A DNA stretch of 40,475 bases, taken from positions 1 to 40,475 of the forward strand of contig NZ_JACMOM010000383.1 of assembly GCF_014378035.1 (NCBI RefSeq). Direction: 5' to 3'. The notes under the pieces are model-generated. The model ran no database searches. It was not told the origin of the DNA and was given only the letters and a program-made list of their open reading frames with translations. Origin of the DNA: Aeromicrobium sp. (GTDB lineage Bacteria > Actinomycetota > Actinomycetes > Propionibacteriales > Nocardioidaceae). Positions 1-40,475 of this stretch are shown one piece after another (the stretch's first letter is position 1; each line of letters opens with the position of its first letter). The translations under genes were made by a program, and so were the position numbers.

Positions 1-249
1 ACGGAATCGACTGACCTACGCACATCCCCTGCAGCCCCTCGTACCGAGTCAAGTTGTTGGCAGGGTCTTGATCGCGTGAATGTCGGGGTGGTCGGGTTGG
101 CGCATCGCACTGGGTCTGATGGAGGCTTGGATGTGTGACCCGGCCGAGGCGTTGGACGAGCAACTACCTTCGGCGACGCGGAGGAGGTGGGTGCCGTCGG
201 CGCCTGCGTAGACTTCAGCCGCATCGGCGTCGAAGGAAGTTGAGACAAC
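1..249. other. Unassigned region upstream of the chimeric ORF
   Basis: No gene is recognised here. A minus-strand frame stays open through it and ends near position 49, but its composition is low-complexity and most of its length lies opposite the 250-1110 gene, so it is treated as a shadow. A GGAAG ribosome-binding-like motif around 235-239 precedes the ATG at 250. The region may hold the promoter of the next gene. Confidence 0.4.
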
Positions 250-1110
250 ATGAGCACTCTGCAGACGCTGGACCGTGGCCTCGAGGCGATCGAGATCATC
301 TCTCGGCGCACCGGAGGGATCTCTCCCGCCGAGCTGGCCGATCAGCTCGGCGTCCATCGGGCCGGCGCCTACCGGATCCTCGCCACCCTGCAGAACCGGC
401 GCCTGGCCACCAAGGGACACGACGGCCTCTACCGCCTGGGCACCGGTGCGCTCGTGGTCGCCGGGCGCTTCATGAACCAGTACCGCACGGCAGCACAACC
501 GGTGGTGCAGGAGCTTGCCGATCGCTCGTCGTGCACTGCCTTCGTCGCCATCGCTGATCAGGCCGAGTCGGTGGCCATCGCCGTGGCCGAACCGTCCGTC
601 CGCGGCTCGATCGGCATCAGCTACCAGGCCGGCGCCCGCCATCTCCTGGAGCGAGGTGCCGACGGACTGGCCATCCTCGCCCGTGTCGACCCGCCGGCGC
701 GAGATCTCACCCCCGCCGACTACCTCGACGACTCTGTCGACGGCCCGTGGGGTCTCGACATCACGATGGAGGTCCTCCTCGACGGCGAGGCAGTCTCCCG
801 CCCGCCGTGCCGCACCATGTACTGGACGGCGCCGCAGATGGTCGCGCACATGACGGTCAACGGGGCGAGCCTGCGACCCGGTGACTTCTTCGGATCCGGG
901 ACGGTGTCTGGGGACCAGCCGAACGAGCGCGGCTCACTCATGGAGTTGTCGTGGTCCGGCACGGAGCCGCTCAAGCTCGCCGACGGGCGAGAGCAGACCT
1001 TCCTTGAGGACGGCCAGACTGTCACGCTGAGAGGCACGGCACCGGGCGAGAGCGGCAGTGTCATCGACTTCGGAGAGTGTGTCGGCACCATCGTGCCGGC
1101 GACGAGCTGA
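250..1110 (+). CDS. Chimeric ORF: IclR-family regulator N-terminus fused to fumarylacetoacetase C-terminus
   Basis: The 286-aa product has two unrelated halves. Residues 1 to about 143 look like an IclR regulator: a winged helix-turn-helix (LADQLGVHRAGAYRILATL, about 30-48), then the start of the effector domain, ending at the family-typical ERGADGLAIL. From about residue 144 it matches the last 130 or so residues of fumarylacetoacetase, the final enzyme of tyrosine/homogentisate breakdown: WGLDITMEV, TMYWTAPQMVAHMTVNGASL, GSGTVSG, ELSWSGTEP, FLEDGQTVTL and IDFGECVGT. The enzyme's N-terminal half, with the metal ligands and catalytic His, is absent, and so is most of the IclR ligand domain. 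Neither activity is likely to be complete. The simplest reading is an in-frame deletion fusing two neighbouring genes, or an assembly collapse. The ATG at 250 follows a GGAAG motif. Confidence 0.85.
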   Translation: MSTLQTLDRGLEAIEIISRRTGGISPAELADQLGVHRAGAYRILATLQNRRLATKGHDGLYRLGTGALVVAGRFMNQYRTAAQPVVQELADRSSCTAFVAIADQAESVAIAVAEPSVRGSIGISYQAGARHLLERGADGLAILARVDPPARDLTPADYLDDSVDGPWGLDITMEVLLDGEAVSRPPCRTMYWTAPQMVAHMTVNGASLRPGDFFGSGTVSGDQPNERGSLMELSWSGTEPLKLADGREQTFLEDGQTVTLRGTAPGESGSVIDFGECVGTIVPATS

Positions 1111-1195
1111 CCACCCGCGGATCTGAGGACGCACTGAAGTCTCCGGACATCCCGGGCCGGTGCGCCCAGCTGATTCTGATCAAAGGGTCCGAGAG

Positions 1196-1239
1196 GTGCT
1201 CGACCTGTGCGGCGTGGTGCCGCCGCACAGGCCGAGCAC
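1196..1239. terminator. Bidirectional terminator-like hairpin between convergent genes
   Basis: A 10-bp perfect stem (1204-1213 with 1222-1231, arm CCTGTGCGGC) is extended, after one A/C mismatch, by a 7-bp perfect stem (1196-1202 with 1233-1239, arm GTGCTCG). The loop is 8 nt. It lies between the ends of two convergent genes. There is no U-tract, as is common in actinobacteria. Confidence 0.75.
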
Positions 1240-1266
1240 TGCTGACGACTCAGTGCCGGTAGGGAG

Positions 1267-2754
1267 TCATGCCTGTCGCCGAGCGGGGATGGCGTCCGCG
1301 TGGGGTGCGCCGCTCGTGTGGTGCGGCTTGACGAGGAACAGGTAGACAGCCCCGACTCCGAGCACGATCGTCAGAGACAACAGCACCAGATAGTTGTCGT
1401 ACCACGCCGCATCCGGGGTGCGGGGCCAAGCCATGTTGACGGCCGCTGCGAGCTGGTACGCCAGCGCCGCGATCGTGACCGGAAGGCCCCAGGCACCGAG
1501 AGTGAACCGGCCCGACGGCTGCCATCCCTTCAATCGCGCCCTGAGCGCTGCGATGACGACCATCATGAAGCCTGTGTAGATACCGAGCGACGCGAACGAG
1601 ACGATGCGAGTCAGTGCGTTGTCCGAGAGCTGCGACGCGAGGATGATGATGATCGGCACGATTGCCGACAGCGCCAGTGAGTACGGTGGGACTCCGCGCT
1701 CTGCGGAGAACGTCTTGAACAGCGGGCTGCCGGGCATCATGTCATCGCGCGCGTACGAATAGATCAGTCTGCTCGATGCGGCCTGCAGGCTGAGGGCGCA
1801 GGACAAGAACGAGATCAGCACGACGGCAATCACGATGCGGAAACCGACGGGTCCGAACGCGTTGGACAGTACCGAGGTGACCGGGTCCGCGTCCTTGCCC
1901 GAGATCACGGCAGCGAAGTCGGGCACCGCCAGGATCAGCGCGAGGGTGATGAAGATCGACGCCGCTGCGCCGATGTAGATCGTCATGCGCATGGCGCGCG
2001 GGATCTGCGTCCCCGGATCGACGACCTCCTCGGCGACGTCGCCGCAGGCCTCGAAGCCGAAGTAGAGGTAGACGCCGATCAGTGATGCCGCGAAGAAGGC
2101 CGGCAGGTAGGCACTGCCGGAGGCGGCGCCTGAAGAGTCGAAGATCACGCCGAGTCCATGGTTGCGCTCGGACAACAGCAGCCACCCACCGACCACGAGC
2201 GCGCCGAGCAGCTCAGCGACGAAGCCGAAGAAGGCGACCTTGGCGAGGAGGTTGCTCCCGCCGAGGTTGAGCAACGTCACGAGCAGAATCACGACGATCG
2301 CGCTGATGACAGTCACGTGGGTCGACGGCGTGATCCCGAGAAGAATCGCGACGAACGGCCCCGCACCGTAGGTGACGCTCGAGATCGTGGCGACCAGGGC
2401 CAGCATGTAGACCCACCCGGTCATCCATGCCCAGCGCTTCCCCCAGAGCCTGCGTGCCCACGGGTAGACACCACCGGAGACAGGGAACTGCGAGACGACC
2501 TCGCCGAAGACGAGAGCGACGAGCAGCTGGCCCAGGGCGGCAAGGACGACGGCCCAGATCATCGGCGGTCCACCGGTCCCGAGCGCAAAGGCGAACAGCG
2601 AGTAGACGCCGACGACGGGGGACAGATAGGTGAAGCCCAGCGCGAAGTTGCCCCAGAAGGACATCTCCCGCTTGAAGTGGGACTCATAGCCGAGTGACGC
2701 CAGATGGGACTCGTCGTCGTGCGTGCCGGGCGGGGTGGGTGCATCAATGGTCAT
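1267..2754 (-). CDS. APC-family amino acid/amine permease
   Basis: This 495-aa integral membrane protein has about twelve hydrophobic segments and the features of the amino acid-polyamine-organocation superfamily: an N-terminal FWGNFALGFTYLSPVVGVYS segment, a PVSGGVYPWARRLWG loop after TM2, and FGFEACGDVAEEVVDPGTQI in the middle. Members of this type import amino acids, GABA, choline or other amines. The ATG at 2754 follows a GAGGAG ribosome-binding site. The gene begins 66 bp after the end of an aldehyde dehydrogenase gene on the same strand, so the two probably form an operon for uptake of an amine or amino acid and oxidation of the derived aldehyde. The substrate cannot be read from the sequence. 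Confidence 0.9.
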   Translation of the reverse strand: MTIDAPTPPGTHDDESHLASLGYESHFKREMSFWGNFALGFTYLSPVVGVYSLFAFALGTGGPPMIWAVVLAALGQLLVALVFGEVVSQFPVSGGVYPWARRLWGKRWAWMTGWVYMLALVATISSVTYGAGPFVAILLGITPSTHVTVISAIVVILLVTLLNLGGSNLLAKVAFFGFVAELLGALVVGGWLLLSERNHGLGVIFDSSGAASGSAYLPAFFAASLIGVYLYFGFEACGDVAEEVVDPGTQIPRAMRMTIYIGAAASIFITLALILAVPDFAAVISGKDADPVTSVLSNAFGPVGFRIVIAVVLISFLSCALSLQAASSRLIYSYARDDMMPGSPLFKTFSAERGVPPYSLALSAIVPIIIILASQLSDNALTRIVSFASLGIYTGFMMVVIAALRARLKGWQPSGRFTLGAWGLPVTIAALAYQLAAAVNMAWPRTPDAAWYDNYLVLLSLTIVLGVGAVYLFLVKPHHTSGAPHADAIPARRQA

Positions 2755-2820
2755 GTCATGCTCCTCGGGGGTCGGAGGGTGTTCGGATCGGGTTCTGGTT
2801 CATGTGACGAGATGGGTGGA

Positions 2821-4305
2821 TCACCATCCGCCTTCTGAGCGTCGGTTGTTCTTCACCTCCCCGTCCCCGAGGTCGAACACGATGAGCTTGGCCTCCGTGA
2901 AGGCCTCCAGGAACCACTGCGAGAGCTCGCGGCCCACGCCGCTGCGTCCGGTACCGCCGAACGGGGCGAGCTGGTCCCAGTAGTTGCTCGTCTCGTTGAT
3001 GTTGACCGATCCGTGCGGCAGGGCCTCGGCCACGCGCCAGGCGGTGGACAGGTCTCGTGTCCACAGCGAGGCGATCAGGCCCAGCTCGCTTTCGTTGGCG
3101 ATGGCGACTGCCTCCTCGGCCGACGAGATCTTGAGGATCGGGGCGACGGGCCCGAATGTCTCCTCCTGCATGATCCGCATGTCGGTCGTGACGTTGGTGA
3201 GCAGCGTCGCGGGAAAGTAGAGACCATCGGAACGGCCGTGCTGCTCGATCGTGGCCCCTTTCGCACGGGCGTCCTCGACGTGCTCGTTGATGCGGGTGCG
3301 TGTGGTCTCGGTGCACACCGGCCCCATGTCAGTGGTCTCGAGGGACGGGTCGCCGATGGAGAGCTGCAGCATCTTGGCGCGGAACTTCTCGACGAACTCG
3401 TCGTAGACGTCCTCGTGCACGAGCACCCGCTCCGCGGAGGTGCAGACCTGCCCGGAGTAGTAGAAACAGCCTTGGATGGCGCCGTCGACGGCCGCATCGA
3501 CATCGGCGTCCGCAAGGATGATGAACGGCCCGTCACCTCCGAGCTCGAGCAGCATGGGCTTGAGCGGGATGGATGAGGCGATGCGCTCACCGGTGGCGGT
3601 GGACCCGGTGAAGAAGACGCCGTCCACGCCGCGGTGGCCGACGAGCGCGGCGCCGACGTCGCCCTCGCCGTGCAGGACGTTGATGACTCCCGGCGGGAGC
3701 CCCGCTTCTTCGAACAGCTCGGCGACCATCGTGCAACTGACGGCGGCGTGCTCAGAGGGCTTCCAGATCGCGGTGTTTCCGGCGGCGATGATGTGCGCGA
3801 GAGCGATCGAGGAGATGTCGGTCGGGAAGTTGTAGGGCGTGATGGCGGCGACCACGCCGACCGGACGATGTGTGAGCACGAGGCGCTTGTTGTTCGTCTG
3901 CTCCTGTGTCGACGGGAACGACAGGCCGCGGTGGCGGAGCACCTCTTCGCCGGCCTTCTGCCACGACGGTGCCGAGTACTCGATGACTTCTTCACGCGAG
4001 TTGTTGATGGGTTTGCCGATCTCGTCCGCGAGCACGACGGCGATCTTCTCGGCGTCGCGCTTGAACAGCTCGTGGATGCGGCGCAGGATCTTGACCCGCT
4101 CGATGACCGGTGTCGCAGCCCAGCCCGGCTGAGCGCGCCGTGCGGACTGCACGGCTCGGTCGACGTCGGCGGGCCCACACTTCGCCACCTCCGCGATGAT
4201 CGCGTCGGAGTGGGGCGAGCGTGCGGCGAACGTGCCGTTCTCCCCGTCCGTCCACATGCCGTCGATCAAGGCTCGTGTCTGCAGGTGGGTGGTGGTAGTT
4301 GTCAT
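2821..4305 (-). CDS. NAD(P)-dependent aldehyde dehydrogenase, succinate-semialdehyde dehydrogenase-like
   Basis: The 494-aa protein has the full length of a classical aldehyde dehydrogenase and oxidises an aldehyde to a carboxylate with NAD(P)+. Visible motifs are ITPYNFP with the oxyanion Asn at about 159, WKPSEHA with the cofactor-binding Lys at about 182, FTGSTATGERI, LELGGDGP with the general base Glu at about 254, GQVCTSAERV with the nucleophile Cys at about 288, and EETFGPVAP. The ATG at 4305 is preferred over an upstream in-frame codon at 4380 because a GAGGGA motif precedes it and family similarity begins there. It is transcribed divergently from the GntR regulator at 4468 and lies upstream of the APC permease. 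The exact aldehyde is an inference only; semialdehydes are plausible. Confidence 0.88.
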   Translation of the reverse strand: MTTTTTHLQTRALIDGMWTDGENGTFAARSPHSDAIIAEVAKCGPADVDRAVQSARRAQPGWAATPVIERVKILRRIHELFKRDAEKIAVVLADEIGKPINNSREEVIEYSAPSWQKAGEEVLRHRGLSFPSTQEQTNNKRLVLTHRPVGVVAAITPYNFPTDISSIALAHIIAAGNTAIWKPSEHAAVSCTMVAELFEEAGLPPGVINVLHGEGDVGAALVGHRGVDGVFFTGSTATGERIASSIPLKPMLLELGGDGPFIILADADVDAAVDGAIQGCFYYSGQVCTSAERVLVHEDVYDEFVEKFRAKMLQLSIGDPSLETTDMGPVCTETTRTRINEHVEDARAKGATIEQHGRSDGLYFPATLLTNVTTDMRIMQEETFGPVAPILKISSAEEAVAIANESELGLIASLWTRDLSTAWRVAEALPHGSVNINETSNYWDQLAPFGGTGRSGVGRELSQWFLEAFTEAKLIVFDLGDGEVKNNRRSEGGW

Positions 4306-4391
4306 GCAAAGTCCCTCGGTCGTGGCCAACGTGGGCCGGAGAGCGAGCGCCGTCCGTCGAGTTGACGTGACGCGGCTCACTAGATTTGCAT

Positions 4392-4413
4392 TAACCTATG
4401 TTTTTAGAGGTTA
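4392..4413. promoter_or_regulatory. Inverted-repeat operator candidate, TAACCT-N10-AGGTTA
   Basis: Two perfect 6-bp arms, TAACCT (4392-4397) and AGGTTA (4408-4413), lie between the divergent aldehyde dehydrogenase and GntR genes. The right arm ends 17 bp before a TAGGAT hexamer, so a repressor bound here would cover the -35 region. The layout suggests autoregulation by the GntR protein; this is inference. Confidence 0.5.
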
Positions 4414-4430
4414 CTGCGCAAGGGGCACGC

Positions 4431-4436
4431 TAGGAT
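4431..4436 (+). promoter_or_regulatory. -10 element TAGGAT of the GntR-Cache operon
   Basis: TAGGAT is a close match to the actinobacterial housekeeping -10 box. It lies 32 bp before the first GntR start codon, with a GGAGGG ribosome-binding site at 4459-4464 downstream. Confidence 0.5.
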
Positions 4437-4467
4437 TCTTTTTCAGTGGAGCGGGGACGGAGGGCGG

Positions 4468-5217
4468 ATGATGAGGTCGCAGCAGCGGCAATCGAACTTC
4501 GGCGCAGCGCTCTTCACGTCCGTCGGCGTCGAGGGAGCTCTTGGCTCAGCCGTGGCGCAGAAGATCTCCGAGGCGATCACGATGGGGCTCATCGCCGACG
4601 GCGAGCAGCTCCCGCCGGAGTCGGACCTGGCGGCACAGCTCGCCGTCTCGACCGTCTCGCTCCGTGCGGCACTCGCGATCCTCAGGCGGGAAGGACTGCT
4701 GGAGACCCGTCGTGGTCGTCATGGCGGAAGCTTCATCCGCTCGCCGCGCGACTACACGTCCGCGAAGTCGACCGAACGACTTGCCGCGATGAGCCCGTCC
4801 CAGCTCCGCGATCTGGGATATGAGCTGATGGCGGTGACAGGCGTGGTGGCCAGCCTGGCTGCGCGCCGCTTCGACGAGGACAACATCGCCCGCCTCCTGG
4901 AGCTGGCCGGGCAGCTCGCGAGTGCGGAGCTGCCCGAGCAACGGTTGAGTCTGGACAGTCGTTTCCGCATCGAGGTGGCGGTGACCAGCCAGTCCGAACG
5001 GCTGACCCGCAGGATGGTGACGCTTCAGGCTGAGTACAGCGACTTCCTGTGGCTGCCCGCGGTGGGCCTGGACCAGGTGGATTGTGCTGCGCAGCACCGA
5101 GATCTTGCGAAAGCCATCCAGGCCGGAGACGCGGAACGCGCGAGGTCGCTGGCCGAGGCGCACGTGGCTGACGACACGCGACACATCCTCGAGCTCAGAT
5201 GGGGGTTGGACGGATGA
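4468..5217 (+). CDS. GntR-family transcriptional regulator, FadR type
   Basis: The 249-aa protein has an N-terminal winged helix-turn-helix at about residues 25-95 (DGEQLPPESDLAAQLAVSTV, then LRREGLLETRRGRHGG). An all-helical FCD-type effector domain follows to about residue 245, with AQHRDLAKAIQAGDAERARS near its end, as is usual for FadR/GntR regulators. Such proteins repress nearby catabolic genes until a small organic acid binds. It is divergent from the aldehyde dehydrogenase and permease and overlaps the Cache-domain gene by ATGA. GGAGGG at 4459-4464 is only 3 nt from the ATG at 4468, so the second ATG at 4471 may be the real start. Confidence 0.9.
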   Translation: MMRSQQRQSNFGAALFTSVGVEGALGSAVAQKISEAITMGLIADGEQLPPESDLAAQLAVSTVSLRAALAILRREGLLETRRGRHGGSFIRSPRDYTSAKSTERLAAMSPSQLRDLGYELMAVTGVVASLAARRFDEDNIARLLELAGQLASAELPEQRLSLDSRFRIEVAVTSQSERLTRRMVTLQAEYSDFLWLPAVGLDQVDCAAQHRDLAKAIQAGDAERARSLAEAHVADDTRHILELRWGLDG

Positions 5218-5897
5218 CCACGGAAATGGACAAGGCAGCCGCCGCGGTCGAGTCGCACCTGGACGAGGTCTACGGCTACATCGCCTCGTTGCACTCGCTG
5301 GTGGAGCAACTGGTGCCGGACAGTGGCGCGACTCTGTCGAGTGATCGGCTGAAGGGTCTGGACACCGTCGTCTTGAGCATGGTGTCGGCGATCCCCTGGG
5401 TCGGCGGCGGCGGGTTCGTCGCAGCGCTCGACGTGGTCGACCGTGACCACCGCTTCTGGGAGTGGTGGACGCGCGCGGATGCCCAGGCGTCCGTGAGACG
5501 GTTGCACCCGCCGCGGAGCTCCACCGGGGGTGCCGAGTACGCCTACGAGTCGATGCAGTGGTTCCGCGAGGGCGAGCGAGGCATGCGCACCGTCTTCGGC
5601 CCCTTCGTCGACTTCGCCGGTGTGAACCAGCTCGTCATCCTCTGCACGGAGCCGGTGATCGTCGACGGCCGCTTCCTCGGCGTCGCGGGTGCAGACCTCG
5701 TCGTGGATGGATTCGAGATCCAGATGGTCCGACTGCTGCGGGAGCTGCCGGGGCGGTCGGTGCTGGTGGGAGCCACGGGACGGGTCATCGCCTCGACGGT
5801 GGCCACGCTCGCGCCGGGGGAGCGATTCGATGCCGAAGGTTGGGAGTCGTTCGGGGTGGATCTCGGACGTGCCGGCTGGACGCTCTGCACGCAGTAG
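5214..5897 (+). CDS. Soluble Cache-domain protein coupled to a GntR regulator
   Basis: The 227-aa product has no signal peptide or membrane segment. Residues about 60-195 resemble a Cache small-molecule sensor domain: ESMQWFREGERGMRTVFGPF, then a strand-rich VILCTEPVIVDGRFLGVAGA-DL segment, then SVLVGATGRVIAST. Cache domains normally sit outside the membrane in chemoreceptors and kinases, so a free cytoplasmic one suggests a ligand-sensing or buffering accessory protein. The start codon overlaps the stop of the GntR gene (ATGA at 5214-5217), implying coupled expression, and the gene ends 6 bp before the end of the convergent PucR gene. The function is unknown; direct partnership with either regulator is inference. 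Confidence 0.7.
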   Translation: MTTEMDKAAAAVESHLDEVYGYIASLHSLVEQLVPDSGATLSSDRLKGLDTVVLSMVSAIPWVGGGGFVAALDVVDRDHRFWEWWTRADAQASVRRLHPPRSSTGGAEYAYESMQWFREGERGMRTVFGPFVDFAGVNQLVILCTEPVIVDGRFLGVAGADLVVDGFEIQMVRLLRELPGRSVLVGATGRVIASTVATLAPGERFDAEGWESFGVDLGRAGWTLCTQ

Positions 5898-5903
5898 AAC
5901 GCT

Positions 5904-7364
5904 TCACGCCAGGCCGTTCTCGCGGAGGTACAGCCATGTCCTGGCGGTGATGTCCGGATCTTCCAGGTCCGCGCCCAGGAGTCTGCGGATCGTGCCCAGG
6001 CGATGGCGCACGGTGTTGCGATGCACCCCGACATCTCGCGACGTGGCGTCCCACTGCCCCCGGTTCCGCAGGTAGGCCACCAGCGTCTCGCCGAGATCGA
6101 CTCGACGGTAGTCGAGAACACGATGGATGCCGTCCCTCAGGCTGGCCTCGTCCGATGAGTGTTCGCGGGGAGACTCAACCATGCCGTCGGGCAACGAGGC
6201 CACACGATCGAACAGCCCGACGCGAACCTGGTGGATCGACGACGGCGCGACGATGTCGGAGAGCACTGCGGTGGTGCGTGGGTCGACCGCGAGCAGGAGG
6301 GCTGACAGCCGATCGACCGGGGGATGGGTCTCGGGGATCAGGAACCACAGACGTTCGCCGTCGGACGGTCCCGGCATCGTCGCGGGCATCCATATGTGGA
6401 CGGCCTCGGTGGTGTCGGCGGGCCGTGCGGTTCGGACCACCAAGACCCTTGACGAGTCGCCGAGCGCCGGGAGGCCCACCCGCGCGGCGAGTCGTCTGGC
6501 CGGTTCGACGAAACCCATGTCGATCAGGGCCGTGACGGCCTGCCTCTGCGACTGTTCGGCTGCGTCGGCGCGTTGTCGCTGCACCGAGTCAAGGCTGAGA
6601 AGAGCTCCGGCGGTCAGCGCGAGTCGTCTGGCCGTTGGACCAAGTGGCGTTGCGGACCCGATCGCGATGTACCCGACGACGCGATCCTCCAATGGCAGCG
6701 GGAACACCGCGACGACGTCGTCGCCAGACGGGAAAGTCGCCGAGGAGTGCATCCCGGAGACACGTAGCGCTGAGATCTGGTCGGCGACGCCCAGAGCATC
6801 TGCGACGCGGCCGCTGGGGAAGACGTGCTCGACCGCGCCGACCGGGTCAAGCCGGGCCACCCAGGCGCCAGTTGCCCGCGACAAAGCTTTGAGCGTCGCC
6901 CCGACCGGGTCGCGGGACACCATCGCATCGACCAGGGACCGGTGTGCCGTGATGGCGTCGGTCAGCTCGCGCTCGGTGGAGCGCGAACGTGAGGCCCAGT
7001 AGGCCTTGCTGATGGTCAGGAACGCGGCTGCCGGTGGCACGGCGAGCAGGCAGAGGTCGTGCTTGGCACACGCGGCGGCCAGCGCGTCGGGTATCGCCGA
7101 CAGTGACGGCCCGAGCCCGACGCCGAGCGCGCTGAGTCCGGCGCTGCTGAGGCGGGACACGTAGCGCACGCAGCCGATCTCGTTGTCCGGGAGCGACAGT
7201 CCCGTGGTCAGGAGCAGCTCTCCACCGGACAGGTAGTCGGTGGGATCGGTCAGCTCGCTGACGTGGACCGCGGAGACTTCGAGGTCGGGTGCAGTGAATC
7301 CTTCGGCAGGTGCCAGCGCGCCCGGCAGCGAAGCGCACAGCTCGGCAACGGTGGGAAGACTCAC
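5904..7364 (-). CDS. PucR-family transcriptional regulator
   Basis: The 486-aa protein has the PucR layout. The N-terminal purine-catabolism-regulator-like domain (about 5-125) contains LSGGELLLTTGLSLPDNE. A central GAF-like segment follows, and the C-terminal PucR helix-turn-helix (about 430-485) contains GQWDATSRDVGVHRNTVRHR. PucR proteins usually activate or repress a neighbouring amine, purine or amino-acid catabolic operon; here the divergent 5-aminovalerate/glutarate-type operon at 7479 is the obvious target. The start is GTG at 7364 with no Shine-Dalgarno sequence. A TAGATT (TAnnnT) hexamer lies 6 bp upstream, compatible with a leaderless transcript. Confidence 0.92.
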   Translation of the reverse strand: MSLPTVAELCASLPGALAPAEGFTAPDLEVSAVHVSELTDPTDYLSGGELLLTTGLSLPDNEIGCVRYVSRLSSAGLSALGVGLGPSLSAIPDALAAACAKHDLCLLAVPPAAAFLTISKAYWASRSRSTERELTDAITAHRSLVDAMVSRDPVGATLKALSRATGAWVARLDPVGAVEHVFPSGRVADALGVADQISALRVSGMHSSATFPSGDDVVAVFPLPLEDRVVGYIAIGSATPLGPTARRLALTAGALLSLDSVQRQRADAAEQSQRQAVTALIDMGFVEPARRLAARVGLPALGDSSRVLVVRTARPADTTEAVHIWMPATMPGPSDGERLWFLIPETHPPVDRLSALLLAVDPRTTAVLSDIVAPSSIHQVRVGLFDRVASLPDGMVESPREHSSDEASLRDGIHRVLDYRRVDLGETLVAYLRNRGQWDATSRDVGVHRNTVRHRLGTIRRLLGADLEDPDITARTWLYLRENGLA

Positions 7365-7411
7365 CTGGACAATCTATCCATCCACAGCGCAGATCGTGCA
7401 GAACATACGAG

Positions 7412-7432
7412 GACTCTGGCGTTCGCAGAGTC
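7412..7432. promoter_or_regulatory. Inverted-repeat operator or hairpin before the aminotransferase operon
   Basis: Perfect 7-bp arms GACTCTG (7412-7418) and CAGAGTC (7426-7432) lie 47 bp upstream of the aminotransferase start, inside the divergent PucR/aminotransferase spacer. It is a candidate PucR operator or a leader hairpin. Confidence 0.45.
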
Positions 7433-7478
7433 AATGATGGTCAGCGAACCCCAACGCACTGCCCACGAGGAGCACCGC

Positions 7479-8813
7479 ATGGCTATGCCGACCCAGCAAC
7501 GGATCATCAAGACGACCTTGCCCGGCCCCCGTTCGTTGGAGCTCCAGACGAAGCGGGATGACGCCTTGCCAACTGGTCTTGGCCAGACGCTGCCGGTGTT
7601 CGTCGAGGAGGCTGGGGGTGCGATCGTGGTTGACGTCGACGGCAACCACATCATCGACATGGCGTCCGGCATTGCCGTGACGAGCGTCGGCGCCTCCAAC
7701 CCGCGCGTCGTCGAGCGCATCAAGGCGCAGGCCGAGAAGTTCACCCACACCTGCTTCCTGGTGACCCAGTACGACGTCTTCACCGAGGTCGCGGCGGCAC
7801 TCAACCGCATCACGCCCGGCGACCACGCCAAGAAGACCGCGCTGTTCTCCACCGGAGCCGAGGCCGTCGAGAACGCCATCAAGATCGCTCGCGTCGCGAC
7901 CGGGCGTCCCGCGGTCATCGTCCTCAGCCACGCCTACCACGGACGAAGCCTGCTCACGATGTCGATGACGTCGAAGAACATCCCGTACAAGGAGGGCTTC
8001 GGACCGTTCGCGCCGGAGGTGTACCGCGCGCCCTCGCCGTATCCGTATCGATGGGCCGGTGGCGCTGCCGCAGCGGCCGACGAGGCCATCGCCAGCCTCC
8101 GTGAACTTGTCCTGACGCAGGCCGGTGCACACAACGTCGCCGCCATCGTGATGGAGCCGATCCAGGGCGAGGGCGGATTCATCGTCCCGCCCGAGGGCTA
8201 TCTGGCACGTGTTCAGCAGTTCGCCACCGAGCACGGCATCATCTTCGTGGCCGACGAGATCCAGACTGGCCTCGGGCGAACTGGCGAGATGTTCGCCTGT
8301 GATCACGAGGGCGTCGTGCCCGACATGATCACGACCGCCAAGGCGCTCGGAGGTGGCATGCCGCTGGCAGCGGTGACGGGCCGGGCCGAGCTGATGGACG
8401 CCGTCCCCGCAGGCGGTCTCGGCGGAACCTACGCCGGCAACCCGGTGGCTTGCGCAGCAGCGCTGGGAGCCATCGAGGCCATCGAGCAGGACGGTCTGGT
8501 GCAGAAGGCGCGTGACATCGAGGCCTTCGTGAAGCCCCGCCTGGAGGCGCTGATGGGCGAAGGTTCGCTGGTCGGTGACGTACGCGGACGTGGCGCGATG
8601 CTCGCGATGGAGTTCGTCAGGCCCGGCACGACGACGCCAGCCCCAGAGGTCGCCAAGGCCGTGGCGGCTCACTGCCACGCCGAAGGAGTGCTGGTGCTCG
8701 TGTGCGGCACGTTCGGCAACGTCATCCGCCTTCTGCCGCCGCTCGTCATCGAGCAGGAGCTTCTCGAGGACGCGATGTCGGTCATCGAGGCGGCCGTGGA
8801 GGCCCAGCGATGA
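7479..8813 (+). CDS. gabT: PLP-dependent 4-aminobutyrate/5-aminovalerate aminotransferase
   Basis: The 444-aa class III aminotransferase moves the terminal amino group of an omega-amino acid to 2-oxoglutarate, giving a semialdehyde and glutamate. Visible motifs are FSTGAEAVENAIKIAR (phosphate binding), HAYHGRS, MEPIQGEGG, FVADEIQTGLGRTG with the PLP-ring Asp at about 259, and TTAKALGGGMPL with the Schiff-base Lys at about 288. The ATG at 7479 is chosen because GAGGAG at 7467-7472 precedes it at normal distance; upstream in-frame starts lack a site. It is the first gene of a four-gene overlapping operon ending in glutaryl-CoA dehydrogenase. This favours 5-aminovalerate (DavT role) over, or as well as, GABA as substrate. 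Confidence 0.93.
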   Translation: MAMPTQQRIIKTTLPGPRSLELQTKRDDALPTGLGQTLPVFVEEAGGAIVVDVDGNHIIDMASGIAVTSVGASNPRVVERIKAQAEKFTHTCFLVTQYDVFTEVAAALNRITPGDHAKKTALFSTGAEAVENAIKIARVATGRPAVIVLSHAYHGRSLLTMSMTSKNIPYKEGFGPFAPEVYRAPSPYPYRWAGGAAAAADEAIASLRELVLTQAGAHNVAAIVMEPIQGEGGFIVPPEGYLARVQQFATEHGIIFVADEIQTGLGRTGEMFACDHEGVVPDMITTAKALGGGMPLAAVTGRAELMDAVPAGGLGGTYAGNPVACAAALGAIEAIEQDGLVQKARDIEAFVKPRLEALMGEGSLVGDVRGRGAMLAMEFVRPGTTTPAPEVAKAVAAHCHAEGVLVLVCGTFGNVIRLLPPLVIEQELLEDAMSVIEAAVEAQR

Positions 8814-10309
8814 GCGCCGACACCAGCTTCGATCCACGGTCGGGCGCCACGGTGGCGTCGATCTCCCACACCTCCGACACCGAGCTCGACGAGCTGGTGG
8901 TGCGGGCTGCCGCGGCGGCGGACGTCCTGGCGGGCGCCTCGCCCGCAGAGCGGCAGACGTGGATTCGTGCGGGTGCAGATGCGCTGGAGGCGAACCGCGA
9001 GGAGCTCGCTGGAGTGGCCGACCGGGAGACAGCCTTGGGTTCGAGCCGGCTGGACGGCGAGGTCATGCGCACCGCCGGCCAGCTGCGCTTCTACGCCGAG
9101 GTGGCGGTGGAGGGCACCTACCTGCGGGCAGTCCTCGACCCGGCCACGCCGACGTCATCGTTCCTCGCTCGCACCAACATCCCCCTCGGACCGGTCGCGG
9201 TGTTCGGCGCGAGCAACTTCCCCTTCGCATTCAGCACCTTCGGCAACGACACCGCCTCGGCGCTTGCTGCCGCGTGCCCGGTCGTCGTCAAGGCGCACCC
9301 CGCGCATCCCATGACGAGCCAGCGCACCTTCGAGGTCGTCCACACAGCCATGGTGGGCGCAGGCGCGCCCGAGAGCGTCGCGGCCCTGGTGTTCGGGTAC
9401 GAAGCGGGAGCTGCTCTCGTCAAGCACCCCCTGATCTCGGCGGTGGCCTTCACCGGGTCGCAGGCCGGGGGCATGAGTCTGTGGAAGCTCGCCAACGAAC
9501 GGGACGTCGTCATCCCCGTCTATGCCGAGATGGGCACCGTCAACCCGGTCGTCGTCACCCCGGCAGCCGGCGCTGACATCGCGTCCATCGCCCGAGGCTT
9601 CGTGAGCTCGTTCACGCTGGGCAGCGGGCAGTTCTGCACCAAGCCCGGGCTGATCCTCGCCCCGCGCGGCGTCAACGCGACGCGCATCATCGCCGACGCC
9701 CTGGAGGACGCCAGTCCCCAGCCGGTCCTGTTGACGAAGGGCATCGCGAACGCCGTCACTGCCGGCGTAGCCGAGCTGCAGGAGGCAGGCGCGACGCTGA
9801 TTGCCGAGACGTCGTCGACGGGCGCCGGTTGGTCGAGCCCGGCAACGCTGCTCGCCGCATCGGTCGACCTGCTGCACGTCGGGAGCAGGGTGCTGAACGA
9901 GTGCTTCGGCCCGGTGGCCGTCGTGGTCGAGTACGACCACGTCGATGATGCGCTGAAAGGTGTCGACAGCCTCCAAGGGGCGCTGGCGGCGAGCATCATC
10001 GCGGCTGACGACGACCCGGACGCCCCGCGGGTCTTGAAGCACCTCGAGCGCAAGGTCGGCCGGGTCATCGTCAACGACTGGCCGACCGGGGTGGCCTACA
10101 CCTGGGCGCAGGAGCACGGCGGGCCCTGGCCGGCCACCTCGAACCCGACGACGACATCGGTGGGAGCCTCCGCGCTGGACCGGTTCGTGCGACCGATCGC
10201 CTACCAGGGGCTGCCCGAGTCGATGCTGCCTGCACCACTTCGGGCGGACAACCCGTGGGGCATCCCGCGCCGCGTCGGTGGGCGGCTCGAGACCGGTGAA
10301 CGGCCATGA
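8810..10309 (+). CDS. Aldehyde dehydrogenase, 2-oxoglutarate-semialdehyde dehydrogenase (KGSADH) type
   Basis: The 499-aa protein carries the signature of the KGSADH branch of aldehyde dehydrogenases: GASNFPFAFS with the oxyanion Asn at about 136, KAHPAHP with Lys about 161, AEMGTVNPVVV with Glu about 240, and GSGQFCTKPG with the nucleophile Cys about 276. This branch oxidises C5 semialdehydes such as 2,5-dioxopentanoate. Here it overlaps the aminotransferase stop by ATGA (8810-8813) and precedes a CoA-transferase and glutaryl-CoA dehydrogenase. Glutarate semialdehyde, made by the aminotransferase from 5-aminovalerate, is therefore the inferred substrate. The C-terminal segment LDRFVRPIAYQGLPESMLP is also typical of the branch. 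Confidence 0.88.
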   Translation: MSADTSFDPRSGATVASISHTSDTELDELVVRAAAAADVLAGASPAERQTWIRAGADALEANREELAGVADRETALGSSRLDGEVMRTAGQLRFYAEVAVEGTYLRAVLDPATPTSSFLARTNIPLGPVAVFGASNFPFAFSTFGNDTASALAAACPVVVKAHPAHPMTSQRTFEVVHTAMVGAGAPESVAALVFGYEAGAALVKHPLISAVAFTGSQAGGMSLWKLANERDVVIPVYAEMGTVNPVVVTPAAGADIASIARGFVSSFTLGSGQFCTKPGLILAPRGVNATRIIADALEDASPQPVLLTKGIANAVTAGVAELQEAGATLIAETSSTGAGWSSPATLLAASVDLLHVGSRVLNECFGPVAVVVEYDHVDDALKGVDSLQGALAASIIAADDDPDAPRVLKHLERKVGRVIVNDWPTGVAYTWAQEHGGPWPATSNPTTTSVGASALDRFVRPIAYQGLPESMLPAPLRADNPWGIPRRVGGRLETGERP

Positions 10310-11454
10310 CCGGACTGCTCGACGGCATCCTCGTTGCTGACTTCAGCCGTGTGCTGGCCGGGCCTCTGGCCACGTCGACCATGGCTGACCTGGGCGCGAC
10401 GGTCATCAAGGTCGAGCGTCCCGGTGTCGGCGACGACACCCGCCACTGGGGCCCGCCATGGACCGACACGACCAGCGCCTACTTCGACGCGGCGAACCGT
10501 TCGAAGGAGAGCATCGAGCTGGATCTCGACGATCCCACCGACCACGCCCTCGCCGCCGAGCTGATGGCGACAGCAGACGTCGTCGTCGAGAACTTCCGTC
10601 CCGGCGCCCTCGCCGCCAAGGGACTCGGCTATGACGATGCGGCGGCCGTCAACCCCGGTGTCGTGTACTGCTCGATCAGTGGCTTCGGCTCCGCGGAGGG
10701 CGCGGCGCTGCCGGGATACGACTTCTTGGTGCAGGCGGTCGGTGGGCTGATGAGCATCACAGGTCCTGAGGACTCGGAGCCGTCGAAGGTCGGCGTGGCT
10801 CTCGTTGATGTGCTCACGTCCAAGGACGCGGTCATCGGCATCCTCGCCGCGCTGAACGAGCGACACGGCTCCGGGCTGGGCCAGCACGTCGAGGTCAATC
10901 TGCTGTCGAGCCTGCTGGGTTCGCTGGCCAACCAGGCATCGTCGTACCTGGCCACCGGGGAGTCCCCGGGGCGCATGGGCAACAGGCATCCGTCGATCGC
11001 CCCGTACGAGACGCTGCGCTGCGGCGACGGCATCATCGCCGTGTGCTGCGGCAATGACGGACAGTTCGCGCGACTCGCCGGTGCGATAGGTGCGCCAGAG
11101 CTGTCGGGCGACCCGAGGTTCGCGCGCAACGCCGATCGCGTCGCCCACCGCGACGATCTGATCCCTCTCCTGGAGTCAGTGCTGGTCAGCGAAGGCGCCG
11201 CGCACTGGATCAAGGCGTTGACCGACGTGGGACTGCCCGCAGGTGCCGTCGGCGACATCGCCTCGGCCTTCGGACTCGCTGCAGATCTGGGCCTTGACCC
11301 TCGGGTCGACGTCGGGCCTGACGCCATCGACCAGGTCCGCCACCCGATCACATACTCCCGCACCCCGGTCGACAACTACCGGAGACCACCACGACTGGGC
11401 GAGCACAACGACACCGTGCGCGCGCGCTACACACAGAAGACGAGGAACTCATGA
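10306..11454 (+). CDS. Family III CoA-transferase, probable succinyl-CoA:glutarate CoA-transferase
   Basis: The 382-aa protein has the CaiB/BaiF fold signatures: GILVADFSRVLAGPLATSTM near the start, KVERPGVGDDTRHWGPP, VVVENFRPGALAAKGLG, and LPGYDFLVQAVGGLMS carrying the catalytic Asp at about 139. The C-terminal domain includes NRHPSIAPYETLRCGDG. Such enzymes move CoA between acids through an aspartyl-CoA thioester. The gene overlaps its neighbours on both sides (ATGA at 10306 and 11451), and glutaryl-CoA dehydrogenase follows. By context it would activate glutarate with succinyl-CoA, like mammalian SUGCT; sequence alone does not fix the acid. Confidence 0.88.
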   Translation: MTGLLDGILVADFSRVLAGPLATSTMADLGATVIKVERPGVGDDTRHWGPPWTDTTSAYFDAANRSKESIELDLDDPTDHALAAELMATADVVVENFRPGALAAKGLGYDDAAAVNPGVVYCSISGFGSAEGAALPGYDFLVQAVGGLMSITGPEDSEPSKVGVALVDVLTSKDAVIGILAALNERHGSGLGQHVEVNLLSSLLGSLANQASSYLATGESPGRMGNRHPSIAPYETLRCGDGIIAVCCGNDGQFARLAGAIGAPELSGDPRFARNADRVAHRDDLIPLLESVLVSEGAAHWIKALTDVGLPAGAVGDIASAFGLAADLGLDPRVDVGPDAIDQVRHPITYSRTPVDNYRRPPRLGEHNDTVRARYTQKTRNS

Positions 11455-12638
11455 GCACGAGCACCCGCATCACCCTCGACCCGCTGGACCTGGCCGGCAT
11501 CGACGACCTGCTGACGCCGGAGGAGAAGGCGGTCCGCTCGTCGGTCCGCCAGATGTGCGAGGAGCGCATCCAGCCCTACGTCGCCGACTGGTTCGAGCAG
11601 GGGACCTTGCCCGATCCACGCGGCCTTGCCAAGGAGCTGGGGTCGCTCGGCGTCCTCGGCATGCACCTCGAGGGCTACGGCTGCGCCGGGATGAGCGCGA
11701 CTGACTACGGGCTGGCGTGCGTCGAGCTCGAGGCAGTCGACTCGGGCATTCGGTCGCTCGTGTCGGTCCAGGGATCGTTGGCCATGTTCGCGATCTGGAG
11801 GTGGGCCTCCGAGGACGTCAAGCAACGGTGGCTCCCCGCCATGGCAGCGGGCCAGGCCATCGGCTGCTTCGGCCTGACCGAGCCCGATCACGGCTCGGAC
11901 CCGGCGAACATGCGCACAAGCGCGCGCCAGGACGGGTCTGACTGGGTCATCAACGGCCGGAAGATGTGGATCACCAACGGCTCTATCGCTGATGTCGCCG
12001 TGGTGTGGGCGCAGACCGATGAGGGGATCCGTGGCTTTGCCGTGCCCACCGACACCCCGGGCTTCTCGGCCCCCGAGATCAAGCACAAGATGTCGCTGCG
12101 CGCCTCGATCACCAGCGAGCTCGTGCTGGACGACGTGCGTGTCCCCCAGGAGTACGCGTTCCCCGAGGTTCGCGGTCTGCGCGGCCCGCTGAGCTGCCTC
12201 AACGAGGCCCGCTACGGCATCGTCTGGGGCTCCCTCGGAGCAGCCCGATCGTCGCTCGCGGCGGCACTTTCGTACTCCAAGGATCGTGAACAGTTCGGCA
12301 AGCCGATCGCGGGGTTCCAGCTGACCCAGCAGAAGCTCGCGGACATGAACCTCGAGCTCACGAAGGGCATGTTGCTCGCCCTGCACCTGGGTCGTCGCAA
12401 GGATGCCGGCACGCTCCAGCCCGTCCAGGTCAGCCTGGGCAAGCTGAACAACGTACGTGAGGCCATCGAGATCTGCCGTACGGCTCGCACGATCCTGGGC
12501 GCCAACGGCATCTCGCTGGAGTATCCGGTCATCCGCCACATGAACAACCTCGAGTCGGTGCTGACGTACGAGGGCACCGTCGAGATGCACACGCTCGTCA
12601 TCGGTCAGGCCATGACGGGGCTCGCAGCCTTTCGCTGA
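11451..12638 (+). CDS. gcdH: Glutaryl-CoA dehydrogenase
   Basis: The 395-aa FAD acyl-CoA dehydrogenase would oxidise and decarboxylate glutaryl-CoA to crotonyl-CoA, passing electrons to ETF. It follows the GCDH pattern rather than generic acyl-CoA dehydrogenase: YGCAGMSATDYGLACVELEA, DSGIRSLVSVQGSLAMFAI, CFGLTEPDHGSDP (flavin site), KMSLRASITSELVLDDVRVP, CLNEARYGIVWGSLGAA, and LTYEGTVEMHTL with the catalytic base Glu at about 374. It is the last gene of the aminotransferase operon and overlaps the CoA-transferase by ATGA. The following 54 bp before the convergent Lrp gene contain no obvious hairpin. Confidence 0.93.
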   Translation: MSTSTRITLDPLDLAGIDDLLTPEEKAVRSSVRQMCEERIQPYVADWFEQGTLPDPRGLAKELGSLGVLGMHLEGYGCAGMSATDYGLACVELEAVDSGIRSLVSVQGSLAMFAIWRWASEDVKQRWLPAMAAGQAIGCFGLTEPDHGSDPANMRTSARQDGSDWVINGRKMWITNGSIADVAVVWAQTDEGIRGFAVPTDTPGFSAPEIKHKMSLRASITSELVLDDVRVPQEYAFPEVRGLRGPLSCLNEARYGIVWGSLGAARSSLAAALSYSKDREQFGKPIAGFQLTQQKLADMNLELTKGMLLALHLGRRKDAGTLQPVQVSLGKLNNVREAIEICRTARTILGANGISLEYPVIRHMNNLESVLTYEGTVEMHTLVIGQAMTGLAAFR

Positions 12639-12692
12639 ACCGATCAGAGCTGGACGACGACGGGACTCTGCTGAACAACGAGGCGCGCGGTC

Positions 12693-13187
12693 TCACGTGG
12701 GTGGGGGGAGAACTCCCGCGCCCTCGCGGTGCTCGAAGACGAGCTGGGTCTCGGACTGACGCACCACCTTGTGGACGGTCACGTAGTCCAGCACCAGATC
12801 ACGTAGGGCCCGGGGGCTCTCGACCGCGACGTGGAGGTGAAAGTCGTCCTCGCCGGCCACGTGGAAGGCCTGGATGACACCGGGGGCGTTCGCGAGGTCG
12901 GCGAACAGCCGGGGCACGTGCGCCTTGTTGTGGCTGCCCAGGCGCACTTTGATGACTGCCTGGATCGGAAATCCGAGCGCTGAGAGGTCAAGATTCAACG
13001 AGGTTCCGGTGGTGACGCCGTTCTCGCGCAGCGCTCGGACTCGGTAGGCGCACGTCGACTCGGCCAGACCCAGGCGGGCGGCGAGCGCCTTGTTCGTCAG
13101 TCTCGCGTCAGCGCTGAGAGCGCGCAGGATGGCGATGTCGGTTTCGTCGAGCTGGTCAGCGGGTGTCGTGGGTTGTGCTTTCTGCAA
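12693..13187 (-). CDS. Lrp/AsnC-family transcriptional regulator
   Basis: The 164-aa protein has the standard feast/famine layout. An N-terminal helix-turn-helix (about 14-60: LDETDIAILRALSADARLTN, LAARLGLAESTCAYRVRAL) is followed by a RAM effector domain (about 72-150) with GVIQAFHVAGEDDFHLHVAV. The start is TTG at 13187, supported by an AGGAGGGG ribosome-binding site 6-7 nt upstream. It is divergent from the PLP gamma-lyase gene at 13302, with a 114-bp spacer holding an inverted repeat. Regulation of that amino acid lyase in response to an amino acid, such as methionine or a branched-chain amino acid, is the likely role. Confidence 0.93.
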   Translation of the reverse strand: MQKAQPTTPADQLDETDIAILRALSADARLTNKALAARLGLAESTCAYRVRALRENGVTTGTSLNLDLSALGFPIQAVIKVRLGSHNKAHVPRLFADLANAPGVIQAFHVAGEDDFHLHVAVESPRALRDLVLDYVTVHKVVRQSETQLVFEHREGAGVLPPPT

Positions 13188-13217
13188 CGAGAACCCCTCC
13201 TCAACCCCGGAAGGTTG

Positions 13218-13230
13218 TGACTAAAAGTCA
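13218..13230. promoter_or_regulatory. Inverted repeat TGACT-AAA-AGTCA, candidate Lrp operator
   Basis: A perfect 5-bp-arm palindrome around an AAA centre lies in an AT-richer stretch between the divergent Lrp gene and the PLP lyase gene. Its position suits autoregulation by the Lrp protein and control of the lyase; binding is inferred. Confidence 0.4.
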
Positions 13231-13301
13231 ATATCGACGTCTTGATTGTTGTTTCAGTAGGAACTATAGGTGTGTGTTGTGTTTGTCGCGATCATGGAGT
13301 C

Positions 13302-14531
13302 ATGACAGCGAATCTTCGACCTGACTCGATCGCAGTTCACGGCGGCCGTGAGGACCTCACGGCGCTGGGCGTCCACGCCCTCCCTATCGACTTGTCGTCG
13401 ACCAACCCGTTGCCAGACATCGAAAGCGGTGGCGACTCCTATGAGTCGATGGCGACCGGCGGCTACCCGCTCGCTGAGGGTGGCGCTGTCTACTCCCGGC
13501 TGTGGAACCCCACCGTTGCCCGGTTCGAGTCCGCGCTCGCTCAGCTGGAGCGCTCCGCGACCGCGGTAGCTTTCGCCTCCGGCATGGCGGCCATGACTGC
13601 GGCAGTTCTGGCGCACACCGCGTCGAGCGGCAAGCGGCACATCGTGGCCGTGCGGCCTCTTTACGGTGGGACGGACCACCTCTTGGACTCCGGTCTTCTC
13701 GGCGTCGAGGTCTCGTTCTGCGAAGCCGGTCAGGTTGCCCAGACGATCCGTCCCGACACCGCCATGGTGGTCGTGGAGACGCCCGCGAACCCGACCCTTG
13801 ACCTGCTCAACATCCGCGACGTCGTCGCTCAGGCCAGCGAGGTTCCCGTCCTGGTCGACAACACGTTCGCGACTCCGGTCCTGCAGAATCCGATCACGTT
13901 GGGTGCGGCGATGTCGCTGCACAGTGCGACGAAGTACCTCGGGGGTCACGGCGATGTCACCGGCGGCGTCATCGCCTGTGGCGAGGAGACTGCTGCCGCC
14001 CTTCGACGAGTCCGCGCCGTCACCGGTGGTCTCCTGCACCCACTCGGCGCCTACCTGTTGCACCGAGGCCTTGCCACTCTCCCCATCCGCATCCGAGCCC
14101 AGCAGGCCAGCGCTCGCCATCTTGCCGCATGGCTCGCCGGACACCCCGCCGTGGAACGTCTCTACTACCCGGGGTCCGAGGGCGACCCGGCCTCGCTTCT
14201 GCAGCACCAGATGCGGGGGAGCGGAGCGATGATCTCGATCAGCCTGCGCGGCGGGTTCGAGGCGGCCAAGCAGGTGACCTCGAGCGTGCGGCTCTTCACC
14301 CACGCGGTCTCCCTCGGTGGGGTCGACTCGCTGATCCAGCATCCGGCTGCGCTCACTCACCGGCCCGTGCCGCCAGAAGCTCGGCCGTCGGCGAGTCTCG
14401 TGCGCCTCTCGATCGGGCTGGAGGATCCCGAGGACCTGGTTCTGGACCTCGACCGCGCCCTCGTCGGGCACGCCGTGGGACGACGTGCGGCGTCACGGAC
14501 AACGATGCCCCCTGTACCGACCGCCCACTGA
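13302..14531 (+). CDS. Cystathionine/methionine gamma-lyase family PLP enzyme
   Basis: The 409-aa Cys/Met-metabolism PLP enzyme shows AVYSRLWNPTVARFESALAQ (cofactor phosphate Tyr and Arg of the neighbouring subunit), FASGMAAMTA, PLYGGTDHLL (ring-stacking Tyr about 121), VVVETPANPT, LVDNTFATP with Asp about 186, and SATKYLGGHGDVTGG with the Schiff-base Lys about 211. The C-terminal SLGGVDSLIQHPAALTH is the usual substrate-carboxylate region. The Cys of classical methionine gamma-lyases in LYGCT is Gly here, so cystathionine or homocysteine lyase, or another thiol-amino-acid activity, is equally possible. The ATG at 13302 is the start that begins the family similarity. It is divergent from an Lrp regulator and convergent with a sulfur-compound transporter, which fits sulfur amino acid breakdown. 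Confidence 0.85.
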   Translation: MTANLRPDSIAVHGGREDLTALGVHALPIDLSSTNPLPDIESGGDSYESMATGGYPLAEGGAVYSRLWNPTVARFESALAQLERSATAVAFASGMAAMTAAVLAHTASSGKRHIVAVRPLYGGTDHLLDSGLLGVEVSFCEAGQVAQTIRPDTAMVVVETPANPTLDLLNIRDVVAQASEVPVLVDNTFATPVLQNPITLGAAMSLHSATKYLGGHGDVTGGVIACGEETAAALRRVRAVTGGLLHPLGAYLLHRGLATLPIRIRAQQASARHLAAWLAGHPAVERLYYPGSEGDPASLLQHQMRGSGAMISISLRGGFEAAKQVTSSVRLFTHAVSLGGVDSLIQHPAALTHRPVPPEARPSASLVRLSIGLEDPEDLVLDLDRALVGHAVGRRAASRTTMPPVPTAH

Positions 14532-14555
14532 GTCTCGGACCCAGGTCAGCGTCGA

Positions 14556-14575
14556 CCGTCCCGGGACCCGGACGG
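14556..14575. terminator. Terminator-like hairpin between convergent genes
   Basis: Perfect arms CCGTCC (14556-14561) and GGACGG (14570-14575) enclose an 8-nt GC-rich loop, within the 52-bp gap between the ends of the PLP lyase and YeeE genes. Confidence 0.5.
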
Positions 14576-14583
14576 GGCTCTCG

Positions 14584-15561
14584 TTACGTGCGGGTCACCG
14601 ATGCCTGAGCGGCTCGGCCTGCCGCGCGACGCGCGCCCCAGACCCCGGCGACCATCGCCACCACGACGACGAACGACGAGACGTTGAGCTGAGCGACGCC
14701 GGAGAGTCCGTGGCCGACGTTGCAGCCACCGGCGATCCACCCCCCGGCGCCCAGGAGCAGGCCCCCGACCGCGAGCTGGAGGTAGCGCACGGGTTCCTTT
14801 TCGCCACGAAGCCAAAAACCGCCTGCGGTACGCGCGGACAGGGCACCGCCCGCCACGATGCCCAACAGAAACGTGATCAGCCAGTAGTTGGGTGAACCGC
14901 CAGCGATGCTCGCGACGGCTCCGACCGAGCTGGGGCCGAAGCTGGAATCTCCCAGAGCCGCCAAGGCCCAACCCGCGGTGATCGCCACCCCGAGGCCGAC
15001 CCCGGTCCGTTGCCAACCCCACTGCCAGACGTGGACCGGGGACTCCGAACCCGGCCGTAGCCAGAGGGCGACGGCGACAGCAACCAGAAGAAGAACGGCG
15101 ACGACGAGGCGCGGCACGTCAAGCAGGCCGGGGATCGTGGCGCCTTCGCCACCCGGAAGCAGTGTGGGTCCGGGCAGGGCGAGCTGACGAGCGAGCAGCT
15201 CCCCTACCGCCCAGCCGGACAGCCCGACCAGTGCGCCGAGCATGCCTGAGCCCAGCTTGTAGAACAGCCCTGACACGCACGACTTGGCCACGACCATGCC
15301 GATGCCGATGACCAGTCCACCCGTCGCATTCGCTACCGGCCGGAAGGCCAAGCCCCGGCTGAGGCCCCCGCTGCCCGGAAGGAGGAACAACAGCGCAAGC
15401 CCCACCGCGGCCAGGGCGACGCCGAGCGCCCACCCCCGCGCGAGAAGGAATCGGCCGTCGAGCGAGGAGCCGATGGCCGAGTTGAAGCACAGCTGACCCC
15501 GCTGCAGAACGTACCCCAGGAGTATCCCGGCGACTGCTCCGGCCAGAATGGAGAGGATCAC
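14584..15561 (-). CDS. YeeE/YedE-family sulfur-compound transporter
   Basis: The 325-aa membrane protein has about nine hydrophobic segments and three conserved cysteine motifs of the YeeE/YedE (TsuA/SoxT-like) family: RGQLCFNSAIG near residue 25, VAKSCVSGLFYKLGSG in the first half, and IAGGCNVGHGLSG near the C-terminus. In characterised members these cysteines relay thiosulfate or a related sulfur species through the membrane. No rhodanese or TusA gene is beside it. It is convergent with the PLP lyase and divergent from the dehalogenase-like gene. Import of an inorganic sulfur compound is likely; the exact species is not determined. Confidence 0.88.
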   Translation of the reverse strand: MILSILAGAVAGILLGYVLQRGQLCFNSAIGSSLDGRFLLARGWALGVALAAVGLALLFLLPGSGGLSRGLAFRPVANATGGLVIGIGMVVAKSCVSGLFYKLGSGMLGALVGLSGWAVGELLARQLALPGPTLLPGGEGATIPGLLDVPRLVVAVLLLVAVAVALWLRPGSESPVHVWQWGWQRTGVGLGVAITAGWALAALGDSSFGPSSVGAVASIAGGSPNYWLITFLLGIVAGGALSARTAGGFWLRGEKEPVRYLQLAVGGLLLGAGGWIAGGCNVGHGLSGVAQLNVSSFVVVVAMVAGVWGARRAAGRAAQASVTRT

Positions 15562-15698
15562 ACGAGGCTCCTTGGAGAACTGGTCGTGGAAAGGGTTCTC
15601 ATCAGGGCTCCCGGTCTCGGGTATCGATGTTTGTCATGGTCCCATGCCGCCCGACGGGTGCCACGCCGCCACGAGCCTGCCCGAGAATCGAGACCACG
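15562..15698. promoter_or_regulatory. Divergent promoter spacer, YeeE / dehalogenase
   Basis: This 137-bp spacer separates two divergent starts, so it must hold promoters for both. No clear -10/-35 pair or repeat could be singled out. Confidence 0.3.
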
Positions 15699-16610
15699 AT
15701 GGCCGAGCCCCTGCCGAACGTGCACCGCACCCCTGACGATCGCTTCGAGGACCTGCCCGGTTTCGCGCATCAGCCGTCCTACCGCGAGTGGGAAGGCCTG
15801 CGCCTTGCTCATGTCGATGTCGGTGAGGGTGACCCCGTGGTGCTGCTGCACGGTGAGCCCACGTGGTCCTTCCTCTGGCGTCATGTCATTGACGAGCTCG
15901 TCCCTGCTGGTCACCGGTGCATCGCCCCCGACCTGCCCGGTTTCGGCCGGTCCGACAAGCCGCTCGACGACTGGTACACCTACGACCGTCTCGTGGCGTC
16001 GGTGGTCGACCTGTTCGTCCAGCTCGACCTGCACGATGTGACGTTGGTCGTGCACGACTGGGGCGGCCCTGTCGGCCTGCGTGTTGCGACGACCGAGATG
16101 GCTCACCGCATCAGCCGCCTCGTGGTGATGGACTCAGGAGTGTTCACCGGCACCCAGCCAATGGGGGAGACGTGGCAGGCTTTTCGCCAGTTCGTCGATT
16201 CGACCCCGGACCTGCCGATCGGTTTCTTGGTGCAGTCCGGCGTCCACGGCGGACTCGACGACGCGGTCGCCTTGGCGTACGAGGCGCCTTTCGACACCAT
16301 CGACGCCAAGGGCGGCCCGCGCGCCCTGCCCGGTCTGATCCCGCAGACGCCGGATGCCCCTGGTGCACCGGAGGGTCGCGATGTTGTCCGGGAACTGGCA
16401 GCGGACACTCGGCCCATGCTGTTGCTGTGGGCCGAGCACGACACGGTGCTTCCGCTGGACGGCCCTGGCCGACAGATGGAAAAGTTGCTGCCTCTGGCGC
16501 AGCCGTTGAAGCTCATCGCCGGCGCAGGGCATTTCCTGCAGGAAGACTGCGGCGAGCAGGTGGGTGCCGCGATTTCGGCATGGCTCGGGTCGATAGAAGG
16601 CCTGGAGTGA
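15699..16610 (+). CDS. Haloalkane dehalogenase-like alpha/beta hydrolase
   Basis: The 303-aa alpha/beta hydrolase has the residues expected of haloalkane dehalogenase subfamily I. They are HGEPTWSFLWR (Glu about 53 and Trp about 56 near the oxyanion hole), VVHDWGGPVGLR with nucleophile Asp about 120 and the adjacent halide-binding Trp 121, a cap-domain Trp about 159 (MGETWQAF), WAEHDTVLP with acid Asp about 248, and GAGHFLQED with His about 278. Such enzymes hydrolyse a carbon-halogen bond to an alcohol and halide. The ATG at 15699 is chosen because family similarity starts just after it; the upstream in-frame extension is unlike the family. No other dehalogenation genes are nearby, so the natural substrate is unknown, and an epoxide hydrolase or esterase role is not excluded. 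Confidence 0.82.
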   Translation: MAEPLPNVHRTPDDRFEDLPGFAHQPSYREWEGLRLAHVDVGEGDPVVLLHGEPTWSFLWRHVIDELVPAGHRCIAPDLPGFGRSDKPLDDWYTYDRLVASVVDLFVQLDLHDVTLVVHDWGGPVGLRVATTEMAHRISRLVVMDSGVFTGTQPMGETWQAFRQFVDSTPDLPIGFLVQSGVHGGLDDAVALAYEAPFDTIDAKGGPRALPGLIPQTPDAPGAPEGRDVVRELAADTRPMLLLWAEHDTVLPLDGPGRQMEKLLPLAQPLKLIAGAGHFLQEDCGEQVGAAISAWLGSIEGLE

Positions 16611-16646
16611 CTCAGCATCAGTCATGAGTCCATGACTGATGCTGAG
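16611..16646. terminator. Perfect 16-bp inverted repeat with 4-nt loop, bidirectional terminator
   Basis: The arm CTCAGCATCAGTCATG (16611-16626) is perfectly complementary to 16631-16646 across the loop AGTC. It begins at the first base after the dehalogenase stop and lies downstream of convergent hypB. Position and strength fit a factor-independent terminator serving both strands, though no U-tract follows. Confidence 0.75.
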
Positions 16647-16727
16647 AGGGCAGCGCCGCTGCCTCCGGACTAAAGAAGCCAGTCGCCTCCGGGGCAGGTT
16701 GCAGGTCGGGGATCCTGCCCGCGGAAC

Positions 16728-17549
16728 CTATCGCCGCGCGGCCAGCCATTCGTACCACTCGTCGAGGCCCTCGGAGGTCCGTGCGCTGACCTTGATCACG
16801 GTGGCCAGGGGGTTGACGGCAGCGAGGTTGCGCTCGAACAGGTCGAGGTCGAAGTCGAGGTGTGGCAGCAGGTCGAGCTTGTTGACGATGACCACGTCGG
16901 CTGTCCGGAACATGACCGGGTACTTGAGAGGCTTCTCCTCGCCCTCGGTGATGGCGTAGACCATGACGTTGTGATGGGCGCCGACGTCGAACTCGGCCGG
17001 GCACACGAGGTTGCCGACATTTTCGATGAAGAGCAGGTTGAGGCCGTCGAGGCCCAGTCCCTCCAGCGCCGAGGCCACCATGGGCGCATCGAGGTGGCAC
17101 TCGCCGCCGAACCCGTTGGCGGTGTTGAGCAGCGAGACCCGGGCACCGAAGCCGGACAGCCGGTCGGCGTCGATGCTGGTCTCGATGTCACCTTCGATGA
17201 TGCCTATCTGCTCCGGGTGGGGCACGGCGGCGAGCGTCTTCTCCAGCACCGCGGTCTTGCCCGCCCCCGGAGACGACATCATGTTGAGGGCCATCACACC
17301 CGCTGCGTCGAAGGACGCACGGTTGCTGGCCGCGCGGGCGTCGTTCTCATCGAAGATCCGTTCAAGCACCATGATCCGGTCTGGTCCGGTCTCATAACCC
17401 GAGTGGTCACCGTGCTCGCTGTGCTGGGGGTCGGCCGAGTCGTGCTGGTCATGCGTGTGTTCGCGGCTCGCCTCATGCTGGTGGCTGTGCTCGTGCGAGT
17501 GCCCGTGATCGTCGTCGCCGTCGTGCCGATGGAATCGTCCCATGGTCAT
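16728..17549 (-). CDS. hypB: HypB, nickel-storing GTPase for hydrogenase maturation
   Basis: HypB uses GTP hydrolysis to help HypA insert nickel into [NiFe]-hydrogenase precursors. The 273-aa product begins with a histidine-rich tail holding 14 His in the first 50 residues (GHSHEHSHQHE is part of it), a nickel reservoir seen in many but not all HypB proteins. The G domain follows: P-loop SSPGAGKTAVLE at about 92-103, EGDIETSIDADR, GGECHLDA with the Cys-His metal site about 151-152, FIENVGNLVCPAEFDVG, and IVNKLDLLPH. The ATG at 17549 overlaps the hypA stop by 4 bp (17546-17549), which settles the start. It is the last gene of the hyp series and ends near the 16611-16646 hairpin. Confidence 0.96.
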   Translation of the reverse strand: MTMGRFHRHDGDDDHGHSHEHSHQHEASREHTHDQHDSADPQHSEHGDHSGYETGPDRIMVLERIFDENDARAASNRASFDAAGVMALNMMSSPGAGKTAVLEKTLAAVPHPEQIGIIEGDIETSIDADRLSGFGARVSLLNTANGFGGECHLDAPMVASALEGLGLDGLNLLFIENVGNLVCPAEFDVGAHHNVMVYAITEGEEKPLKYPVMFRTADVVIVNKLDLLPHLDFDLDLFERNLAAVNPLATVIKVSARTSEGLDEWYEWLAARR

Positions 17550-17887
17550 GCCTCCGCTAGATCGAGTGATGTCAGGAAGAACTCTTCGCCAGTTGCGACG
17601 GTGACCATACGGGAGCCACAGCCTGAGCAGAGAAGTATGAGGTCGTGCTCGACTCGCGACACGACGGCACAGTCTTGGCATGCCAACGTGATGTCGATCA
17701 GGTCGATGTCGAGGATGGAACCGCCGAGCGATGTCTGGTCCGACATGAGCGTCCAGCAATAGCGCAGCGAGTCGGGGACCACCTGTCGCAACTTGCCGAC
17801 CTGGAGATGGACGACAGTCACGTCGCGTCCGGCCGACGCCCGATCCACGATGGAGAAGATCGATCGACACAACGAAAGTTCGTGCAC
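17546..17887 (-). CDS. hypA: HypA, nickel metallochaperone
   Basis: HypA delivers nickel to the hydrogenase large subunit together with HypB. The 113-aa product starts HELSLCRSI after the initiator, with the conserved His that ligates nickel. It has the zinc-binding pair CQDC (about 70-73) and CSGC (about 87-90). The start is GTG at 17887, chosen because the family always begins M-H-E. The gene overlaps hypB by ATGA and starts only 14 bp after the AraC-family gene, so all three are likely on one transcript. Confidence 0.95.
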   Translation of the reverse strand: MHELSLCRSIFSIVDRASAGRDVTVVHLQVGKLRQVVPDSLRYCWTLMSDQTSLGGSILDIDLIDITLACQDCAVVSRVEHDLILLCSGCGSRMVTVATGEEFFLTSLDLAEA

Positions 17888-17901
17888 AGCTCGCCCCGTC
17901 C

Positions 17902-18954
17902 CTAACGTCGAAGTGTCTGGGACGGGGTTTCGCCGAACCGTTTGCGGTACATGGACGAGAAGTTGCCGAGGTGGCCAAAGCCCCAGTGCTCGGCGACCTG
18001 TGTCACAGAAACGCCATCTTCGGGTATGGCGTCGGACAGCTCGGCTCGTGAACGTTCGAGCCGTTGGTCGCGCACGTACTTCATCGGCGTCGTGCTGAGA
18101 TCGTCGCGGAATCCCTGCTGGATCGACCGTATGCTCACCTGCGCGTCCTGGGCGATGTCCTCGAGGGTGACCTCGTTGGCGAGGTTCTCTTCGATGAACG
18201 CCATGGATTGCCGGACGCAGCGCCGACCCGTCGGTCCGGCCGGCCGGGTGAGCTCGTCGTGGTGGGTCGACTCGTGGACCCACAGGAGCGAGGAGATGAT
18301 CAGCTCCTCGAGAGGGCCGGCGCCGATGCCGCGCTGGATCAGGGAGTCGGGGGTCATGACCTCACTCGACAACAGCTGGATCGAGCCGTGCCAGCGGTTG
18401 GCGGCACCCGTGAGCAGCGGCATGATCGGTGCGAACTGAATCGCGCCGCCGACGCCTCGACCCAGCATGCTGGCGAACTGTCGGCGCAAGGCTTGGGTCT
18501 CGATCCGGATGATGAGCTGCGGTGAGTCTGGCTGCATCGTCATCTGGAGGTCGGTGCCGGGGTTGACGACGAGTGCCTGGAACGGATTGGCCTCGACCTT
18601 GATGCCGTTGTAACTGCAATCAGCCGAACCATTCATCGGCATGTGGACGCTGTAGACATCGCTGGTGAGGGGGATGTCGAAGGTGACTTCGGCGCGCACG
18701 TCCAGGTACGCCATGGTCACGTCACGCAGGCGAATCGCGTTGATCGTGGCATAGAACTCGTCGATGGGCGGGTGGATGACAAGGTGGTTCGGACCAAGCA
18801 GCCGAGCAACGAGATTGCTCACCTCGGCCGGGTCATCGGTGCTGAGCACGTCCTGGCCGAGCAGCGCGGTGGGCACGCCACGGGAGCGGATGCGGTTCTT
18901 CACGCGCGGCGGCAGGGAAGGGTCGGCCAGCCCGTGCTTGGACAGCGGGAACAT
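17902..18954 (-). CDS. AraC-family transcriptional regulator inside the hyp gene series
   Basis: The 350-aa protein has an N-terminal AraC-binding-like domain (about 30-200) and a C-terminal double helix-turn-helix (about 245-350: VTLEDIAQDAQVSIRSIQQG, VTQVAEHWGFGHLGNFSSMY, RKRFGETPSQTLRR). The ATG at 18954 follows a strong AAGGAGGG ribosome-binding site. It lies between hypE and hypA on the same strand, with a 256-bp spacer upstream and 14 bp before hypA. The placement suggests control of hydrogenase or hyp expression. Homologues of this layout also regulate unrelated catabolic operons, so the target is inferred from position only. Confidence 0.9.
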   Translation of the reverse strand: MFPLSKHGLADPSLPPRVKNRIRSRGVPTALLGQDVLSTDDPAEVSNLVARLLGPNHLVIHPPIDEFYATINAIRLRDVTMAYLDVRAEVTFDIPLTSDVYSVHMPMNGSADCSYNGIKVEANPFQALVVNPGTDLQMTMQPDSPQLIIRIETQALRRQFASMLGRGVGGAIQFAPIMPLLTGAANRWHGSIQLLSSEVMTPDSLIQRGIGAGPLEELIISSLLWVHESTHHDELTRPAGPTGRRCVRQSMAFIEENLANEVTLEDIAQDAQVSIRSIQQGFRDDLSTTPMKYVRDQRLERSRAELSDAIPEDGVSVTQVAEHWGFGHLGNFSSMYRKRFGETPSQTLRR

Positions 18955-19210
18955 ACACCCTCCTTGTCGATTGCGCCGATCACGCGATTACTCACTCAGA
19001 GTCACCTATGTGCGCTGGAAGAGCAATGATTTGCGTTTTCCTGATAGCGGCTGCGTCTTCGCGATAGTCCGACGGTCGAGATGGCATGTCTTCCGGGTCA
19101 GGAGTGCGTCGCGCGAGCGCGCAAAGACAGGACACATGACGACAGCCAGGGCGAGGCAGCGCAGCGGTTGCGCGCTCAGCTCGAACGCGCAACCCGCTGA
19201 TGACGACGGC
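18955..19210. promoter_or_regulatory. Spacer between hypE and the AraC gene, probable internal promoter
   Basis: This 256-bp gap is the longest in the minus-strand hyp series and has no convincing ORF. It contains AAGGAGGG just before the AraC start and a short GC hairpin in its left half. A separate promoter for araC-hypAB is plausible. Confidence 0.35.
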
Positions 19211-20287
19211 TCAGCAGATGCGAGGAAGCTGCTCACCGATCGGCAGATCAATGACCCGGGTGCCGCCAAGACCCGTTCGAGCCACGACCATGCCCGGATG
19301 CTCTGAGACGCAGGCGCCGATCTTCTGGGAAAGACCACCGAACTCGTGCTTTCGCATGGCTTCGAGCACGATGGCCTCGGCCTCGGCTGGCACGATTGCG
19401 ACCAGCTTGCCCTCGTTGGCGACCTGAAGCGGATCGAGACCCAGCAGGCCGCACGCATCCTTGACGGTCTGGGGGATGGGTAGCTCGCGCTCGATCAACT
19501 CGATCCCCACACCTGAGGCCTTCGCGATCTCGTTGAGTGATGCCGCGACACCTCCGCGAGTTGGATCACGCAGGACGCGGATGTCCGCTCCCGTCGCAAT
19601 CATGTCCTGGACGAGCCCGTTCAGTGCCGCCGAGTCGCTTTCGACCGTCGTACCGAACTCAAGCCCGTCGCGGCTGCTCATGACGGCGACACCGTGGACA
19701 CCGATCTCCCCACTGATCAGCACTGAATCCCCGACTTCGGCTCGATCTGGCCTGATGTCGACGCCGTCCGCGATCACTCCGATCCCGGCCGTGTTGATGA
19801 AGACGCCGTCGCCGCTTCGGTGGTCGACGACCTTGGTGTCGCCCGTCACGAGCTTGACGCCGGCCGCCAGCGCCGCGGCTCCCATCGCCTCGGCAATGCG
19901 GCCGAGAACATTGAGCGGAGTGCCTTCCTGCAGGATGAACGCGGTCGACAGGAACATCGGCACGGCACCTGACATGGCCAGATCGTTGACGGTGCCATTG
20001 TTCGCGAGGTCACCGATCGAGCCGCCGGGGAAGAACATCGGCTTGACGACGTAGGAGTCGGTCGAGAAGGCCAGCCGGGGTCCTGCGCCGACGCTGAGCA
20101 CGGCGGAGTCGCCCATCTCGGCGGCGGCCGCGGCACCGAAGCCCGGCAGGAAGAGCTGTTCGATCAACTCGGCGGACATCACGCCACCGCCACCGTGGCC
20201 CATCACGACGTTGGGGTAGTCCCGAAGTGGCATCGGGCACACCCAACCCTCGAAGTCGAGGTCGGGCTTGTGAATTGCCTCGGTCAT
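19211..20287 (-). CDS. hypE: HypE, carbamoyl dehydratase for hydrogenase cyanide ligands
   Basis: HypE accepts a carbamoyl group from HypF on its C-terminal cysteine and dehydrates it with ATP to a thiocyanate, the source of the CN ligands. The 358-aa protein has the AIRS/PurM-type ATP fold, with GHGGGGVMSAELI, FSTDSYVVKPMFFPGGSIGD, NDLAMSGA, VTGDTKVVD and LRDPTRGGVAASLNEIA. It ends in the required PRIC with Cys as the last residue. Its ATG overlaps the hypD stop by one base (TGATG at 20285-20289). The complete catalytic tail indicates a working protein. Confidence 0.97.
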   Translation of the reverse strand: MTEAIHKPDLDFEGWVCPMPLRDYPNVVMGHGGGGVMSAELIEQLFLPGFGAAAAAEMGDSAVLSVGAGPRLAFSTDSYVVKPMFFPGGSIGDLANNGTVNDLAMSGAVPMFLSTAFILQEGTPLNVLGRIAEAMGAAALAAGVKLVTGDTKVVDHRSGDGVFINTAGIGVIADGVDIRPDRAEVGDSVLISGEIGVHGVAVMSSRDGLEFGTTVESDSAALNGLVQDMIATGADIRVLRDPTRGGVAASLNEIAKASGVGIELIERELPIPQTVKDACGLLGLDPLQVANEGKLVAIVPAEAEAIVLEAMRKHEFGGLSQKIGACVSEHPGMVVARTGLGGTRVIDLPIGEQLPRIC

Positions 20288-21387
20288 CAGACCTCCACGA
20301 GATCAAGTCGGCGGTACGTGTAGTAGGCGGCACAGGCGCCCTCGGAGGACACCATCGTCGCGCCGAGCGGCTTGCGCGGCGTGCACTCCTTGCCGAACGC
20401 GGCGCACTCATGTGGCTTGATGAGCCCCTGCAGCACCTCGCCAGCGCGACAGAGCTCAGATTCCTCCGTATGGATATCGCGCACCTCGAACTTGTATTCG
20501 GCGTCGAAATCGCGGTATTTCGGCGACAGCTGCCAGCCGCTCTGCGGAATCATGCCGATACCGCGCCAGGTACGGTCGGTCGTCTCGAAGACGTCGTTCA
20601 GCATCTCCATCGCCACCGGATTCCCGGCGTCCGGGACGGCACGCACGTAGGCGTTCTCCATCTCGTACCGACCTTCTTCGAGCTGCTTGATTGTCATCCG
20701 GATGCCTTCGAGTATGTCGAGCGGCTCGAAGCCGGTGATCACGATCGGCACTTTGTACTTCTGGGTCAACGCAGGATATTCGCTCGTACCCATGACGCAG
20801 CACACGTGACCCGCGGCGAGGAACGCCTGGACGCGACAGCTCGGCGAATCCATGATCGCCGACATGGCAGGCGGCACGAGGACGTGCGAGACGAGCAGTG
20901 AGAAGTTGCGGATACCGAGCTTCTTGGCCTGATAGACGGTCATCGCGTTGGCGGGGGCCGTCGTCTCGAAACCGATGCCGAAGAACACGACCTCGCGGTC
21001 GGGATTGTCCCGGGCGATCGTCAGTGCATCAAGTGGGGAGTAGACGACGCGAACATCTCCGCCGGCGCTCTTGATGTGGAAGAGGTCCTCGCTGCTGCCG
21101 GGCACCCGGAGCATGTCGCCGAACGAGCAGAAGATGACTTCGGGCCTCTTCGCGATCGCGAGCGCCTTGTCGATGATTTCCAGAGGCGTGACACACACCG
21201 GACAACCGGGCCCATGGATCATCTCGACTCCGTCGGGGAGGAGCTGGTCGATGCCGTGGCGGATGATCGAGTGGGTCTGACCACCGCAGACCTCCATCAT
21301 CGCCCACTTCTGGGTCGTGATCTCGTGGATCTCGTCGATCAGCTTCTTGGCCAGATCCGGGTTGCTGAACTCGTCGAGGTACTTCAT
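20287..21387 (-). CDS. hypD: HypD, iron-sulfur scaffold for Fe(CN)2CO assembly
   Basis: HypD binds HypC and carries the iron that receives the CN and CO ligands. The 366-aa protein has the invariant motifs [11 protein letters not shown] with the iron-binding Cys, [44 protein letters not shown] and the C-terminal cysteines ([19 protein letters not shown]) that hold the [4Fe-4S] cluster. Its ATG overlaps the hypC stop (ATGA at 21384-21387) and its stop overlaps the hypE start. Length and motifs are complete. Confidence 0.97.
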
Positions 21388-21683
21388 GTGACTACTCCTG
21401 TTTCGTGGATTCCGGCTTGTCGGGACGCGAGGGCGAAACCATCACCGAACTCCTCCTCGAGAATGCCGAGCTTGTCGAAGTTGGCGAGGGTCTCGATGGC
21501 GGACGCCTCGTCGAGACGTTGGATCGCGAATCCGACGTGCACGACGACGTATTCCCCTATCTGGGCGTCAGGAATGTAGGCGAGACAGACTTCTTTGCGC
21601 ACACCACCGAAGTCGACCTGAGCCATCTGTTGGCCGTCCTTCTCAAAGAGAGATAGGACGCGGCCCGGAACTGCAAGACACAT
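21384..21683 (-). CDS. hypC: HypC, hydrogenase maturation chaperone
   Basis: HypC shuttles the Fe(CN)2CO unit from HypD to the hydrogenase large subunit through its N-terminal cysteine. The 99-aa protein begins [10 protein letters not shown], with the essential Cys2, and continues [20 protein letters not shown] and [14 protein letters not shown] as in the family. The ATG at 21683 is chosen over an in-frame codon at 21725 because Cys must be residue 2 and GGAG lies 9 nt upstream. It is coupled to hypD and starts 28 bp after the hypF stop codon. Confidence 0.96.
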
Positions 21684-21711
21684 CTCGTGCTCCATTCGTT
21701 GTATTGCTTTC

Positions 21712-24018
21712 TCAGCCGGCAGCACCGATGAGGATCTGGCCGAGGGAGATTCCGCCGTCGTTCGGCGGAAGAAGGTGGGGATGCAGGACGTCGAAAGCGT
21801 CCTCTCGGAGAGCGGCCACTGTTGAGGGCAGGAGAAGTGCGTTCTGGAAGACGCCTCCTCCGAGCACGACGGTGCTCAGGCCGGTTTCTGCTCGTGACTG
21901 GCGGGCGAGGGTCACAATCAGCGCGGTGACGGCATCGTGGAACCGGGCCGCGATCACGGGGGCAGGGACTCCGGCGCGCACGTCCGAGACGATGGCCCCG
22001 ACGACGGGTGTGGGGTCGGCGGTCGTGGGGGCATCCTGGTGGTCTCCCGGCACCAAGGCGAACCGGTAGCCGCCTTCGGGATCGACGCCGCGGGCGAGGC
22101 CCTCCAGCTCGATCGCTGCCTGCGCCTCGTACTCGACCTCGTGACGGACTCCGGCAAGCGACGCAACGGCGTCGAACAACCGGCCCATGCTCGAGGTCGG
22201 CACACAACCGAAGCCGGAGCTGAGCTGGTGCCGCAGGATCGCGCGCTCGTTGTCAGGGCAAGCAGCGAGTGAGGGTAGATCCGCAGACCACGGGACACCG
22301 GCATTGTGCAGGTGGGCCAGAGCCATCCGATAGGGCCTCAGAACGCTGGCATCGCCACCGGCGAGCGGGACGTACGCGAGGTGGGCGGACCGCTGGAATC
22401 CTTTGTAGTCGGCAATCATGACCTCTCCGCCCCAGACCGCCCCGTCTGTGCCGTAGCCGGTGCCGTCGAACGCGATGCCGATGACGCGCTGCTCCGGGGG
22501 GACTCCGTGCTCGCCCATGACGGAGGCGATGTGGGCGTGATGGTGCTGCGCTCTCACGATGGGTCGGCCCGCGGCCTGGGTCTTGGCCCAGGCCGGGGAA
22601 CGGTAGGCGGGGTGGAGGTCGGCCACCAGCTGGGCCGGCTCAACGCCGGTCAGCATCTCCAGATGGGCAGCCGAAGCGGTCAGGGCCTCGATGGTGGCGA
22701 GGTCGTCCATGTCGCCAAGGTGCTGGCTGATCCAGGCGTAGCGGCCCTGGGCGACCCCGCACGCATTCTTGAGGTCAGCGCCGACCGCGAGTATCGGTTC
22801 GACCTCGAAGGGGAGCGCGATCGGCAGCGGCGCATAGCCGCGTGACCTGCGGATGGGCAGCTCGATTCCGGCGGTGAACCGCGCCACCGAGTCGTCACAC
22901 GGAACGGTGATCCTCCGGTTGTGCATGAGCCAGGCATCGGCCAGCCCGGCAAGTCGCGTCATCGCCTGGGCGTCATCGGTCACGATCGGCTCACCGGAGA
23001 CGTTGCCGGAGGTCATGACGAGCACCTGGGTGCCGTGCCCATCGCGCCCCATGAGGAGCTCGTGAGTCGCGGTGTAAGGCAGGAGCACGCCCAGATCGGG
23101 GTTGTGGGGTGCGACGGATGCGGCGATCGAGGGGTGCGAGCGGCTCCGCAAGAGCAGAATCGGCCGGCGACCACCGGTGAGGATGGCTTCCTCGTCATCG
23201 CTGACCTCGGCGATGCGTCGAAGGTGACGGAGGTCGCGCACCATGATCGCGAAGGGTTTGCCGCCGCGGGCCTTTCTGCGTCGCAGCTCGGCGACGGCAG
23301 TCTCATTGCCCGCATCACATGCCAAGTGGTAGCCACCGAGGCCTTTGACCGCCACGATGCCTCCCTCTTGCAGCAGCGTGCGGGCTCTGCTCAGCGCCTG
23401 CTCGCCGAGCTCGTCGGCGGCACCAGCAGACACCAGCCGTAGCGTCGGGCCGCAGTCGTGGCAGGCGATGGGCTGGGCATGGAAACGGCGGTCTGCTGGA
23501 TCCTCATATTCGTGCTGGCAGGCCTCGCACATGGGGAAGTCGACCATGGTCGTGCTTCCACGGTCGTACGGAAGGTCGGTGATGATCGTGAAGCGGGGGC
23601 CGCAGTTGGTGCACGTGATGAAGGGATGACGAAAACGGCGGTTCGTGGGGTCCCTGAGCTCGGCGACACAGTCGTCGCAGGTAGCGACGTCGGGGGAGGC
23701 GAAGGTGCGATGTCCGCCGGAGGCCGAGGAGGCTCCGATGGAGAAGCCAGTCCCTCCACGAGGCTCCAGATCGGTCATCACGACCGCTTCGACGACCGCC
23801 AGGGGCGGGTGAGCATCGGTGAGGCGACGGGCAAAGTCGATCAGGCGCTCGGGGAGGCCTTCGACGTCGATCACGACACCTGCGACATCGTTGTGGACTG
23901 TCCCGGTGAGCTCGAGCTCGGCGGCGGCCGCATAGACGAATGGCCGAAATCCCACCCCCTGCACGACTCCGGAGACGTCGAATCGGCGGCGCGAACGTCG
24001 CCCGTGGTGGCCGGTCAT
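21712..24018 (-). CDS. hypF: HypF, carbamoyltransferase for hydrogenase maturation
   Basis: HypF makes carbamoyl-adenylate from carbamoyl phosphate and ATP and transfers the carbamoyl group to HypE. The 768-aa protein has all expected domains in order: acylphosphatase-like (about 10-95, GVVQGVGFRPFVY), two Cys4-type zinc motifs (CDDC/CTNC and CEAC/CHDC, about 110-190), a YrdC-like domain (KGLGGYHLACDA, KARGGKPFAIMVRD, MTSGNVSGEPI) and a Kae1-like domain (QHHHAHIASVM, IAFDGTGYGTDGAVWGGE, VLGGGVFQN). The ATG at 24018 is preceded by an A-rich, G-poor sequence with only a weak ribosome-binding site. It begins 106 bp after cbbY on the same strand. Confidence 0.97.
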   Translation of the reverse strand: MTGHHGRRSRRRFDVSGVVQGVGFRPFVYAAAAELELTGTVHNDVAGVVIDVEGLPERLIDFARRLTDAHPPLAVVEAVVMTDLEPRGGTGFSIGASSASGGHRTFASPDVATCDDCVAELRDPTNRRFRHPFITCTNCGPRFTIITDLPYDRGSTTMVDFPMCEACQHEYEDPADRRFHAQPIACHDCGPTLRLVSAGAADELGEQALSRARTLLQEGGIVAVKGLGGYHLACDAGNETAVAELRRRKARGGKPFAIMVRDLRHLRRIAEVSDDEEAILTGGRRPILLLRSRSHPSIAASVAPHNPDLGVLLPYTATHELLMGRDGHGTQVLVMTSGNVSGEPIVTDDAQAMTRLAGLADAWLMHNRRITVPCDDSVARFTAGIELPIRRSRGYAPLPIALPFEVEPILAVGADLKNACGVAQGRYAWISQHLGDMDDLATIEALTASAAHLEMLTGVEPAQLVADLHPAYRSPAWAKTQAAGRPIVRAQHHHAHIASVMGEHGVPPEQRVIGIAFDGTGYGTDGAVWGGEVMIADYKGFQRSAHLAYVPLAGGDASVLRPYRMALAHLHNAGVPWSADLPSLAACPDNERAILRHQLSSGFGCVPTSSMGRLFDAVASLAGVRHEVEYEAQAAIELEGLARGVDPEGGYRFALVPGDHQDAPTTADPTPVVGAIVSDVRAGVPAPVIAARFHDAVTALIVTLARQSRAETGLSTVVLGGGVFQNALLLPSTVAALREDAFDVLHPHLLPPNDGGISLGQILIGAAG

Positions 24019-24124
24019 CGCGATTTCTTTTTTTCGACTTCGAAAACGCAGCCTGGCTGAGAGACGCGTGGGGGTCGAACTTCGTTGATGCGAAGAGAGT
24101 GATTCCGGTCGCTGAGGGCGATCG

Positions 24125-25045
24125 TCAACTCGGGCATGGGCCCCCTACTTCAATTTCCCTCACGGTAGACCTGGCAGAGGCGTGCGGCAAGGGGCAATCT
24201 TCGCGCCCTTCAGTCGTACCGACATACACGCCGCTTTCGACTGCCGGTGCGGGGTGGACCGCATGGTCGGCTCGACGCTCCGGGCAGTCGGCAAGCGCGC
24301 GAAGCGAGGCCTCCGTCACCGCCCCCTCGACCAAGGGCACGGGCTTGCCCGAAATCTGGTGGGCGGTGGGCCCAAAGCTGTCGAGGACGGCATCGGCGGC
24401 ACTGAGGTCGTCATTCTCGGTGTAGGGATTTGTCACGACGAGGCAGGGCAGCTGGGCCGCTTGCGCCGCCCGCAGGCCGTTCTCGGAGTCCTCCACCGCG
24501 ACGACACCGGCCGGTTGCAGGCCCGCCTCGCGCATGACTGTGAGGTAGACCTGTGGCTCTGGTTTGAGTGCGTGCACTTCGGTGCCGGTGACGAGGAGCT
24601 CGAAGACGCCGGTGCCGAAATGGTGAGTCACCAGCGGCTCGACCCAGTCCCTGCTCCCGGTCGTGGCGACGAACAGCCGGACTCCGTCGTCGTGCAGACT
24701 CTCGACCAGCTGCCGAACACCGGGCCGCAGCTGGATCGCACCCTCGTGGACCATCCGGGTGAAGATCCGCGTCTTCGCCTTGTGAAGCTCGATGGCGAGA
24801 CCGGCCGCCTGCTCGCCGGCGTAGCCCCTTGACTCGAGATGGGCCCGGAGGCGTTGACGGCCCCCCGTCACGGTGAGGAGCCTTCCGTATACGTCCACGC
24901 CCCAGTGGTCGGGAAGTCCGAAATCGGCGAATGCCTGGTTGAAGGCGACGCGATGGCCGTCACGCTCGCTGTCGACCAGAGTCCCGTCGACATCGAAGAT
25001 GACCGCGCTCAACGTGGCCAAGGCCACGCGACCGCGGGTGGGCAT
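24125..25045 (-). CDS. cbbY: CbbY-type HAD phosphatase (xylulose-1,5-bisphosphate phosphatase) with C-terminal extension
   Basis: CbbY removes xylulose-1,5-bisphosphate, a misfire product that blocks RuBisCO. The core (about 10-245 of 306 aa) has the HAD motifs IFDVDGTLVDSERDGHR, ATTGSRDWVEP, LKPEPQVYLTVM and VAVEDSENGLRAA, with the CbbY-like cap after the first motif. Family members are about 230-255 aa. Here some 50 further residues follow, rich in Pro, Glu and Arg and without family similarity, so the stop may have been lost or the tail is lineage-specific. The ATG overlaps the glpX stop (TGATG at 25043-25047), placing it firmly in the CBB operon. Confidence 0.88.
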   Translation of the reverse strand: MPTRGRVALATLSAVIFDVDGTLVDSERDGHRVAFNQAFADFGLPDHWGVDVYGRLLTVTGGRQRLRAHLESRGYAGEQAAGLAIELHKAKTRIFTRMVHEGAIQLRPGVRQLVESLHDDGVRLFVATTGSRDWVEPLVTHHFGTGVFELLVTGTEVHALKPEPQVYLTVMREAGLQPAGVVAVEDSENGLRAAQAAQLPCLVVTNPYTENDDLSAADAVLDSFGPTAHQISGKPVPLVEGAVTEASLRALADCPERRADHAVHPAPAVESGVYVGTTEGREDCPLPHASARSTVREIEVGGPCPS

Positions 25046-26046
25046 CAGGTGTTCCGGTCGAAGTCCACGGCCGAGTACTCGCCGAGAAGCGCGGGCCGGT
25101 GGCGTGACTCGACCGTGCGGATCGTCCCGGACTTCGCCCGCATGACAACGGTCGAGGTGAGGATCGCACCGTGCTCGTAGCGCACCCCCCGCACCAGCTC
25201 ACCGTCAGTGATGCCGGTTGCGCTGAAGTAGGCCTCATCGCCCTTCACCAGGTCGGAGGTGGTGAGTACGCGAGACAGGTCGTGGCCGGCGTCATGGGCA
25301 CGGGAGCGCTCGAGGTCGGACGAAGCGCGGAGTCGTCCCTGGATCTCACCGCCCATGCACTTCATGGCGGCAGCGGCAATGATGCCCTCCGGGGTGCCGC
25401 CGATCCCGATCAGCAGGTCGACGCCCGTCCCCGGCAGACCCGTCATCACCGCTCCGGCCACGTCACCGTCAGACACGAAGCGGATGCGAGCGCCTGCCGC
25501 TCGTACCTGTCGCGCGAGATCGACATGGCGCGGCCTGTCCAGGATCACGACGGTGACATCGGCCACCTTGAGCCCCTTGGCCTTGGCGACGACCCGAATG
25601 TTCTCCTCGACGGGGGCGTTGATGTCGATGACACCCGCGGCCTCCGGCCCCGTGGCGATCTTGTCCATGTAGAACACTGCCGAGGGATCGAACATCGTGT
25701 GCCGCGGCGCCACGGCTATGACGGCCACGGCGTTGGGCTGCCCGTTTGCCATCAGGGTCGTGCCGTCGATGGGGTCGACTGCGACATCGCACGCGACCCC
25801 TCCGCCGTTGCCGACCGTCTCACCGTTGAACAACATGGGCGCCTTGTCCTTCTCGCCCTCACCGATCACGACGACCCCTGACATGGAAACGGTGCTGATG
25901 AGGGCACGCATCGCGTCGACTGCGGCCTGGTCGCCGCCGTTCTTGTCGCCTCGGCCGACCCAGCGAGCTGCTGCCATGGCGGCGCCTTCGGTGACTCGGA
26001 CCAGCTCGAGGGCAAGGTTGCGGTCTGGTCTTTCGCGTTCGGGCAT
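25045..26046 (-). CDS. glpX: Class II fructose-1,6-/sedoheptulose-1,7-bisphosphatase
   Basis: The 333-aa GlpX-type phosphatase hydrolyses fructose-1,6-bisphosphate and, in CBB operons, probably also sedoheptulose-1,7-bisphosphate. Motifs include [54 protein letters not shown] (metal and substrate site), [20 protein letters not shown] and [29 protein letters not shown] motif precedes the ATG at 26046. It follows the phosphoribulokinase gene after 126 bp and overlaps cbbY. Confidence 0.95.
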
Positions 26047-26112
26047 GGGTGACTTCTTTCGGTAGATGTCGATCCGGCTCGTGAGCCGAAGTTGAGCACG
26101 TCCCCGGGCGGC

Positions 26113-26141
26113 CCTGCATCCACCCGCTGGGTGGTCGCAGG
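26113..26141 (-). other. Intercistronic hairpin between phosphoribulokinase and glpX
   Basis: Arms CCACCC (26120-26125) and GGGTGG (26129-26134) close a 3-nt loop. Beyond a 2x2 internal loop, CCTGC (26113-26117) pairs with GCAGG (26137-26141). It sits in the only sizeable gap of the CBB operon and may be a partial terminator or an mRNA processing or stability element. Confidence 0.5.
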
Positions 26142-26172
26142 GGTGACCGGGTCGCCAGCGACCTGATCGCGG

Positions 26173-27135
26173 TCAGGCCGCCCGCCGCTGGTTGGCGCGC
26201 ACCTGCAAGAGGTGATAGAGCAGAATCAGCTGCGTGAGGGCCAGGGGTTCGCTTCGCGTCCCCGGGCTGATCTCGCCGATGTGGTCAGGTGGCGCGCCGC
26301 CGTCGGTACCGAGCTCCGTCCAGATCGCCTTCTCCAAGAGCTGGGCTTCCTCCGCGGAGGCGTGCCCGTGCACGAGAAGGCAGTCGGTCGGGGTCCCGTC
26401 CCGGTCACGGATGATCTTCAGATGCATGGCGCTCGTGTGATCATCGTTCAGCACCGAGTCCAGTGCTGGGTGTTGGATCGTTGGGCGAAGCATCAGCTCG
26501 GCCGACAGGGGTGATCCGGGCGGATCCTCGCGGCCCGGGACAGGAGCGAATCGGATCACGATGTCGGCGAAACGGCGCTGCGGACGGATGAACAGCGCCG
26601 ACTCGGGTTCGCGCCGTTCGAGGTCGGCGGTGACCTGTTCGGGCGTGTATCCCCGCTTGCCGCAGTCCCGGTCAACCTTCCACTTGTGCCGGATCTCTTC
26701 AGGCGGGTCGAGGAAGACCGTCACGTCGAAGCACGCCCTGGTCAGCTTCGTTGCCAACGGGTGCAAGCCCTCCACGATGACGAACTCTTTCGGCTCGACG
26801 TACTCGGGTCGGGTGAACGTGCCGGTCGCGTGGTCGTACACCGGCTTGAGGATCGGGCGTCCGAGTGCCAGGAGCTGCAGGTGCTGCTCCACGATGTCGA
26901 TGTAGTTGCAGTCTGGGTGCAACGGGGTGAAGGGCAGCTTCTTGCGCTCTGCACGATCGAACTTGTGGTAATCGTCGACGCAGATCGAGAGGCAGCGGTC
27001 CTCACCGATCGCCTCGGTCAACCCTTTCGTCAACGTGGTCTTGCCGGAAGCGGAGTCACCGGCGATGGCAAGCATGACCGGTCTCGACGAGCCATCGGCC
27101 TGCGAACGTGCGATCTGGATGATCTTCTCTGGCAT
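26173..27135 (-). CDS. cbbP: Phosphoribulokinase
   Basis: The enzyme phosphorylates ribulose-5-phosphate with ATP to make the RuBisCO substrate. The 320-aa protein has the P-loop AIAGDSASGKTTLTKG at about 23-38, CVDDYHKFDRAERKK with the catalytic Asp, LHPDCNYIDIVEQHL, PVYDHATGTFTRPEY and VIVEGLHPLAT, all typical of phosphoribulokinases. Its ATG overlaps the transketolase stop (TGATG at 27133-27137). With RuBisCO at 33999 it defines a working CBB pathway. Confidence 0.96.
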   Translation of the reverse strand: MPEKIIQIARSQADGSSRPVMLAIAGDSASGKTTLTKGLTEAIGEDRCLSICVDDYHKFDRAERKKLPFTPLHPDCNYIDIVEQHLQLLALGRPILKPVYDHATGTFTRPEYVEPKEFVIVEGLHPLATKLTRACFDVTVFLDPPEEIRHKWKVDRDCGKRGYTPEQVTADLERREPESALFIRPQRRFADIVIRFAPVPGREDPPGSPLSAELMLRPTIQHPALDSVLNDDHTSAMHLKIIRDRDGTPTDCLLVHGHASAEEAQLLEKAIWTELGTDGGAPPDHIGEISPGTRSEPLALTQLILLYHLLQVRANQRRAA

Positions 27136-29180
27136 CAGGAGTTCCCTTCGGTTGGGTGTTGATCGTTGTCATGAGGCGCTGAGTGGTGCGCGTTCGCGGC
27201 CGCCACAGCCCGCCGGACGATGTTGTCTGCACTCATGCCGAAGTGGGCGAGGACCTCGTCGCCGGGACCGGACGCGCCGAACTCGTCGATACCGATGGCG
27301 TTGGTGCCGGTGAGGCCCTGCCAGCCGAGCGTGGTCCCGGCTTCGACGGACATGACGACCGGTGCCCGGCCGAATACTCCGCTGTTCTCGGCGAAGCGTT
27401 CTCGCCACGGTGCCGAGATCACGCGGGTGACCAGCCCCCGCGCGTGCAACGCCACCGCTGCTTCCACGGCAAGGTGGACCTCCGAGCCGGTGGCGATGAT
27501 GTCGATGTCGGGCTGCTCGGCTTGCCTCACCACGCGGGCGCCCGTGGAGGTGAGGAAGTCCGGTTCGGTGCCGTCGGCGGATTCCAGGGAGGGAAGCGTC
27601 TGCCGGCTGAGGATGAGCACGCTCGGTCCGCTGGTGTGCCTGAGCGCGGCTCGCCACGCGGCGATGGTCTCGTGGTCGTCGGCAGGTCGGAAGACGCGCA
27701 CGCCCGGGATCAGCCGAAGTGACTCGATGTGCTCGACCGGTTGGTGCGTCGGGCCGTCCTCACCGACAGCGACCGAGTCGTGGGTCAGGATGTACACGAC
27801 CGGTTGCCTCATCAATGCGGACAGTCGCAGCGCGGGACGAAGGTAGTCGCTGAAGACCAGGAAGGTGCTCCCGTATGGACGGAAACCGCCATGCAGGGAC
27901 AGCCCGTTGAGCACCGCGGCCATCGCGAACTCGCGGATACCGAAATGAATCACGGAGCCGGCAAAGTCCAGTGCCGAGACGGCATCCTGCCCGGTCACGG
28001 TGCCGGTCGACCCGGCGAGGTCAGCCGAGCCGCCGATGAGCTCAGGCATCTGCGCGGCGACCGCCGCGAGAACCGCTTGGGACGTCTGCCGGGTCGCGCG
28101 GTCGATGCCGGTCTCGATGCCGTCGAGAATCTCCTCAAGATGCTCGGGGAGCTCCCGGTCCTGGGCGCGAACCCATTCGGCGCAACGCACGGGGCTGGCG
28201 TGCTCGAAAGTGTCATACCGCCGCGTCCACGCGGCCTGTTGCCGCGCACCGGCCATCGCGAGCTCGGCGCACCGTTCGCGCACCTCCGCCGGGACAACGA
28301 AACGCTGGTCTCCCCATCCGGCGTTCTTCTTGGCCGCGCGGAGAACCGTGGCGCCCAAGGGTGCTCCGTGCGCCTTCGACGTGCCCTCGATCCCGGGTGC
28401 CCCGTGGCCGATGACCGTACGGATCGCAATGAAGCTCGGCCGCTCTGCGGCTTTTGCGGCCGTGAGGGCGGCATCGATCGCGTCGACGTCGGTCCCGTCG
28501 TCGACCCTCGCGACGTGCCAGCCGTAGGCAGCAAAGCGCATCAGCTGGTCGTCGCTGCATGACTGGCCGGCTGGCCCGTCGATCGTGATGTCGTTGTCGT
28601 CGAACAGCACGATCAGACGGCCCAGACCAAGATGCCCGGCAAGTGAGGCGGCCTCGTGGCTGACACCTTCCATGAGGCAGCCGTCCCCGACGATCGCGTA
28701 GGTGTGGTGACCGGTGATCTCGGGGTAGCGGGCAGCATTCATGCGTTCGCCCAGAGCCATTCCCACCGCGGTCGCCAGCCCCTGTCCGAGCGGGCCCGTG
28801 GTCGTCTCGACGCCGTCGGTGTGGCCGAGCTCGGGGTGACCGGGCGTGGCGGATCCGAGCTGGCGGAAACGCCGCAGCTCCGACAGCGGCAGGCCGTAGC
28901 CGAACAGATGGAGCAGCGCGTACTGGAGAGCGGACCCGTGGCCGGCCGACAGGACGAATCGGTCGCGGTCTGCCCAGGCGGAGTCGGCTGGATTGTGGGC
29001 AAGGTGTCGGCTGAACAGCGTCCAGGCCATGGGGGCTGCGCCCATCGGCATACCGGCGTGCCCGCTGTTGGCCTCCTCGACCATGTCGGCGGCGAGAAAG
29101 CGGATCGTGTCGATCGCGAGCTGGTCGATGGCGCCGGAACGCGGCGTGGTCTTGTGGGTGTCGGGGGTCGTGATCGTCAT
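27135..29180 (-). CDS. tkt: Transketolase
   Basis: The enzyme moves two-carbon units between sugar phosphates with thiamine diphosphate, regenerating pentose phosphates for carbon fixation. The 681-aa protein is full length, with [38 protein letters not shown], the cofactor motif [19 protein letters not shown] ending in [27 protein letters not shown], the pyrimidine-domain [18 protein letters not shown] and [19 protein letters not shown]. The ATG at 29180 lies 1 bp after the rpe stop; an upstream in-frame start would overlap rpe and lacks similarity. It is part of the CBB operon. Confidence 0.96.
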
Positions 29181-29181
29181 G

Positions 29182-29880
29182 TCAGGCAGCCGTTTCGTCG
29201 TGGTGGGTCTGGGCCCAGGCCGCGCGACTTCGCAGCTCGTGGACTCCAGCGGTCTTGCCTGCGGCCCAGCCATAGAGCCAGCTGCCGGAGATGAAGACGT
29301 CGGCGCCCGCGGCGGCCGCGCCGACGATCGTGCGGTCGGTGATCCCTCCGTCGACCTCGAGCTCGATCGAGTACCCCGATTCGTCGATCATGGTGCGAAT
29401 CTCGGCGATCTTCGCCTCGACCGTCGGGATATAGGTCTGACCGCCGAACCCGGGGTTCACCGTCATCGCCAGGATGAGGTCGGTCTCGGACAGGACGTGC
29501 GCTGCGGCGGAGGCAGGAGTGTGCGGGTTGAGGGCAACGCCGGCGCGCGCGCCGAGCTCGCGGATCCGACCCAAGGTCCGATGCAGGTGCGGGCAGGCCT
29601 CGGCGTGGACGATGACGACCTCGCAGCCTGCGTCGATGTAGCGGTGCAGCAGCCTGTCGGGATTGGCAACCATGAGGTGGGCCTCGAAGCCCACCGTCGA
29701 GTGCTCGCCAGCGGCCGCGATGACGTCCGGGCCGAAGGTCAGGTTCGGCACGAAGACGCCGTCCATGACGTCCCACTGGATGCGGTCGACGCCGGCCTCG
29801 CAGAGGTGTTCGACTTCGGTCCCGAGCTGGCTGAAGTCGGCGGCAAGTATGGAGGGGACGATGAGGTTCTTCTGTCGCAT
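29182..29880 (-). CDS. rpe: Ribulose-phosphate 3-epimerase
   Basis: The enzyme interconverts xylulose-5-phosphate and ribulose-5-phosphate. The 232-aa TIM-barrel protein shows [37 protein letters not shown] with metal-site and catalytic residues, [26 protein letters not shown] and [12 protein letters not shown]. The ATG at 29880 is chosen because similarity begins at once ([12 protein letters not shown]); the longer frame to 30006 is unlike the family. It is the first gene of the minus-strand CBB operon and probably carries its main promoter upstream. Confidence 0.96.
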
Positions 29881-29896
29881 GGTGATCCAGCCCTTC

Positions 29897-29910
29897 GTGA
29901 ATTGATTCAC
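29897..29910. promoter_or_regulatory. Perfect palindrome GTGAAT-TG-ATTCAC upstream of rpe
   Basis: This 14-bp palindrome starts 17 bp upstream of the rpe start codon. A degenerate second copy (ATTCAC at 29941-29946 facing GTGGAAT at 29955-29961) lies about 36 bp further out. ATTCAC also occurs in the cbbR/cbbL spacer at 33921-33926. It is a candidate CbbR or other CBB operator; binding is inferred. Confidence 0.45.
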
Positions 29911-30075
29911 ACAAGAACACCGCAACGGCGGTGCGGGCGTATTCACCCCGGTGGGTGGAATGGGTGATGACGTGGCCGGGCTCGGATACCCGAGGACGCA
30001 ACCCACACCGACGAGCGACCGTGAGGGTCATCCGCCATCGAGGACACCATTGACAAGCCCACCTACTCTGTTGAC

Positions 30076-30735
30076 GTGATGAAGCAGGTAGTCCGGGTTG
30101 TCCTGGCCGATGACCACGAGATGGTGCTTCAGGGCGTCACGGCGATGTTGTCGCAATTCCCCGAGGACGTCGAGGTCCTCGGGATGGCGACGAACCAGCT
30201 GGAGGCGCTTGAGCTGACGGCGAGACTCGACCCCGATGTGCTGCTGTGTGACATCAGGCTCGGGAAGGACAGCGGCCTCGATCTGTGTCAGCAGGCGAAA
30301 GCGGCCAATCCCGCACTCCACGTCGTCTTCCTCACCGTCTACGACGACGAGCAGTACCTGTATCAGGCGCTGAGGGTCGACGCCTCCGGCTACATCCTCA
30401 AACGCATCGACGCGGTCGAGCTTGTGGGGCACCTGCGCCGGGTGACGACCGGTGAAGTGGTGATCGATCCGTCATTGGCAGGACGCATAGCGATGTCGGC
30501 GGCTCGCATCAATGCGGGCGAGTTCTGGCCCGGTGCTCACCTGGGGCTCACCCAACGCGAGTCTGAGGTGCTCGCCTTGCTCGTCTCAAGTCACTCGAAC
30601 AAGGGCATCGCCGCGAAGCTCATCGTCAGCGAAGACACCGTCAAGACTCATATCCGCGGCCTGTATCGCAAGCTCGGAGTGTCGGACCGGGGAAGTGCGA
30701 TCGCCGTGGCGTTGAGAGAAGGTCTCTATCAGTGA
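30076..30735 (+). CDS. NarL/LuxR-type response regulator
   Basis: The 219-aa protein has a receiver domain (about 1-122) with the acidic pair DDH, phospho-acceptor Asp in LLCDIRLG (about 59), FLTVYDD and YILKRIDA. A LuxR helix-turn-helix (about 155-215) contains LTQRESEVLALLVSSHSNKG and VSEDTVKTHIRGLYRKLGVS. The start is GTG at 30076, with an ATG immediately after at 30079. Its stop overlaps the histidine kinase start (GTGA at 30732-30735). It is divergent from the CBB operon, with a 195-bp shared upstream region, so CBB or hyp genes are plausible targets. Confidence 0.93.
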   Translation: MMKQVVRVVLADDHEMVLQGVTAMLSQFPEDVEVLGMATNQLEALELTARLDPDVLLCDIRLGKDSGLDLCQQAKAANPALHVVFLTVYDDEQYLYQALRVDASGYILKRIDAVELVGHLRRVTTGEVVIDPSLAGRIAMSAARINAGEFWPGAHLGLTQRESEVLALLVSSHSNKGIAAKLIVSEDTVKTHIRGLYRKLGVSDRGSAIAVALREGLYQ

Positions 30736-31907
30736 AGGACGTGTCCGCACTACATCGACTGCTGTTGGTCCCCGGTGAGCTGAATCTTCCGGCGGTGTCT
30801 CGATTTCTCACCGAGGCGCTTGACGCGGACGGATCGATCGTCTTCCTCATCGACCAGAACGAGAACGAGCTGAACGTCGGTGCGGTGCACCCGGCCGCCC
30901 ACGGTCTCGAGAAACAGTTGAAGATTCCGGTCGGATATGGAGTGACCGGGCTGGTGGCATCGAAAGGACATGCGGTCACGCTCGTCGACGATTCGCCCCG
31001 CAACAAGGTGCACCGGGCGCTGTTGGGCCTGCGGCCGGATCAGACGGTGTCCCGCATGTGCGCGCCTGCCCACGGGACGGCGTCCAGGATCGTGGGGGTG
31101 ATCTCGGTACACCGTCGCGGGTCGACCTCCTTCACCGAGGACGACCTGAAGAGAGCGCAGGTGTATGCCGATCTGATCGGTCTCCGGCTGTTCGCCGAGG
31201 GCCTGCTCGGCGACGTCGAGGAGCACCAGGCGCAGCGAAACCGGCTCATCGAGCAGGCATCATCGGCGCAGGAGGCCGAACGCCGACGCATTGCCGGCGA
31301 CCTCCACGACGGCGTCACCCAGGCGCGTGCTTCGCTCGCCTTCCACCTGTCCGCGGCCGATGTGGGCTTGGCGGCGACCGGACCTGCCGAACGCAGGATC
31401 GGTGATGCTCAGGTCCAGATCTCGGCCGCCCGCCGACTCGCCACCCTTGCGTATGACGAGACGCGCGCAGCGATTCGGGGCCTGCACAGCCTGATCCTGG
31501 AGGATCTGGGGTTGGTGTCGGCACTGGAGTCGCTGACCCAGGTCTCGCCCCAGCTCGACATCGAGTTTCGCACCGATCTGGACGAGATCTCCGACGTCCC
31601 CGACCACTGCGCTGCCGTGTTGTTCCGGATCGCACAGGAAGGCATCAACAACGTCGTCAAACACGCCGAGGCGGGGCATGCCGTGCTGTCCTTGCGCCGG
31701 GCAGGGGATGCAGTGGTCCTGGCGATCACCGATGACGGTGTGGGATTCGATCTGGCTTCAGCGCGGGCACAGCGAAGTGTGGATGCGCTCGGCGAGCACT
31801 TTGGCCTCTCGTCGGTCGCCGAGCGCTGCGCCCTGATCGGCGCATCCTTGCGCATCGACTCGGTCGCCGGCCGGGGTACCGCCGTCATCGTCGAGCTTCC
31901 GTTGTGA
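30732..31907 (+). CDS. GAF-domain sensor histidine kinase, NarX/DesK-like
   Basis: The 391-aa soluble kinase has an N-terminal GAF domain (about 10-155: KIPVGYGVTGLVASKGHAV, VGVISVHRRGSTSFTEDDL), a HisKA_3 dimerisation domain with phospho-acceptor His at about 192 (ERRRIAGDLHDGVTQARASL), and an ATPase domain (FRIAQEGINNVVKHAEAGH, ITDDGVGFD, GRGTAVIVELPL). It has no membrane segment, so it senses an internal signal; GAF domains bind cyclic nucleotides, haem, Fe-S clusters or small molecules. The GTG start at 30732 overlaps the response-regulator stop, marking a cognate pair. It ends 9 bp before the convergent aldolase gene. Confidence 0.93.
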   Translation: MKDVSALHRLLLVPGELNLPAVSRFLTEALDADGSIVFLIDQNENELNVGAVHPAAHGLEKQLKIPVGYGVTGLVASKGHAVTLVDDSPRNKVHRALLGLRPDQTVSRMCAPAHGTASRIVGVISVHRRGSTSFTEDDLKRAQVYADLIGLRLFAEGLLGDVEEHQAQRNRLIEQASSAQEAERRRIAGDLHDGVTQARASLAFHLSAADVGLAATGPAERRIGDAQVQISAARRLATLAYDETRAAIRGLHSLILEDLGLVSALESLTQVSPQLDIEFRTDLDEISDVPDHCAAVLFRIAQEGINNVVKHAEAGHAVLSLRRAGDAVVLAITDDGVGFDLASARAQRSVDALGEHFGLSSVAERCALIGASLRIDSVAGRGTAVIVELPL

Positions 31908-31916
31908 CAACCGGCC

Positions 31917-32915
31917 TCACCGGCGAACGAGCTCGGAGCTCTCGGCACGTGCCGCGGCGGCGTTCGCGCAATTGAGCAGAAGGGCATCCTGGGCAACCCG
32001 GATGTTGGCCTTCTGGCCTTGCCAGGCGTGCAAGGCGTCGTTGACCAGCGCCCTGCCGAAGGAGAACGTGAGGTGCCAGGGCGGTGTCGGGGCGACCGCG
32101 TTGCTTGCGAGGAGGTAGCGGCAAGCCTCGAGTGGCGCATGCCCGCCAGACAGGAAGGCGATGCCGGGAACATGATCAGGGACCGTGGCGCGCAGAACCG
32201 CGTTGGTGGCCGCAGCAACCTCGGCCGGGCTGGCCGCGGGAGCGTGGAGTCCCGGTGTGACCATGTTGGGTTTGAGCACGATACCGGCGAGGTCGACGCG
32301 CTGGCGATCGAGCTGGTCGAAGAGCATCGTCAACGCGCGCGAGGTGGTCTCGGCGCAGTCGCCGATGGTGTGGCCTCCTCCGCACAGGACCTCGGGCTCG
32401 ACGATCGGGACGATCCCGTGCTCCTGGCAGAGGGCTGCGTAGCGGGCAAGGGCGTGGGCGTTGGCCTCCAGCACCAGATCGGTTGCCGTGGCGATGTCGA
32501 TGGCGGCGCGCCACTTGGCGAAGGCGGCACCGGACGCCGCGTAGGTGGCGAGGCGGGCGCCAAGCCCGTCCAGGCCTTCGGTGACTGTCGCGCCGCCACC
32601 GCCGGGTAGGCGTGACGTCCCGGTATCCACCTTGATGCCCGGAAGGATGCCGCGGGCGCGGCATGCCTGCGGGAAGGGGGTGCCGTCGGCGAGCGAGTCG
32701 TTGAACGTCTCGTCGCACAGGATGATCCCGCTGATCGATGCCGCCAGGTCCGGCGCCGTGGGCAGCAGCTCACGATAGTCGCGTCGTGCGGTCGGGGACG
32801 CCGCTATGCCCTCGGCATTGAGCCGTATCGACATGGTCTTGACGCTTTCGTCGGCGGCGAGAATCCCTCGGCCAGATCCGACCAGGTGCGTCGCGACAGC
32901 GTGGAGCTCGTGCAT
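31917..32915 (-). CDS. fba: Class I fructose-bisphosphate aldolase
   Basis: The 332-aa Schiff-base aldolase joins dihydroxyacetone phosphate with glyceraldehyde-3-phosphate or erythrose-4-phosphate in the CBB cycle. All residues of the metazoan-type active site are visible: Asp22 (GRGILAADES), Lys95 (LPGIKVDTG), Lys134 (AFAKWRAA), Glu173 (PIVEPEVL), the Schiff-base Lys215 (IVLKPNMVTPG), Ser256 (AFLSGGHA) and Arg288 (SFGRALV). These match Asp33, Lys107, Lys146, Glu187, Lys229, Ser271 and Arg303 of rabbit aldolase. It starts 63 bp after the cbbR stop on the same strand, so the two are likely co-transcribed. A divergent, degenerate relative lies at 38157. Confidence 0.95.
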   Translation of the reverse strand: MHELHAVATHLVGSGRGILAADESVKTMSIRLNAEGIAASPTARRDYRELLPTAPDLAASISGIILCDETFNDSLADGTPFPQACRARGILPGIKVDTGTSRLPGGGGATVTEGLDGLGARLATYAASGAAFAKWRAAIDIATATDLVLEANAHALARYAALCQEHGIVPIVEPEVLCGGGHTIGDCAETTSRALTMLFDQLDRQRVDLAGIVLKPNMVTPGLHAPAASPAEVAAATNAVLRATVPDHVPGIAFLSGGHAPLEACRYLLASNAVAPTPPWHLTFSFGRALVNDALHAWQGQKANIRVAQDALLLNCANAAAARAESSELVRR

Positions 32916-32978
32916 GGGCCCTCCAGGTGTGGGAATGAATCAACGCCTGCAGCCTTGCGGGCCGAGGCCGCTCCGGGA

Positions 32979-33869
32979 TCACCCCACCGGGGGTTTGAGC
33001 AGGTGAAAGGCCGAGCTGCCCACCAGGGCAGAGTCAGTGATGTGGGCAAGGAACAGCGACGCCGAACCGGTCAGCAGATCCGTGGTCACGACATGCCATG
33101 GGCGGTCGAGGGGGGTGTGACGCAACGGGAACGTGGCGAGCAGTCCTCTGCTCAGGTCGTCCTCGACCGCGTCGGCATGCACCAGGGTCACGCCAAGTCC
33201 TTCACGGGCGGCCGCGACGACGGCGCCATGCGTGCCCAGGGTCAAGGTCGGCGGGGCCGCGTCGAGCTGTGCGAGCAGGCCAAGCGCCGTGTCGCGGGTC
33301 CCCGAGCCAGGACCCCGCAGGAGCCAGGTCGCCGCCAACGCATGATCGAAGCTGTCAGGAGCACCGACGACGATCAGCCTGTTGGCGCGCATCGCCCGCG
33401 TGGTCAGATTCGAGTCTGGGGGCGGTCGGCCGGCGATCACCAGATCGGTCTCGTGGTGGGTCTGGGCGTCGAACAGGTCGTCGCGAGGAAGGACCGTCAA
33501 GGTCAGCTCGATCTCAGGGTGACGGTCACGAAATGACGCCAGCAACGTCGGAAGGACAGATTCGCTGGCCGTGGCGACTGCACCGATGCGAAGCCGGCCG
33601 TGTCCAGCTGATCGGACCGCCTCGGAAGCCTGCTCGACCATGGCGACGATCGTCCGGCAGTATCCGGCGTAGATTCGGCCGCTCTCAGTCAGCCGGATCC
33701 CTCGTCCGTCGCGGACGAAGAGCTCGGCTGACAGGCTCTTCTCCATGTGAGAGATCGCGGCCGACACGGCCGATTCGGTGACATGCAGCGCCGCCGCCGC
33801 GTCACGGATGCTGTGGTGTTCGACCACGGCGAGGAACGTTCGCATTCGTCCCCAGGTCACCTGCGTCAT
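32979..33869 (-). CDS. cbbR: LysR-family regulator, probable CbbR
   Basis: The 296-aa protein has a LysR helix-turn-helix (about 8-65: SIRDAAAALHVTESAVSAAI, ELFVRDGRGIRLTESGR) and a periplasmic-binding-like effector domain (about 90-290). Its position, divergent from cbbL and upstream of the aldolase gene, is the classic arrangement of CbbR, which activates CBB operons in response to metabolites such as RuBP or NADPH. The ATG at 33869 is preferred over a TTG at 33893, because LysR similarity begins a few residues after it and the TTG would run into the operator-like repeats. Confidence 0.9.
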   Translation of the reverse strand: MTQVTWGRMRTFLAVVEHHSIRDAAAALHVTESAVSAAISHMEKSLSAELFVRDGRGIRLTESGRIYAGYCRTIVAMVEQASEAVRSAGHGRLRIGAVATASESVLPTLLASFRDRHPEIELTLTVLPRDDLFDAQTHHETDLVIAGRPPPDSNLTTRAMRANRLIVVGAPDSFDHALAATWLLRGPGSGTRDTALGLLAQLDAAPPTLTLGTHGAVVAAAREGLGVTLVHADAVEDDLSRGLLATFPLRHTPLDRPWHVVTTDLLTGSASLFLAHITDSALVGSSAFHLLKPPVG

Positions 33870-33880
33870 GCGTCGAAGTC

Positions 33881-35884
<2,004 letters not shown>

Positions 35885-35888
35885 AGCA

Positions 35889-36893
35889 GTGGCGAGCAAC
35901 CAACGACAAAAACCGTCCGGGTTCGGCTACTACCGTCCGGGTTCAGAAGAGTTCCGCACGACGCTGCCCAGCCAAGCGCCCGACGATGACCTCGATCCAG
36001 CGGAGATGATGTTGGCGGACGGCGATGTGCTCGATCTGTCGGCCGATGAGGTGACCAAGGAGGTCGACGAGCTGCTGACGACGCTGGATCATGAGCTGGT
36101 GGGGTTGACCAACGTGAAACGGCGGGTGCGCGAGATCGCCTCTCTCCTGCTGGTGGACCGCGCCCGTCAACAGTTCGGGCTCTCGTCCTCCAGGCCAACC
36201 TTGCACATGAGCTTCACCGGCGGGCCTGGGACGGGCAAGACCACAGTGGCGCAGCGGATGGCGCGCATGCTGCACGCCCTCGGTTACATCCGCACGCCGA
36301 AGGTTCACACCGTGACGCGCGATGACCTCGTCGGCCAGTTCATCGGTCACACGGCCCCCAAGACGAAGGAGGCGATCGCGAAGGCTGCCGGCGGAGTCCT
36401 GTTCATCGACGAGGCCTACTACCTGTTCAGACCGGAGAACGAACGGGACTACGGCCAGGAGGTCATCGAGATCCTGCTCCAGGAGATGGAGAGCGAGCGG
36501 GCGAACCTTGTCGTCATCTTTGCGGGATACCCCGATCGGATGGACACGTTCTTCTCGGCCAATCCTGGTCTGTCGTCGCGCGTCGCCCACCACATTGCCT
36601 TCGACGACTTCGACCATGCCGAGCTCGTGCAGATAGCAGATCTGATGGTGAGCGCAGAGAACTTCCGTTTCGCCGACGAGGCGCAGGAGGCCTTCTCGAC
36701 GTACCTGGAGCTCAGGATGCAACAACCACGCTTCTCGAACGCGCGGAGCGTCAGGAATGCCGTGGAGCGCTGCCGACTTCGACAGGCCAAGAGGCTGGTC
36801 GAGCTGAAACGCCCGCTGATCAGGGACGACCTCGTCACCCTGACATCCGAGGACGTCTTCGGGAGCAGCGTCTTCGACAAGGCGGCCCCCTAG
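35889..36893 (+). CDS. cbbX: CbbX, AAA+ activase of red-type RuBisCO, with long N-terminal extension
   Basis: CbbX hexamers use ATP to thread the CbbL C-terminus and release inhibitory sugar phosphates. The 334-aa protein has Walker A GGPGTGKTT (about 111-119), the pore loop DLVGQFIGHTAPKTK with Phe at the usual Tyr position, Walker B VLFIDEAYYLF (about 170-180), RPENERDYGQEVIEILLQ and sensor/arginine motifs in NPGLSSRVAHH. The GTG at 35889 is chosen because AAGGAG (35876-35881) lies 7 nt before it; an in-frame ATG at 35865 has no such site. Residues 1-45 or so extend beyond typical CbbX proteins and contain FGYYRPGSEEF. The gene starts 5 bp after the cbbS stop codon. Confidence 0.95.
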   Translation: MASNQRQKPSGFGYYRPGSEEFRTTLPSQAPDDDLDPAEMMLADGDVLDLSADEVTKEVDELLTTLDHELVGLTNVKRRVREIASLLLVDRARQQFGLSSSRPTLHMSFTGGPGTGKTTVAQRMARMLHALGYIRTPKVHTVTRDDLVGQFIGHTAPKTKEAIAKAAGGVLFIDEAYYLFRPENERDYGQEVIEILLQEMESERANLVVIFAGYPDRMDTFFSANPGLSSRVAHHIAFDDFDHAELVQIADLMVSAENFRFADEAQEAFSTYLELRMQQPRFSNARSVRNAVERCRLRQAKRLVELKRPLIRDDLVTLTSEDVFGSSVFDKAAP

Positions 36894-36899
36894 CGGTCG

Positions 36900-36950
36900 C
36901 GCCGACAGGGACACGGGCCCGCCTTTGGGTGGCCGGTGCCCCTGTCGGCG
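36900..36950. terminator. Strong bidirectional terminator hairpin after cbbX
   Basis: The arm CGCCGACAGGG (36900-36910) pairs perfectly with 36940-36950. The stem continues inward through CAC/GTG and GGCC/GGCC segments to an 11-nt loop. It lies between the ends of cbbX and the convergent unknown gene at 37022. Confidence 0.85.
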
Positions 36951-37021
36951 TGACGTGACCGCTTCACCCGTCCTACAGATTGAGGGACCACCGTACGAAG
37001 CGGCGTCCCCAGGCATCCCCG

Positions 37022-37861
37022 CTAGGCGACCGGCAGGTCGATCAGTCCGGGGTCGATCACGGCGCGAGCGCGTGCCGAGGCGGCGGCCGCCGACACGATC
37101 ATCGTCGCATCCTGGACGCCGCCAGGAACCTCAACCGCTCCGCTGTCGGGGCCATCGCGGTGTGCCATCAACCAGTCGTAGAGCAGCCAGTCAATCGCAC
37201 ACGACGCGGCGACGCGGTCTGCGTCAGGACTGTCGCTGCCGACAGTCGTCGAAATGAGCAGCTCCCGATGTTCCTTCAGTGACGCGTCCTTGTTGACCCC
37301 GGAACTGTCGAACATGAGCATGGAAAGAGTGGCGGGCAGTCGACGACCGGTCTCCGTGCGAACAATCCACCGACCGCCCAGCCACGGTCGATCGACATCG
37401 ACTGTCTGGATGTCGCCGAATCCACTGATGACGCCCAGGTCGGGCTCGTCGAGCTGCCCCTCCAACGGCGCAGGGCCGAGAAGGCCGAGAGCCTGCCGCG
37501 CCCAGATGCTCATCAAGGCAGCGGTACCGATGATCTGACCGCCGCGCACCTCGGTCACCAGCCCGAGGCTGGTGAGGGCATCGGCGTACTCGTGGCACAG
37601 CCGATCGATGGCGCGATGCAGGGAGCGGAGTCCCTTTTCCTCCGCCCGGTCGGCCGGGGCTCGCCCGCCGCCGAGAATCTCACCGTAGGCCCCGGCGGCC
37701 TGGATCAGCGTGTCGTCGAGAGCCTCGAGGTGCGTCGGGAGGAGGCGATCGGGCTCGTCGTCGTTGGCGGCCAGCGCCGAGAGCGTGATGGGCTGGCCCG
37801 TGAGGTCAGCCCAATGAAAGCCCATCTGCGCGTCGGTCTGGACGATCATCGGTCGTGCCAT
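37022..37861 (-). CDS. Unrecognised conserved-looking protein beside the CBB cluster
   Basis: I do not recognise this 279-aa protein. It has no signal peptide, membrane segment or known motif, and only two cysteines. The N-terminal half is mostly helical and rich in Ala and Leu (RLLPTHLEALDDTLIQAAGA, KGLRSLHRAIDRLCHEYADA). The middle is strand-like (DIQTVDVDRPWLGGRWIVRT), and the end is Ala-rich. The ATG at 37861 has a good ribosome-binding site (CGAGGTGACAG), and base and codon use match its neighbours, so it is a real gene. It converges on cbbX and is divergent from the aldolase-like pseudoenzyme at 38157, sharing a 295-bp promoter spacer with it. A role linked to carbon fixation is inference from position. 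Confidence 0.7.
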   Translation of the reverse strand: MARPMIVQTDAQMGFHWADLTGQPITLSALAANDDEPDRLLPTHLEALDDTLIQAAGAYGEILGGGRAPADRAEEKGLRSLHRAIDRLCHEYADALTSLGLVTEVRGGQIIGTAALMSIWARQALGLLGPAPLEGQLDEPDLGVISGFGDIQTVDVDRPWLGGRWIVRTETGRRLPATLSMLMFDSSGVNKDASLKEHRELLISTTVGSDSPDADRVAASCAIDWLLYDWLMAHRDGPDSGAVEVPGGVQDATMIVSAAAASARARAVIDPGLIDLPVA

Positions 37862-38156
37862 CTGTCACCTCGGTTGGTCTGGTCGGATTCGCCACCCTAC
37901 GCGCGCTCTGGAAGTCGGTGCTCTCACGGCATGGATTCGAGCCCGCATCGCTTGAACAGCGGATGAGGGGACGACCGACGAGAACAGCGGCGACCACGTT
38001 CGGTCCGAGCAGCGGACATCTGCGCCGCGACAAGGCTCTCGGCAACACCGGGTGCAAGACCTCGACTCACCCGGCAGTCCATCCCTAAGGGTGGTGACCG
38101 ACGATCGTCGTCCTGGCTAGCGTCGGTGCTCCACAGAGCCTTCAGGGAGCAGAATC
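37862..38156. promoter_or_regulatory. Divergent promoter spacer with palindrome CGACGATCGTCG
   Basis: This 295-bp spacer separates the divergent unknown gene and the aldolase-like gene. A perfect 12-bp palindrome lies at 38099-38110, followed by a TAGCGT -10-like hexamer at 38118-38123 and AGGGAG at 38144-38149 before the GTG at 38157. No ORF or RNA gene was recognised in it. Confidence 0.45.
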
Positions 38157-39083
38157 GTGAACACTATGGCGAGCAAGGCAGCGTCCTTCATGGCTCACGA
38201 CCGAGGGGTGCTGGTTCTCGACGACTACGCCCATGCTGCCGTCACGGCGCCGCCGTGGCCGGGGCTCAGCTTCGATCGCTATACCGAATTGGTCCTGCAG
38301 TCGACCGGCTTGTCACCATTTCTGTCGGCTGTCATCGTCTCGCCGGACACCGTGCTCGACGGTGCACCCCACTTGCACGGTGTCGAGGTCGGAGTACGCA
38401 TACGTCTGCCGGGCGGGCGGACCACCGGCGATCTGCGCCGCCGCCTCGCCGCCATGGCCTCCCGCAAGGTGAAGCTCGCCGAGTGGCGAGCGAACCTGCC
38501 GGTCGGGAGGGTGCCCCGCGGGGGGGTCCACATCGCGGCGGCGCAGCTGGCGGCGGGCGCTGCGGCATCGCTGGCGGAAGGCGTCACGCCGATTCTCACG
38601 GTGGCGATGCCTGACCTGGAGTCGCACAGCCAGGGTGTGACCCACGCCGCGACAGCCAACGCGCTGATGGCGCTTTCAGCCGCACTGGTCAACGCCGATG
38701 TCGATACGTCCGCGGTGCTGCTGAGGGTCAACATGATCATCTCGGGCTCGACGAACCGCACACAGCCACCACCCTTCGAGGTCGCCCAATCGACATTGGC
38801 CGTTCTCGGTGAGTCGATCGCTGACGACTTCGGCGGTGTCCTCTTCTTGTCGAGCGGGCAGAGCCTTGATCAAGCGTGCAGGAACTTGCTGGCAATCGCT
38901 GACCTGGCACACCAGCAATCGTCCCCGTGGCCGATCACCTTCGGATTCACCAGGGCAGTGGTCGATGAATCACTGGACGTCTCCGAGGTCAGGAACGAAC
39001 AGCTCGTCCACGATGCCCTGGTGCGTGCCTGCGACCGAGCGTCCCAGTCAGCGTCCGGCTCCACCGTCGGTGCCGCCGTCTGA
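38157..39083 (+). CDS. Degenerate class I aldolase homologue, probable pseudoenzyme
   Basis: The 308-aa protein aligns over most of its length with the class I aldolase at 31917-32915: DRGVLVLDDY with GRGILAADES, GVEVGVRIRLPGG with GIKVDTGTSRLPGG, KLAEWRA with AFAKWRA, VTPILTVAM with IVPIVEPEV, VLLRVNMIISG with IVLKPNMVTPG, GVLFLSSGQSLDQACRNLLA with GIAFLSGGHAPLEACRYLLA, and ITFGFTRAVVDESL with LTFSFGRALVNDAL. Yet the active site is gone. Lys107, Lys146, Glu187 and Schiff-base Lys229 of rabbit aldolase correspond to Glu77, Glu109, Thr148 and Arg190 here; Asp22, Ser232 and Arg266 remain. The frame is open, with a GTG start and ribosome-binding site (AGGGAG), so it looks like a maintained non-catalytic protein rather than a decayed gene. 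A regulatory, scaffolding or substrate-sensing role is conjecture. Confidence 0.75.
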   Translation: MNTMASKAASFMAHDRGVLVLDDYAHAAVTAPPWPGLSFDRYTELVLQSTGLSPFLSAVIVSPDTVLDGAPHLHGVEVGVRIRLPGGRTTGDLRRRLAAMASRKVKLAEWRANLPVGRVPRGGVHIAAAQLAAGAAASLAEGVTPILTVAMPDLESHSQGVTHAATANALMALSAALVNADVDTSAVLLRVNMIISGSTNRTQPPPFEVAQSTLAVLGESIADDFGGVLFLSSGQSLDQACRNLLAIADLAHQQSSPWPITFGFTRAVVDESLDVSEVRNEQLVHDALVRACDRASQSASGSTVGAAV

Positions 39084-39385
39084 TGCTTGACCTGACCGCT
39101 CTACGTGGTGATCGGTGGACCGGTCCTCTCTCACAGCGTCGTTCGCAAGGCTCGTCATCTGGGTGCTCGCACCGGTACGGATCGTGCGGATCACGCCGGC
39201 AGGGTCGATCACGAACACCGCACGGACGGCCTTGGTGATGTCCTCGATCAAGGGGAACATCACCTCGATGTCGCTGAGACGGGGTCCAGGGCCAAGGCAC
39301 AATGCGGGCGCAGGCATCGGATGCGACAGCGGTCGGACTGGCCGTCGTGGTCACCGGGCACACCGAGGGCAGGTCCCCACTGAGG
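39084..39385. other. Gene-poor stretch holding a peroxiredoxin remnant
   Basis: This 302-bp stretch contains the fragment listed at 39132-39280. Nothing else in it is recognisable as a gene, RNA or strong hairpin. Confidence 0.5.
39132..39280 (-). pseudogene. Peroxiredoxin fragment (remnant)
   Basis: In one minus-strand frame (open from about 39317 to 39048) the translation reads IEVMFPLIEDITKAV followed directly by RAVFVIDPAGVIRTI. These match two blocks of AhpC/Prx6-type peroxiredoxins (the PLI-D block and the FVIDP-G-IR strand) that are normally separated by some 15-25 residues. The part with the peroxidatic Cys is missing, and the sequence after the second block is not peroxiredoxin-like. 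It is most simply a decayed gene with an internal deletion. The match is short, so confidence is moderate. Confidence 0.5.
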
Positions 39386-39838
39386 TCAGCGACCCTGCAT
39401 CATCCAGTTGCCTCCCCGGGTCGACATGTGGCTGCTCATCCAATCGACCATGGCGCTGCATCGTTGCTGGGCAGAGGCTCCAGCATTCGCCCCATCTTGG
39501 TTGACCCACTCGCGGCAGGAAATGCGCATCTGTTCTGGGCCCTGCCACATCATGGAGCTCATCATCGAGCCGCTCGACTGGTCACGCATCCACGCGAACA
39601 TGTCTGCGCACCACCGGTCGTCGGTCCCACCGTCGCCCTGTGACGAATCCATCCAGTCACGGCAGGATGCCTGAACTTGTGAGAGCTGAGCCGCGGAGCT
39701 CCCGCTGGACGGATCACCATCTGGGGTCACGACCACCGCCGTGATGGCTGCTCCAATCCCGACCCCGAGCAACAGCACGAGCAATGCGAACCAACGAGAG
39801 CGACGCTTGACCTGCGCAGGAGTGGCAGAAGTATTCAT
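39386..39838 (-). CDS. Small membrane-anchored protein with duplicated Cys-Met-Trp motif
   Basis: The 150-aa product has a short basic N-terminus, one membrane segment (about 16-37, WFALLVLLLGVGIGAAITAV) and an extracellular domain. That domain holds two copies of a motif: CRDWM, a 14-residue spacer and CADMFAWM, then CREWV, a 15-residue spacer and CSAMVDWM. The pattern is C-R-[DE]-W-x(14-15 after the next residue)-C-x-x-M-x-x-W-M. A Met-rich linker (SGSMMSSMMWQGPEQM) separates the copies. Paired Cys and abundant Met suggest a metal-binding or disulfide-stabilised domain. It lies downstream of a copper-type P-ATPase on the same strand, so extracytoplasmic copper handling is the leading guess. 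I do not recognise a named family. Confidence 0.75.
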   Translation of the reverse strand: MNTSATPAQVKRRSRWFALLVLLLGVGIGAAITAVVVTPDGDPSSGSSAAQLSQVQASCRDWMDSSQGDGGTDDRWCADMFAWMRDQSSGSMMSSMMWQGPEQMRISCREWVNQDGANAGASAQQRCSAMVDWMSSHMSTRGGNWMMQGR

Positions 39839-39878
39839 GTCTCACACGCTCGTCTCCCGTTCACGGGGCCCCAAGAGG

Positions 39879-39905
39879 CGAAAGGCCCTGCGTCGGGGTC
39901 TTTCG
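39879..39905 (-). terminator. Terminator-like hairpin downstream of the P-type ATPase
   Basis: CGAAAG (39879-39884) pairs with CTTTCG (39900-39905), and the stem continues inward with G-T and C-G pairs to about 11 bp around a 5-nt loop. It lies some 68 bp after the ATPase stop and before the small membrane protein gene, so the two may be separate transcripts or linked by partial read-through. Confidence 0.65.
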
Positions 39906-39972
39906 GCAAGCGTGATCAATCGACGACTCCGGTGATGCGAGTCTTGACGACGCCATCGAATCCGACGGGCTT

Positions 39973-40475
39973 TCACTCGAGGTTTTGCGTCCGAAGTCGC
40001 AAGGCATTGGTGATGACGCTGACCGAGGACAGGGCCATGGCAGCCGCCGCGATGATGGGGGAGAGAAGCAGCCCGAAGGCGGGGTAGAGGACGCCAGCGG
40101 CGACGGGGATGCCCGCCACGTTGTAGACGAACGCGAACCCCAGGTTCTGGCGGATGTTCGACATGGTGGCCTGTGACAGTCTGCGGGCGCGCACGATGCC
40201 GGTGAGGTCGCCCTGCAGGAGCGTCACCCCGGCGCTCTCCATCGCGACATCGGTTCCCGAGCTCATCGCGAGCCCGACGTCGGCGGCAGCCAGGGCAGGT
40301 GCGTCGTTGACCCCGTCGCCGGCCATCGCGACCACACGTCCCTCCTCGCGGAGCCGCTTGACGATGTCGCTCTTGTTCTCCGGAAGGACCTCTGCCTCGA
40401 TGCGGGAGATGCCGAGGCGGCGACCGACTGCCTCGGCTGTGATCCGGTTGTCGCCGGTCAGCATCACCACCTCGA
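39973..40475 (-). CDS. copA: Copper-type P1B-ATPase, C-terminal part (cut by the window edge)
   Basis: Only the last 167 or so residues are in the window; the reading frame runs off the right edge. They cover the end of the P domain ([39 protein letters not shown]) and the last two membrane helices. The final helix carries [16 protein letters not shown], the M-x-x-S-S pattern of Cu(I)-exporting ATPases, and [20 protein letters not shown] precedes it. The enzyme would expel Cu(I) from the cytoplasm. The N-terminal metal-binding domains and CPC motif lie outside the window. Confidence 0.88.

Follow-up and report, generated by a model that had tools for sequence, protein, structure and literature searches.

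Beside the CBB genes of an Aeromicrobium sp. lies an open reading frame whose product belongs to the class I FBP aldolase family and lacks the residues by which such an enzyme works. Is it a duplicate in decay, or has it been kept for another job? The initial annotation argued for the latter, a non-catalytic job under selection. The window (the whole stretch of DNA analysed, 40,475 nt) is the entire contig C254 of a 400-contig assembly with 7% contamination. Contamination as the origin of the window was considered and rejected; the tetranucleotide profile of its two halves fits the sampled rest of the assembly (0.85 and 0.82, with five contigs of the same assembly scoring 0.77-0.86 in this comparison), and the window was therefore kept as host DNA. 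To our knowledge, Calvin-cycle regulation in chemolithoautotrophic actinobacteria has been little studied; CO2 fixation in Pseudonocardia was reportedly treated by Grostern and Alvarez-Cohen in 2013.

The gene runs from 38157 to 39083 on the forward strand and encodes 308 aa from a GTG start, with AGGGAG, a likely ribosome-binding site (38144..38149, forward strand), 7 nt upstream; an open frame with such a site had been claimed, and both are present. Preceding it in the window are a canonical class I FBP aldolase with all catalytic residues (31917..32915, reverse strand; 346 bits to PF00274 and 405 bits to the NCBIfam model, cut-off 250) and a LysR-type, CbbR-like regulator (32979..33893, reverse strand, from Pfam/NCBIfam search). 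On the forward strand follow cbbL, the RuBisCO large subunit (33906..35456, by domain search), a probable cbbS reaching to about 35881 (inferred from the conserved ORF 35006-35881) and a gene for a CbbX-like AAA protein (35499..36893; Pfam AAA, named by eye and by context, its true start probably further in). The rest of the CBB cluster, at 24125..31907, holds a HAD phosphatase (cbbZ-like), fbp, prk, tkt, rpe, a response regulator and a GAF histidine kinase; the phosphatase, regulator and kinase were named through Pfam and fbp, prk, tkt and rpe by eye. The gene in question lies downstream of cbbX and is divergent from its neighbour nb279 (37022..37861, reverse strand), which encodes a conserved 279-aa protein.

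The ORF encodes a real class I aldolase homologue. Its product, called here the Q protein, aligns with the canonical aldolase of the window (BLASTP 2e-20, 31% over 252 aa), and the profile search recommended for it gave a PF00274 match well over the curated cut-off (77.1 vs 22.2 bits, 1.4e-21), which is membership at the level of the family. Against the NCBIfam FBA equivalog (NF033379) it scores 101.9 bits, below the cut-off of 250. For a global alignment the end-to-end description is fair, but BLASTP matches locally from residue 42 and Pfam from residue 92, and gaps in the global alignment leave the protein 25 residues short of the canonical copy between beta1 and beta4.

Catalytic and substrate sites are given in rabbit numbering, with K146, E187, E189 and K229 onward placed by alignment to 1fba and other sites by MAFFT alignments. 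In aldolase S35, K107, R148, S271 and R303 are phosphate ligands. Located by the 1fba alignment, the Schiff-base lysine K229 is R190 in the Q protein (codon AGG, 38724..38726, forward strand) and the catalytic E187 is T148, both as first described. The companion statement, that two other essential lysines had become Glu, stands for K146 (E109) and fails for K107; as the latter aligns with R81, one essential lysine turned into Glu, not two. Retention of Asp33 (D22) and of the Ser and Arg that hold substrate phosphate (S271 as S232, R303 as R266) was correctly recognised, and to these sites can be added E189, now A150, S35, now Y24, and R148, retained as R111. At the enzyme level the protein is without the Schiff-base lysine K229 and also without K146, E187 and E189. 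These residues fall in short motifs on the forward strand: DDYA (residues 22-25, 38220..38231; D33 kept, S35 to Tyr, with D22, Y24 and A25 invariant in 6/6 members of the family described next), EWR (residues 109-111, 38481..38489; E109 for K146, R111 for R148) and TVAMP (residues 148-152, 38598..38612; T148 for E187, A150 for E189, and P152). PRGGVH (residues 120-125, 38514..38531, forward strand) lies in the beta4-alpha4 loop, its strand and helix limits taken from the structure model below, with P120, G122 and H125 invariant in 6/6, of which only P120 is specific to the family; His occupies the H125 column in 6/38 canonical rows.

When 391 genomes from the order of the window genome were searched with PF00274, five more degenerate copies came to light, in G583 and G595 (one genus) and in G851, G748 and G742 (another genus, belonging to the family of the window genome); to judge from their gene relatives, these genomes are presumably actinobacterial. 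The five score 84-158 bits against the window protein (28-40% identity), and each shares a contig with a canonical aldolase copy, as the window gene does. Orthologues with the same substitutions had been proposed as a check, and K229R, K146E, S35Y and E189A are indeed common to all six members of this Q family (6/6 each), as is retention of D33, R148, S271 and R303. K107 is replaced by Arg in five and by His in one orthologue, E187 by Thr in five and Ser in one, and the G272 position varies (S in 2, G in 2, A in 2). By comparison, 38/38 canonical rows (37 different) keep all eleven scored sites, including K107, K146, E187, E189 and K229. A lysine stands at the aligned Schiff-base site in 0/6 Q rows. 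The six rows share 39 invariant columns, none of them lysine, which makes a displaced, family-wide Schiff-base lysine unlikely.

These counts bear on the idea that the Q protein is still an active class I aldolase using another residue. PMC9499490 sets out the roles of D33, K146, E187 and K229 and reports about half activity for a krill aldolase K230D mutant, a residual activity that would favour this idea and is at odds with K229 being indispensable. Nevertheless, with no invariant lysine anywhere in the Q family, and with K146, E187, E189 and S35 gone too, an active aldolase of this kind is very improbable. Pseudoenzymes are defined, in PMC10211241, by conserved catalytic motifs missing from the sequence, and by the residue table the Q protein is one.

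The family is rare, with six genomes seen. A profile of its six members (A4) detected no further member in 394 genomes of the class, in 147 genomes of the G851 genus or in 38 of the G583 genus, with 5 candidates scored per genome in the class surveys (protein and A4), 15 in the G851 genus and at most 60 in the G583 genus. With the window Q protein as query, 13/394 class genomes gave a match, one of them its own; 11 of the other 12 score at least 250 bits against the window's canonical aldolase (one split over two frames), and the twelfth, a short 20-bit fragment, stood outside that comparison. The same query matched two of 58 relatives (its own genome and one canonical copy), found no gene in the other genomes of the window's own genus (0/36) and returned no relative in a first contig scan. 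A plasmid search produced 8 records, none above 35% identity; FBP aldolase is the annotation in six, and the others carry no annotated feature. In G843, a 72-aa piece ended by the contig edge lies beside FBPase and PRK genes and scores 43 bits against canonical aldolase and 28 and 19 bits against Q. Fragments in G221 (20 bits) and G065 (26 bits) and second copies in G512 and G526 (288-294 bits) were left out of classification. PF00274 matches of ~20-47 bits (profile positions ~10-214) were not counted as relatives; the five that were translated and read by eye (L115-L119) show lysine motifs of the other class I type, and the remaining ones were set aside by analogy.

Three CBB-bearing genomes in the order sample (G045, G779 and G794) have no intact Q copy, from which it follows that the CBB cycle does not require the gene; in G045 and G779 the PF00274 search matched a canonical aldolase only. 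The G045 stretch (L295, G045:C1:2090001-2108000) holds cbbX, rpe, HAD, canonical aldolase and lysR genes, with no cbbL detected in it. Eight Antrihabitans and Nocardia genomes with cbbL loci (L019-L025 and L028) gave no PF00274 match at E 0.001, and the window's closest RuBisCO relatives therefore probably use another aldolase type.

Degenerate PF00274 homologues of a second kind occur in a genus group identified through Pseudonocardia sp. N23, where 11 of the 62 genomes surveyed carry a type A, a type B or one of three intermediate (M) copies. All scored rows, from ten of the 11 genomes, are without K229 and K146; the eleventh, G511, has a broken frame and was kept out of scoring, and a twelfth low-scoring genome, G520, gave no match to any aldolase query used. 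Across the 19 A/B/M rows, K229 and K146 are lost in 19 (one gap counted as lost), K107 is Arg in 19, D33 is kept in 18 and R303 in 16. Type A (7 rows) has S/C for K229, V for K146 and R for E187; type B (9 rows) has G (8) or A (1) for K229, and R for K146 in 6. Types A and B co-occur in seven of these genomes. They are like Q in their PF00274 match, in lacking K229 and K146, in the change of K107 to Arg and in mostly adjoining CBB genes, but differ from it in forming separate clades and in their replacement residues. In 8/11 genomes prk, tkt or other CBB genes share a stretch with at least one degenerate copy; no CBB genes were seen in the stretch around the copy in G483, G502 and G511, and in G483 nb279 and hyp genes stand beside the degenerate pair. 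A/B pairs adjoining prk/tkt or hyp genes are found at L093:2441-3478(+), L158, L159, L164, L165, L157, L166 and L163; in L158 carbamate-kinase-like and AmiS/UreI-like genes (named by eye) lie between the two. The M proteins (L160:7323-8489, L161:9840-11018 and L162:6832-7923) are likewise without K229 and K146.

Phylogeny (63 rows, LG+C20+F+G4) recovers Q as one clade (100/100). It is placed among the CBB-type canonical aldolases (93/99, the branch being below the tool's star level), nearest a Pseudonocardiales copy, L027 (89/83, also below star level), and not with the canonical copy of the window. The free tree sets Q apart from A, B and M, types A (100/100) and B (100/99) being clades elsewhere, but the AU test fails to reject a single clade of Q, A, B and M (p 0.25) or of Q, A and B alone (p 0.08); because the branches are long, we are unsure of a separate placement of Q from A, B and M. 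Neither the tree nor the residue table includes the frame-broken A-like L170 (from G511) or the short or divergent B-like L161 and L160, which do appear in a separate alignment.

Decay of an aldolase duplicate, the simplest account of lost catalytic residues, was to be recognised by a dN/dS near 1, which is not what the six genes give. NG86 estimates are 0.21 (G748/G742) and 0.36 (G583/G595) for the two closest pairs and 0.39-0.83 for the remaining 13 pairs (dS 0.88-1.69); YN00 gives 0.26, a value from one of the 15 pairs. Under a codon model (6 sequences, 271 codons) the free model reaches lnL -4894.0 vs -5151.0 with omega = 1, a rejection by 257 log units, and each Q trio alone prefers the free model, by 152 and 88 log-likelihood units; canonical copies from the same genomes give -4641.6 free vs -5087.9 with omega = 1. 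The Q family, with copies in six genomes, is maintained by purifying selection, as a pseudoenzyme should be. Consistent with decay are the faster evolution of Q than of the canonical copy (G583/G595 identity 59 vs 77%, in a comparison where two of the three canonical pairs include an upstream frame extension), its absence from the other genomes of the window's genus, and a 109-aa frame with an aldolase N-terminus beside araC and nb279 in G794 (L306:6800-7126(+); 53 bits to canonical aldolase, no Q match). The last is probably the remnant of an aldolase at the spot that Q occupies in three related genomes, and since this truncated frame lies there, decay at the spot does happen. Against decay of Q itself stand the five orthologues with open frames and the same substitutions, the rejection of omega = 1, and a tree in which Q is not sister to the window's own canonical copy. 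For the Q family the orthologues already refute this account, and as a general explanation it is almost certainly wrong.

The CBB linkage pointed out for the window gene holds for the five orthologues as well, each on the same contig as a CBB cluster, and in 5/5 no more than about 5 kb separates Q from genes for FBPase, PRK and a HAD-IIA-type phosphatase. The canonical aldolase lies about 5 kb from the Q gene in the window and 24-35 kb away in the five others. In G851, G748 and G742 nb279 lies directly upstream of the Q gene and is read in the same direction, with 79-98 nt between the two by inferred starts; hyp genes and the CBB cluster occupy the same region. The G583 and G595 loci have FBPase, PRK and GAPDH genes divergent from Q and a GTGA overlap (2/2) between the Q stop and the likely GTG start of the HAD-IIA-type phosphatase gene; neighbour Pfam names in both loci come from G583 proteins. 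The overlapping phosphatase genes are at L235:4554-5573(+) and L238 about 5320-6359(+); G851, G748 and G742 have relatives near Q, and in L167 the end of a type B frame is overlapped by one such relative.

The neighbour nb279 has no Pfam or NCBIfam match, and a single-sequence structure model of it reaches pLDDT 37. Ten further genomes in the class sample encode it (>180 bits, 50-62% identical), and in all five of these that were inspected it is near hyp or CBB genes. As an obligate partner of Q it was rejected, since in those 10 class genomes no Q was found and in G583 and G595 it was not seen beside Q. A hydrogenase link was also set aside as not discriminating (HypD in 5/6 Q genomes vs 56/78 overall); for the A/B/M genomes the count is 7/11 vs 14/25 other tested genomes of that genus.

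Because its substitutions are shared, its members form one clade, omega = 1 is rejected and its genes are linked to those of the CBB cycle, Q is a conserved pseudoenzyme family and not a decaying duplicate. The non-catalytic job first proposed gains support here, in that fold model, orthologues without the Schiff-base lysine and dN/dS all agree. The particular jobs suggested for it, namely phosphosugar sensing, aldolase regulation and complex assembly, are candidates.

An AlphaFold2 model of the Q protein, made with a 17-row alignment of 14 canonical aldolases, 2 type B proteins and the query, has pLDDT 84.1, pTM 0.86 and eight strands in barrel order, and is weak at residues 26-30 and 302-308. 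Every one of the 50 PDB matches listed by Foldseek is a class I FBP aldolase (E 1e-18 to 4e-16; TM-score, normalised by query length, 0.78-0.85), so the aldolase TIM barrel that was to be checked is recovered, from an input alignment that is mostly canonical. From the places of K229 and K146 in aldolases, R190 and E109 are predicted to form a salt bridge in the former active site.

Nine of the invariants are family-specific (V20, Y24, A25, E109, P120, A150, P152, N168 and R190). Eight of these lie in barrel strands or the next 8 residues (108/308 positions; p 0.0012), and six fall within a stricter set of barrel positions (p 0.011). All 39 Q invariants together are not enriched on the catalytic side (18/39, p 0.086), whereas canonical near-invariant positions are (44/71, p 1e-7), so that a working ligand pocket can only be proposed. 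The bias of the specific residues toward the barrel would suit a neofunctionalised enzyme, in which the pocket was rebuilt for another sugar-phosphate reaction needing no Schiff base, e.g. isomerisation, epimerisation or dephosphorylation through D22, Y24, E109, H125, R190 and S232. The new polar residues Y24, E109, N168 and R190 are invariant in 6/6 and sit next to the kept D22, R111, S232 and R266, and the gene adjoins genes for enzymes of the same pathway, overlapping that of a phosphatase in two genomes. The Arg-Glu pair can, however, be merely structural, divergence outside the motifs is fast, and H125 is invariant without being specific to the family. We know of no CBB-cycle reaction that would need a new enzyme of the Q type, which also weighs against a new enzyme, and overall we think it somewhat unlikely.

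The pattern of lost chemistry and kept binding sites points to a different role, for which the following mechanism is offered. Q most likely arose as a duplicate of a CBB-linked aldolase. Its chemistry would then have been removed in a fixed way (K229 to R, K146 to E, E187 to T/S, E189 to A), the predicted R190-E109 salt bridge occupying the former active site, while anion sites would remain at both ends, R81 (at the K107 site, with His in one orthologue) and R111 (R148) at one and S232 (S271) and R266 (R303) at the other. In aldolase these substrate-pocket positions have anion-binding roles. The protein could then bind one of the cycle's sugar bisphosphates (FBP, SBP or RuBP) while forming no Schiff base and cleaving nothing, and the bound state may alter its contact with a CBB-cycle partner. 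Candidate partners are the canonical aldolase, the HAD phosphatase encoded by the overlapping gene of two genomes, and FBPase/PRK; if the bound state shifts such a contact, Q would act as a flux sensor or regulatory subunit. Since the chemistry was lost fixedly, the anion-site residues were kept and cycle genes are adjacent, a non-catalytic, sugar-bisphosphate-binding regulatory subunit for CBB enzymes, kept by selection, fits best; we hold it tentatively, at slightly less than an even chance. The similar loss in the 19 A/B/M rows, with K107 changed to Arg in all and R303 kept in 16, would support it. The loss in Q of S35, a phosphate-site serine, and the variable G272 position count against it, as do the faster divergence of Q, the three CBB-bearing genomes without an intact copy and the 40-kb window, where genes for a HAD-IIA phosphatase, a class I-type FBPase and a second PRK were not found (the window's own fbp, prk and HAD genes lie further up).

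The partner, if it is the canonical aldolase itself, might be met in another way, with Q (or A with B) serving as a structural subunit of a hetero-oligomer that tunes stability or allostery, the pocket being irrelevant. Class I aldolases are oligomeric, with a tetramer given for eukaryotic FBA in PMC9499490; a canonical copy is on the same contig in 6/6 Q genomes, and A and B occur together as noted. A scaffold, on the other hand, needs no fixed, identical substitutions at former catalytic positions, and this arrangement appears unlikely.

Among known proteins, class I FBP aldolase (PF00274, NF033379) shares with Q the fold, the family sequence, the D33/R148/S271/R303 positions and the CBB context, and differs in that K229, K146, E187 and E189 are replaced in Q in fixed ways and in the equivalog score (102/250 bits). 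LacD.1 of Streptococcus pyogenes is described, in PMC5126071, as an aldolase-like protein to which the regulator Rgg is bound and by which it is restrained. Like Q as proposed here, it is an aldolase-family duplicate serving regulation and not carbohydrate use, an analogy of working only; unlike Q it is annotated as a tagatose-bisphosphate aldolase and has another organism and target. The FBP aldolase of Francisella acts, according to PMC5636795, as a transcriptional regulator, and so ties an aldolase to a regulatory role such as is proposed for Q, but is a metabolic enzyme with an added role and not a paralogue without catalytic residues. In the titles and abstract openings of the matches listed, no published description of the Q family or of a CBB-linked aldolase pseudoenzyme was found, in line with the initial annotation, which knew of none.

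Automatic annotation can hide such pseudoenzymes because the proteins still match the class I aldolase family. A conserved aldolase without catalytic residues among the genes of the cycle is a candidate metabolite sensor or regulatory subunit, and its clean, fixed substitutions make binding, trapping and reversion tests simple. Similar losses in a second group (types A and B) suggest a wider pattern, and paralogues of the Q, A, B and M kinds possibly arose more than once in actinobacterial autotrophs. That they form a set of non-catalytic paralogues which bind cycle bisphosphates and gate CO2 fixation through CBB enzymes is conceivable and, on balance, doubtful; if true, Calvin-cycle control would have a previously undescribed layer made of pseudoenzymes.
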